The position numbers and the translations under genes were made by a program. From positions 57,765,249-57,829,248 of the forward strand of contig NC_088295.1 in NCBI RefSeq assembly GCF_032854445.1: DNA of 64,000 nt, written 5' to 3'. The notes under the pieces were generated by a model. The model had not been told where the DNA came from. It searched no databases and worked only from the letters and a program-made list of their open reading frames with translations. This document shows, piece by piece, positions 1-64,000 of the stretch. Numbering within the stretch: the stretch's first letter is position 1; the number at the start of each line of letters is the position of its first letter. Origin of the DNA: Liolophura sinensis. Taxonomy: Eukaryota; Mollusca; Polyplacophora; Chitonida; Chitonidae.

Positions 1-180
1 TAGTACTAGGGTTCAACACCGCTAAGGGGACTTGGAATTCACCCCCATCCCCACCGTTAGTGGCAACAAGGGTAGCAATTGTGTGGCGGTTTACAGTCTA
101 TCGCTCGATAACATCGCTTGTCTTCAACCAACACAACATGGTGTGCGTGCCCAGGGGGTGAATAACATGGTACACAGGGC

Positions 181-284
<104 letters not shown>

Positions 285-602
285 ACTATGTCGTTAAATT
301 ATTCAGATATATAAATAAATATTTCGGCTGGCTTATTTCAGTTACTAGTAGGCCCTACCACGCCTGCATAGTTAAAACCCGGTACCGGTGACACAGGCCA
401 TCCCACCCCTCGCGCCCCTTTCGAGCCGTCCGTATAACCACTACTGATTATGTTTGCATCCTCAAAAACAATATACAGTACGTCTACCGTACGTTCACCA
501 TACAGGTGCAAGCGTATTTGCTTGTATATGTATACACGTACTACTAGTAAGGGCCTATTACATAGATCTATTCAGTTAAGCATATGTGCTTGACGCCCTT
601 AC

Positions 603-775
603 TTGATTACGGTTTGGATCATTTCAGGTAGCTCAGGATAATCCTTGACCACATGCGTCCATCTTTGCTCCTCAGTTAAGTCAAGGTCAACCACATACTT
701 TGGGGGCACGGTCGGGGTCTCTCCTAGACACAGAGAAACTAACACAAGCATACACAGGCATCTGAGCGCCGCCAT
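603..775 (-). CDS. First coding exon of an acid ceramidase / NAAA-like lysosomal amidase (partial)
   Basis: The product begins MAALRCLCMLVLVSLCLGE, a classic signal peptide. It is followed by a PPKYVVDLDLTEEQRW stretch, which matches the start of the mature alpha subunit in acid ceramidase (ASAH1) and N-acylethanolamine acid amidase (NAAA). Those are lysosomal N-terminal-nucleophile hydrolases that cleave the amide bond of ceramides or N-acylethanolamines. I chose the ATG at 775 over the upstream in-frame ATG at 799 because it has A at -3 and G at +4 and begins the signal peptide directly. The open frame stops at 599, but a CAA|GTAAGG donor lies just before, so the exon probably ends at 603 in phase 2. 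The catalytic Cys and the rest of the enzyme would lie in later exons at lower coordinates, outside the window. ASAH1 and NAAA cannot be told apart from this exon. Confidence 0.72.
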
Positions 776-1219
776 GTTCAGGTCATATGACCACCTCAAC
801 GACCCCCCCCCCCCCCAAAAAAACGTCTATATATATGTGATTGACAAGACAACTAATGCCTATCAGGAGTTAACTCCCTTTGACTGTGCGAAGAAAACAC
901 CGTCACTGCTTTGGTGTAAACCTAAGTCTGCAGGGTAGGTTTATGCACATTGTTTGGTTGTAAGATCAGTTCGTTAGGAAAATAAGTTCAGATAGCAAAG
1001 TTTGGCGTGTTGGCCTGTATACATCTTACAGCCACAAACATACATGTACACAGACATGCAGGGGCCTAAACTGTATCTAGGTTTAATGCTACTCGCTATG
1101 ATAAGGCCCTAAGTGAAATATTCTGGAATAGGCCAGAATAAATAAATAAAAATACTGTACATATCATATTACCTACAAATCGCAGGTTCCACAAATGTCT
1201 TACCGTGCTACGTATATTT

Positions 1220-1310
1220 ATTTACCAGTATTTATTTATTTGATTTCTTTTTTACGCCGTACTCAATATTTCACTTATACGACGGCGGCCAGCATTATGG
1301 TGCATGTTAG
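1220..1310 (-). mobile_element. SINE-A 3' fragment
   Basis: Contains the reverse complement of the SINE-A 3' part: an ATTTATTTATTTGAT tail, a TTTACGCCGTACTCAA motif, and then the TTATACGACGGCGGCCAG core. Confidence 0.8.
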
Positions 1311-1644
1311 GTAGGCCTATGGGCTATACGTTATCACCATGTGGATGCGCAAACTGGGGTCAATTCCATAAAGCTTATATATAGGTTACATTTGTCTCCG
1401 GCAGACTATTGGTAAGTGATCTTAATTTCAAAAGCAAGGGGTTTAAAATCACTTTTTTAAAGTTTGAGTCAAAACTGTGCAATCGACACCTTGTGTTATA
1501 ATGTTCAGTGCGACGTTAAAGCCAAAAAAAAGGACGCAAACAAGCCACACTTGCACGAATAGGCCTACTTCATATCCCTTGAGCGTATATGGACGTTGTA
1601 TTCAGTACAAACATAGTGATATCACTGCGCAAGAGTGACTTATC

Positions 1645-1896
1645 CACTCCTTGAGGCCTCCGTGGCTGAGTGCTAATAGCGTGCTAACGCAGCACAATGA
1701 CACAAAAGCTTCTCGCTGTGAGTTCAAGTGCAGCTTCGGTCGTGCATGGGAAGATCTGCTATCAACCTGCGTACATGCATATGGTCGTGAGTTTCCCCCG
1801 GTTTCCTCCCACCAAAACGCTGGATGGTCGCCGTCGTATAAGAAAAATATTCTTCAGTATGTCACCGTAAAACACCAGTCCAGTATAAAGAAATAA
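1645..1896 (+). mobile_element. SINE-A, near full length
   Basis: Starts with the tRNA-like head GAGGCCTCCGTGGCTGAGTG (A box). The B-box-like GTGAGTTCAAGTGCAG follows. The conserved core (GTTTCCTCCCACC, then GTCGCCGTCGTATAAG) comes next, and the AAACACCAGTC tail ends in an A/T-rich run. Diverged from the better copy at 54.2 kb. Confidence 0.85.
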
Positions 1897-2651
1897 ATGT
1901 TTTATTGAAGGATGAACTACGAAATTATTACATAGGAATATTGGTATAACATTAACACAGTCTCTATATTTGGTTGTGAAGATGTGATAAGACTAGGTCT
2001 ACATTGCTCTATGCCTCTGCTAACACAAGTCTATATGCAGTGTTAGCAAAGGTATAGAGCAATATAGAGGTATACTACGAACGCCACGCAGAAGTAGAAC
2101 CCCAAACTGTGAGTATTCTGTTTGTGTGACATTAAACATAAAAAAAAAACATAAAATAAACTTCAGATGAAAGAATCTGAAACGTTAGTTGTAAATGGTC
2201 GGTACTTGGGACCACTTCTTGATGATATATGTTAGGACATAATAATGTCCTAAATGAGGGCAAATGAGGCATGTTTAATAAATGTATTTGTGCTAGAATT
2301 TGGCCTTTTCAGCTAACAAGTGTGTTCAACCTGAATTTTAATCATGTTTTTATTTTTCATATATCGATAAATATTACCGTAATTCAGATTAAATGCATGC
2401 GTTTGGATTTACAAATTTATTTTACAATAATTTAAATTTATTAAACATGCGATCTTATTTAGATCTTTATTATGCGATTAATGACGATATATATATACCA
2501 AAAGGGGGTCCCAAATACCCACCATACAAAAATATTTTCAAATGCCGTTTTTGCGCTCGGTGATTTACTGTATGGTTTTATTATATCGGATAAAGGCAAT
2601 GTTGACTGCTTTGGGAACGTAACATAGAGTACAGAACATATTTATCCCATG

Positions 2652-2865
2652 AGTTTATTTATTTGATTGGTGTTTTCTCAAGAATATTTCACTTATACGA
2701 CGGCGGTCAGAATTATGGTGGTTGAAAACCGGGCAGGGCCGGAGAGGAAGCCAGCATGAGCTGGACGAACTCATAGCGACCGCATTCTTGGGAGGCTCTT
2801 GTGTCATTGTGCCAGCAATCCGTGAGTTAATGCTGGGGTGGGCAAGTCATGTCTAATGACGTCTC
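2652..2865 (-). mobile_element. SINE-A, internally deleted
   Basis: Reverse-strand SINE-A with the 3' tail, the TTATACGACGGCGGTCAG core and the tRNA-like half (CATGAGCTGGACGAACTCA). The stretch between the core and the tRNA-like half is shortened. Confidence 0.8.
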
Positions 2866-3447
2866 GGACCTTCAAAGTTTATATGCTTTAACTTATCACA
2901 AAAAGATTACATTTCGGTTCCAAATCCATCTAATAAATATTGGGCACAGTCACAGTGAATTCCCGTAGCAGTTTGAAAACCTTTGAACGGGTTCATCTGC
3001 GTCTGTTTGTAGTTAGCGGGCAAACAATACTTAATTCTGTGAAATAACAATAGATTCCCAGGTGGGGCCATCACATCGTGCAAAGCAGCGTGCAAGCTCG
3101 TTAACGTCACCTGTGACAAAGCCCCTACACCGCGTTCTGAAACTCATTACTCGCTGGGGCTAATACATACTGTTTGTCATATTAGTCCCGGCTTCTCCTA
3201 AGTAGCAACGCTATTTTCGGTAAACCAGCGCGAATTCGGAATAGCTGACACCCCTTGTGTGCTATTTCGTGTCGTGTTCCACAGAGAACCCTCGTTAAGC
3301 GAATGAACCGTTTCAAAAGATACAAGCCAGTATTAGAAGATATAATTTCTTGTAATCAAAATATATCATATACGTTGCTTCCTTTTTTGATTTCTCGCCA
3401 GCAAAAGCAATATCATCCATGGATTTTTTTTTTTAAATACCATATAT

Positions 3448-3453
3448 TTTATT
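3448..3453 (-). terminator. Poly(A) signal AATAAA of the kinase gene
   Basis: TTTATT on the plus strand, AATAAA on the minus strand, about 70 nt past the exon 9 stop codon. Confidence 0.55.
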
Positions 3454-3522
3454 TATGCAGATGCTCTTTAAATTAGGTACAACAAACAGACAATTTCTAT
3501 CCATTTTGTCCTAGGTGAATCA

Positions 3523-3707
3523 TCAGAACTGAGGCAGGGTGTTCAAGTATTTCATAGCCTCCCGACACCCAATGGGCGGGAGAAAGCCGCCTTGTTTACC
3601 CAAAAACCCTTTGAGGTCGACTGCCTTTTTGCGTGGTCTTCTCAGCACGTTCCTGCTAATATGTGGTATTTTAAACTTTAGTCCTAGTTTGTCGAGGACA
3701 ACTTCAG
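3523..3707 (-). CDS. HUNK: Probable last coding exon (exon 9) of the HUNK-like kinase
   Basis: Preceded by an excellent acceptor: a long pyrimidine run, then ATTTTCAG. The two leading bases complete the codon left by exon 8. Encodes 60 residues including DKLGLKFKIPHISRNVLRRP and ends at TGA. A minus-strand AATAAA about 70 nt downstream supports a gene end here. Confidence 0.65.
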
Positions 3708-6700
3708 CTGAAAATGAAAACAAAAATGATTGATTTATAGCTAGACTGATCTGGTAATATATTTTTATACTTTCTATACTTTAATATTTTATATTTTCAT
3801 TTCTTGAATACATTTATATATATTCATTAATTTAAAAAGTTAAAGTTGATTTACATTCAAAGCGGAATGACTCTCTCAACAGCTTATAGGCTGTCGTAAC
3901 AATGGAAAATTACAAATAGGCATCACTCTATGTAAGAACTGTACACATTTTCTTGGCCGCTGGAATAACCTGTTTCCAAAGATTTTCGAAGATCTCTTCA
4001 AATGTTTTAAAGTACGACGTTAAACCCCAAGCACTCACTCACTCAGTCAGTCACTCACTCACTCTAATGTTTTATATCTGGTCTTCAAACTTAGTCATCG
4101 AAAAGTTTATTTTCCATAAATGTTTTTATTCCATAATAATTTAACACTCCCGAGATTCCCATTTTCATTGATGTGTATCATTAATCTTAAGTCCATACAC
4201 ATTTCTCCTAGAAAACAAATGAAAAAGTTTCTTCAGTAAGCCACAAGAAAACTAGAATTTCCCTACGTTATGTTCATATGGGAAATGGTACAAGTAAGAT
4301 GTGAAGAACAATCAGCTTTTTCTCTGCTCATACTTGCAGAATGCACCAGGCTAATACCGCCACACTGGTTACTATGTATGTATACCCCTCCACGACTGAC
4401 AATTTGTATTCATTTAGTCATCTTCCAAGTCCTTTTGAGTGACTGAGTGCTTGGGGTTTAACTTTTTTTCAGTCCTATGACGACGAAGGAATCCTTAGAG
4501 TGTATGCAGGACCCAGGATTGACCCTGGATCTACCACTCCCGAAGCGGACGTTCTGCCAACTCTTTCGTGGCCCGTCCAAGTCCTTTTTAAAACTACATG
4601 TATGCATATGATTGTTTTGTATGTTCTGCATCCCTAAGAGCCTGAAAGCCGGGACTGCCAAGCTGCGTAAGGACATCAGCCTATAAATCTTTATGTGCGA
4701 AATTTAGCCCTTGGAAACCTTAGTTTTACAACTTACATCCTGGGGATGGCATCCGTACATCTTCCTTGCGTCTCAGCGGGGGGTGTGGCATAAACATGCC
4801 GTATCCATAGGTCGCGTGTTCCATGATCTCGAGGTACCATCGGGGCTGGGGATACATGTAGCTTTCCGGATTGTTCATGTTCCGCAGTGTCTGACGGGAC
4901 TTCCCCGTTTCCCTTACCGTGGTCTGGTAATAGGATGACGAACCCTCACTTGCTTCGACCGAAAGTAGAGGACAATTCGACCCTGTCTCTGGTGTAGGGG
5001 GTGGGGGTGATGTCATTGGGGAGGGCAGGGCTCTTTGACAGTCAGGAACAGTAGTGTGGAAATTTTTGTCAGGGATTTTGGAATCACCTGAAATGCTGCC
5101 CACTTCCTTGTATGTATCTGGATCATGGACGCCTTGCTCGCATTTCCGATCATTCCGAGTTTCGACATCTTCTTGTGACGCATTTGTTCGATTGTTTTCC
5201 ATGGAAGAATCAAGACGACATAGTGCGCATTGTGGGAATGCATCCGGAGAGTTACTTCTCGAAAAATTAATCGGCAGTGGGACAGATCTCGGTATACGCC
5301 CCTTTATACCTCGACTTTTGAGTAAGCTTTGTAGGACATATTCTTCTTTAACATTGCCATGGTCGTGACCATTATACGTATACAGGCCAATCTTGACCTC
5401 GGTATCATCCTCTGAATCTGGGGATACAATGCCGTGGGGTTGCAGATTCTGTGAAAACGGCTCGGATTCCGCTTTATTTTCCGTTGGATGATCACGTCTA
5501 TCGCCTTTTGCAGATCGTTTCCTAGGCCTTTTGCGCAGTTTCTGTTTTTTGCCGGGAAACCCTCTTGGCGGAGTCCACCGGGAGTGCAAAGCCAGGTCAT
5601 AGTGCGTATACATCGCGTTTAAGGTGAACAATTTTCGACACCAGCTGTTGTGGTCTGTTCCCAGTGGGGATTTCTCATTACAATACAAGCACTTCTCCGT
5701 ATTTTCGAACTCGATGGGCGAACCACTGGTCGCAACATTTTGTGTCTGGTTGGTCTTCTGTCGCCCGTTGGATGGCTTCTTTTTGGCCCTCTCGCCTTGC
5801 GATTCTCTGGCACTCGCATACATGTTTTCTCTCTCTAATAATGTTATCTCTTTGACTTCAGGAGCAAAGGCGTGTATCATATTTTCTGACTTTTGAGAAG
5901 ACTCGGTCTTTACTTTGTTACTGTATTTGAAGAGTAAAAGTTTCTGCTTGTTGGAATCCGCCCATAATACATCAGACTCAGGCTTTGGTCGTTTCCAGTT
6001 AATGGAGTTTTCCCAGCTGATCTGGCGAGTATTCATGGGCTCTATTCGATTCATAGCGAGACAACTTTGTTTTAACACTGGCAACTTTGTCTGGAGAAAA
6101 TGTCTTTTTGACGAATTGTGATGTTGCGTTCCACTTTAGCAAGAGCCCGTCTTCTCAAAAGATTATGATCTAATGTTCAATACTAGGAGCTCTGTCTGAA
6201 GGACCTGTCACCAGCAACTCTGTTTGAAGAACCTCTCTTCTTGACGATTTGTGATGTGAGGTCAAACAAGAGCAACACTGTTTGAAGAATCTGTCTTCCA
6301 GAGAACCTATGATATGAGGTCCAACACCAGAAACACTGTTTGAAGAACCCTTCCTTCTGACAATCTGATTTGAAGAACGCTTCTTCCTGAAAACCTCTCG
6401 AATGAAACTATCTTCCTAACATTTTGTCATGTGACGCTCAACACCAGCAACTCCTTCGAAGGTACCTGTACCTTCATGGCGGCTTGTAATTCAGGTTCAT
6501 GCTGCTTGGACAGGTATACAGATCTAGAAAAATAAACACGTATACATGTAGTCATAATATATGTGCATGAGGAAGTGCTAGGACACATTCATATGATCAC
6601 CAGTGCGCATGTGTATCCAAAAGAACACAAGTGACATGGAGTTTCTTTTATGCCTAGAAAACTAATATTTAAACTTTCTGAATCTGGAGGCTTAGATCAC

Positions 6701-9700
6701 CTGACTCAGATCAATAGACAGTTTTAATGGATATTTGGTGAGATTTCCAATAGCCAGTGACTATTACAGCTTATTGGAGTCTAGTGGCCGTAGTTGTAGG
6801 GTCCCTTATATTTATTTAGTTGATTGGTATTTTACGCCGTACTGAAGAATATTTCATTTACACGACGGCGGCAAGCATTGTGATGGGAGGAAACAGAGCA
6901 GAGCCCAGGAGAAGCCCACGACCATCCGCAGGTTGCTGAGAGACCTTTAGTATGAGCTGGGCCGATTCCATGAAGCCATTTTTAGCTTAAGTCAAAATAT
7001 GATCTAAGAGTTTTTTGGGGGCTTTAGAAATCAGAATTTCAGTCAACCTTATCAATATTATCTCATACAAATCTTTCCAAAGTTCAACTTTCTGTACTAA
7101 AAACTAAGCATTGTAAAGACGTTTTAACTTTTGACTTAGATCAGAAATGGCTTCTGTGGAATCGGCCCTTGAACTTGAGCTCACGGCGACCGCATTGGTG
7201 AGAGGCCCCTGTGTCATTGCGCCGTGCTGTGCACTTTCAAGTATGCCGTGCATATTACCAGAAGTGTGTAAATAGAGGGAACATTATCGGTACGTACTGC
7301 CAGACGCACATTTTAATAGAAAGAAGTATTCCATTGCGTCCCACGGCAGTTCGCGTATCTCTTGACCTTCCAGTCTGATTGGTCACTGCAGCAATGTTAC
7401 CAAAATAGATAATACTACAGTGATGAATTATCGAAAATAATATTTCATGTTCTTGTTAAAAGACAAAACAGCACTTGGCTAAGAAATATTTCAATCAAAA
7501 GCAGGATACTCAGTCTTTCGAAAAAGTAATATTATTTAATGAGATTTAAATTATTTTAAGACTTTATTATTTAATGAGATTTCACCGAATAACATGTAGA
7601 ACAAAATGGCAATACTGCACAAATGGCTGGTGTGGGTCGAGGCAGCATAGCCTTTATCGATTCACTCCATGAAGTGACATATGATTACACAGAACTACTG
7701 CATAAGTCATCATTTTGAGATCATTTACACGATTTAGTTACCTGTAGCCCAAAGGGCCATTTCACAAAGTGTTATGAGGCAGCTTGTATCATTTATGGAC
7801 CACTGCAGGCGTAAAATTAGTTAATTTACACGCCATATAATATTCAGCGACGTTATCACAAATTATGTCAGACAGCAGCACACCGTCTCGGACCAAACCG
7901 CATTCATCTCCCCAAATATATTTTTAGTCGTTGACTTTAACGTTTAGTCAGCAGTTTCTAAATAACACATATTAGAATCAGAACAAAGTTCATTTATGGA
8001 TGCCGAAGGTTTTTGGGAATGAGAAGACGGCATCCCACCAAACAACGTTTAAAATTAAATAAAGTTTGTGATACAATTTTTTCTCTGAATGTATTACAAC
8101 TGAAGACTTTAAATTTGCTTTTTCGTATTTCACGCATAGATTGGATGTTTTTTTTTCTGTTTTCTTTTAAAAAATAAAGTACAACTATTGAAACAACGTG
8201 TTCAAGCCGAAGTGCTTTCTCCGTCGTGCGCGATAACTAGGTCAGCACTGCTTTCATCTTAGAAGCCGCCGCTACAAAATCAAAGCATAAAATCCACCGA
8301 CAGTCGAATGGCTAGATCAGCCTCAGTGGTGCTTTGATTAATTTTCATTTGATTCAGAATCGAGCATGAGTCTAGTTATACAACAACCATATTGTAATTT
8401 TGTAAACATTTAATAGGAGTCAGAAACACCAACATAACCCCTCCGAAGGCTACGACCTGGACCAGTAATACCCCGGTTGTGCGTCTGCAGCTAGGCTTTT
8501 TAAACGGGATGGCGGGAGTTCCTGATAAATGATCTAGTAGGCCTACCGTATCAACAGTGCAAACAATGGAAGAAATAGTCTCCCCGTATGTCCATTTTTG
8601 AGAAAACTATATGTATCTCTTGAGTCTTCATCGCCGAAGTCAACAATTTTTATCTGCCATAGGCTACTGCTTAGACTATTATACGAAAAACACCTTGGAC
8701 TTGATGTCACCTTACTTTCGATAACGGAGTCGTGCTGAAGCCGTGTCAAGACGAGGTTTCACTAAACTTTTACTGGATAAAAAAAAATCTAAAAAAAATA
8801 TTTAATCCCGGTTTAAGATACTTTGAATGGTAGTTTTTCAGTGGACATAAACATAAGTCAGGTGCTGTCTTTCATGTCAACTCACTGGACTGTGCGGGCC
8901 CCAGACGTAAAGTTGGTTCTTTTGGCAAACAGATTCGCACGATTGATTATTTACAAGTTGTACTGAGTTTTAGTTTCTTCGGTTCGGCCATTTTCCTCTT
9001 CACGTTCTTATCAGTATGCTTCGAGACGCATGTTCAGTGTGCGTTGGAGTACTTAGCTTCTATTTTCATGTACTTTTGATAAAATCGAACTCGGTTTTGA
9101 AATAAATCAAACAACAGGATTTCCGTATGTTAATGATGTTCTTTCTTTTTATCCATACCATGTAATATTAAATTTTTACGCTAGGAAGATGTCAGCAGTT
9201 CCACTGTAAACTAGTTTCGCCGAGAACGCGCAGTTTTTTGAGCGTTAAGTTGAACAACAATCAAATGAAGGTTTTGACCTTCTGTGCCAGTATTCTGTAA
9301 TACACTGAGCCTCTAAGGCATGGTATTTCTGAAAGTCGGCATGAGCTATAAAGAGGACAAAGATAAAATGTTCGGTCACGGAAATATAAATAATCGACTT
9401 TATGAAAATGACATGAGACGCGAAGCCAGTTGGAAAATGATTGATTGTAAGAATTACACGGAGAATAAGATGTTCGTCTTACCTTTTTCAAAACGACATA
9501 ACCGTCTATCTGAAATGTCTAAGCCATGTAACCTACACCGTCAAAAGAAGCTACTAAAACCTTACTGCAACCAGATGGTACAAAGGCGTGACGTATTTTT
9601 TGTGACGTCATGAGAATTTATCACGACAAGGCAGCTTCATACGTTCCATTTCGATTGCTTACGTCAAATTAGTGACGTACTTCATTATGACGTTTCAGAT

Positions 9701-12700
9701 AGCACGAGCAAACAATCCGTCACACTTAGTTCATTATGACGTTCCAGATAACAAGAGTAGCTGCATGATAATATAGGGCCTATCATGGAAAACGCTCAAA
9801 ATTCTATTTTATGATTTTATGATAATTACCATGGTGGCGTTATGACAACAGGACCCAGCACAGACTATCTTGTATGTGGCTAGGTGCAATCCAGTGTTCA
9901 TTTACGAAAAAAATGTAGGAGTAACGATAAAATTGATTTACAAAAGCTTGAGAAGGTGACCTCGCTTCACTTCGTTCAGGACATACGTTGCCATGACATT
10001 GGCAATAAGCATAACCCATGACGCCCTTAATTGAGGTACCAGGTCCTATTTAGCTTTCCAGAGCGCTTGGGATTGATAAACGTAACTATTATAGCAACAT
10101 AAATACAGCATTAATGTAATAGGAAAACCGTGGACGGGCTAAACAAAAGGGTCATAATCGCACTAGAACATATCGTGTTCTCCTGTGACGTTGTAATGCT
10201 TGTGTACTATCTAGATGTTTTATGAGCACACATACAAACATAAACAACCGTAACAAGGAAATGAACAACATTTGGTTTGAACCTCTCCGTTACAGGCAGA
10301 AATTAGTTTTACGAGTTTCACCTTTTTTTCGCTACCTTTAAACTACTTTAAGACATTCTCCCCATCTCTTCTCCATAAAAAATGAAAAGAATGGAACTAA
10401 GAACGTGCAAACAATGGGTCATGAAGCTTACTTACTGTTTAACTCTGTTAACTGCACTTTATATCTCTACAACATACGTGGTTACGGTAGTTCAGAGCTT
10501 ACGTACTTTGGAAAGTGCACTTCATAAAACCGAGGTCATATTTCCCATTATTATATGCTCTACAGCGTGTGTCGGTAATGCTTGCAGTTCATTGGTCGAA
10601 ATGGGTGTCACGTTTCAGGAACTAAAAGACACGTCAACATGTCAAAGATGTACGCTGCAAAAACATGTTTGCTGTAATCCTTCAGTAATTAATACTTCAT
10701 ATCACCTAGTTATACGTGAATAGTAAAGAGCATAACATAATAATTAACACAAATGTATCCGTTACATCGGCGACAAGCCAAACTTCGCTAACGGTCATTT
10801 TCATTTTGAGTCGGCCGCACCCGGCATCGTCCGGAAAAAGATCAACTCGTGGAATGATTGAAACCAACGAGATGAACACCATCTAAAGGGCGGTTGACAG
10901 TTTTTGGGCCATAACTTTAATTTTGGGCTTTTTTTTTTGGATATAATCTATAATCTTATATTGTGAAAAAAGATGGTCTTCATTTTGGAAAGACCAGACG
11001 AGTCCACCCTAGCAACCGATTCATGTGACTTCAGAATGGCGGCTTGCGAAGTTTTGATGCTGTCCGAGTGGATGCGTTGCTTATATTTGTGTTATTGGCG
11101 ATGTTGTGGCCTTTATTATTCCCACATAATGAGGTGATTTGAATTCAGAATTACTTTAAGATCACGGGACACCTTTTTTTGTGGCATACAGCATTGGCAC
11201 TTTGGAGACAGGAACGAGTTCCAGGTTAGTGAATGTAACAGTTCAGAACGGTTAATGTGGAAGCTAAGCTGAGAACGTGGCTAACCGATTTCAGGGCTAT
11301 CTCAGAGAAGACAATGATATCCTCTAAGGAAAACAAACACAACGAAATAGATTAGCTTTCTTCGACACAAATATGCTGACGTGACCAGGTTGTCAGACTG
11401 CTAGCTATGGTTTTTTTTAAATTCAGTTTATAATAGGCCTTACATATTACTGATTTTATTTTGTGAATGCAGATCAGCTGATTTCAAACCACATTTCTTT
11501 GTTCTCCAGTTGAGAATATTTCACCGGCTACAACATGAAGTAAATGCCGTGACCTATTGGAACGTATCTGGACACAATATTATAACACAGAACCGATGTC
11601 ATCTTGTAGTTTTTCTCGATTTAAATAAGTCCGGTTTTGAATGTTTTGGTAATGATGAGTTTCGAAGTCTAGGGACGTCTCCGCTCACACTGTGACGTAA
11701 GCGAGAGTCTACAAACTGTCCATTGTGCATGGTTGTTAACCTAAAATTTCTATCATAGCCGGTGTTGTCCTCATGGTCTCCGGATGAATGACGTAGTTTA
11801 ACACGTCTCTCCGGTGGCATTGTTGACAATATGTCAGCACCTGCAACATTATATTGAACATTAAGTCAAATATTTGGTCTACCTCAAATAGTAAACTTGT
11901 TGGTAAAAAGAGTACGGTCTTAAAATTGTTTCTGACACTGTAGTTCTCCTTTTTCAGTTTGCCTGTTATTTATTTTTCTTTGTACGTCCAGTATAGACAA
12001 CAATACACCTTTTTAAATTACACCTTTCACAATAATAACAATGTATGCTTCAGGCGTGATTCAGATTTATTTATTTATATTTATTTATAGGTGTTTACGC
12101 CTTGCTCAAAAATATTTCACTTATACGACCGCGGCCAGCATTATCCTGGGAGGAAACCAAGCAGAGCCCAGGGGAAACCCACGATCATCCGCAGTTTGCT
12201 TCAAGATCACCCAACGTGTGGCTGGAGAGGAAGCCAACACGAATTGGGCGCTATTCAGATGCGATGGGCATAAATGCACGACTGAAATGTTGAATGTGCA
12301 ATTAAGTGTGAAAAGAACACGTGTGCGGATTCAAAACGTTCAATGATCTACCTGAAATTGAATGCTCGTTGAATAACACTGAATTCCGCTGAAGGTTCCC
12401 TGTTGTGGCACCGTGCATCGTTTGTCTCTTGTGCGCCGCCTGTAGCAGTCGTTCTTCAGCCAGAGACGCTGGTTCCCGTAATAAATTCCCACCTAGGGGC
12501 TTTTCTATCGGCGGTAAAACGTTCAAACGTTCAGACTTTCGTTGCATGGAGAAAGTATCACCTTTAGCTGTTTTTGGAAAGGTACCAAAGTGTTGTCTAG
12601 AATTCGGTTCTATGGGTGAGTACAGCAAACCTTCTGCTAGACCATTATCTTGCCCTTGTTTACCAGATCTCCCACCTCCATACGCGGAGTTGGGTGGCAC

Positions 12701-15700
12701 TGGCGGTTCAGGCAAACTACCGTACCCACGGAGCAGCTTCAAGGCTCTGTCGAATGATTCGTCGTCGACGCCACTAAGGAAGGAAACTATGTCGTTGCAC
12801 TGGCTGCCTTTTGTGGGGTGAGTTTTAGCACCGTCTGCTGTAGTAATCATGTCTTGGAAATTTGGAAGAAACTTCTGAAGATTCAAAATATGTTCCATCA
12901 CAGATTCGGCATTTTCTGCCCAGGACATCATTTTACCACATTTGTGGCACAAATGGTCTGATGGTAGATAACTGACCTCTGGAGATCTTTCCTCTCCTTT
13001 CTGGAGTTTCGGATCGGCTTCTAATTTAATTGTGCAGCGTTTGCAAATTTTATACGAGTCATCTAGGTTACAATTAATGGCAACGTTATCATCGGGCTGC
13101 AGTTGGCCATTTGCATATGATTGCTTTGAAACCTTGTCCGCCATTTGCTTTCTGTCCCCACCATTGAGAATAGCACACCCGATTCCACTGACAGTTTGAT
13201 TTTGTTGGAACGTATTTGTGAATGAAGTATTGTTGTAATCTTGAGAAGCCAAGGCAACGACGTGGTTTATATCTTCATGGACCGGAGAGGGTTTTCGTGG
13301 TTCGGGAATTCCCATGCCATTGCTTTCATGACCTCCGTGACCTTCGTTACCTGAACCTGGGGACTCCACATCCGTACTTCGACCACCGTCACCGGGGAAA
13401 CCCAAGCCTTTTTCCAACCTGCCAACTAACAAGTCATGCATGGCCGCGAAGGAGTTTGGTTTCCGGTTTTGGATGGCCCGCCGCAGCTCCTTCTCTGGGG
13501 TTTTCATTATCCTCGATATGTACTCAACCACATCCTCGGAGACTGTTCGACGCCCGCAGCCTTGTACTGCCCCTACCCTCTGGACGGGTTCGGTGTACCC
13601 CTCTGTTAGCCAAGGGTTCGTCACAATCTCCCCCACAGTAATTCGTGTAGTGTCCCGAGGGTCTAACATACGCTGAATCAACTCTTGACAACCTGCGATA
13701 AAAACAGTACTTCACGTGTACGTATCTGTTAACAATATAAACAACTACCGCAATTTTCTCCTAATTTTTAAAATTAATCTTGATGAGCATTTTATTTAGT
13801 TAAAGCAAACGTTTACTCTCCGTTCCATGCTTCGTGGAAGATTGTATGACTGACTTAATGAATATTTTTGCTCGTAAGAAATTCTGGCTTCTGAAAAATT
13901 TCTGTATTCCATTCTATTGCTTGATTTGTGCCCTCTTCATTGTCAGATTATGAGATTCGGAAGTGTTATCTAGTAGTTTAATCATAAGCTTCTTGTGTAC
14001 CCATAAAAGGTTGCTACACTTGACATATTAAAAAAAAGTCAAAAGACCGAGTGTATGTTCAACGGGAATATTTAATAGAAGCCTCTGTAAATGATTTTTT
14101 TTTATAGTTTCTAAAGTTACACCCCCAGGGACAGCGTAAAGACAGTGTTGCATGCGAATGTGAATCCAAATTCAATGTTTTTAATTGCCCTATACCTGAA
14201 GATAAAGTGTCTGGCACAGAACACCCTCTTAACATAGCGGCGTAGAGTCTTGTCAAGTTGTATGGCTGTGTGGTCTCAAAAGGGATCCGCCCTGTCAGCA
14301 TGACGAACATGTTCACTCCTCTTGAACAACAGTATAAAACATAACACATGGTTATAACAAGTAAAATCCACCTTTACGAATTGTCCGTCAAGAACACACT
14401 CTTGACCATTTATAATCGATGTTGCCGAAAGTAGGACAACGGGGTCACAGACATTGGTTACAAATGTTCAGTCTCTCTGTGACGTCACAATTGCTTTCAT
14501 TTTCATTTGCTTTGGGGTGAAAAGTAACGTCATCACGCGAGAGAGTGGGGGGACATTGGACGTGTGGGATCTATCCATTACTCACAGGCATACTAAAACA
14601 AGACCGTGGGACGTTTCATATTGATTTCGAGTCTTGTACGCTATGCCCAGCGGCAAATTTCACACGGCACATAATTTATAACTCGACACAGCTCATTTTG
14701 AATTTAATGTCAAACAAAGCCTGCGTTTCTAACAAAAAAATTCATGTACGTTTGTATCTTAACACATGTAAACTCAGTCACTATAAAAAAAAGAATAGTT
14801 ATTTATGTATACCGGTATTTATTTATTTCATTGACACAGTGCTCAAGATTTCTCGAGTACTTCCGACAGATTCCTGGCAAACCTCCTGACTTAAATCCGC
14901 AGCCAAAGTTGCGAGCGCTAGACGAGAAAAAAAAACGTGTTAAATTGTTTGTACTTACAAACTCCAAATGTCGACTGGCGGTCCATACTTCCGTTTACTG
15001 AACACTTCCGGCGCAGTGAATGCTGGGGAACCACACTGCGTTGTCAGAGTCTGGTCACCCTCACAGAAGTTCCCCAGTCCAAAATCTACAGTTAATAAAG
15101 TGTAAACATTATAAAATATGGGCTGATCATTAGCAGCCAGCCTATTTAAAGAGATGCTTAAATATATGTATACTAACAACATGCATCTAAACATCAAATT
15201 CAATCTTTATTAGCTGATTGCTGTTTAATTCTATACTCATGAATTCATTTTATGTGTACGATGGAGATCAGATTTATGGGGGATGGAACCTGAGTGCTCG
15301 GGGTAAACCATCAACCTCTGTCAAGTTATTGACGAACTTTCGAACGGGAAGGCTGCCACGCAGAATTTAAAGTGATAATAAAGGCTAATTGTAACTTACC
15401 GATAACCTTAACGTTCATTTGGCCATCTAGGAGCAGGTTGTCCACTTTGATATCCCTGCAAGAAGAAAAAGTAGGAAGAACTACATGAAATCCGTACCTC
15501 TACCCTTCCTTGTTGAAAGGGTAAATCGACTTATACTGATTGAGTACTGCTAGATACATCTGCTGTAAGAAAATCGGTCTCTTAAATCCGAATTGAGAAA
15601 ATAAATACTTTAAGCGGACAATCATCTGTAACTTAACAATTGTTGCGATTTTTTTCTTCTCTTACGTAAAAAATTCTTCCTTGCTCAACACCATGAACAA

Positions 15701-18513
15701 GATCATATGAACACTCGGTTTCAGACCCTGTTCATACATTTTTGTTAAACTGGCGTAATATCTTTTTTTCACACTATATGTGTTGTTTTTTTTTACTATA
15801 TGGGCCTACTTGTCCGGTGCAATGGTTGAAATTAAAGCAATTAAAAAAAGGAAGGGGCACAAATACTGTTACTGAAAAAATGTAAGTAAAACTGATTACA
15901 GGTTGTTGATCCTTTTGGTCTTTAATTTGGTTTGTCACAATGAGTTTTCTTATAGTACAGTGGAAAACCATTTCCGCCTACAGTAATTCGGGTCCAATCT
16001 GTGTAGTATTTTGTGTATTTTTGCCATTGCGATGAGGATTTATGGGCAAACTGGTGACGTAGTGCCCATGTATTATCAGAGAACACACATGGTCAGTTCA
16101 GCTTGGACACCATTCCATTGAAAAAGGAACCCTGACATTTCTGCGAAAGTTTCAAGAATATATCACCATGGATTTGCTTCTTACCTGTGGACGATCCCTG
16201 ACTGGTGGATGTGATCCACAGCCGACACAAGCTGACGCATGAACTTTCGGGTTTCAACTTCACTTAGACGTTTTCTGTTAACAAGGCATGAAATAACAAT
16301 ACGATATTTGTACGATAAATGATTTACCGAATGGCGATCATTATGGGGACTGTCTGACGGTAGAGTAAGTAGCACTGTCTAAGATCGTTTATCGCCCTTA
16401 TAGCAGCACGGAAATTATTGCAGTGCAAAAATTGTAAGAAACAAGTCTTACTTTAGCTTTTTTGTATACGTCTCTGTAATTTCTCGTGATACATGATCGC
16501 GCCAACATTAATTCTTTGGTCCTAACCTCTCCGACAAATACTTCACAAACTCCCCACCCGCCGCCAGTTCTAGCACCATGTAGTAGCCATTCTCCGTCTC
16601 CATGACCTCGTAGAGGTGAATGATGTTCGGATGACATAACTTCTGCAGCATCAGCGCTTCGCGGCGGAGGTTCTTCCGTAAATAGTCCCGAAGTGAGATG
16701 GCTTTCTTTGTTATCACTTTCACAGCAACCTGTAATGGCGCCATTTATTTGTTGATTAATTAAATTGTTGATTGACTGATTGATTGGTTGATTGGTTGTA
16801 GGTTTCGTTAGCGGCTCCATTAACCATTTTCATGCTTATACGTTTATTCCTTTACAACGCACAATATACTGTTGCCCGAAGATGTCCGAAGCAAAGAAGA
16901 ACAAGAACGTGCGTTATTTAAGGTTTGATACAAACTAATGGTTGCTGGATTCGAACTCCTGTTCCTATCTTATACACCTTCAATATCCTCACAATTACAC
17001 ATAAAGGCGAACCTTTGTAGTATAACTCAGCTAGCCTTCCAAGGTTTGTCTATCATTATTTCTCGGTACCCCAATTGATTATAGCACAAGAGATTACTTA
17101 TAATCTCCCTATCAAATACCACCGTGCAACCCTAGCCTTCTATTCTGTGTGGAGCTTAGTGACAGATATATTTCAGTAACACCGCTCAAAGATATCACGT
17201 GAACTTTGATGTGAGGCCAATCTAACCATTGCAGTCCTCTCGGAATCGTCTATATAATCATAGGCATTTACGCTCTTTCTGATATACATGGACTATATAT
17301 CAGTATAAACACTACATCTCAGAGTACAACGAGAGCAGTGACGACTGTGAGATAGTTAGCAAACCGTCATACGTAACCGGTGAAATACGGCCTCTTGTCA
17401 GTTTATCTCAGTTACTGTTTTATTTTAACTGTTCATGTAAATGCATAAAAAGTGTCAACTTATGTGCCCTTTAGCAGTACGACGTAAACAGAATTAAGTA
17501 GAAAAAGTACACTGATGTTAATGGAAATCCATTAGAGGTTGCTAGAGGTCTAGAATTACTAAAAATGCTGGGTCGCCACCACATTTATAAATGTAAAGAC
17601 ATGGTTCTCTCTTTTTCAATATTCTTCACTAAACACGAATCAAGAAATAAATTTTTTTTGCCATATCTGCGTTATAAATAACACGAATATGGGTTAACGA
17701 TATGTCCACTATTTGAGCAGAGGGATGCAGATTCAGTAAGAACTTGTCATCTGACATTTATTTGTTTATGTCGTATCGATTAAATCATGTGAAATTGCTA
17801 TCGTGCTAGGCATGTGTTTCAAAGCTCTAACATTTATGCATATATATATTACAGCAATGAAAGAATTTTGAAAAGTGAGCAGGATCATAAACCTCCCCAG
17901 TTTATTTTTACCACGTTATAAACCCGGTGTTAAAGTCAGATCAGTGGAATTTATTGGTATTAAATTTAGATAGTTAAGATGTATACATACAAATATAGGC
18001 ATTTGTGACCAATAAGGCAATAAGAAAGTCTGCATGGACTACATCTGGTTAAAAAAAAACATATGGTATTTAGGCACACCAACACATTTGTAGAGATTTT
18101 AATTCAGGTTGAGTTCAAGCACTTAGTCTTAGAATGAATAAATCCATCTGGAAAATTCAACAATAAATAACCCACTTAAGCTTACAGGCGTTGGCTTTGT
18201 GCCCTGACACCACCCCAAATACGTGACTTAGAATTTGAATGACCTTCTATTGTACTGCAAGCCTTAACTGCATTTCGGGAGCCAGATATAGCCCTTTGAA
18301 ATACTCATGACTCTTTGTAAACTGACCCACTGACAAATTCACTGCCTATTTCAGTGCTGGGTGTAGTGTTATAAGAAAGTCATTAGAAGATGCCTTGACC
18401 CGTCTTACCTTCTCCTTGGCGAATATATGCGAGGCCAGCCGGACTTTGCCGAAAGAACCCCCGCCAAGGGTACGTTCCAAAAGGTAATTCCCCACCTTCT
18501 TTCTTTTTTTCAT
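3523..18513 (-). CDS. HUNK: HUNK-like AMPK-family Ser/Thr protein kinase, whole gene (nine coding exons)
   Basis: Exons join at 18513-18409, 16729-16527, 16274-16185, 15455-15400, 15085-14959, 14320-14196, 13692-12352, 6077-4737 and 3707-3523. All junction phases agree and the sum is 3,573 nt (1,190 codons plus stop). Kinase landmarks in order are the glycine loop GGGSFGKV (residues 17-24), Lys39 in VAVKVI, HRDIKVDN (about 132-139), DFG (152-154), an LKB1-type activation-loop Thr167 in LTTQCGSP, then APE. NPWL near 264 ends the catalytic domain. A UBA-like helix region (SEDVVEYISRIMK) and a long low-complexity tail with CXXC pairs follow. Features such as NLRRE, METENGYYMV, GVNMFVMLTGRIPF and LTRLYAAM resemble HUNK more than SNRK or NIM1. 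Human HUNK is 714 aa, so the tail here is much longer. The kinase exons are certain; joining exons 7, 8 and 9 is an inference from phase and splice sites. Confidence 0.78.
4003..4064 (+). mobile_element. SINE-C 3' tail
   Basis: AGTACGACGTTAAACCCCAA followed by CACTCACTCACTC repeats, the same tail as the SINE-C copies at 34.9 and 44.5 kb. It lies in the last intron of the kinase gene. Confidence 0.75.
4437..4579 (-). mobile_element. SINE-C, internally deleted
   Basis: Reverse strand: the tail (GCTTGGGGTTTAAC, ACGACGAAGGAAT) is joined almost directly to the tRNA-like head (GGATTGACCCTGGATC, GAAGCGGACG). About 200 bp of the middle is missing relative to 44.2 kb. Confidence 0.75.
4737..6077 (-). 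CDS. HUNK: Probable exon 8 of the HUNK-like kinase (long CXXC-containing tail)
   Basis: A 1,341-nt open stretch with no good initiator: the open frame runs upstream of its first ATG to a stop at 6136, as expected of an internal exon. It can start at a TTGCCAG acceptor at 6078 in the phase needed after exon 7. It ends at a strong GGAT|GTAAGT donor, whose phase fits exon 9. The product is hydrophilic, rich in Ser, Pro and basic residues. It carries CLYC with a further Cys 15 residues on, a CALC pair and a basic KKQKLRKRPRKR cluster that could be a nuclear signal. I recognise no family. Linkage to the kinase rests on strand, phase and similar CXXC style. Confidence 0.62.
6808..7240 (-). mobile_element. 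SINE-A interrupted by a small inverted-repeat element
   Basis: The SINE-A tail and core occupy 6808-6958 and the tRNA-like half (TTGAACTTGAGCTCACGG, GCGACCGCATTGGTGAGAGG) resumes at 7169. The 210 bp between is a separate MITE-like insert. Confidence 0.82.
6959..7168. mobile_element. MITE-like element with terminal inverted repeats
   Basis: Ends are GGGCCGATTCCATGAAGCCA and its near-perfect reverse complement (AAATGGCTTCTGTGGAATCG, then GCCC). Inner arms carry AGCTTAAGTC and GACTTAGATC. No transposase frame is present, so it is non-autonomous. It lies inside a SINE-A and is therefore younger than it. Confidence 0.75.
7241..12064 (-). other. Kinase intron 7, no gene seen
   Basis: A+T-rich sequence with short homopolymers. 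Several open frames of 60-113 codons occur but none has recognisable domains. A 113-codon frame at 10382-10723 has a hydrophobic start and clustered Cys; nothing else supports it. Confidence 0.6.
12065..12290 (-). mobile_element. SINE-A
   Basis: Reverse-strand SINE-A: T-rich tail, TTACGCCTTGCTCAAAAATA, the CGACCGCGGCCAGCATTAT core and GCTGGAGAGGAAGCCAACAC. It ends before the tRNA head and abuts the 3' end of exon 7. Confidence 0.85.
12352..13692 (-). CDS. HUNK: HUNK-like kinase exon 7 (end of kinase domain, UBA-like region, linker)
   Basis: Acceptor TATCGCAG|GTTGTC; probable donor TTTCAG|GTAGAT (phase 1). Encodes ELIQRMLDPRDTTRITV and NPWLTEG, which close the C-lobe. SEDVVEYISRIMKTPEKEL follows, placed like the UBA-like region after the HUNK kinase domain, and then about 370 low-complexity residues. 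Two CXXC pairs (CKRC and CHKC, about 38 residues apart) could bind zinc. If the donor is not used, the frame stops at 12302 and would give a shorter isoform. Confidence 0.85.
14196..14320 (-). CDS. HUNK: HUNK-like kinase exon 6
   Basis: Acceptor GTTCAAG|AGGAGTG and donor TTCAG|GTATAG, phase 1. Encodes GVNMFVMLTGRIPFETT and NLTRLYAAMLRG of the C-lobe. Confidence 0.9.
14959..15085 (-). CDS. HUNK: HUNK-like kinase exon 5 (DFG, activation loop, APE)
   Basis: Encodes the DFG motif (its Asp codon split with exon 4), the activation loop LTTQCGSPAFTAPE and KYGPPVDIWS. Acceptor AACTGTAG, donor AGTTT|GTAAGT, phase 2. The activation-loop Thr before QCGSP is at the LKB1 target position of AMPK-related kinases. 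Confidence 0.93.
15216..15365 (-). mobile_element. Old SINE-A fragment
   Basis: Diverged reverse-strand copy: GTGTACGATGGAGATCAG, then TTTATGGGGGATGGAACC and CGGGGTAAACCATCAACC align with the SINE-A core in order. It lies in the intron between exons 5 and 4. Confidence 0.5.
15400..15455 (-). CDS. HUNK: HUNK-like kinase exon 4 (catalytic loop)
   Basis: A 56-nt micro-exon encoding DIKVDNLLLDGQMNVKVI, the catalytic Asp and the Asn of subdomain VI. Acceptor TTCTTGCAG, donor ATCG|GTAAGT, phase 1. Both neighbours fit in phase. Confidence 0.92.
16185..16274 (-). CDS. HUNK: HUNK-like kinase exon 3
   Basis: Acceptor TTAACAG and donor CACAG|GTAAGA; 90 nt. Encodes KRLSEVETRKFMRQLVSAV, then HIHQSGIVH. 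The split Arg codon at its end begins the HRD motif. Confidence 0.92.
16527..16729 (-). CDS. HUNK: HUNK-like kinase exon 2 (catalytic Lys, helix C)
   Basis: Acceptor ATTACAG|GTTGCTGTG and donor GAGAG|GTTAGG (phase 2). Encodes VAVKVITKK with the ATP-binding Lys, NLRREALML with the helix-C Glu, HPNIIHLYEV and ENGYYMVLELAAGGE at the hinge. Confidence 0.92.
17372..17447 (-). repeat. Interspersed repeat, partner of 26282-26356
   Basis: The reverse complement matches 26282-26356 closely over about 75 bp (shared GCATTTACATGAACAG, TAAACTGACAAGAG, CCGTATTTCACCGGTTACG). Element type not recognised. Confidence 0.7.
18409..18513 (-). CDS. HUNK: HUNK-like kinase exon 1 (glycine-rich loop)
   Basis: Encodes 35 residues from an ATG at 18513 (MKKRKKVGNYLLERT, then GGGSFGKVRLASHIF) and ends at AAG|GTAAGA, phase 0. 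An in-frame TGA lies seven codons upstream of this ATG. A longer frame from an ATG at 18598 overlaps it in another phase (see findings). The start is therefore uncertain, but the glycine-loop exon itself is clear. Confidence 0.85.
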
Positions 18514-18598
18514 CGGATGAGAAATCTGGTTTCAAGTTCTCTAATTCACGGAATGTTTTGTCTAATGCTGTCATATTGTTAGCCTTGCTTGGTGTCAT

Positions 18599-21500
18599 TT
18601 GTTACATTTTGTACCCAGCGTTCCCTGCCGAGGTCGATGGTTACAGACAGTCCGTTGTCGTTGTTGTTGCTTCCCCCAGTCAGTTTTAGAGACTTTTTCA
18701 TTTAAAACAACACGTGACTCATATCGATCCGATTCTGCTATAAATTCCAATTACCAATTATACCGATAAGCTTTTTGTCCTTGTAAAGTAGGGATTTTTA
18801 TCACCACTCATCGATTTCGAGTCAAATGTCCACCAGTATTTGTCGACTTCCGATCAATAAAATGTCAGAGATATGGACCACTTTGTAGATTAACGCTTCC
18901 ACTAGAGTCTAGATTGACACACTGTATAGGCCATCAAATCACACCCGACAAAACACGTTTGCCCGCGTATAGGTTATGTGTCCAGAAAATCTTGCTGTCT
19001 GTTAACGCCATTGACATACTGTAGTTATTATCCTACCAAGGGTGTTCATGTATAGGCTCATCATTTGCACACCAATGCGATCCACGGTGGACAACAGGGC
19101 AAATCCGCTGAGGCGATTAAATTTGTCCGCTTCGCAAGTCTTAGCCCCAGTCCTTTCCCTTTCATCCAATCTCCAGATTTGTTATGCTGAGTAAGGTCGT
19201 TTGTCAAGTATGTTAATATTGTAGTCAACAATATGTTTACATGTAAAGAATGATGTGTGGCTAGCGACGATAACATCTTGACCTGTCCATTGAAGCAAGT
19301 GGAGTACGGCTTGCATGTTCATTTGTTCCATCCACACGATTACGTGTTTTGTAGTTGTATTCGCTCAGGTATATACCAAAAGCTTGTGTTCATTACACAA
19401 GTGTAATGAATTCGGGAGGTATCATGTAAACGCTTGTCCATTCCACCTAACTGTCTTTTTATGACCGAATTTCAGCACATGTGCTTGTCTGCCACGCAGA
19501 GAACTGTACACCTCCTTTCGCGCCTAAGGGTTGATTGCTACACCTGTATAAAATCCCATAGCTCAAGGTTTGTCCACTGATCATTCGCAACAGCACGTGG
19601 GTAATGGTTCGCCGAGTAAAGCTCGTATCTGCCCAAATTTTGTCCAGAAAAACGTTTATACTTATGCATGTCTTTGAGAACCGACTTGCCGTGTAAAATC
19701 TGACGCACTAATTTCCTGTAATAATTTTTGACACGACAGGACACAGGTGACCCGCGTGCATTGGTTTCCCATCATTCCGGCTCTTCACACTTTCACCAAT
19801 TTGTGAACCTGTTTTTCAAAGGCAGCTGAAAAAGGGAAAGCTATGTATCAAAACGATGACATTCAAAAAATCTCAGAAACTGTATCTGATTATATTAATC
19901 TATTGTTTGGATTAATGCCATGCATATAATTAGGGTTTGTTAAATAACCGTGTCGGTAAGATTAACTAGAATACGGTTGTACACATACATATATATCCTT
20001 TATGTGGCTATTTAATCCTTGATACTAGATGTCAAAACAGACGTTAGTGCATTCATTTCTTGGACGATTTTTCAGCCAAGGTCAAAAGTGTTACCACATA
20101 TAAAGTATGAAATTATGCTGAATACCGAGATGAAGCAATCAAAAACTTTAAGCCGTGTATGTCCGAATAATGTGCTTGATTTTCTACGTCTATCATGTAC
20201 CATAATTGGTCAGTCCGAAGTAGACCTTGGTTATAAAGTTGTGTCTGAAGCATAGGCGATTGTACCGCTTTACGCCAACTCAGTAGTATTTCAGCAACAG
20301 TGAGTCGATTGTTATGTTTACACAAAATGTGCATATCAGTCGCTGTTTCATTTGCAACATTCATGTTTGTAACGAAGTTGTTTGGCAAGATTTATACTAC
20401 ACACCTAAAATAAACTTAACTAGATACGAATGTGAAACCGAAGCCTGAAGAGCTTGATATGTTTTGTGTCTTATTTTTGTCAGTGATTTCAGCGCTTTGC
20501 TGTAAAGTTTCCAAAACTCTCAATGAGAAGGCGCTAGATAGAATATCAGTCACTTTTTACAGTAATATACAAGTCCTTGTAAATCGTGAATTGGTCTTAT
20601 ATGTACTATATACAAATACATGTATACATGTGTAAGACAACTACGTTATCAGGCGTAAAAAGCCTGTAGATGGAAACATCACCTTAATGAATTATTTTTA
20701 GATTCACACCTTATATGCACCTAGTCACAAAATGTAAAGTCTTTGTCTCAGGAATCAATTTCACCATTCTTTTAATGGATGCTTAAATGGAAACAGAATC
20801 GACGATTAGTGGCTGACAGTGGAGATCGGGTTTCCTGAAATAAACTCTGCAGCCTTGGTCACGCTCATATAAATCTGCCATGTCTAAAATTCAGTTTACG
20901 CTAGGCATAGCCTGGACATGTCTATTACTGACACCAGCCATCCAGAATCGATTCTCTATCCCTTTATAACATGACTGAAACTTGAATGGTTACTAACACA
21001 AGAACAAATGTACATGTGCCATGAATTATACACCAGTATATATAATCATTGTATAACGTTGACCCCTGCGCAATCTGGGACACACATATTCTTTACATTA
21101 TGAAGGAATACACATAAATGTGCGTTCAAAGGTAAACATATTTACACGTCTAAGGTATATATACCTAAACAGGAGTACACATTGTATTTCCTTGTTCTAC
21201 AATTATGAGGATATGTTAACACCCTACCTGTTTTGTACTTCACCCGGTATGCTCTTTTTAATGTATAGTTTCTGCATTCACTATATACAGATGAATTAGC
21301 ACCCGACTCCCATTATTCCGTTCAAGTAGAGAATTGACGCGTTCATGCGGTCTTCTCACTTTCCCTTGGAGCGCGAGGACTGGTATATTGAATCTCTCGT
21401 TCCTCTACATGCCTGGGTAAGTCGGTTGATTACTCCCACACCGGGTTAGAAGGCTATGTACGTATAACCACATGCATTATGCAATTCAATTTAAAATTCG

Positions 21501-24500
21501 CAACAATAGCGTGACAACACGAATATGTCGCAGTCCGTGATCCGTTATTTTTACAGCTCACGATTTTGCACTCGATCATTAAACCGTCAATGGGGTTTGC
21601 AGAGGCTCCCGTGTTTTGAATATACGAGGAAAACACACCAGGTAGTCAAAGAGGTATTGGATTTAGTATAAGGTTATTTACTCTGGGCAAACACACAAGT
21701 CGTCTTTCTATATAGGTTTAGCACATAATAAACACACATTTGATACGCACTTTGGTTATAAAAAGCTTACATCAAAGCTGCTAAGCATTAACTTAACCGT
21801 AACTAATGCCGTAATCAAGTCATGCCTGAGTATAGGGCCTGACGGTCATCTGGATACGCTTTTAGCCTGTACTGTGGACCCTCAATACACTTTCGGTGTT
21901 TGTACATGAGTTCAAATCCCGTCAGTTATGTACATCAGTCGATATACTACATTTTAATAAGCGTGTCATTGGTTAAAACTTGTATTTAATTCGTTAATCC
22001 ACACGTGTATATTTAACATTTTTAATCCTCTTTTAAACTGAACACACGAACCATAACGTAATTATGCAAAAATGTAAAACTTTATGTATTTTTTAAAAAA
22101 TGATAGCGGTGAATCATGCACCGTGAATATGTACCCAAAACAATCAACGAGGTGGCATGTATAACTTCCTTTTAATTCTTGCCAAAAAAACAAAACCCAA
22201 TGTGTGTATACACAGCAAAAATTGATGACGTTGCTCGTTTTGCATACAAGCATACACCCGTGTTTACCCGTGTCTAACCATATTCCAACCCCATCAGGTC
22301 ATTACCATCCGCGCGGATTAGCCTGTAAACATCAATCGCATTAGTCCACAATTGGATAATTTTTCTAACCAACTGGATCGCGTGAGACTATTTATTAATT
22401 ACACGCATGACTCATGTTTGTTATATAGTCTTGGCAGTGAACCTCAATCTGTGTTATCGGCTTAACTGTCGACATCACTGTATGGGTTCTTAGCAGTTGT
22501 TGACGCCCTCAGTGCATGGTCACGTGTAGGCATACGTGGATCATTACCTTTGTCCAAGACTAAATATATGATATATGCTTACACTCTTCATATTTTGTCA
22601 TTTATATCATTTTTATTGATTTTTCCAAATATTGCAGTGTTATGGCACAAATATTTTTTTTCATTTGTGCTGTTGCTTGTAATAAATAAACAGTGATTTG
22701 GGCGAAAACAGATTATTTTAATGTATATAGGTTCAACCTTACTAATAAGCATTCCTATAGTACTAGCTTTGAGATGTAAGTGTTACATACGTGGGGATAG
22801 AAACAATATAAGAAACAAACAAATAAGTGAACGTGTAGAAGTTTAAACTTGATAATCTTTTTATATATAAGTGAGCCAGTGGAGATTCAAGATGTACTCA
22901 AAGCCAGTTATAAGGTTCTGCAACAAGCTTATCCTAATTTTTCATTTTTTTAGGACAGATATTAGTAGTGCTGAAAGGAAAGAATTACATTTCTCTCCCA
23001 GTTTTGGGGAAAACTAAAGATATGAATATGTTGTTCATTAGATGGACTAACCATGTGAAAAAAAAGAAACTAAATATTCCTGCCACAGGCGGATTCATAT
23101 TGGCTAAAAAGATCAGAAATAAGAAGAATTAGGGTAATGTGTACGGGTGATTTTATGATATCTGTCTTTCAGGCCGAGCGTTAAGTGAAAAGACCACGGT
23201 GAAATATCAGTTAACAAAAGTTTGACCGACCGACCAGACGAGTGATAGAGCGAATTTTACAGCTGTTTGTTGGAGTTAAAATGTGAAGTATAAGGAAATT
23301 GGACCCTTTGTCAATAAAAGTTATAATTGTAAATCAGTGTAAGATACATGTCTGTGCACAGAAGTTTTAATGGTGTGATTTTGATACAGTCGCTTTGTAT
23401 AGTTGTGTATGAAAGGGACATCAGAATGACATTTTCTGAAACCAATATATATTTGTTTCAGGAGGATCTGTATCAGATAAGAATACCCTGCGAGTTTACG
23501 TAAGACTGTGAGTTGACAATGAAGGAAAGTAATTAAGATTTTTTTTAATAAAAAAGGCTTTTCTCACCAGCTCTCTTTTCTCACCAGCAACTATTTGTCT
23601 CTTAGATTTGAGTAATCAGTTATGTAATCAAGCCATAAAATAAAGTGAACACCCAATCAAACGTTCTCTGTGCTGGGATGGTTTTCCTCATACTTAAACG
23701 GACTTTCAACAAAATCTCACAGTATGGTATTATATGTCAAGCGGAATTGCTCGGGATTGGTAAAACAAACCATGCGTTGGTACATAATCAGGGAATTTAG
23801 GGATACTTGAAAGATCATGGATACATAGTTTTGTGAACTCCCTAAAGTAAATAGGATCAGTAAAAGACAATATCCGCTGTTGTTATCCGAGTACCTCGTT
23901 AAAGTCTGTATAAGTGCAAAATAATGACTGCGAGTACCTTTTTTTTCGATCATTTTGTTGGTGAAATAGGCAGCCTTTAATTAAGACATATTTGCATTTC
24001 AAGAACGCACCTCACCATCAACTAAAGAACAAAAACAGCAAGAACAACTCTCACGTAAGGAGTCACTCATGGCCAATACAAGCGACAAATTTGTAACTAG
24101 AACCAGCCTGTTTTATGTAATAATTTAATATGTTTGCTCTCATCTATATGGGTCAATGGTAATGTAACTGTTTCCTCGACAGAGCGATACACCCATCTAA
24201 CCCGCATATAGCACTCGGTCATTATGATAAGTTCTCTCGAGGGAACAAGGAACATGGGGTGTTATTTTCTAAAATTGACCCAAAATGGGAATAACCATTT
24301 GTGTATTGTCACAGGTACTGTAGCCGATCTACCCAGTCAATGGCTCTTATAACGCGACATAACTTTTAGTCGTTTTGATTAATAATCCTGTATGACCCTT
24401 TCGCCGCTAGCAGTGTACACACCGCAATCCGCGTGTACAGTGACGACCTAAACTCATAAACTAATACCAGTCACCAAGGCAACTGTACCCGTTTTCATTA

Positions 24501-25239
24501 GCTTTACATAAAAGCAAGAAAATCAATCCTGTAGAAGTTGGTGATCCCACAAAAGCGTCCATCTGTCCCTATACAATGAAGTGCAAAGATTAGCCGCTGA
24601 TCAATTTGAAGGTAATTACAACACAACCTTATAACTGGCTAGACCTATACACGGTTATGCAGTCAACACTTAACATTCTCTATAATCAGTCAGAGAAATA
24701 TGTTTTAATATTTTATCACTTGACCTTGTTTATCAAGCAAATTTTTGGATGACTTTACCCACGGCTAAGTTAATAGTGCCAATTAAAGTATACACGAAAA
24801 CAAATGTATATCGGCTATAAAGCTAAATGTAGACCTCAGTAGGCCGAAAGGCTATGTTAGGTTCATGTCCCCATTTTTGATTCAGTTGGGACGCAAGGAA
24901 TAATGCATGGGGTAAAAGGCCCATGGGAGTACTTGTTCATGTCCGCTTTATGCATGATCTCCCAGGCTAGGGAATTCATAAATGTAAACGCCAGAGAAAT
25001 GAAGTACCAACTCGTGCAGACTATATAGATAGATCCTACACGTTCGATTGTTTAAGAACCCCTGTTCATAACAAAGTTACTTTCCATTTCATTATGACGT
25101 CACAGAAATACTGAATAAATGTGGGCAATATGTAGGGCATTCCTTTCATCTACCGGTAAAATATTGATTACCGGTACCATTGGTCAATTGTGCGTTCGGA
25201 AAGGTCTATTGCTTTCTGATGGGATGCCAGAAACCTGCT
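18599..25239. other. Upstream region of the kinase gene and gene desert
   Basis: The first kilobase probably holds the 5' UTR and promoter of the kinase gene; I could not place a start site. Beyond it I see A+T-rich sequence with open frames of chance length and no convincing exon, RNA gene or element. Confidence 0.55.
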
Positions 25240-25350
25240 CTGTACAGTTTCCTTACACAAATCCACAATGCTGGCCGCTGTCGAATAAGTGAAATGTTCT
25301 TTAGTACGGAGTAAAACACCAATCAAATAAACAAGTAAATAAATCCATAT
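25240..25350 (+). mobile_element. SINE-A 3' fragment
   Basis: CACAATGCTGGCCGCTGTCG, GTACGGAGTAAAACACCAAT and a CAAATAAACAAGTAAATAAA tail. Confidence 0.85.
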
Positions 25351-26281
25351 ATTTTTTTATCAAAAATAATAATAACAAAATTTCCTGCGGAAGCTTTTCC
25401 GCTCTACATTGTAGAGAGTGGTGCATTTTCTACCTAGAATTGCTCCGTTGTGGATCGGCACTTTTCGGTGCAGGTTGTCCTAGTGGTTGGAGAGCCCTTC
25501 ATATTCGAAAAAGTGTGGAAGACTATAGCACATTTTCAAATCTACCACTTAATAGAATTGAACTTTGGACATTTGAATAGGCCAGCACGAAGGAATCTTC
25601 AATATACCGCGGGGGATTCTTATTAAATTGCTCAAGCTTCGTGTTTTAAAAACTGGACACGGGAAGACGTATAAACTAGTTCATGAAATTAAGAAAATAA
25701 ATTCTTACAAAGGAATATTTCAATAAATATTCAACTCTAATTAATGTCAAAAAAACTCGGGGGTGGGGGGGTGGGGGGGCGTTCTGCTTTGGGTAATAAT
25801 CAGAATGGGAACGGATTGACTGTACTAGATGATCGTTTTTCATCACTGATTGTCGGATTAAGAACTTTCTATTTATCGATCTTTTAAACCTAGCCTGTAT
25901 GATATCCATAGATTTCCTGAGCGGTTAAGGGACCCATGTTTGCCACAGGCTCTCGGTGACACCATAGTACCTGGATACCAATCCACCAATCCGACTCTGT
26001 AAGCGACGGCATTAGATTTGCTGTGTTCTCATTTGTTCGGCTCAGAAGCATTTAAGCGTGTTTGTGCCCGGTGTCATGCATGTTGGTCATTTATCACACT
26101 GTTAAGGGTGGGACATGGCTCAACCATGTGCGCAGTTTTTAACCACGATGCACACCAAGTGCACCAGGTTCAGGTTCAATCACGGCCTTAGACCGAGAAT
26201 CTGTAGTTTCCAATGGCTGTCATTGTTCGTGGGGAGTTAGTGAGATTAAGTCATGATGATAGGTGGCGCCTGATTTGCTAC

Positions 26282-26356
26282 TATTTAAGCATTTACATGA
26301 ACAGCTGGAATAAAGGACTGTTTATGGTAAACTGACAAGAGACCGTATTTCACCGG
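26282..26356 (+). repeat. Interspersed repeat, partner of 17372-17447
   Basis: Inverted relative to the copy at 17.4 kb; both end at CCGGTTACG. Confidence 0.7.
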
Positions 26357-26794
26357 TTACGCGTGATCGTCTGTCACTCTATACGCTAAATATTAACACA
26401 AAGGCATGCTTGCCCTGCTTACCGGTGTTATATGAAAATATCCACACATAACTATGTAAATATTGCACATGTTTGGTATAAAAAATACATCTCTGCAGTT
26501 ACTAAACATAGTTTTTTACTTTCCAAACTGTAACAAAAAGGTGTTTATAAACGAAACACTGATTGTTACAGAGCAGTTTCACTAAGCTCTCTTAATGTTA
26601 CGAGCTCGCAACTACCATGACGACGTAATGCCTGGTTGCTGTGGTAGTTAAGTGAACGTAACGTTAAGACTGAAACCGGGCCTATCTATCACCCTGTCGT
26701 CGTTGCTCTGGTTTTGCTCTCTGTGTTATAGGTCTTATATTATATTTGGTGAGTTGATGCCGATTCTCAGGCCGTTTGTGCAGTTCTCATTCTT

Positions 26795-26905
26795 TCACCC
26801 ATTGTGGTCAGCCCAGTGTCCTCCCACCATAATGCTGGCCGCCCTAGTATAAGTGAAATATTCTTGAGTACGGGATAAAACACCAATCAAATAAATAAAT
26901 ACACG
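26795..26905 (+). mobile_element. SINE-A 3' fragment
   Basis: CCTCCCACCATAATGCTGGC, AAGTGAAATATTCTTGAGTA and CACCAATCAAATAAATAAAT. The 66-codon frame over it is part of the SINE. Confidence 0.88.
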
Positions 26906-27339
26906 CTTCAGGAGCATATCCCTATTGTTAACAAAACATGTATCTTCTACAGTTAACACGTGCTCAGTCTGAGTACACCTAAACTTGGAACATCTGTCAC
27001 CAGTAAGTCAGTAAAATTAATTACCCCTTCGGGAATGTACATACAAAGATCACAATCGCTAGGGCGTATATACAGGTTGATACATGCATGGTATACATAA
27101 TTCCCGGTAGTCAAATTTCAAAAGTGGTTGACATCTTAGGATTACGAATCGATATTGCACAAATAATTGACTCGCACTCTGCGTGTATCGGGTTACAACA
27201 GAATTGCGACATATCAAAAGGTAATTTATTGGGAACATATGATTTCAGGCTTTACATTGCTTCCTCTACTTTAGCGTAAACGCCTTCAGGAAATGCACAG
27301 TTACACCTATATCCCTAACCCAATATGAACGAGTTTTGA

Positions 27340-27485
27340 ATTTTTAATTATTATTTTGACTCGTATACTCAAGAATACTTCACTTACACGACGGAAACCA
27401 GCATTATGGTAGTAGGAAACCGGGCAGACCCGGGGAAAATTTACGACCATCCTCAGGTTGCTGGTAGACCTTCCAACCTTCGCAA
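27340..27485 (-). mobile_element. SINE-A fragment
   Basis: TACTCAAGAATACTTCACTT, CAGCATTATGGTAGTAGGAA and ACGACCATCCTCAGGTTGCT, all reverse-strand SINE-A. Confidence 0.88.
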
Positions 27486-28074
27486 AAAAATCGAGGTTTT
27501 GTGACAGGAATTGCGTCTGAATGGCAAGCAAGTAACTTGTTAATACGACTCACGCTAAGAATATGATATAAGAGCAACTGGATAATTTATAAAACTTAGA
27601 TGGCTGTTTTATGTATAATTACAGTAAGAACACTTGATATCTTAGTTTGAAGTATAATATATTTTGGCTGAAAAAGATTTCATAATTTAAACGTGTTAGG
27701 CTGATTGTAGCAGAATTATGAAGACGTCTTCTTTATGATTCTTTCTTTATGTAATTTAGCACACTTTCCAATATAGTTATATTCATCCCCAGTTTCTAAA
27801 TTACATAACCTACACATTTTTGTGAACTAGGACTATTTGGCCATCGGCCACTTTCAACTGGTAAGTAGTGGTTGAACGACCGAACATTAATAAAGGCAAC
27901 GTTTAAACAGCAGCCCTGGACAATAGTGGCAGTGATCACAGAGGAATAATTCTTGCTTTCAATGGAAAAAGGCTTATTAGTGTTTAATATCTTTGTTCAT
28001 CTTATAGTCATTGGAAACAGACATCAATATTTGAACTGACTCTGTATATGTTGTGTGCCATCTATCATGTTTCC

Positions 28075-28195
28075 TACTTCCGGTACTCCGGTTTCCTCCA
28101 CCCACAACATTGACTGTCATCAATATAAGTGACAAATCCTTGGATATATGGTGTTAAACATTAATCAATCAATCAATCAATTAGTCAATCAGAAA
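28075..28195 (+). mobile_element. Diverged SINE-A fragment
   Basis: GGTTTCCTCCACCCACAACA, AATATAAGTGACAAATCCTT and GGTGTTAAACATTAATC followed by an AATC repeat. Confidence 0.65.
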
Positions 28196-28332
28196 CAATC
28201 AGTTAACTGACCCACCATTCCCGTGTTTTATGTGTTTACTACACCTATGAAATCTTGTAGTTTATCATTGCTGTTGCATTAGAATCCCTTTTGTGTTTCA
28301 GTTAATGAAGGTTAGGCAAAGGACAAGAATAC

Positions 28333-28477
28333 ATGTATTTATTTATTTATTTATTTGTTTGTTTGTTTGTTTGTTTGTTTATTTCTTTATTTCTTTATTT
28401 CTTTATTTATTTCTTTATTTCTTTTTTATTTCTTTATTTATTTATTTCTTTATTTATTTCTTTATTTCTTTATTTCT

Positions 28478-28512
<35 letters not shown>

Positions 28513-28548
28513 TTTCTTTATTTATTTATTTATTTATTTAATTTATTT
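28333..28548. repeat. TTTA / TTTG / TTTC tetranucleotide microsatellite
   Basis: About 215 bp of tetranucleotides with TTTG, TTTC and TTTA blocks. It gives Phe/Leu/Ile-rich artefactual frames in all three phases and directly abuts a SINE-A tail. Confidence 0.97.
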
Positions 28549-28612
28549 CATTGGTGCCTTACGGCGTACTCAAAAATATTTCACATACACTGAGGGAATC
28601 TGTTGGTATGTC
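28545..28612 (-). mobile_element. SINE-A 3' end
   Basis: TTGGTGCCTTACGGCGTACT and CAAAAATATTTCACATACAC. The long microsatellite beside it probably grew from this SINE's TTTA tail. Confidence 0.75.
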
Positions 28613-30720
28613 ACTAATCCCTCGACCATGGAGGCCCCGGGAATAAATTTAGTAATACCGGGTACCTGACGTCGGCAACACCCTGGTGGAATGCACACGT
28701 TACAAACGGGGAATAATTGACAGAAACTCGTTTCGCTCTCATGACCCAAACATTATATGGTAAATATCGATTGGAATTCGATGCATGTACCAGTGTACTG
28801 AGGACTCACATACATATACATACATTTATATACCTTTGATACATATACATATATAGAGAGACACATTGAAGAAAATGATCGAAAACATGAAAATGCATAT
28901 CCGTCCATCTACATATCGAGTACTGTGTCACATCCTGTCGGTTGCTTCCCGCACGCCATGACCACGTGGCATTAAGGTGTGCATGACAACAGGTCTTCAC
29001 CACACCCAATCCATGATGGCATCTGCCCGTCATTTGCACGATCAGACAGGCGATATGTGACGTTGTGCGGGTCGAACTGTGTCGTGGAAGGCGCCTGATT
29101 TACGGGTTTAATCGTAAGCCTTTTCAGCCCAGCGGAAATTCTGTGATTGCTTCCCGCGGATGAAATAGAGACGGCGTGTAATCAATTTTGTACGTTTAAA
29201 AGCTCAGTGGACTTTTTCTCTACCTGCGGAGTCGCCTAACTGTGCTGCCGCGTCTTTAGGCAACCTGCGTGATCTAATTTCAGGTGAGTGGGAAAATTCA
29301 TTTTGTTCCCTAGCAATCTGATTGATGGCACAGGATTCAGGCTACCAAAGCATTTCTTGGCACTTATAATACTGAACAAGCCAGGTAAAGTGTTTTGATT
29401 CCAGAAAGACTCGACGAGAGATTTCTATCAACTTCAGTAACTAACTGATCATTGTACAGGTGAGTGACACAATCATATATGCATATTTCGTGTATTTGCA
29501 AGAAGAGTATTCGACCACGATATAGTATTGTGTAAGGGCCACAAGTGTGACCAAAATGAACATCTTTGGTCGTGTTGCGAAACCTATGTTAAGCCATATG
29601 CATGTGTTTAAAGCGATGTTAACCTCTGTTAGCAATGCTTCGTATTTATTCGAATACATCTACTCGCCAATATATGGCGGATATATATTGCAGATGTCAC
29701 ATGAGGCCATTATCATTCATTATCATTTTTGCCTCACATAAAACTTAATCAGTTTAAAATCAGCTGCATTTCGTCATTTACATATAGAAATTTAAACTGG
29801 ACAATTTAAAATCGGTCATTTTCTTATTCGCTTCCCTTTTTCCATCAATATGTATTATAGTGGATGAAATGCAAATCCCACCATTCTGAGCACAAGTTAC
29901 TTGAAAAGGGTCCCTTGTAAGATAGGGTAGGGTGCTTTGTAAGGTTTATGTCCTCTTTTAGATAGATGATGATGTTTTGTAAGGCAGAGTAGGGGTCTAT
30001 GTAAAATAGTGTAGTCCCTTGTGATAAAGTATGACTTTGTCCTCTCATAAGATCATTGCAGACAAAATCAAGAGCTGCTAATTTTGTGGTGAAGTTTACA
30101 ATGCTAAGCTTATCGATGTATTTTTATATGTCTCCCCGAGTTAAAATCAATTAATACTTTTACTGCCAACAAGCCCAACCACGGTCTGAACTATATGGAT
30201 ATCTAGGTTTATTATGTATTCTTGCGCGCCGCCTCAAAACCATTGCTATTTTATCTAAAGTGTTCATATTGTTCCCTTCTGGCTTACATGTTTATTAAGC
30301 TTCTAAAGGGATTTTATCTGCTTTTATTCTCCTCGTCCTTATTTCGTTCTGTTCTACACAAAAGAAAACTGATGTCAGATTAGACGAGTTCAGACTCTGA
30401 GAGTAGGTTCGCATGTGTAAGTGTGTAGAACCAATAGTGAATATCACACAGCGACATTGGAGTACATATCCACTTTCAGATAGACAACAATCACTTGCAG
30501 ATAGCCACCGGATCGATATACCTTTATTTCAGTCCCACTTTTGTAAAGCAAGCTAAGGACAACGGAACACATGTTGATGGTAAACCATATGAAGTCGTCT
30601 TTGTGCGCACTAAACGCTGATGACTGTTAGGTTTGTGATGTATAAAGGCCACCTGTTGCGGGTGGAATCAGACACGCGAAGTCCTTCCAACCGGCAGTGC
30701 ACTTCATTATGGAAAACGAT
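28613..30720. other. No gene seen
   Basis: A+T-rich sequence without recognisable coding, RNA or repeat features. Reading frames are under 80 codons and unremarkable. Confidence 0.55.
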
Positions 30721-30724
30721 TGCA

Positions 30725-30830
30725 GCCCCCAAAAGAGGGCGACAACTCGAGAAGTCGAGGCGGCAACTCGAGAAGTCGAGGCGATAATTCGACAAGGCGA
30801 GGCGCGAAAAGTTGGGACACCAGCACGAGA
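30725..30830. repeat. 21-bp tandem repeat with downstream inverted partners
   Basis: Three to four units like GCAACTCGAGAAGTCGAGGC. Complementary pieces (CTTCTCGTGTTGTCACCTCG, GACAAGTCGAG) follow around 30915-30985. The repeat gives a Leu-Asp-Phe-Ser-Ser-Cys-Arg repeat on the minus strand. Confidence 0.8.
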
Positions 30831-31402
30831 AGTCAACATTTATGCGGAAGACCTCTCTGTGCGTCCCAGGAATACCGGTTAATCTAACTTCCGCTATTCT
30901 GGAATAGAAATGGATGATCCGACTTCTCGTGTTGTCACCTCGATTTGCCTGGTTTAGTCGACCGACAAGTCGAGTGGCCTGCATTCGTATTCCATACTTT
31001 ATTGTTGTTTCGAACGTTATAATCTGATATAACAAAGTCCATCTTCTATTGAGTTTCATTTTTGCGCTATATATCTAAGTACTAATAAATATTACCCTAG
31101 AGTAGAGGATACAAAAGCCATAAATGGAAATGCTGATGCACTTTATAGACCTTGCTGATGAAGTGCTTGACTCCCAAGTTCTTTGACTGTTATACTAAGG
31201 TTTTAAAATAAATATCAGCCCTTCAATACAATATATGGGACCCTCGTTGGTTTACATGGTTAAAGAGCTAGACTGCTCCGACAATCAGGCCCGTGGCAAG
31301 TAAGCCTATATGCTGGAGGAGGGGGGATTTGTAATGGCGTTTTTCACCCCAATGAGGCGATGCACCTTCTATTCAAATAAAGATTTATTTCATAAGCAAA
31401 AA

Positions 31403-31504
<102 letters not shown>

Positions 31505-31859
31505 TCAATAGATTAAGTGGCCATAATCATTTATGTCATTTCCTTAGATTAGCTAGAATCTATGGCATCGGGTTAGGAATTTGGCACTAGCTTGAAATAA
31601 CTAATTATGATTTTTCATAGGACTCAACACTGTTACTTCATTAAAACGACGGATGCCAAGGGGGGCGTAATTCCGCGTACAACAGATGTCGGGGGTATGT
31701 GTGACGTTGGCAACGAGTCCTCGAGTCCTCGATAAAACACTCCTCGCAAAGCCCTGTATCGTGGAGACCAAATCTGGATAAGTATAAGGTTGGTCAGTAG
31801 ATGACCAGATAGAAGCTAAAATAATAGTATTTCATCCTGACGACGATTAAGCGACAGGC

Positions 31860-32210
31860 CTAGGCATAAAATAACAGATGCGTTACATTCATGGAAAATC
31901 TCCCTTTGTCGGAATTATCCCATTCGTTCTGCCAGATATCTGTAAACTTCTGCTTTATTGAACTAATTGCCTTTTTCAACGACAGTGGGACAGCGAGGGT
32001 TATATCACGTAACAGAAAAGCTTGTATAGCCAACTGGTCAGCCAGCTCATTGCCAGGTATACCAATATGAGTCGGCACCCAGTCAAACACAGATACTCCA
32101 CGTTGATCAAGCGTGGTGTAAATGATTTTTTCCACAAAAATTAACGAGAATTTGTGAAGAAGACAGCGAGTCCGTGTTAATCTACTCACAGAAGCGCCCC
32201 CTGGTGTCAA
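31860..32210 (-). pseudogene. LINE ORF2 RNase H remnant
   Basis: The translated minus strand contains FDWVPTHIGIPGNELADQLA. This is the conserved C-terminal part of the RNase H domain found in I/Jockey-type LINE polyproteins, with its His and Asp active-site residues. A W..EWDNSDKGRF segment, typical of the region just after RNase H, follows. No reverse transcriptase is seen upstream on this strand (higher coordinates), so it is a 5'-truncated, decaying copy rather than a host RNase H. The exact LINE clade is not resolved. Confidence 0.7.
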
Positions 32211-32904
32211 AATCGGGAATCGTATGCATCACGTGTTAACCCGCATTAAGTGTCATTAATGTACTAAGTATGCTGTCTGTAGGTGTAGTGTTAATGGAGA
32301 TATATCCCAATACATAATTTGTAGAAATAATGACTTGTCCCCGTTGAATAGTTATCGCTAACTGCGAACCACAATCTAAGTTATTTCACGTAGGTACAGG
32401 GAACTATAGTCCTACTCTATACAGAGATATAGTTGACTATCTATATCAATACTTGTTTTAAGAAACAACTCTCCCGCTTCGTTATCAGTCTTATATGCCT
32501 ATGTAGTGCTCTATGTATAAAAGTGCACGTCCGAAAATATGTACCCACACACAGAACAGACCCCCACACCCTCCTGTACAACAGGAGAGCAGCGGCCTTT
32601 ACTTGGGCGAACAACCACAATTATATACACGCATTCACAAAATTATGAGATTGAGCTCAAATATTTCCAGGACATATACACAGGGTAAGTATAACTTAGA
32701 GATAATATGGTAATAATATCGATAATTTCAAAATGGTCTGGACACTGGGCGACTACCCGATGCCACGTCTCAAGCCTCGTTCTCCATACCCAAACAGGCC
32801 TCCATCTCCGGCTGTATGCTGGGATCCTCCTCTCGCTAGATGTACTTCTGCAACATGGATTTAACTCAGGCGGTTTGCCAGGTGTCTGGTGCGTAGGACA
32901 GAGG

Positions 32905-33148
32905 TTAAGTTATTTATTTATTTGACTGATGAATATTTCACTTATACGACGTTTGCCAGCATTGTGGTGAGAGGATATCGGGCACAGCCCGGCAGAAACC
33001 CCCGACCATCCGCAGGCTGCTGGAAGATCTTCCCACTTACGGCTGGAGAAGAAACCAGCATGAGCTAGACTGGAACTCACAGTGACCAGATTGGCTACTG
33101 AATCGCTACGCTACGCTAGCGCGCTAACCAACTGAGCCACGCAGGCCT
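32905..33148 (-). mobile_element. SINE-A, full length
   Basis: Runs from the TTTATTTATTTGAC tail to the complete tRNA-like head (reverse complement of GGCCTGCGTGGCTCAGTTGG). The core is intact; a short duplication (CTACGCTACGCTAG) lies in the tRNA part. Confidence 0.9.
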
Positions 33149-33179
33149 TTGGGGCAGAGGTTTACTCGGGGCACTCATG

Positions 33180-33355
33180 ACCCGTTCACACGTGACTCCT
33201 CCCACCCCTTACATCTGACCCTTCAACTCTTAACACCTCACCCCTCCACCCTTATCACCTCACCCTGCCACCCTTAACACTTCACCCATCCACTCTTCAC
33301 ACCTCACCCCTTCACCCTTAACATCTGATCCCTATACCCTTAACACCTGACCGCC
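33180..33355. repeat. Degenerate ~23-bp minisatellite
   Basis: About seven imperfect units of the form CACCTCACCCCTCCACCCTT with AACA spacers, C-rich on the plus strand. Confidence 0.8.
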
Positions 33356-33499
33356 GCGATATAAGTGAAATTACTTGAGTAAATATCGTTTAACATCAAT
33401 CTAATATGGTGCATAAATAAAATGTAATATTTTATTTGCACTGCCGTACATTTCTGTTTCTTATATATGGTTGCCGGATGGGGAACATCGGGTTGCGCG

Positions 33500-33640
33500 C
33501 CGCTCGCGCAATCTGTACCGTTCTTGTGTCGCAGATTGAGCCCCGCGAGACGAGGTAACCTCGTGGAGCGCAACTCGCGGCACGAGGACAGTACCTTTCG
33601 CACGCAATTTGTACCGTCCTTGCGTGGCTAGGCGTGGGGT
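33500..33640. repeat. G+C-rich island with direct repeats
   Basis: Two near-identical words, CGCAATCTGTACCGTTCTTG and CGCAATTTGTACCGTCCTTG, flank a CpG-rich segment with CCCGCGAG / CTCGCGG inverted arms. Base composition differs sharply from its surroundings. Not recognised. Confidence 0.5.
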
Positions 33641-34369
33641 GAGATGTCCTCATACAGTTTTCATAGTTTCTTGGTTTAACTGCAAGAGGCATGAATTTGA
33701 AAACAGTTCCTCATGTCGCTTGCATGAACTTTAAAGCAAGTATTGTGAAATGATGAGGATTTTCAGTGATTCATTGAGTTCATGGACATCATGTTGCAGG
33801 ATTCGTAGCAAATGCCTTAGGATAAACCCGCGAGCAGGCGACGCCATTTATCGAATGCTACCACCGTAGGAAATAGCGCATGTCCTATTTCCAGTTGACT
33901 ATAGTCGAATTCGGCACTGGCATTTTGTGAACGCGGCTTTAGAGCAATTCCATGCGGCGCACGCCTTGGTTGTGTTTAACATACCATGGAGGGTATGTCT
34001 TGTATATGTATATGTGTGATGCTTTGTTCAAAAATATTAAGTTTGCTATTGGCTCACTTATTAGTTGATCTATTTACCTAAATTACGGATTTTTACCATA
34101 GATAAAATCACTATCATTTCATTATATATTTGTGAAGCTGTTTGCTTTCAAACTACATTTGACACGTCCTTTCTACGATGCAGCTTTTGCGATATTTTCA
34201 AGGCTGAAAAAAATGTTATCCCTCTTTTGTCTTATGTATCCCGTCACTCCATATTAATCAAATGTTTCTGGATACCTGTGCCTGTCATTGATCTCTCAGC
34301 TAAGGGGAGAGTTAATTAACTGTACAGGGTAAACATCGGAAACATTCCGTTTATAATAAACTTAAAGGC

Positions 34370-34428
34370 CGCATCCTGATTTTAGGATCGATCTGATTTT
34401 AGGATCGATCTGATTTTAGGATCGATGG
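34370..34428. repeat. 18-bp tandem repeat, three units
   Basis: GATTTTAGGATCGATCT repeated three times, perfect except at the edges. Confidence 0.9.
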
Positions 34429-34579
34429 GAATTAGCCCCGGAGGTAATGAGTGGCCTATCTAACAATAGGACGAATTAACAAACGGGGTTGGGATACAGT
34501 TCGTGAGGCATTGTTCTTCTCTAATTAACCCCAATATCCTCGTTATATACCGGTGTAACAGAGATCCGACAGCGCGTTG

Positions 34580-34935
34580 TTCACCATGGCGTTTTTGATA
34601 GAGCGTCCGCTTCGGGAGTGGTAGATCCAGGATCAATCCTTGATCGAGTCACACCTAAGACTTTAAAAGAGGAAGTTGTAACTTCCTCGCTTGGCGTTCA
34701 GCATGAAGGGAATAGTGCAACGACTGGTTGACCCGTATCAGTACAATGGCTCGGGCGGGGCGGCTTACTTGCCTTCGGTAAGTCGTCTCAGTGAAGCAGC
34801 ACTAAATAAAAGAGCGGTGGAAATCCGTCCTGCAACAAGGAGGCACATTACACGTACATGCACCCTAATGATTCCTTCGTCGTCATATGACTGAAAAATT
34901 GTTGAGCACGACGTTAAACCCCAAGCACTCACTCT
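34580..34935 (+). mobile_element. SINE-C, full length
   Basis: tRNA-like head (GATAGAGCGTCCGCTTCGGG; B-box-like GATCCAGGATCAATCCTTG), a body with AAAAGAGGAAGTTGTAACTT and CGTCCTGCAACAAGGAGGCA, and the tail GAAAAATTGTTGAGCACGAC plus TTAAACCCCAAGCACTCACT. Closely parallels 44216-44552. Confidence 0.85.
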
Positions 34936-36211
34936 TGGGGTTTTACTCATTATGGTTAGTTATCGAGATCAAGCACCGCCATTAATTCTAGTTGGGCGAG
35001 TGCTGACCTCGTGGATTTTTCCACACGAGCTACTTTCAAAACTTAGCAAGAAAGACAAAAACAAGAACAAGAACGAGAAAAGAAGAAGAAGATCAAGAAA
35101 CACGACTCTGTTGTAGTTTCGTTGTTTACATTATAAAACTTGATACGTTTCGAAAGTTCTGTCAATAACTTTAATAGGTAAATTCCTGCTGGATTGTTAT
35201 TTTGTTTTCTTAGAGTTAAACATCAATGATTCTGTAACATTATAAACGTGTCTCTTTGCAGCTTATCGGCTTGTTGCAATGGTGCTGCCTCACTGGAATG
35301 CCATACCGAAGACACTTGACATGCCCGATGCCTCATGCACGCGTTAACCGCAATATATAGACACCAGGATGACTACTACTTTAAACATCACCTTGTTTTG
35401 AAAGACAAGTGTGGAAGTATCAAGGCTGCCAGTGTCGAAGTCTTTAAGGTATGAACCAACTCGAAATTGTAGCACTTGGGATGTTTTGGATTCTTTTGAA
35501 TGCCTTTTGCCTGTTTCTGGCATCTTGTTTCTATTTCAGTTTGTTATCAAGCGTATACATATTTTGCGTTAATAAAACTGAAGGTTTGTCGTCAAACCTA
35601 TTACAAAGCATATCAGCCTCTCGGCTCGATAACGTTTCCTTCGATAATCGATCCTTCGTGATTTATTTTTCCGCTGAAGTCACAAACTATTTGACTTCTA
35701 CGAAGGCCGCCGTGTGTATCTATAGACCGAAGGCAATGCATTTATGTGTCACGCCTCTTAATATCACATCCAAGCCTGTGTGACCTAGACTTGAACATGT
35801 CATTGGTTCATTGATCTGAGTAGAATCAAACTTCATCACTTTGTGCATTTTGATTTCAAATTTGTAGGTCGTATAGCTGTGATAAGTGTTAAATGGTCTT
35901 CAAGGCGAAATCCAATGGGCAGGCCTAACACTTTGCTGAATTTTACATGCATTTCAAACCTTTGTAAATATTTAATAAATAACTTGCCGCTTTTTTTAAA
36001 AAATTTTTACTACTGTATTGTTAAATGACGTCAGGATGGCAGGATATGGCAATCTTTTCTGCAGAACATATTTTGTCAAAAACTGACCGCCTGTTGAACG
36101 AAATGTGTAAATGAGTGCGTCCGTTTTACCTGTTGCCATTGCAGCTGTATGAAGAAGTTTTGCATACTGCGTCTATTAATTCCATAATCCCAGTATGCTC
36201 TTCGTCGAATT

Positions 36212-36390
36212 TTTATTTATTTATTTATTTGATTGGTGTTTTACGCCATACTCAGGAATATTTCACTTATGCGACATCGGCCAATGTTATGGTGATAGGT
36301 AACCGGGCAAAGCCTTGGGGGAACCCACGACCATTCAAAGGTTGTTACCAGAACTTCACACATACGGCGGGAGAGGAAGCCAGCATGATG
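36212..36390 (-). mobile_element. SINE-A, 5' truncated
   Basis: TTATTTATTTGATTGGTGTT, TTACGCCATACTCAGGAATA, the core and GGGAGAGGAAGCCAGCATGA; the tRNA head is missing. Confidence 0.88.
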
Positions 36391-37292
36391 GATTTTTTAT
36401 TGTCACATTACATGTTGTCAGGTGGCATATCTGTGCAAAGCCTAATTATCTGGCCTGTTTAGGTATAATTTATGAACACATTCTGTTGTAATTAGTTAAC
36501 CGACAAAAGTATCAAATTAAACCTATTCACAGCAAATTTGTATGTATATACCCAACTTCGTGTTTTAACCAGTGATGCACGAACCGCGGTACAGACTATA
36601 CGAAAACTTCATTTTACGGTTGGAAAATTAATTGAACTTGCGGATCTCCCTTAATGTCAGAAAAACGACGTACCTTTCGTTTATTTCCTCTGACAAATAT
36701 ACAAGTTTATTGTTTAAATAGCCTTCGTCACAGCTACAATTTCAGTACTGGCTTGACCGTTGAATAGGAGGCGTAAGAATCTTTTTTCACCTAACAGAAA
36801 ATAGGCCCCAAGTTTAAGTGTAACGGAAATTTTTAATTTTTGTTACAATTAAGATTTCACTTGTGTAGGTTTTTAACATATATGATAACCAGTCAATACA
36901 TTTATCAATCCGTCAACCAATAAATCAATTCGTGAGCAAACCAATTTGTCAATGAGTCAGTCGGTCTACATCAAGTCACCAGTGGGGTTCCCTCGGTTAT
37001 CTCTCATAAAATAATGTCTAAATACGGAACGGAAACGTGTTGGTATCAATTCGATACGAATGTCTACTCCAAACATGCGTCTAAGTCTTTAATGGACGCA
37101 AACAGGGACTAGAGTCCAATGTTATATGTCAAAAATCAACAGCAGCCGTCTCACAACCCGCTATTTTGTTTGTTCACCGCCTGTATTTATCATCACTGCC
37201 GTCAGCTACGAGCGGTATCTAAGCCATTAACATTAATCAACCTGCGAATACAAGAGTAACGCCGATAAGTTCATATTTACCATGGAATACCC

Positions 37293-37323
<31 letters not shown>

Positions 37324-38520
37324 ACACACCAACACCTCCTGGAAATAACGAGCTCACCTGGCTTGTGCCTTCTAGGAACCCACGGGGGTGTTTATTTAGG
37401 ATAGTTACTTAAATCATGTCAACCTCCCGCCGATTTAACGAACGACAATACGTATTGATTTTCGACATTTCTCGCTTATCCAGTGGTTCTTAATAATCAA
37501 AATATCCGGTAATGTCTTGTTGCTGTCAGTCAGTACACCAGCTGGGTGCTTAGCTGCTCTTGGTCTCAGAGACTTGTTTTGTTCCATTGTACCTGAACGG
37601 AACACACTGTATCTAACTGTATATTGTTTGTCGTATGTGTGGTTCTACCTTTCAAAAGTTGCTGCAAATGTATCCATATAGCATTACCGCATAAGGTAGG
37701 TATTACATTTAACTACCTGTGAGTATGTAATGATGGTCAAAATAAGGCTCAGAATATAAAGACATGGTTCAATACTTTAGTGAAACTGAACTTTCGTACT
37801 CCGTTTACACGTATATGTGTATTATGGCTTGCTACAAAAAAAACGAAGCGTTCGTTATTTCTGAACACAGTTGACAAATGTTGCATTTATGTTATTTTTT
37901 ATCAAAGAAGTGCGATATTAGGCAAGAGAGAGCCACTATGCAATTGCAGTGGTCCAATTCTACAAAGTCAACCTTGGCCCAAGTAAAGCCTTCAACGAGA
38001 ATTGTTCTCCAAACTATAGCTGCAATGCAGATATAACGATTAATAAAGACCCAAAAATGCCCATGACATTATATCCCATGTGAAGCTAAGTTATGGATAT
38101 TTAAGTCCACTTTTAAAGAATCGGTTTCAGAATGCCGATTATTATCCAAATTGAAGACAAACACAGCACAGTGTTCAAATTAAAAATCGGGTTTTCACCG
38201 TCGTTGGTGTAAAACGCTTGACTTCATAATGTACATTTTATAGAAAAGCTTCTTGTCATAGTCATTATGTAGCTAGTTACTCGGCCTCATCACTGAAAAA
38301 AAATCTGCGAGTCAAAATTGGGAATTTGTCTTTCATTATAACAGATACCACAGTATTACTATAGTGAAATTTATTGTATTGAGTTGTTATCCACGTATAT
38401 GTTTATTTTTAAATTGTGTCACCGATTTCTACAGACTACAAGATGATACGATTATTAAATCGACCAGAACATCATTCACCTGCTCATAATCTACAGAACG
38501 TTTACTTTTCTCTCCACCAG
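36391..38520. other. No gene seen upstream of the GPCR
   Basis: A+T-rich sequence with one C-run/CA microsatellite. Promoter or first non-coding exon of the GPCR may lie here but I cannot locate it. Confidence 0.5.
37290..37330. repeat. Poly-C / (CA)n tract
   Basis: Twenty C residues followed by a CA repeat. Confidence 0.95.
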
Positions 38521-38961
38521 GAATAACACGACGAATGTGATACTGACGAGGATGCAATAAACCACAAAACAACACTTGACAGCAGGAGTTAATCGGACTA
38601 CAACCAGACCAGAAATTTCAAAGAGGAGTGACAACAACGTGACAGCCCAACTGGTAGTCGCGGTCGAAGACGAAAGACCGTCTTTTAGTGTGTGTTTTGC
38701 CGTGAAGAATAGGACAGCAAAAGTATTGTTGAACTCTGTACGAAACCGTTTAACATTTCTCGTGCAGATTAATTGTGCGCGCCAGGAGAAATCTGTAATT
38801 ACTACGTTGGCAGGTTAACCCGCTGAGTAAATTTATTCTTGTCGTCTGCTTCAGTGAAATTGATGATGACGTCATCAATGCGACACGGATAAACTGAGGT
38901 TTCCATTGACAACGGTTGCAGCGGAAGAAATGCCTTAAATCGACGAGTAAACCTGACGGGG
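38521..38961 (+). other. 5' UTR segment of the GPCR exon
   Basis: A strong acceptor (TTACTTTTCTCTCCACCAG) ends at 38520, suggesting an upstream non-coding exon. An 80-codon frame (38576-38818) overlaps this leader and may be an upstream ORF; its peptide is unremarkable. Confidence 0.5.
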
Positions 38962-40098
38962 ATGGCGCCAACCCAGCACTACCCCGTGTGGTACGTGGCC
39001 GTTTGTGGCACTGTTTTCGCTGTCGAAGGCGTCGTGGGATTTCTTTTCAATTTAATCGTTCTTGTGGTTTACCATCTGAACAAGAGAACTCTTAAGAGTG
39101 TCAGCAATGTTTTAATCACGAATCTCAACATTATTGACATGTTAATCTCCTTAGTGTGCTGCCCTGTCAGTCTTGCGTACACAGCCACTTCCCGTTTCCA
39201 TGGTCAAGGGCTCTGCTATGTTTTCGAGGCCTCCGTGGCATTCGCCAGCACGGCCAGCGCTGTCAACTTGCTCTTCATCAGTTTTGACAGGTATGAGTCA
39301 ATAGTGGTTCCGATGAAGAGAAAGATTAAAGATACAAATGTGAAATATGTCGTGGCGTCTGTATGGGTGCTGGCAACTGTTGCCGTTCTTCTACCGATTT
39401 TTGGCTATATTGAAGCGGCAGTAGGGTCTGTAATATCCGAAGCCGAAAACCTCAACAGCAGCGTACCGTGTTCTTTTTGGCTTCATGGCTCAAAGGCTTT
39501 CTATGTTCACGAAATGTATTACATTGCCGTCTTTTTAATATCATCTGTCGTGACTATGATTTGTTACTACAAAGTATTCCGTCTTGCCAAACAGAGGCTG
39601 GCACTAAGGATCGCTTTGCTGCGTTCCACCATGACGTTACCAGGGTCCAAACCTTTGATGGATCTAAAAAAGCAGCAAGACAAGAGAGTCACCACCATGA
39701 CGTTAGTGATTGTGTGTACTTTCATTATTTGTTGGGGTCCTAACATGACAATAACCGTGAGCGGATTGTTTATGGAGTCTAATCTATACTTCGAAATGAT
39801 TCAAACTGGCCTTTTGTGCTTAGCATATCTCACAACCGTTCTACATCCGCTTTTGTACGCGTTTTTGAGAGAAAACTTCCGCGAAGCTCTGAGAGACAAA
39901 TGGCGTTCTCGTCCTCAGGTGAGAAACGCCAAGATTTCACCCAACCCGTCGTCATCGACAAACAACGTCAGGTTGTTAGCCGTGCGCCAAATAGACGACC
40001 CGTCTTTGTCGGATTTCCCCACCATCAGCCAACTTGTGTCACCAGTAAACAATGTATCAGTCTCCCTACAAGACGCACTTGTATTTTCCCCGAGGTGA
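38962..40098 (+). CDS. Class A GPCR, GPR22-like orphan receptor
   Basis: A 378-residue protein in a single exon with seven hydrophobic segments. TM1 is near residues 10-36 (GVVGFLFNLIVLVVYHLN). TM2 has SVSNVLITNLNIIDMLISLV. TM3 ends in FDRY (D/ERY motif). TM6 has FIICWGP, the CWxP toggle motif with Gly for the variable position. TM7 ends HPLLYAF in place of NPxxY. Cys residues before TM3 (GLCYVF) and in extracellular loop 2 (VPCSF) can form the usual disulfide, and NSS in loop 2 is a likely N-glycosylation site. HPLLYAF, the SVSN..NL TM2 pattern and EASVAFAS in TM3 are GPR22 features. The ATG has G at -3 and +4. The extracellular N-terminus is very short (about 9 residues). The ligand of this family is unknown. 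Confidence 0.85.
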   Translation: MAPTQHYPVWYVAVCGTVFAVEGVVGFLFNLIVLVVYHLNKRTLKSVSNVLITNLNIIDMLISLVCCPVSLAYTATSRFHGQGLCYVFEASVAFASTASAVNLLFISFDRYESIVVPMKRKIKDTNVKYVVASVWVLATVAVLLPIFGYIEAAVGSVISEAENLNSSVPCSFWLHGSKAFYVHEMYYIAVFLISSVVTMICYYKVFRLAKQRLALRIALLRSTMTLPGSKPLMDLKKQQDKRVTTMTLVIVCTFIICWGPNMTITVSGLFMESNLYFEMIQTGLLCLAYLTTVLHPLLYAFLRENFREALRDKWRSRPQVRNAKISPNPSSSTNNVRLLAVRQIDDPSLSDFPTISQLVSPVNNVSVSLQDALVFSPR

Positions 40099-40384
40099 CG
40101 TCAAGATTTGTGATTATAATTGCTCGTTTTTTGTATGAATTTGGGAATTTTGATATGATACAGTCACATGTTGCTTGTGCATGAAATGTCTGAAGTTTGC
40201 AAAAGTATGGTGCAAAGCATCAAACACGCAAAGTTACAGAGAAAGGGCGTGCAATGTTAAAGTAACTGCTATTCCATACATCTTTGTAAAGTCAGTGGAT
40301 GCTGTCTTTACAATCGCTCGGGCAAACCACTGATTATCATCAATGACGTCACACAACATTTTTGTACCTTCACGTTCACTTCTT

Positions 40385-40390
40385 AATAAA
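40385..40390 (+). terminator. Poly(A) signal of the GPCR gene
   Basis: AATAAA about 290 nt after the GPCR stop codon. Confidence 0.55.
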
Positions 40391-40399
40391 ATCCTTGTG

Positions 40400-43300
40400 A
40401 ATTGTCATCATGTAATGTGTACCAGAGCATGAAAAAGCAAATGTGATATTAAATCTCTGTTTCAGGGTTAGGAATACGTCACCGTGACGTCACTGACGAC
40501 AGCGGTTGTCACTGTTGTCCATAAAGCTCACCATAGAAACAAATCATTTGGCTACATTTAAGTCAGTGAAAAAACTCTTTGAAAAAATAAACTTTTTTTC
40601 TGTGCTAAGTTAGATACTGTTTTCGTCGTTCTTTCCACTGATGAGCACTTCCTCCTTATGGTTTCCTTACGTTTAAACGTTTTTGCGCGACTCATGAGCC
40701 AAATTAAGTTTGGCTGGACTCTCTTGTCACGAATTTCTTTTTTTACATAAGGCACAACCACAACACACTGAATATTACAAATTAGCATGATACAGTTTCG
40801 TCACCAAGGCAATGCTTGGCATTATGATTTATGTTTTGTTTAAATAATGTGACACGTACTAATCTCAAATGTCTGTAATAATAGAGAAATATGGATGAAT
40901 AAACTACACTTTTAAAATGTGCCATAAGTAAAACAGGCGAATTATGTGAACTAACTCTACAAATGTTATATATTATGCATTGGTATGCAATTAATTCGTG
41001 TTAATCACAAAATGGTGTTCTCTTTTTTATTTAATTTCAGGCATGGTATATAGGTATGCTCAATAATGTATGAAAACCCGGGAAACGGATTTGAGTAAAT
41101 TTTGTAACCGTGGATTCCAAACGCCTGCATTTCCTGTTTTGGGTCTCTTATGATACAGAACTCAGAGGAAACATTTTCGGTCTGTTTCAGGTTTACGAAC
41201 TTTGGTATCGAACATGGATCATGTCAAACAGTTTACTTGGCTCTAGCTCTCACACATCGTCATTGCAACTGTACATAACGCATTTGGTGCAGTGTCATAA
41301 TCGGTGTGTGTGTTCGTGGTGTCTCCTTATAGAATAGTCCCATATGTTTGTTAAATGACGACGCTGGGCGCGTCCATAACGAAAGGATACATAAACTGGT
41401 GTTATCAAGACAAGTGTCAGGGAAGGCATCTATTCATTTCAGCATCAAATATATGTGGTCGATCCAACATACGACTTGCCATCATTTCGTTTCTGTAGGC
41501 ACTACAGCGGACGCCGCCATCAGTGATTTACGGCATAGCGTTTATATAAGATAACTCAATATGGCGAGGAAAAAAAAGTATCTGGAAGCAAAGCTAGATA
41601 TTTGTCCATAAATTGAGAGGGGCAGTAATTGGCAGAAGTTTCTACGCTTATATACGCCATGTATTATAATAACGCAAGCATTTGTTAAGGGTTCTGAAAT
41701 TCACTTTAAGAAATAAAGAGATTTTGAAAACCCTTGTATGCGTCTTGGCATTAAAAAAAAATCACAATGTAATTCCGATCGATGAAGAATATTGACAACA
41801 TTAATTGAGTTTAGAGTGACAGGCGCGTGCAAGTATAATAATGCAAATGACATTACCAGTGTGAGAACCCTTGCAGTGAAAGACAGTATAAACTAAAATG
41901 GCAATAAGACATGCTGGTTGGCATTACGTGTTGGGAGCTCCTGTTGTTGAGCAGTACTGATATTTATATATGCACATGAAGCAAACCAAGACCTGCCAGC
42001 ACACCGTGGGGTAGATGAGCACAAAGGAAGCATGTAGGGAAGCTTTCTGTTTGAAGTCTCGAGACTGACCGTGATCTGAATCACGTGTCTTAATAATCTT
42101 AATAACCACGTAGGCGTTAAAACGCGGGTCGTTAACCATCAACTTACTTAGACCTAGTCTCGACCCCCAGAAAGCAGACTTTGCCAGCCAGTCTCAGCGA
42201 CATCCAAACAATGAACGCCATTATCCGATTTCTTGCACTGTTCGTATATAACCGAAAGATGTCTTCTAGTCCTCGATCAACTGTTGTAAGTGGCTACCAA
42301 ATGAGGAAAAGCAAAGTGATTAATAAACAAACTATACAACCAAGATGCTGTTATTCCTCTCTGCATCTGCAAAGAAAGTTTCGTCATAGTTTCACTTCGG
42401 CGCGTGTCATTTAATATGATTGAAGTCTCAATCCGTTTTTTCAACATATTTCTACAAATCCGAATGCGGGAAATTAGAACAACTGACCTACAGGTACGAA
42501 AATTAGCGAGAATTTGTAAAAGCTTGTAAAGCTGGTTATTGGAGCACTGCCAAAATCTACTTAGGTACATGAACACCTTTGATCCAAATAAGGTCAAATG
42601 GTCAACTTATTTGTTTGATGGGTTGCTTGCCTGTGTTTCACGTCGTTTTCACCATTATTTTGAACTTGCACAATGCATTTCCTCATTTTAACACATTGCT
42701 GTCATTATCCATGCGTTACAAAAGAACATTTCACTTTACTCCAGAGTAGTCATTGGGAGACGGCTGGTACCTCATGGAAATCCCCATGCCACGGTTTCCC
42801 ATTTAGTCACATTATGCTTTCATCACACGACTGGTTTTCAATTCCTAGGCCTAATCGTTGATTTTAGCATGGGTTATTCCCTTACAAATAAGATTATCAG
42901 AGCTGGTCAGTCAGCAGCAAGTATGAATTTAGAAAATAGTTCCGAAGACTTTGTCTTGCCTGCATGAAAATTTGAACAAACGTCCTAATAAACAAAGTCT
43001 TTATCAAAGTCATCTGTTTTACATGTTAGATTTTACTCAGAGATAAATTGGTTATTCATATCTTGTGAAAATCCATAACTCAAGAAACGAACACTGACTA
43101 TTAACTATAAACACTTCTCTCTGCATCAAAGAAAGTCTTGGTGTGTTGAGTGTCTTTGACGAGATGTGTAATATGCCCTGCATGGGTTTTTATACAGTTT
43201 AGTGTTTCCCTTAAGCTATTGCCAATTTTTAATAGACATAGCACAGTCTTTGTGATGAATTCCACGCATGCATATTTATATCGCTGTACATTTACAACAA

Positions 43301-43560
43301 AGATAAAATCACACACGCAGAGATAAGTACGAATAACTGCGATAAAAGTCAGGATTGCTAGTCGTTCAGAACTTAGAGCATTATATAAAGCGATCTTTTA
43401 ATCAATACCTAAATGACTTGTACGTTGTTACGTTGCTATGGTTCTCCATATCCGGTATTGTCTCTGTGTTGCTTGCGATTTGTAGAGTTACAAACCATGT
43501 CAGACCACAGTGACTGTGACAGTTTAGACCGGTTTCCATCCCTAGTCAAAAAAAATAATA
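40400..43560. other. No gene seen
   Basis: Intergenic A+T-rich sequence; open frames are short and without recognisable domains. Confidence 0.55.
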
Positions 43561-43565
43561 ACACT

Positions 43566-43568
<3 letters not shown>

Positions 43569-43597
<29 letters not shown>

Positions 43598-43604
43598 GTT
43601 ATTA
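43569..43604. repeat. (TTA)n microsatellite
   Basis: About twelve ATT units with one G interruption, immediately left of a MITE-like element. Confidence 0.95.
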
Positions 43605-43606
43605 TG

Positions 43607-43810
43607 AAGCTGCCTTAGACTTATTTGAGACTTGGTCTTAACTTCAAAATGGTGTACAACGCTAAAGTTTTAATGTACCCTAAGGATTCTACTTCAGTAC
43701 TCAGAGTTGTTTTTGACCTTCATGACAAATTCAGAAATCAGTGTTTAAGTTCAAGTTTAAATTGAGAAATAATACAGCAAGTTAAGACCGACTTAAGTCT
43801 AAGACAGCTT
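43607..43810. mobile_element. MITE-like element
   Basis: Ends are AAGCTGCCTTAGACTTA and TAAGTCTAAGACAGCTT, inverted repeats with one mismatch. Inner arms GGTCTTAACTT and AAGTTAAGACC also pair. No coding sequence. Confidence 0.75.
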
Positions 43811-43989
43811 TGTGATATTAGGGCAAGATCTAATAAGTGTATTTACCCTTTATATTGATGTTTCACGTCATAGGCTGTACACAACCTTTTGCTGTTTCTA
43901 ACGCACCATGGCGACTAAGGCTGTAGTGTGACAGAAGAGCTTCATAATGACAAGATAAAATATCCAGCCTGGAATTTGATTTTTGATTT

Positions 43990-44185
43990 AATTATTTCTT
44001 TAACTGATTGGCGTTTTACGCCGTACTCGAGAATATTTCACTTATACGTTGGCGGCCTTGCAGCCTTATGGTGGAAAGAAACCGCGCAGGACCCGGCAGA
44101 AACCCACAGTCATCTGCAGGTTGTTGCCAGACCTTCACACGTATGGTCGGAGAGGATGCAAGCATGAGCTGGACCTGACTATGGT
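43990..44185 (-). mobile_element. SINE-A, 5' truncated
   Basis: TTGGCGTTTTACGCCGTACT, GAGAATATTTCACTTATACG, ACAGTCATCTGCAGGTTGTT and GCATGAGCTGGACCTGAC. Confidence 0.88.
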
Positions 44186-44215
44186 TTTGGAGCCGTAGGC
44201 TTCATATCTTTGAAC

Positions 44216-44552
44216 CGGCCCCGATGGTTTAGTTGGTAGACCGTCCGCTCCGGGGGCTGTAGATCCAGGGTCAATCCTGGGTTGGGTGACACCTAAGACC
44301 TTAAAAGAGGAAGTTGTAGCTTCCTTGCTTGGCATTCATCATTACTCGGATAGTGCAATGACTGGTTGACTTGTATCAGTATAATGGCCCGAATGGGTCG
44401 GCTTGCTCGGTAAGTCGTCTCAGTAAAGCGGCACTCGATTAAGAGCGGTGAAAATCCGTCCTGCAACAAGGAGGCACATTACATGCACTCCTTCGTCATC
44501 ATGTGACTGAAAAGTTGTTAAGTGCGACGTTAAACACTAAGCACTCACTCAT
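44216..44552 (+). mobile_element. SINE-C, full length
   Basis: The best copy. Head GGCCCCGATGGTTTAGTTGG (A box), B-box-like GATCCAGGGTCAATCCTGG, a body with AAAGAGGAAGTTGTAGCTTC and TCCTGCAACAAGGAGGCACA, and the tail AAGTGCGACGTTAAACACTA followed by GCACTCACTC. Confidence 0.88.
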
Positions 44553-45672
44553 AAATCTTTGAAAGTAAATTGGAGTAAGATGACCAGTAGACTATAAAGC
44601 AGTATTCTGTGAGAACATGGTGCCCGAAAGAGTCACATAATATTTATTTATTTATTCGACCTTACTCAAGAATTTTCGACGAGTGATTCAGTTGACCTGT
44701 TCGCCACATGCATAGTGCTGTACTATCAAGGGCATACACGATATCCTTAAATCTGATGTCAAATGCTATGTTAAGAGACAAAGTAGGAAATTATGTGCAT
44801 GTTGGATTGGTGACGTCGTAAATCAAAACTATCACATACTCCGCATGTGCTTTCTATCGATGCCTTGGCCATCATCGTGTTAACCGTATATTTGCCTAAC
44901 TGTTAGTCAGTGTCGCATACATTTTAACCTCATATGGATTGGACCAATCCTTGAGGCAATGAAGAGAGAAATGTCAGAAGTTTAATTATTTACGTATACG
45001 ATTTCCAACAGCAACAAACGCTGTAATAGACAAATTTATGGCACAGGTTACCGTTGATTAATTATTTAAAGCTTTTCACATCTGAATAGTTCCAACTCAA
45101 GTCCCATGCACAAGGATGATATATACATTGTAAGTACTGGATGTGTGTTCTTTTTATATTCCTTGTTTCATTGATTGATTGCTTTGTTGGATTGGTTGTT
45201 GGGTTGATTGATTGATTAATCGAGCGGTTGATTTATGATTTGCTGATTGATTCATTATCAAAGTATCCCATACTGTTGGTATACATCATTGTATTCATAC
45301 TTTGCGAGAAGAGTGCCAGAGTCTGCGTGTACTGAAACACTATACTTATACACGTTAACAAGCCAATATACTCTAGACTGTGTAGAATATATATAGGAAA
45401 GCATTTTACAGAGAACAACGCGAAGCTGACATTTTTGAGAACTAGTGATTCACTCTTTATTTAGACAGTTTCTTTCGCTTGTATCAGAAAATAGCACTGT
45501 TCCCTGAAGGCATCGTGTGTTCCCAAATCCACGTGTAATAGTGCTGTACCAGAGGTTATTAATAATCATTTCCGTTAAGTGTCAGACAAACATTGTCTAT
45601 CCTTTAACAACAATATTATTGCCGTTTTTTTTCTAGGCATTTTTGGACGTTTATATGAAATGTCGTGAAGAA

Positions 45673-45739
<67 letters not shown>

Positions 45740-46425
45740 ACCTAACGTCATGAACCATGTTTGTGCCAGAACACGTTTACTGGCTCAATTAAGAATATAT
45801 ATAATCGACATTTCACTGCATATTTCTGGAAGAAATATTTTCAAAGAGTAGAACAGAAAGGTTCACATTTTAACACGTTGAATCCAAACCAAACATAAGA
45901 TGGACTCATAAGTTGGGTGGGGGTTGGGGACATACCGACACTATGGTTCCTAGCATTAAACAATTTAAAGAAGCTCTACCGGGGATTTGGGGGCCAAAAA
46001 ATTTATAAACGTACGTCCAATAGATTTCCATCTGTTAATTTAGAACATCCAAGTAAATAGCTTACCTTTTACAAAACATCAACCTCATCTGTGTCTGTGT
46101 CAGCATTCAAGATTGGTAATACAATGTTTCTGAAGTTTATAAAGCGGGTCGCAATATAATTTTTTCGAGCTTTAGAATCATGTAGTAAAGGTACGAGTCT
46201 GATATTTAAGGAAATGCAATAAACTTATCTAATCTTGGTAAATACAGAAAATTTGATTTGATTGGCGAATATGAATTTTCTTTTTAGACAAAAATCCCAG
46301 GTATAGCCTCTTTTATAATCTTGAAAAACAATGCATTAACGATTGCTTCCCATGGACAAAATAGAGCTATTAACAATAATTTGTTTGGCTTTCTCTGAAA
46401 AGGATCCGTGTGCTTGCCGTAGAGT
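44553..46425. other. No gene seen
   Basis: A+T-rich sequence with a GATT-rich patch at 45170-45260 and an AATA microsatellite. Nothing coding recognised. Confidence 0.55.
45671..45740. repeat. (AATA)n microsatellite
   Basis: About 70 bp of perfect AATA repeats. Confidence 0.97.
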
Positions 46426-46884
46426 CCTGAAAGGCAGCTGACCTACTTAAATGTTATCTCCAGCAGGTAGGCCAAATCACCAGAGCTCTCCTCTCGTAGA
46501 CTAGGCTACGGGTACACGAGATATGATTATTATTTCTCCACAACACCATGGTTTACATGTACTTGTATTGATTTCCTTTTTACAAACGCTGTCGTCTTAT
46601 CTTTGGCATCAGCAAACAAGGTGTTTTTGGAATAGCGATTTGTTTCATGCCCATGTTTGATATGGAAGAATTATTTATAACTATCAGCTATGATATAGCT
46701 ATATAGCCATGGATCAGCTGTACGTTATATTAGCAAATATTTCTCTTCTCTTAAACTTCTTCAAAATATTTTGTAGGCTACGTTAATAGCGCCTTTCCAA
46801 CATCAATGAAAACTGTGGACTGCATTCTTTTGGACGATTCCGTCCTAATTTCGTACTGTATATACTTTCTTAGTTCTTTGATTT

Positions 46885-47140
46885 GATTTTTTTTTTGATT
46901 GGTGTTTACGCCGTACTCAAGAATATTTCACTTATACGACGACGGCCAGTATGGTGGATGGAAACAGGACAGAGCCCGGGGGAAACCCACGACCATCCGC
47001 AGGTTGCTGGAAGACCGTCCCACGTACGACCGGAGAGGAAGCCAGCATGAGCTGGACTTGAACTCACAGCGACCGCATTGGTGAGAGACTCCTGGGTCAT
47101 TATGCTGCGCTAGCGCGCTAACTGAGCCACGGAGGCCCCT
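46885..47140 (-). mobile_element. SINE-A, full length
   Basis: Complete from the tail (TTGATTGGTGTTTACGCCGT) to the tRNA-like head (reverse complement of GGGGCCTCCGTGGCTCAGTT). Inserted in segmental unit 1. Confidence 0.92.
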
Positions 47141-47274
47141 AGTTCTTTGATGGTTCGTGATAAACGTCGTTTTGGTAAATTGGTCGCCTTTCGATTATTG
47201 ATTTGGAACGTTCGTATTGATGGACTGCTGGTATATATATACTAATGTCTGTTTCGACGCATAGACATGGTTTG

Positions 47275-47520
47275 ATTTATTTCATTTATTTATTTGATTT
47301 GTGTTTTACGCCGTACTCAAGAATATTTCATTTGTACGACGGCAGCCAGCATTATGGTGGGAGGAAAGCGGGCAAAGCCCGGGAGAAACCCACGACCATC
47401 CCCAGGTTGCAGGCAGGAGAGGAAGTCAGCATGAGCTGCACTTGAACTTACATCGACCATATTGGGGAGAGGCTCCTGGGTCATTACACTGCGCTAGCGC
47501 TTACCAACTGAGCCGCCATA
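47275..47520 (-). mobile_element. SINE-A, near full length
   Basis: TTTGTGTTTTACGCCGTACT, the core and the tRNA-like half through GCTAGCGCTTACCAACTGAG. A short internal deletion removes the GGAAGACC part. Confidence 0.9.
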
Positions 47521-48119
47521 GATATGATGTCTGATTTTTAATATAGTTGTCATAATACATGTACATGTATAATTTTTAAATGTGTAAATGTAATAAGATG
47601 GCGTAAGAAATATTTTTGCTCGTTTGCATATATTGTGAACCAATGTTTTGAAATTGTCAAGAGAGTGTTTTTGAATATAGGCCTACAATATATTGTAAAG
47701 CGCGTCTCGCTCGCAAATATGATGCGGCCGATGAATTCAGGTTATCATTAAAAGATGTGATGCATTGGCATTTCTCCTTGAAATGCTTTCTTTGCCGATT
47801 TTTTATGTGTGTCTTATTACGTCATTCTTATCAGGCAAACGCTTCACACTTTATATCCATACCTTTAAAATCAGCACCAGAAAGCATGTTGTAAGCCTAC
47901 ATGTTATGTGAATCGGAATAAGGGTATATAATGGTTTATTAAACTGATTAATACAAATGGGTTTCATGTGTAATTAATGATTAATGTAGAACCATTAAGG
48001 TGAAAGCGTTAAACAGATAAATAAACAATAGATATGAAATGAAGTGATGGTGAGGGGTCATACTGAACTAAACAGGCCGGAATGGTTGTATCAGATAAGA
48101 TGGAGTAATAGCCCGACGG

Positions 48120-48720
48120 CAAGGAACGATGGCGTCGTATGATTGAGCGATGACTATGTTATATGGGGCTATGGAGCGATGTGGTGGTGAGTAAGTGTGC
48201 TGTTGAGCGATGGATCGGTGTGATTTACGATGTGGTGGTGTGCATCTGTCCCGTTGAGCGATGGAGTGATTTAGGGTTGTGGTGATGGATTTCGAGGTGT
48301 TAGGGATGTGGCGATGGATCGGTGTGATTTAGTGATGTGATGGTGAGCATGTGTGCTGTTCAGCGATGGATCAGTGTGATTTAAGGATGTGGTGGTGTGC
48401 ATGTGTGCTATTGAGCGATGGATCGGTGTGATTTAGCGATGTGATGGTGAGCATGTGTGCTGTTCAGCGATGGATCAGTGTGATTTAGCGATTTGGTGGT
48501 GTGCATGTGTGCTGTTGAGCGATGGGTCGGTGTGATTTAGCGATTTGGTGGTGTGCATGTGTGCTGTTGAGCGATGGATCGGTGTGATTTAACAATGTGG
48601 TGGTGAGCATGTGTGCTGTTGAGCGATGGATCGGAGTGATTTAGCTATATGGCGATGTCGTTGAGCGATGGATCGGTGTGATTTAGCTATATGCCGAAGT
48701 AATTGAGCGATGGATAGATG
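48120..48720. repeat. ~52-bp minisatellite (GAGCGATGG family)
   Basis: Roughly ten units built from GAGCGATGGATCGGTGTGAT, TTAGCGATGTGGTGGTG and CATGTGTGCTGTT. Degenerate pieces of the same unit occur at 51977-52020, 52640-52800, 53085-53150 and 55350-55440, marking other copies of the segmental unit. Confidence 0.9.
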
Positions 48721-48779
48721 GGTAACAATATATACTTTTCCCACGTTTGTTTGATTTGGTTAGAAAAATATAATGCGGC

Positions 48780-49579
48780 TTGACAAAATGTAGGAGGAGT
48801 CGATCATGTATGGCGAAATTACGCATCAGGCCGAGACCGAGAAATTCGTGTTCTCGTGTCAGTCCCATATCATTTCGAAGTAAATTCACGTTGAGAAGCC
48901 GAATTTCGCCTTACATGAACTATATACATGTATCTATAAAAATTCCTTATTCCTACATTGTATTTTACTGTATTTCAATAGAACTCATACTCTACCTGCT
49001 ACTATGGGCAGGTGATTTGCTTGCTACCGGTATTTGTCTTTTTTATAAGCTGTTTAAAAATACTTTTGTCCTGCATATCCAACACAAGCTCCTAGCTTTC
49101 ACTAAATGTAAATGAGGAGAGAATTGCCCTCACCAATCAAGGCATTGGCCTCTATTTACACGAGTCATTTGATGAACATCACATATACTATTTGTCTTGA
49201 GACAATACAATTAAATACACAATACAACACAATTAGGAAGTCATTCGTAATTATTGCATGTATACATTAATATATTGTCCATAACCAATAATATGAATAT
49301 TTGCTTTCTATTTTTCACCCCGATAATTTTTAATTCAGGCCAACTTTACCTAATTGTTTTAAAACATCATTGAAATAAGCGGGAATCTTCCACGTGTTCA
49401 AATTACGGGGAAAACGTATTGCAAAGTATATTATTTAACATAAAAAGACAGCGAATATCAGTCCATGTTTTATTACATTTGTTGGCCCACATTCACCTAA
49501 AACGTCAACCTCTCCATGCACAGATTCGGCTTCAAATCCGATTCGCGTCATACTAGGTGTTTTTTCACTTTTATAGCTC
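48780..49579. other. Segmental-array sequence, no gene
   Basis: Contains CTTGAGACAATACAATT, GTAATTATTGCATGTATA and ATTGTCCATAACCAATAATA, which recur at 52.98-53.08 kb and 53.99-54.08 kb. Frames here are chance. Confidence 0.65.
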
Positions 49580-49705
49580 TGAATTCGGGATAAGGACAAA
49601 GACCACGTTGTGGTCGGCTCTTGGTCATAACACGGGCAGAATTATGGAGTAGGAAACCGGGCAGAGCTCGGGGGAAATCCACGACTACCCGCAGGGCACT
49701 AGAAG
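49580..49705 (-). mobile_element. Degenerate SINE-A fragment
   Basis: GCAGAATTATGGAGTAGGAA, ACCGGGCAGAGCTCGGGGGA and ATCCACGACTACCCGCAGG. Confidence 0.75.
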
Positions 49706-50046
49706 TGAACTTTAATTATATCGATAGGGGCCTGCTTATAACGAGTGTCACCTGTTATTGAGGTGAATAAATATTAATTTATAATAAAAACTTGTCTCAT
49801 AGATAAATTTTGAACCTCACTAATACTGTCACACGATCAAGAATGTATCATCAATTTGTTTATAACCTTTGACTCAGATTACGTCACGTGACCACATCAT
49901 GGATTATCTCGATAAATATAACGGTCCCCAGGTACATATACCTCATTATTGGATAGCATAGGTTCTACAGTAGATTCGCACTAGTATATTCCACAACTGG
50001 GGGAAGGCCGATTAACATTTAAAACAGATACTCTGTTAAGCGCATA

Positions 50047-50155
50047 ACGTCTTTGTCGTGTGGATACTTCGATAGAGTGGGTTCTAAATTTGTTTTGCGG
50101 GCAAAACTTAGTGAGTTCGAATCTCACAAGATCCACTGACGCTGCCCACTATTTT
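50047..50155 (+). ncRNA. Vault RNA-like gene, copy 1
   Basis: About 109 nt. The A-box region GTCGTGTGGATACTTCGATA is identical to copies 2-4. The inner stem GTGGAT/ATCCAC, the D-like hairpin AGAG-TGGG-TTCT, a perfect central hairpin (TTTTG/CAAAA) and the B-box arm GTGAG-TTCGAAT-CTCAC are present, and ATTTTG gives a T4 stop. The outer closing stem (TAACGT with CCACTA) is largely broken, unlike other copies, so it may be decaying. A TTTAAAA box lies 29 nt upstream and TTCCACAACT about 58 nt upstream. In vertebrates such RNAs are Pol III transcripts bound in the vault particle; function here is inferred. Confidence 0.6.
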
Positions 50156-50184
50156 GTCAGGATTCAAATTTCCTTGAACTTTCG

Positions 50185-51059
50185 TGTGCTGACCGACTTA
50201 AATGTTATCTCCAGCAGATAGGAGAAACCACCAGAGCTCTTCTCTCGTAAACCAGGCCGCAGGTACACGAAATGTGGTCATTTTTTCTCCACAATACTAG
50301 GGCCTGTACGCACATGTATTGATATCTGGTGTATAAAAGCCATCGGATTATCTTCGACATCAGCAAACAAGGTGTTTGGGGAATGGCGATTTGTCTCTTG
50401 TCCATGTTAGTTTTGATATGGAAAGCCTATATAAGTATAATGAATCAGCTATAGGTTATATTATGCAAATATTTGTCTTCTTTTAAACTTCTTCGAAATA
50501 TACATGTCACAGAATATACCTTGGGTTTGTGTTAAACGCAGTTTTGGGGAATGGTCGCCTTTTAATCATTGACTTGGAACCTCCTTTTTGGTTGACGACT
50601 GGTACACGAATGTCTGTTTCGGCGCATTTTATTTTGTTATAGCATATACATATTGCAATATTTTGAAATTGTCTGGTGCATCGCCATATTTCTTGAAATG
50701 CTTTCTTTACCGATTGTCTACACCATTCTTATTTGCGAAACCTTTCATATTTTACATCTGTACCCTTGAAATGGCACCCGAAAGCATATTTTAGACATAA
50801 GCGGATATAATTGTTTATTGATTAGTACAGATGGGTTTAATGTGTAATTAATGATTAAAGTAGAAACATTAATATGAATGCTTTAAACGGATAATTAAAT
50901 AATAGATATGAAATAAAGTGATGGTGCAGCAGCGTCATACTGAACATCAAAGCCTGGCTGTGTCAGATACGATAGAGAAACAGACCAATGGCAAGGAACA
51001 ATGGCGTCATGGGAATCAGCGAAGACCATTCTGTATATGGAACTATATGAAGCGGTGTG
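50185..51059. repeat. Segmental duplication, unit 2
   Basis: Parallels unit 1 from ACTTAAATGTTATCTCCAGC to GCAAGGAACAATGGCGTCAT without the two SINE-A insertions. It begins just after vault RNA-like copy 1 and is cut at its right end by the solo-LTR-like insert. Confidence 0.8.
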
Positions 51060-51063
51060 CGTG

Positions 51064-51976
51064 TGTAAGGGTACCACCATGGGAGAGTAAAGAAGAGAAG
51101 CAACTAACTTGTTAAACTCTCAGATAAGCGATAGGCCTTACACAAGACCAAAGAAAGAAACACCAAGACGCTTGAATAAGTTCAATGCATATGTTTTAAC
51201 AAAATAGACAAATAATACAACTGACAATAATATACAAAACAATACAAATAATTACAAAACATATAGTCTCTTACTGATTATAGCGTCTAAATCCAGATGG
51301 AGTATTCCGGCTTAAAACAGTCCACGTAAATATAGAATCCACAGTCACGAGGAATTCCTCAATCGACGGATGACAGGATGACAAGCTGTGGTGGGCACAG
51401 CTCTCCAACGAGGATTTATTCCCCAAATGCCTGTGGAAATGTAACTTCTCAGGGCGGACAGATTGACAGTAGCGTCCGTGATGCCGAGTTGTGGGTGTAT
51501 GTTTCCGCGGAAATATGCAAAAGTCACTTTCAGGGTAAGCTGGTGTGAAATGTAGGTAATCGCACAAAGAGACAATGAGCGATACAAGCTCCGAAATAAA
51601 GTCTCAAAGAATAGCAAGTAACGAAACACAGGTGCTATGTACAGAAAATGGAGTACAAATAACGACTGTCGAATGGCGTGAAAGCCGATATCTCCAAACC
51701 CAGCAAAATCCTTCACAGTGGATGACAGTAAATATTGCTCTTAAGTGGACTTGACTGCTCTCACGTGGACTTGACTAAATAACTGCGAGCTTCATAGTTC
51801 CAGAATGTACACCCTATTTACAATGGCACGAAACGCATAAACACATAAGCCTCGAGAACGCTCTACTGAATTACAGCGCAGGCTATAACGTGCCCAAGGT
51901 TAAATTATAGGTCAGACACTGACAAATAAAAAACCAAAAAAGTATAATACAATGTTTAAAGACGGGGTTTGTAACA
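51064..51976. mobile_element. Candidate solo LTR
   Basis: A 913-bp segment that interrupts the segmental unit. It begins TGTAAGGGTACC, ends GGTTTGTAACA (TG...CA ends with short inverted termini) and is flanked by CGTG on both sides. No gag or pol sequence lies inside. The minus-strand frames of 98 and 123 codons within it have no recognisable domain. Orientation unknown. Confidence 0.5.
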
Positions 51977-52027
51977 CGTGTGCTGTTGAGGGGTGGATCT
52001 GCGTGATTTAGCGATGTGGCTATTGAT

Positions 52028-52292
52028 TGAAGTCGGGAGACCCGAGGTCGTGTCGGGACATACCAAAGACTTTACGGTACTTGTTGTTGCCTCTCTTGGC
52101 GCTTAGCACTGAGAGGTTAGAACAAAGAAACAGAACTGGTAACCCGGTGTCGATATATATCTATATATAATGTGACTGGGAGGGGGCGGCGGCATGGGCT
52201 TGTCCGGCCACAAGAAGGCACAGTATATGTGCACACACCTAATGCCTCCTTGTCGTCATATGACTGAAAAACCGCTCAGCAGGACGTAAAAC
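52028..52292 (+). mobile_element. SINE-B, 5' truncated
   Basis: Matches 54511-54803: GAAGTCGGGAGACCCGAGG, ATACCAAAGACTTTACGGTA, GCACTGAGAGGTTAGAA, CACAAGAAGGCACA and the tail CATATGACTGAAAAACC. Lacks the A-box end. Confidence 0.78.
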
Positions 52293-52294
52293 AA

Positions 52295-52800
52295 ATGTGA
52301 TTTTCTTGAAATACTTTTTTCACCGATTTTCTTTATGTGTGTCTTATTGCACTATGTTTTTCAGCGAATCCATTCATGCCTTATATCTTTACCCGAAAGT
52401 ACATTTAGGCCTACATGTGATGTCGGTAGGGATAGGGGGATATGATTGTTTATGTGATTGATTGGCACAGATGGGTTTAATGTGTAATTAATGATTAATT
52501 TAAAAACATTAGTGTAAATGCTTTAAACAGATAAAGAAAATATTAAATAAAACGATGGTGGAGCTGGTTCACAGTGATCTGCAAAGTGTAGTTGTATCAG
52601 ACACGATGGAACATTAATCGTTGGCAAGGAACGATGGCTCTTTGCGACTGAGCGATGTGGCGACGCTTTTAAATGAAGGAGCGATTTGGCGATTCTATAA
52701 CGATGTGGCGTTGTGTGCTGTTGAGCGATGGGGCAATGTTTTTGAGCGATGGAGCAGCGGTGTGCTTTAGCGATGTGGTCGTAATATTGAGCAATAGAAT
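52295..52800. repeat. Segmental duplication, unit 3 (partial)
   Basis: Begins near TTCTTGAAATACTTTTTTCA, contains GGGTTTAATGTGTAATTAAT and GGCAAGGAACGATGGCTC, and runs into degenerate GAGCGATGG repeats. The minus-strand 98-codon frame (52523-52819) is a product of that repeat. Confidence 0.75.
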
Positions 52801-53155
52801 GACAGGTTCTCTGAGCCACTAGACTTTTTCCACAATAGTCTGTTTAGGAAACTCTAATACAGCTTGAATAGGATATAAAGGCCCATATCTATACCATTAT
52901 ATCTGTATTAGGTCTCCAACTCTAGCTTATGCTCAGTGGGAAAGTCATTGATTTGAGGTTTTTTTTTATAATCTCCTACATATACTACATATCTTGAGAC
53001 ACTACAAACAATTACTCATTCGTAATTATTGCGTGTATACCAGTATATATTGTCCATAACTATTAATATGCATATATTTTCTCATAGCGATGTGACGATG
53101 TGTGCTGTTGAGCGATGGAGCGATACTATAGGGATATGGTAATGATTCTGAGCAG

Positions 53156-53312
53156 ACTTTGAAATCACTTTAAAATTGTTAGGTCTATCTCTTACTTAAC
53201 AGGGTCAAAATATTGCTTGACAACGTAAATTCTTAACAAGTTATTGTAAGACACATTTCATCTAAAATAACGGAAAAGAACATACCAATTAATGATCTCA
53301 ACGGAATTCAGA
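53156..53312. mobile_element. Truncated MITE-like copy related to 54820-55007
   Basis: Shares TTTAAAATTGTTA, TTGACAACG, CATTTCATCTAAAAT and ACGGAAAAGAACATACCAA with the element at 54.8 kb, but lacks recognisable terminal repeats. Confidence 0.7.
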
Positions 53313-53389
53313 CTCTATCTTTTATTCAATTGGAAAATTATTTGACTACCTATCTTTTCTATAAAAAAAATAATAAAAAAAACTTTGCC

Positions 53390-53813
53390 TTGCAAATTCA
53401 TCAAAAGTTCGTGACTGAATGTACATGTCAATGAGGAGTGAACCGCTATCACCAATTAAGGCATTGTACTGTATTTACATCTCGGTCTACATGATTGTCT
53501 TCCACCATCAAATCTGTCATGGCAGCCTGCCATCACATCGTTATCATAACTGTGCACAGTATCAGTACTTACCTTTGAGATATCGATGCATTTATATCTG
53601 CAATGCCTCACCACAGAATTATATTTACATCGAGTAAATTATTTACGCTGTCAACAGCTTATCTCGGTTGGTATAATACGTTCAAGAGGTCATGTGATCA
53701 AGTAGGCCTAAGTCTTGATACGCCGGTAGAGGTCGCTCGCCTGCATGTTTCACAACATTATTTATAGGTCATACACGGCGATTGACTAGTTTAATAACAG
53801 ACTTTAGTACGCG
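53390..53813. repeat. Duplicated 5' flank of vault RNA-like copy 2 (empty site of the LTR element)
   Basis: Aligns with 55470-55737 joined to 59802-59966. Shared words include CGCTATCACCAATTAAGGCA, CAGCTTATCTCGGTTGGT, ATAATACGTTCAAGA and CATACACGGCGATTGACTAG. This copy has ACGCTGTCAACAGCTTATC, where the other copy carries the LTR element. The ORF at 53419-53637 has no support. Confidence 0.82.
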
Positions 53814-53815
53814 TA

Positions 53816-53924
53816 GCGGCTTAGTCGTGTGGATACTTCGATAGAATTGGTTCTAAATTTGCTTGGCATGCGAAACTTAGTGAGTTCGAATCTCACAAGA
53901 TCCACTGACGCTGTCCGCTATTTT
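53816..53924 (+). ncRNA. Vault RNA-like gene, copy 2
   Basis: About 109 nt with all parts intact. The outer stem is TAGCGG/CCGCTA (its first base pair lies just upstream of the annotated start). The A box is TTAGTCGTGTGG, followed by the vault-like word ATACTTCGATAG. The inner stem is GTGGAT/ATCCAC, the D-like hairpin AGAA-TTGG-TTCT, and the central hairpin variable. The B-box arm is GTGAG-TTCGAAT-CTCAC and the 3' strand TGACGCTGTCCGC, ending in T5. TTTAATAA starts 26 nt upstream and TTTCACAACA about 67 nt upstream. The 5' flank is nearly identical to copy 3, and the 3' flank resembles the fragment at 61.5 kb. A normal tRNA is excluded because no 7-bp acceptor stem fits and the sequence extends past both ends into the outer stem. 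Confidence 0.72.
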
Positions 53925-54227
53925 TGTCCTTCCCGTTTTTGCTCTATTAAATAAATAGATGTCAGTCGGTGCTTTTTATAAACACCATGAACATATATTA
54001 CATATCTTGAGACAATACAGCCAATCAGCCATTCACAGTTATTGCATGTATAGCATATTGTCCATAACTATTAACATGAATAATTGTTCTCTGTTTTTCC
54101 CTCACTTACAATTTGTAATTCAGGTCTACTTTTTCCTGGATTTAAAACTTCGCCCTAATATGGAATTTTCAACGTGTCTTCAATACAGACATAATGTATT
54201 CAAAATATATCACTTAAAATAAAGAAG

Positions 54228-54508
54228 GGGGTCTCCGTGGCTCAGAAGGTTAGCGCGCTAGCGCAACATAATGACCCAGGAGCCTCTCACCAATGCGGTC
54301 GCTGTGAGTTCAAGTCCAGCTCATGCTGGCTTCCTCTCCGGCCGTAAGTGGGAAGGTCTTTCAGCAACCTGCGGATGGTTGTGGGTTTTCCCCGTGCGCT
54401 GCCCGGTTTCCACCCACCACAATGCTGGCCGTCGTCGTATAAGTGAAATATTCTTGAGTACGACGTAAAACACCAATCAAATAAATAAATAAATAAAATA
54501 AAATAAAG
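54228..54508 (+). mobile_element. SINE-A, best full-length copy
   Basis: Head GGTCTCCGTGGCTCAGAAGG (A box), GCTGTGAGTTCAAGTCCAGC (B-box region), then GGCTTCCTCTCCGGCCGTAA, CAACCTGCGGATGGTTGTGG, CCACAATGCTGGCCGTCGTC and the tail AACACCAATCAAATAAATAA. The A and B boxes mark a tRNA-derived, Pol III-type SINE. No RNA similar to the vault-like loci. Confidence 0.93.
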
Positions 54509-54510
54509 CA

Positions 54511-54803
54511 GACAGCTTCGGTGGCCTAATGATTAGAGCTTCCCCCCTCGAAGTCGGGAGACATAGGATCAAACCCAGGTAGAGTCATACCAAAGACTTT
54601 ATATTACTTGTTGCTGCCTCGCTTGGCACTGAGCACTGAGAGCTTAAAGAAAGAGTCGGGATGGTTGGTATCATGTGTTTTCGGCAAGATACAATGGCGG
54701 CATGGATTCGCCCTGCCACAAGAAGACACACAATATGCACACACACATAATGACTCCTCGTTGTCAAATGACTAAAAAATTGTTAAGTAGGACGTAAAAC
54801 CAT
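54511..54803 (+). mobile_element. SINE-B, full length
   Basis: tRNA-like head GCTTCGGTGGCCTAATGATT with AGAGCTT, and B-box-like GGATCAAACCCAGG. The body has GTCATACCAAAGACTTTATA and CACAAGAAGACACACAATA. The tail AATGACTAAAAAATTGTTAA plus GTAGGACGTAAAAC resembles the SINE-C tail. Confidence 0.85.
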
Positions 54804-54819
54804 AGGCCCCGGGATCACG

Positions 54820-55007
54820 AAGCGGTCTTAGACTTGAGCGAAAATTTCAAATCACATTAAAATTGTTATTTCTTACGTAACAGGATACAAACTGTTTGAC
54901 AACGCAAATTCTGGGTAAATTATTGTAACACAAATTTCATCTAAAATGACGGAAAAGAACATACCAAGTTTAATGATTGAAAATTTGACTTACGTCTAAG
55001 ATCGCTT
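54820..55007. mobile_element. MITE-like element
   Basis: Ends AAGCGGTCTTAGACTTGAG and ACTTACGTCTAAGATCGCTT are imperfect inverted repeats. The TCTTAGACTT core is shared with the element at 43.6 kb, so they are probably one family. Confidence 0.75.
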
Positions 55008-55189
55008 ACATACATGTAGGCCTACATGTGGTTAAAATAAAGCGAGAATGGGTGTGTGGAAGGGATGTCAGTTTCACAGAAGTTGTTTCCCTTGACACAC
55101 GTCGCCTACTACAAAGTAAAATATTACCATGTACTGTACCATGTTGGTCATTATATTATCCTTGGCTACCATATATTGTAGTATTTTAT

Positions 55190-55350
55190 TTAACTCTACT
55201 GGTCGGTTCCAAGTACTTGTGGCCAAAGGCCTACAGTATTCAAGAATATTTCACTTATAGGACAGCGGCCATCATTATGCTGGAAGGAAACCTGGCAGAT
55301 CTTGGGGGAAACTCACGACCACCCGCAGATTATTGATCATCTATGACTTC
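55190..55350 (-). repeat. Duplicated block containing a SINE-A fragment, partner of 62640-62825
   Basis: GGTCGGTTCCAAGTACTTG, a reverse SINE-A fragment (TTCAAGAATATTTCACTTAT), then GCAGATTATTGATCATCTAT and GACTTCGCGT. The same order recurs at 62.64-62.82 kb, so the junction was duplicated as a block. Confidence 0.8.
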
Positions 55351-55737
55351 GCGTGAATGAGTGATGCTTTCGAATGATGGTGTGATGTGGCGATGCTATG
55401 GAGAGATATAGCCATGTGTGCTATAGAGCGATGTGTGCTTCTGTCAAAAAAAAAAAATAATTGTTCTGCAGATTCGTCAAAATCTCGTGACTTTTACTGA
55501 ATGTACGTGTAAATGCTTAATCGCTATCACCAATCAAGGCACTGCGCTGTATTTACTTGTCGGCCTATATTAATGTCACGCATCATCAGTTCTACCGTAA
55601 CAGCCTGCCATCATACTGTTATTATAATTCTACACAGTATATCAGTGCATGCATGCATGGCGGTCACATGCCAATGCAGTTCTATCTGCCACTCATCACG
55701 ACAGAAGTATATATGTAAAGTGAATTTCTGACGCTAT

Positions 55738-55882
55738 TGCCATATAATGTGGTTACATCTATATGTGAAACGAACTATAGAGATGCAGGATATAGACTGT
55801 ATAGTTATGAGTGACTAGTAAAAGTTGTTTGCAGTTACAGACCGGTGTTCTTCGATAATTTACATGTGTACAACACATGATA
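55738..55882 (+). repeat. 5' LTR (145 bp)
   Basis: Begins TGCCATATAATGTGG and ends CAACACATGATA. Differs from the 3' LTR at one position only (base 3, C versus T). Confidence 0.95.
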
Positions 55883-55898
55883 TGGTGTCAGAGTGGTC
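55883..55898 (+). other. Primer binding site
   Basis: TGGTGTCAGAGTGG immediately follows the LTR and is complementary to a tRNA 3' end of the form ...CTGACACCA, as in leucine tRNAs, with one base absent relative to the usual complement. Confidence 0.75.
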
Positions 55899-55913
55899 AG
55901 ACTAGATAGACGA

Positions 55914-57949
55914 ATGGCCAAGTTCGAACCTCCAGAACCATTTTCGTTCGACAGACCAACGGAATGGATAGAGTGGCGACAAAGGTTCAGTCGCTTCAGA
56001 CACGCGACAAAACTCCACAAGGAAGATGGCGACGTTCAAGTTAGTTCGCTGATCTATGCAATGGGATCACAGTCCGAGGCAATCTTCAAATCGTTTGCTC
56101 TCAATGACAATGACAAGACAGACTATAACAAAGTTCTGCAGAAATTTGATGAACACTTTGTTCCCAAACGAAATGTGATTTTCGAGCGCTGCAGGTTCAA
56201 CAAATGTGTGCAACAAGACGGTGAAAGTGTTGAAACTTTTGTGCGGAATTTGTACACGCTAAGCGAACACTGCGACTTTGGTGATGCCAGAAATCAATAC
56301 ATACGAGACCGACTTGTTATAGGATTATTAGACGGGCAAGTATCGAAACGATTACAAATGAAAACTGACTTAACATTAGATGGTGCAATTGAAACAGCCC
56401 GGCACTCAGAACTAGTTAAAAGTCAGCGAAATGAAATTCGGTCAACCTCAGCATCAGCTGATGCTATACGGGTCACGCAGTCCCGGGCAACGCCTATAGT
56501 CAATGCCAGAGGTAGAGGTAGCCAGTCAAACAGACAAAATACGCGTGGCGGTGCCAGGCCTAGACAGAGACAATCGCAGCAGAAAAATCCAGTCGGTAAT
56601 CGTTGTACCTGTTGTAATTTATTACATGCACGTAATAAATGTCCTGCTAAGAATACGGAGTGTAACAGATGCCACCATATTGGACATTATGAACGATGCT
56701 GTCTAACTAAAAACGTTGACATTGTTACTCATCAGACAAGCCAGCTACATCTTGACAATGGTTATAATTTCCTTGGAGCTGTTAATTGTGTCGACTCACA
56801 GGAACCAGCGTGGACTGTCAATCTTAGAATTCTCAATAAATCGATTAAATTCAAGATTGATTCTGGAGCAGATGTGACAATTATGTGTGAAACCACATAC
56901 AATTCACTGCAGCCTAGACCAGCTCTCAAACCAGCCAGTGCTATGTTAAGCAGTCCCGGCGGAAATCTGACAGTTCGGGGAGAGTTCGAAACCGACATTA
57001 GGCTGAACGACGAGAAATTTACAGTGAACATTTTTGTTGTTTCTGGACCTACACATAACTTGTTGAGCCGTGGAGCAGCAGTTGCCATGGGATTAATCCA
57101 ACGATTGGATGAGATCAACGACAGTGTATTCGGTGATATTGGACTTATGAGGTGCGATCCGGTGAAAATAAAGCTGAAAGAAAACGTCACACCGTACGCA
57201 ATTCATACTGCGCGACGAATACCGATTCCGTTACTACAAAAAGTCGAAGTGGAGTTGAAACGTATGGAACAGTCAGGTGTCATCACAAAGGTTGCCGAAC
57301 CTACAGACTGGTGTGCGCCTATGGTTCCAGTGGTAAAGCCGAATGGCAAAGTGCGCATTTGTGTCGATCTGCGACAGCTCAATAAAGCGATTAAACGCGA
57401 GCGATATACGTTACCGACAATTGACGACGTTCTACACAAGATGGCAAACGCGAAGTACTTTTCGCGACTTGACGCGAGTTCCGGTTTCTATCAAATTCCT
57501 CTTGACGATGAAAGCTCAAAACTAACATGCTTCATGACGCATCTCGGACGATATGCTTTCCGTAGACTCCCGTTTGGAATTTCGAGTGCGCCAGAAATTT
57601 TCACGCGCATCGTTACAGAATTATTAGGTGACCTCGAGGGTACCGCAGTCTTCATGGACGACATATTCGTGGGCGGAGATACTCGCGAATCCCATGACAG
57701 AAATTTAAATAGTGTTTTCGATAGAGTGCGCGAAGCACAGATGACGTTAAATAAGGAGAAATTTGTGCACTGTCAGACAGAAATGGACATATTAGGCCAT
57801 AGACTGGGTGCTGAAGGAATCAGTCCTCACCCCGACAAGGTCAAGGCGATCGTGGACTTAAAGCCGCCTAATGACATTGTAGAATTAAGACGCTTTCTCG
57901 GTATGGTAAATTACCTTGGACAATATGTACCAAACTTATCGGACATGCT
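55914..57949 (+). pseudogene. gag-protease-RT reading frame of the LTR element
   Basis: Starts at ATG 55914 (MAKFEPPEPFSFDRPTEW). The gag capsid-like part runs to about 56570. Two CCHC knuckles follow (CTCC..H....C and CNRC....H....C, near 56600-56705). A protease DSGA motif lies near 56862. RT is recognised by the PNGKVRICVDLRQLN, LDASSGFYQIPL and FMDD motifs (FMDD near 57654) and by LRRFLGMVNYLG at its end. Homology stops at SDML (57949); the frame then runs about 78 codons in the wrong phase through integrase-region DNA. Gag and pol are in one frame, without a visible frameshift site. Confidence 0.9.
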
Positions 57950-57965
57950 GTTCGATTCGATGTCA

Positions 57966-59123
57966 GAGACTGTTAATGCGACTAATGAGATTCAATCCTA
58001 TTGCGGAACATGCATCAGGCAAAACAATGGTGGTAGCCGATACGCTTTCGCGAAGCCCATTGTTAACGACAGAAGACACATCGCTAGAAGAAGACGTCAT
58101 CGCGCATGTAAACGCGGTACGTGCGCATTGGCCAGCATCAGACGCGAAATTAGACAGTTTGCGACAAGCAACCAACGCAGATGAACAACTTTTGACAGTT
58201 ATTCGCTTTGTTCAAAATGGATGGCCTGAACACGCGAGAGATGTACCTGAAAGTATCCGAGATTACTTTTCTGTACATGAGAGACTGAGCACAGTCAATG
58301 GACTTTTGACTTGTGGTATACGTATTGTGGTTCCAGCGAGTTCTCGAGACGAGATCTTGGACCGAATACATGACGGACATTTAGGCATGACTAAGTGCAT
58401 ACAACGGGCCAACCAATCAGTATGGTGGCCAGGATTAACAAAGCAGATCCAGACTAAAGTTGCCCAGTGTTCCTACTGCCAGATAAACAGACCTAGTTTA
58501 CGCAAGGAACCGCTAAAATCAACGCCGTTACCTTCGCGTCCTTGGCAACAGTTAGCCGCAGATATACTGGAATTCAAAAGTAAACATTACTTACTTGTAA
58601 TCGACTACTTTTCGCGATACTTTGAGTTAAAACACGTCCCGCGATTAACCAGTAATGTTACTATTCTCAAGATGAAAGAGATTTTCGCGCGATTCGGAAC
58701 GCCCGAACAACTTATTACTGACAATGGTACCAACTTTGTCTCGCGAGAATTTAGAGAATTCCAAACCGCGTATTGCTTTCAGCATACGACAGTGAGCCCT
58801 CATCATCCTCAGGCAAATGGTGAAGTTGAGAGAGCCGTCGCGACCGCGAAGAAAATATTAGGACAGAAAGATCACTTTCTTGGCCTAATGACTTACCGTT
58901 CTACGCCGACGCAGCCTACAGGATGTAGTCCGGCGGAACTTTTAATGGGAAGACCATTAAAAACAACCCTCCCATTCTCACCGAAAACAACTCCAAGGTG
59001 GCCGAACTTTGAGAGGGTGAGAGAGAATGATGATAGAGCCAAATCGTTGAATGAACGCTACTTCAACGATCGTCATGGTGTACGAGAACTTCCTGAACTG
59101 AAACAGGCGACACGGTTCGTGTA
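57966..59123 (+). pseudogene. Integrase part of the LTR element, out of frame
   Basis: Homology resumes after the deletion in another phase (RLMRFNPIAEHASGKTMV, VADTLSRSPL). An HHCC zinc domain (IHDGHLGM ... CSYC), the catalytic Asp in AADILEF, the second Asp in ITDNGTNFVS and the Glu in NGEVERAV give the DD35E set. With RNase H gone and the frame changed at the junction, this part cannot be made as one polyprotein with RT. The frame stops early at 59122. Confidence 0.9.
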
Positions 59124-59420
59124 AAACTAGACAATGAGAAGGGTTGGGTGACAACGGGAATTGACACAGATAAGCTCCCTACACCGCGATCTTATAATAT
59201 CGAAACGAGCAGAGGCAAATACCGTCGTAACCGTAAGCATTTAAAGCCAGCTCCAGGTATTACTTACGAGATGACCCCACCAGAAGTTGACCCACTTGAT
59301 GACTACATGCAGGAAACCCCTATTGTAGGAAATCAGCCTCAAGCAAATCAGCATAGTGGACGTGAAGTCACGCGCTCTGGACGAGTGGTCCGACCTCCAA
59401 AACGTTACGGATTTGATTGA
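59109..59420 (+). pseudogene. Integrase C-terminal segment, separated by a frameshift
   Basis: From about 59107 coding homology continues one phase over (VKLDNEKGWVTTGIDTDKLP, then YRRNRKHLKPAPG) and ends SGRVVRPPKRYGFD plus stop. The terminal RSGR..RPP.R motif is typical of Ty3-type pol C-termini. A single missing base near 59107 explains the break. Confidence 0.85.
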
Positions 59421-59651
59421 CATTCGTTTCTAGAAGTTCTGAATAAGTTTACAGTTTAGCAGTAGTTAGCAATGTTGCTGTAGTGTAGTCAAAGGACAAT
59501 ACATTTAAAAGTTAATAGGCAACATTGAATTTAGATTTCTTCCATGCAGTTTGCTAGTTTAAGTTTGAAATTATATACTCAAAGACTTTAGTTAACTTCA
59601 GTTAATAGATTTTAGTAGTTGACAAACGTTTGATGGACTTAAGAGGGGAGA

Positions 59652-59796
59652 TGTCATATAATGTGGTTACATCTATATGTGAAACGAACTATAGAGATGC
59701 AGGATATAGACTGTATAGTTATGAGTGACTAGTAAAAGTTGTTTGCAGTTACAGACCGGTGTTCTTCGATAATTTACATGTGTACAACACATGATA
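59652..59796 (+). repeat. 3' LTR (145 bp)
   Basis: Begins TGTCATATAATGTGG after the AAGAGGGGAGA polypurine tract and ends CAACACATGATA, then GCTAT. Confidence 0.95.
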
Positions 59797-59968
59797 GCTA
59801 TCATCAGCTTATCTCGGTTGGTTTATAATACGTTCAAGAAGTCATGTGATCACTTAATTCTGGTTAGGCCGGTAGAGGTCACTCGTTTGCACAGGACATT
59901 TCACCACATTATACTTACAGCTCATACACGGCGATTGACTAGTTTAATAACAGACTTTAGTACGCGTA

Positions 59969-60077
59969 GCGGCTTAGTCGTGTGGATACTTCGATAGAAT
60001 TGGTTCTAAATTAGCTTTGGGCGCGAAACTTAGTGAGTTCGAATCTCACAGGATCCACTGACGCAGTCCGCTATTTT
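59969..60077 (+). ncRNA. Vault RNA-like gene, copy 3
   Basis: Outer stem TAGCGG/CCGCTA, the same A-box word as copy 2, D-like hairpin AGAA-TTGG-TTCT, B-box arm GTGAG-TTCGAAT-CTCAC and inner stem GTGGAT/ATCCAC. The central hairpin differs (AGCTTTGGGCGCGAAAC). It ends in an unusual run of 20 T residues (60074-60093), far more than Pol III needs. The 5' flank, with TTTAATAA 26 nt upstream, matches copy 2, while the 3' flank after the T run (GATTCAAATTTCCTTG) matches copy 1. This is a duplication mosaic rather than retroposition. Confidence 0.7.
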
Positions 60078-60093
60078 TTTTTTTTTTTTTTTT

Positions 60094-61150
60094 GATTCAA
60101 ATTTCCTTGCATTTTGGTGTAAAACCAAGAATTCTCTTTATAATGACTCGTAACGCTTAATCCCTCGGTTCACTCTCGCTGTTCACCTGAAATTGATGGA
60201 AATGTGTGGCAGTATTGCATTTAGGTGATGAAAAATGAAGTTACTTGCAGATTACACGTCTCCAACTATTATGAGTGCGAATGCTAACCTTGAGTTACAA
60301 GAAGTGCAGTACATGTACTTGTCTTCTACATGTAGGCTATATGTCGTGTCACGGATAGGAAAGTTCGTAAGTAACTTGTCAAAGGTGGGGTTTTTAATCC
60401 AGGGCACTCCGGCAAATTTTCTCTCACACATAAAACCGAGCACCATACAGTATACGCCTAAGCGAAGTTTGAGTGTGGCCTTGAACAAATATCAGTCAAT
60501 CAATCAATCGAATGTGCGAATGTGTCATACATATTGATCTGAAGGTGTTAAAATCTATGAGTGACGTGTAGGGAACTCATTCACAAAAGACAAAAGTAGT
60601 GTGATATAAGATGGAGCTTCATGTCTGGCGTCTTCAATAGGCCTACATGCACTGGCACAAATCTTGCCACTTAGATCGGTTTGCTACAAGACGACACCTT
60701 TGTGATGCCACCGAATTACACAAAGCCGCCAACTGGCAATTTAAAACTAAATTTGATGCATGGTGTAAACGTTTTTATATCTGTTGCATATATTTACACA
60801 ACAGATCGAGTTTATGGGTGGTGAACCGCATTTTGCGTCATTTTAGTAGCTTTCGTGTATACCCGTACTAGAAATTATTATTTTACGGTATTCCTTCTTA
60901 TATGTCACGCATATTGTCATTGAGATAGTCCCACCGTTATCAACTCGACTACAGATCTGATGTAATTTATGTTCCGGTTTTTTTGAAAATTTATTTATCA
61001 TTATTTATTTTCTTTTGGGTGGTGAGGAGGAAAGGTAGCTTTATGTAGCTTTTAGTGGTATTGCTGAATGGATTTTCAAGGGAGACAATGATAATACATT
61101 CATGGATGTCTCGAATCGCTGAGGGGAGGTTATCCCCCCTTCATAAAGTG
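60094..61150. other. No gene seen between vault RNA-like copies
   Basis: Short frames only; an AATC repeat at 60498-60512. Part of the 3' flank of copy 3 is shared with copy 1. Confidence 0.55.
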
Positions 61151-61161
61151 TTGCACAACCA
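61151..61161 (+). promoter_or_regulatory. TTGCACAACCA element 56 nt upstream of copy 4
   Basis: Identical 11-mer at the same distance upstream of copy 6 (63133-63143). A related TTCCACAACT lies about 58 nt upstream of copy 1. Position matches a proximal sequence element of Pol III genes with external promoters. Confidence 0.5.
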
Positions 61162-61206
61162 CACTTGTGGAATGACCTAGCAAATGTGAGCACCTACACA
61201 CGTACA

Positions 61207-61315
61207 GCGGCTTAGTCGTGTGGATACTTCGATAGAATTGGTTCTATATTTGCTTGTGGCGCGAAATTTAGTGAGTTCGAATCTCACAATGTCCACTGAC
61301 GCTGTCCGCTGTTTT
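61207..61315 (+). ncRNA. Vault RNA-like gene, copy 4
   Basis: The outer stem is CAGCGG/CCGCTG, a compensated change from TAGCGG/CCGCTA (its first pair again lies just 5' of the annotated start). The A-box region is identical to copy 2. The inner stem is GTGGAT/GTCCAC with a G-U pair. The central hairpin is long (ATTTGC ... GCGAAAT), the B-box arm is perfect, and GTTTTC gives a T4 stop. It has the TTGCACAACCA element 56 nt upstream but only a weak AT-rich patch at the TATA position. Confidence 0.68.
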
Positions 61316-61540
61316 CGCCAAAACGAAACTCAATATTGACTAGGTTAGGCCTATTTTATCAGAAAAGTCTGTTGTCTGAGTAATCCTAGACTATATTCTG
61401 TTAATCCAACATAAAAACTCTATTAGCTTAACAGGAAATTATGTTGGATATCACACAGAAAACAGACTTTCTGTTAAAATTAGCAGATTAATTTTTTTTG
61501 GTGTAGTTCGCGATATTAACTTAACGGTTAATTATACCGA

Positions 61541-61590
61541 TTTAGTGAGTTCGAATCTCACAAGATCCACTGACGCTGTCCGCTATTTTT
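61541..61590 (+). pseudogene. Vault RNA-like 3' fragment (copy 5)
   Basis: Starts TTTAGTGAGTTCGAATCTCA at the B-box arm and continues through ATCCACTGACGCTGTCCGCT to T5. The 5' half is absent. The 3' flank (GTCCTTTCAGTTTTGATTCT, ATTAAATAG) resembles that of copy 2, so it is a truncated duplicate. Confidence 0.75.
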
Positions 61591-62018
61591 GTCCTTTCAG
61601 TTTTGATTCTATTAAATAGCTTGAGTCATTTGTAGTCCTGGATGTCTACGCCACGCTGTTTTTTTTTTTTTTTATTTGTTCTGACGCTTGCATAGTCATG
61701 GCTGGGTCCCCAATGGGAAGAATTGCAAAATTTTGAAAAACAGACAATTACTACCCACCCAGTCACTCCTATACATTGCCCCGGGCACCTGACTGTTAAA
61801 ATCCCGAGATGTAGATCATTCAAATGGAAAATATTCATCCATATTTATTAAAGCCCAGCATCTCCGCTCACTTTTCATTTACGAAATGGCCGCCATCTAT
61901 ATGGCGCACATGTGCCGCTAGGCAGCATAAAATCAAGTGAGTACTTAATTCGCTGGAGATGCAATGAATGAAAGCCAGAACACCGTTATATAAATAAAAC
62001 TTCTGGGGTACGGCGATG

Positions 62019-62021
<3 letters not shown>

Positions 62022-62087
<66 letters not shown>
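62022..62087. repeat. (TA)n microsatellite
   Basis: About 66 bp of alternating T and A. Confidence 0.97.
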
Positions 62088-62088
<1 letters not shown>

Positions 62089-62178
62089 CCTATACATTAG
62101 ATGAAGTTACATAGAGTGTGAAACGTCTTTAATGAAGTTGTATAGGAAGGTGCGCGACTTAATTATAATTATTATTAC

Positions 62179-62294
62179 AACAAGCTTGCTCATGGTTAGG
62201 CTACAGGTTAAAGTATAAGGCTATACGACCAGAGCCGTGCTAGCCATCACGAGTTCAAAACTCACCTTAACCACTCACTATGTCCAATTCTTTT
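62179..62294 (+). ncRNA. Divergent vault RNA-like copy (copy 7)
   Basis: The 3' 44 nt align without gaps to copy 2 (about 31 identities). GAGTTC..A.CTCAC, CCACT.AC and TGTCC are shared, and a TTTT stop follows. The 5' part has GCTCATGGTTA.GCTACAGG, close to the vertebrate vault RNA A-box region. The inner stem TGGTTA/TAACCA is fully paired although its sequence differs from GTGGAT/ATCCAC. The outer stem is not evident. The 5' end is set by analogy. Confidence 0.45.
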
Positions 62295-62639
62295 ATTTAT
62301 TTTTAACTGCAAAGGTCTCCTTCTATATTGAAAAGACCACATTACTGTGTCCATAATTTTTTTTTGTCAATATTTTTTTCACAGAAATAAGAACAAAAAC
62401 TAATATTTTCTGTTAGATCGGTGTTTACGATGTTTTAAGATTCATATAAAGATATACAGAAATTCTTCCTCCTTTTCGCATGTTTGCACGGTATTTATTT
62501 TGCATATTCTGGAGGCATTATTCTGTGTTACCTGATAAAATTAAACACTAAGTGAAGGCCTGGCACAGGCACTTCAGTAGAGCAAAGTAATTAAAATACT
62601 ACAATATATATGGTACCTTAGGTTATCATACTATCCTAG

Positions 62640-62825
62640 GCTATCGTATACAGTCGGTTCCAAGTTCCTGATGCCATAAGCCTGCAGTATCGAAGAGTAT
62701 TTCTCTGACACTTAAACGACGGTGGGTAGATTTATTTAGAAAGCGGGGAAACCGGCTAGAACGTGGGGAAACCCACGGCCATCTGCAGATTATTGGTCAT
62801 ATATGATTTCGCGTACAACAATTTC
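62640..62825 (-). repeat. Duplicated block containing a SINE-A fragment, partner of 55190-55350
   Basis: CAGTCGGTTCCAAGTTCCTG, a reverse SINE-A remnant, then GCAGATTATTGGTCATATAT and GATTTCGCGT. Ties the 62-63 kb vault-like copies to the 46-55 kb array. Confidence 0.78.
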
Positions 62826-63188
62826 CAGCATGTATAGATTTCTCTTTCACAAATGCTTTCATTGGGTTATCTGAACGTGTACAAGATGCATGTTGATTTA
62901 ACCAGATAGGGCTATAATGCTCATGCCAAAGGGCCGGAGATATGATTTAAGACGAAAAGGCAATTATAATGATCGGCGAGATCTAGAAGTACATGAGATC
63001 TAAATTAGGTGCTATCTTCTCTAAAAGTCACTTCATAATATCAGGCATGATTTTTCGGTGATTTGAGGGAGTGAACATGCTGTTGGGTTGTTACCTCCCC
63101 TGGATCGTCTCAGTGACGTCACGATCTCGGGCTTGCACAACCAGGCCACTCGTGGTTAAGAGCTTATTTTAGCTACCGCAAACCTTGT

Positions 63189-63298
63189 GTTGGCTTAGTC
63201 GTGTGGGTACTTCGCAGATACTGATCTACAATTGACTGTCACTCAATTCAACATGGGTTCGAATCCCATAGAATCCACTGACGCTGTCCAGCACTTTT
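63189..63298 (+). ncRNA. Vault RNA-like gene, copy 6 (divergent, structurally complete)
   Basis: The sequence differs from copies 1-4 in every stem, yet the stems stay paired. The outer stem is TGTTGG/CCAGCA, the inner GTGGGT/ATCCAC, the D-like hairpin AGAT-ACTG-ATCT, the central hairpin AATTGA/TCAATT with a 7-nt loop, and the B-box arm ATGGG-TTCGAAT-CCCAT. The T run is seven long. TTATTTTA starts 25 nt upstream and TTGCACAACCA lies 56 nt upstream. The GGCTTAGTCGTGTGG A box and the ATCCACTGACGCTGTCC 3' strand are conserved. The central loop could be misread as a tRNA anticodon (GTC), but the D loop is far too short and the outer stem argues against a tRNA. Confidence 0.72.
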
Positions 63299-63301
63299 TT
63301 T

Positions 63302-63885
63302 CTTTGAATTTTACGAACACATATACATGTACATATGTTAGTATGTAAACACACAATGTAACGCTACCGCTTTGGCCTATTTACACGTACATATACATGC
63401 ATGTGGCGGTTGCCGTTGTAGGCCTATATAGATACGTATGTAAAGCCGATATAATAATAAGCAGAAAACTAAGCTGTGTTCACAGCATTATATTATATCT
63501 GTAGTATATAGTATAGACATATATTGTGATCTATAGGCCTATATATAGGCTTGTACGTGTGCATAACATTCAGCTAACCTCTACCGCCATTGAAGGTACA
63601 ACGCGTAGATGGCGAGTTCGAATCGAGCCGGCGCTATCTAGATCAGCTGTGGCTTAGCGTATCGTGAGATTTGTCAGATAGCTGGCAAAATATATACATA
63701 AACTTTGCCCCTCCCACGGCCATCCCACAGAACCCATATTTTTCAAGCTGACTGCCCTGTAATAAATGAAATATTTCTTTGCATAGATGTACATAATGTA
63801 CATAAATGTACTCGTCCTCTATAAGGTCCACTGCTGAGTAGTGGCATATAAAATCACACTTAATGACTGCTAGGCCTATACATGC
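63302..63885. other. No gene seen
   Basis: TA- and AGGCCTA-rich sequence. A lone B-box-like word (GCGAGTTCGAATCGAG) occurs near 63611, without the rest of a vault-like or tRNA structure. Confidence 0.5.
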
Positions 63886-63889
63886 CAAT

Positions 63890-64000
63890 ATATTTATTTA
63901 TTTATTTATCCGATTGGTGTTTTACGCCGTACTTAAGAATACTTCACTTATACGACAGCGCCAACATTATGGTGAGAGGAAACCAGGCACAGCCTGGAGG
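63890..64000 (-). mobile_element. SINE-A, continuing past the window
   Basis: TTATTTATCCGATTGGTGTT, TTACGCCGTACTTAAGAATA and the ATTATGGTGAGAGGAAACC core, reaching the window end. Confidence 0.9.

What the first reader, a model, noticed from the sequence alone, without database searches (positions are those of the whole stretch)
49989..63301. Tandemly expanded vault RNA-like gene cluster in a probable mollusc
Six copies plus one fragment of a ~110-nt Pol III-type unit lie on the plus strand within 13.4 kb. Seen directly: A box, an ATACTTCGATAG word, B-box arm, GACGCTGTCC-type 3' strand, T run, and nested outer and inner stems. From knowledge of the family: vault RNAs have a closed terminal stem, an A box followed by TTACTTCGAC-like sequence, a B box near the 3' end and a short T stop. 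Vertebrate loci are also small tandem clusters. As far as I recall, vault RNAs outside deuterostomes are poorly characterised, so a protostome cluster would be of real interest. That these RNAs bind vault particles is an inference.
Basis: partly seen in the sequence, partly recalled or inferred. Interest (0 to 1): 0.92.

Follow-up and report, generated by a model that had tools for sequence, protein, structure and literature searches.

The report
Vault RNA gene cluster in chiton
A chiton chromosome carries a small cluster of genes for vault RNA, the short RNA first found in the cell's giant barrel-shaped vault particles; this RNA was already known from a few molluscs and worms, so the cluster is a genuine but expected new example.

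Summary
Four window copies match Rfam Vault (RF00006) end to end at 49-53 bits (cut-off 34). The count needs correcting: the window holds 4 intact genes, 1 damaged full-length copy, one 3'-half fragment and one decayed remnant. Three more intact genes lie 4.5-10 kb past the window end, making 7 in 20 kb. Genome-wide Rfam, unit and pattern searches found no copy elsewhere, so this is not a SINE. Outer stem, inner stem and B-box arm keep pairing through paired changes. Scaffold count and longest scaffold match the chiton Liolophura japonica assembly. The genome encodes major vault protein; TEP1 was not found, but the test was weak. Vault RNAs of a limpet, a leech and flatworms, and a fluke cluster, are already in print, so this is a new member of a known kind. 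New details: an upstream TTGCACAACC element whose four exact copies in 80 kb all lie at vault genes, and a 76-77-nt core that folds tRNA-like in 4 of 7 intact copies. Expression and vault binding are untested.

The parts
53813..53925 (+). intact vault RNA gene A2
   Evidence: RF00006 53.1 bits, full model; 7 of 7 outer-stem pairs
59966..60078 (+). intact vault RNA gene A3
   Evidence: RF00006 50.1 bits; 94% identical to A2; 7 of 7 outer-stem pairs
61204..61316 (+). intact vault RNA gene A4
   Evidence: RF00006 49.2 bits; 92% to A2; outer stem ACAGCGG/CCGCTGT against A2 GTAGCGG/CCGCTAT, both fully paired
63187..63298 (+). intact vault RNA gene B1, second subfamily
   Evidence: RF00006 53.4 bits; 72% to A2; outer stem GTGTTGG/CCAGCAC fully paired
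50044..50156 (+). damaged vault RNA copy A1, probably a pseudogene
   Evidence: 24.7 bits, below the cut-off of 34; 3 of 7 outer-stem pairs broken on the alignment; box A region altered; 89% to A2
61542..61590 (+). 3'-half fragment, identical to A2 positions 65-113, no 5' half
   Evidence: 100% over 49 nt
62250..62308 (+). decayed 3' remnant (B-box arm and T run)
   Evidence: 66% to the reference copy over 59 nt; no Vault match up to E = 1
63191..63201 (+). box A of B1 (TGGCTTAGTCG)
   Evidence: sequence; the box A consensus is recalled
63253..63269 (+). B-box arm of B1: 5-bp stem, 7-nt loop TTCGAAT
   Evidence: sequence and fold; this arm pairs in 97.4% of cells over 8 copies
63133..63142 (+). 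upstream element TTGCACAACC at -54 of B1
61151..61160 (+). upstream element TTGCACAACC at -53 of A4
63114..63121 (.). CRE palindrome TGACGTCA upstream of B1
   Evidence: also upstream of gene C outside the window; 2 of 7 intact genes
63164..63172 (+). TATA-like TTATTTTAG shared by B1, B2 and C (3 of 7 intact genes)
   Evidence: upstream sequences printed, read by eye

Best explanation
This is the vault RNA gene cluster of a chiton, most likely Liolophura japonica. RNA polymerase III would transcribe each intact unit from internal boxes A and B, helped by upstream sequence, and stop at the T run, giving an RNA of about 110 nt whose ends close into a panhandle. Some of that RNA would sit in vault particles built from the genome's major vault protein, and most would probably work free of the particle, as reported for vertebrates. 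Shown here: family match, paired-change support for the stems, promoter boxes and terminators by sequence, a single locus, and an MVP gene. Inferred: transcription, particle association and any function.
For: RF00006 hits 4 copies in the window and 7 in the genome at 48.2-53.4 bits against a cut-off of 34, all over model 1-99. The 7 intact copies all have 7 of 7 outer-stem pairs. On the 8-copy alignment 89.8% of 254 cells pair and 15 of 32 pairs have changes on both sides; 0 of 500 shuffles reach either value. Genome-wide, the A2 unit finds 7 places (5 intact genes, A1 and the fragment) and an 18-nt motif finds 7 places (the 7 intact genes), all in this cluster. Units are 60-94% alike in 21 of 21 pairs of intact copies, above the best of 60 random pairs (0.53), while far upstream flanks stay within the random range in 18 of 21 pairs. 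MVP exons lie on C6 near 60.625-60.641 Mb. Host match: longest scaffold 96,433,062 and 632 scaffolds.
Against: No expression data. TEP1, thought to bind vault RNA at the particle caps, was not found: TEP1_N gave no match (and its control rang nowhere), and the two TROVE matches read to me as Ro60-like. The tRNA model also matches 3 of 7 intact copies above its cut-off, one of them only with permissive filters. Human vault RNA is mostly outside vaults (PMC7058938 passages), so a vault role should not be assumed. The structure counted was drawn from copy A2, so its controls lean towards it.
Confidence: 0.93

Rival explanations
1. The units are tRNA-derived genes or a tRNA-derived SINE whose boxes A and B mimic a vault RNA.
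For: Rfam tRNA matches B1 (38.4 bits), B2 (29.4) and, with permissive filters only, A4 (37.1) above its cut-off of 29, and A2 (26.2) below it. The core between the outer stems is 76-77 nt in 6 of 7 intact copies and folds as a cloverleaf in 4 of 7.
Against: Vault scores exceed tRNA scores in each copy where both are listed. ARAGORN finds no tRNA in the window. Copies were found at one locus only in 609 Mb, unlike a SINE. The outer panhandle with paired changes lies outside any tRNA.
Confidence: 0.04
2. The cluster is a set of decaying vault pseudogenes, with the expressed genes elsewhere.
For: A1, the 3' half and the 62250 remnant are damaged.
Against: The 7 other copies keep all 7 outer-stem pairs despite sequence change, and no other locus is found in the genome; the Rfam search scored only 49 of 33,507 first-look candidates, so it is a lower bound.
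Confidence: 0.03

Closest known systems
Vault RNA family, Rfam RF00006, including Lottia gigantea (mollusc) and Helobdella robusta (annelid) members
   Same: Full-length covariance match, panhandle, box A followed by TACTTCG, B-box arm, T stop; the Lottia and Helobdella members are named in PMC8824774 passages
   Different: No library paper holds both 'vault RNA' and 'Liolophura'. The B-box arm is a full 5-bp stem with a 7-nt loop in 5 of 7 intact copies (C has one mismatch, D is irregular), and the middle folds tRNA-like in 4 of 7. I had no Lottia sequence to compare.
Fasciola hepatica vault RNAs
   Same: Lophotrochozoan cluster: 4 of 5 putative genes in 133.3 kb (PMC8824774 passages)
   Different: Here 7 intact genes in 20 kb. 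The fluke genes have expression data; these do not.
Human VTRNA1 cluster
   Same: Small cluster of paralogues with internal boxes and upstream elements; [quoted passage not shown]
   Different: Human neighbours are ZMAT2 and protocadherins. Here, by my reading of open frames, an RRM protein gene like PSPC1 and an MYM zinc finger gene lie downstream; no family search was run on these.

Membership tests
Vault RNA (RF00006) | Covariance model score above curated cut-off | tested here: met
   7 of 8 full-length copies, 48.2-53.4 bits against 34; A1 fails with 24.7
Vault RNA (RF00006) | Closed terminal stem (panhandle) | tested here: met
   7 of 7 pairs in 7 of 8 copies; A1 keeps 4 of 7; 5 of 7 pairs show changes on both sides
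Vault RNA (RF00006) | Box A followed by TACTTCG, B box, T-run terminator | tested here: met
   TACTTCG in 8 of 8 and GTTCRAATC in 8 of 8 copies; a run of at least 4 T at or just after the unit end in 8 of 8, in C after an interrupted TTTC
Vault RNA (RF00006) | Transcribed by RNA polymerase III | not testable with these tools
   no RNA data
Vault RNA (RF00006) | Physical association with vault particles | not testable with these tools
   an MVP gene is present, which is necessary but not sufficient
Vault RNA (RF00006) | TEP1 present as RNA-binding partner | tested here: inconclusive
   TEP1_N: 0 matches, control uninformative; TROVE: 2 matches, both Ro60-like by my reading
Vault RNA (vertebrate type promoter) | External elements: CRE-like element and proximal sequence element | tested here: inconclusive
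   CRE at 2 of 7 intact genes; the TTGCACAACC element shows no clear match to 6 snRNA-type promoters of this genome: one U6, four U1, one MRP
tRNA | tRNA model above cut-off and tRNA finder call | tested here: not met
   model above cut-off in 3 of 7 intact copies, one only with permissive filters, below Vault each time; ARAGORN 0 in the window. Both were asked for; the second fails. B2, C and D were not given to ARAGORN
tRNA-derived SINE | Many dispersed copies | tested here: not met
   all 7 unit matches and all 7 pattern matches at one locus

The most novel reading that the evidence does not exclude
Chiton vault RNAs are tRNA-like cloverleaves of 76-77 nt carried inside an extra panhandle. 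The T-arm and an anticodon-like stem would be kept by paired changes, including what reads as an inserted A-U pair between the close paralogues B1 and B2. If so, vault RNAs would descend from, or mimic, a tRNA. The cluster would also have its own upstream control element, TTGCACAACC, distinct from the snRNA element.
Probability: 0.2. Interest if true: 0.6.

Novelty: new member of a known kind. Interest (0 to 1): 0.42.

Why it matters
Vault particles are large and widespread but their job is unsettled, and much of the work on their RNA is in vertebrates (my general knowledge). A compact, intact 7-gene set in a chiton gives a clean reference for what is ancient in vault RNA (panhandle, box A with TACTTCG, B-box arm, 3' strand) and what varies (the middle). 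It also gives a testable upstream element. It does not by itself change the picture, because mollusc vault RNAs were already in Rfam.

Tried and rejected
SINE and tRNA readings: rejected on copy number, Vault over tRNA scores and the outer stem.

The upstream element as the snRNA PSE: a 22-nt profile from 5 vault genes (A4, B1, B2, C, D) was scored on upstream stretches of one U6, four U1 and one MRP gene; fractions of the null at least as high were 0.056 (U1_C7b), 0.15, 0.31, 0.33, 0.52 and 0.89. Not supported, and the profile is small. The second U6 match on C12 looked degenerate and was left out.

CRE conservation: 2 of 7 intact genes (B1, C). 10 distinct CRE palindromes lie in the 119,752 bp scanned against 1.5 expected, so the region is CRE-rich and the two are only suggestive. 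B2, the closest relative of B1, lacks it; A1 has a CRE-like TTACGTCA much further up (-161).

Deuterostome host: rejected by the assembly match; the mitochondrial order around cox1 and reading by code 5 fit a lophotrochozoan (gene names and the comparison are my recall).

Vault RNA synteny with protocadherins: none recognised by eye in the open frames printed for the 55 kb downstream of the window, with no family search on them; eight window open frames were given to Pfam and one matched (7tm_1).

A first pairing count for A1 was out of register by one base; the alignment gives 4 of 7 outer-stem pairs, which is the figure used.

Literature: seven library searches for vault RNA with molluscs, invertebrates, oyster, lophotrochozoans and deuterostomes, Lottia/Capitella/chiton/gastropod, Liolophura, or its evolution and one on promoters. 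Searches asked for any two terms and listed 25 of 2,180 and 12 of 1,366 papers, so they say little; one search listed 30 of 61. I saw passages of PMC2770079, PMC8824774, PMC11067881, PMC10493277, PMC13404743, PMC7058938 and PMC11068029; the other listed papers, among them the mussel proteome paper PMC5302490 that holds 'vault RNA' once, were seen as listings only. Stadler 2009 and Mosig 2009 were not read, only seen cited.
Full report
What is there. The window is C1:57765249-57829248 of a 609,464,459-base genome in 632 contigs. Rfam RF00006 (Vault) hits four plus-strand units over the full model: 53813-53925, 59966-60078, 61204-61316 and 63187-63298, at 53.1, 50.1, 49.2 and 53.4 bits against a cut-off of 34. 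A fifth full-length unit at 50044-50156 scores 24.7 and breaks 3 of 7 outer-stem pairs. A 3' half at 61542-61590 is identical to A2 over 49 nt, and a weaker 3' remnant lies near 62250-62308.

Beyond the window. Three further intact copies lie 4.5 to 10 kb past the window end: D at C1:57833784-57833914 (+, 48.2 bits), B2 at 57836766-57836878 (-, 52.8) and C at 57839270-57839382 (+, 50.8). The seven intact genes span 57819061-57839382, about 20 kb. No other Vault match was found from 57,805,001 to 57,885,000. Genome-wide, the Rfam search gives these 7 only (49 of 33,507 first-look candidates scored, so a lower bound). The A2 unit finds 7 places: A2, A3, A4, B1, B2, A1 and the fragment, but not C or D. 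The exact motif AGTCNNGTGGRTACTTCG occurs 7 times, once in each intact gene and nowhere else (the reversed control pattern matched once).

Structure. Four subfamilies (A, B, C, D) differ by up to about 40%, which makes the comparison informative. The outer stem reads GTAGCGG/CCGCTAT (A2, A3), ACAGCGG/CCGCTGT (A4), GTGTTGG/CCAGCAC (B1), GTACTGG/CCAGTAC (B2), GTACTGG/CCAGTGC (C) and GTATTGG/CCAATAC (D): 7 of 7 pairs in 7 of 7 intact copies. With my structure of 32 pairs on all 8 full-length copies, A1 included, 89.8% of 254 cells pair, 15 pairs have changes on both sides (shuffled mean 8.6), and the covariation score is 0.358 (shuffled 0.200); none of 500 shuffles reached these three values, and 9 of 500 reached the number of further pair types (29). 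Sliding the partners by 1 to 3 columns drops pairing to 33-47%. The structure was taken from A2, so these controls lean towards it. Outer stem, inner stem and B-box arm pair in 94.6, 98.8 and 97.4% of cells; the three short middle helices only in 69-79%. RNAalifold, given the same alignment but not the structure, returns the outer stem, inner stem, the anticodon-like arm and the B-box arm, with 12 of 28 pairs compensated; it does not return the D-like arm.

Units against flanks. In a simple pairwise alignment of the 7 intact copies (21 pairs), units are 0.60-0.94 alike, all above the best of 60 random pairs (0.53). Far upstream (-300 to -71), 18 of 21 pairs stay at or below the random maximum of 0.51; the exceptions are A2-A3 (0.67), A3-D and A4-B2 (0.56 each). 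Near upstream (-70 to -1), 14 of 21 stay at or below the random maximum of 0.57; the seven above are A2-A3 (0.90), B2-C (0.70), B1-B2 (0.69), A3-B2 and A4-B1 (0.60), A2-B2 and B1-C (0.59). Downstream all 21 are at most 0.51, where random pairs average 0.16 but one reached 0.96. The measure is crude: free end gaps make it jumpy.

The middle. Between the outer stems the core is 76-77 nt in 6 of 7 intact copies and 95 nt in D. In A2, A4, B1 and B2 the lowest-energy fold is a four-way cloverleaf-like form; A3, C and D fold otherwise. The Rfam tRNA model (cut-off 29) scores B1 38.4 and B2 29.4 at the gathering threshold; with permissive filters on the window it adds A4 37.1, which the default filters had missed, and A2 26.2, below the cut-off; A3 is not listed. 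B2, C and D were searched at the gathering threshold only, and C and D are not listed. Between B1 and B2, 88-89% alike, the anticodon-like stem reads AATTGA/TCAATT and AATATG/CATATT; I read this most simply as an inserted A-U pair, although the fold of B2 shows a 9-nt loop. This may be a tRNA-like fold or only a shared T-arm; human and mouse probing reports an open central region (PMC7058938 passages).

Upstream. TTGCACAACC occurs exactly four times on both strands of 80 kb, expected 0.30, and all four are upstream of vault genes: A4 (-53), B1 (-54), B2 (-54) and D (-64). C has an 8 of 10 match at -54, A1 at -55 and A2 at -65; A3 has only 7 of 10, at -79. So 4 of 7 intact genes have it exactly. 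A4 and D belong to subfamilies other than B and their far upstream flanks mostly do not align with B (A4-B2 at 0.56 is the exception), which points to selection rather than recent copying. It shows no clear match to U6, U1 or MRP upstream stretches of the same genome. B1, B2 and C share CTTATTTTAG at -24 to -15 (by eye). A perfect CRE lies upstream of B1 and C only.

Host and partners. Longest contig 96,433,062 bases, 632 contigs and the 31,077,156-base contig C12 match the Liolophura japonica assembly tables; total length differs slightly, 609,464,459 against 609,495,693 (PMC11068029 passages). MVP: shoulder domain at C6:60625569-60625706 (35.4 bits), two MVP repeats at 60639347 and 60634173, and two open frames whose PDB matches at E up to 0.001 are Major vault protein, 6 of 6 and 7 of 7. 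TEP1: not found, weak test.

What is known. [quoted passage not shown] PMC8824774 (passages) names Lottia gigantea and Helobdella robusta in Rfam, Macrostomum, and reports five expressed putative Fasciola genes, four in 133.3 kb. PMC11067881 (one passage) lists Vault RNA in Hydractinia by Rfam. So the family, its presence in molluscs and its clustering in protostomes were known. The chiton assembly paper has no occurrence of 'non-coding' or 'tRNA' in its main text, and no library paper holds both 'vault RNA' and 'Liolophura'.

Verdict. A true, largely intact vault RNA cluster in a chiton; the sequence and structure features of the family that I tested are met, while transcription and particle binding could not be tested. 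It is a new member of a known kind. The tRNA-like core and the upstream element are the parts worth a specialist's time, and both need sequences from other molluscs.

Noticed in passing
55738-59796: LTR retroelement between vault copies A2 and A3: direct repeats 55738-55882 and 59652-59796 are 99% alike over 145 nt, enclosing gag-pol-like open frames 55881-58184 and 57910-59124 (gene reading is mine). The likeness of the repeats suggests a recent insertion.
   Followed up: no
38893-40098: Open frame with a rhodopsin-family G protein-coupled receptor domain, Pfam 7tm_1, E 1.8e-33.
   Followed up: partly
L023 (C238:49-3155): C238 is a tandem array with a period of about 1,402 bases holding 47 U6 matches at identical score; 5S rRNA-like sequence, by my reading, lies in each repeat unit. 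Most U1 matches are likewise in a long array on C10.
   Followed up: no
L062 (C99): C99 holds seven cox1 matches about 15.5 kb apart, so it looks like a head-to-tail concatemer of the mitochondrial genome in the assembly.
   Followed up: no
L068 and L069: Two TROVE-domain frames, 558 aa on C6 and 241 aa on C13, both Ro60-like by my reading, so the RNA-binding Ro60 protein may be duplicated.
   Followed up: no
63929-63960 and 55236-55267: Two copies of a 32-nt stretch, 88% alike. A similar translated string recurs in several open frames downstream (by eye), so probably a common dispersed repeat of this genome.
   Followed up: no
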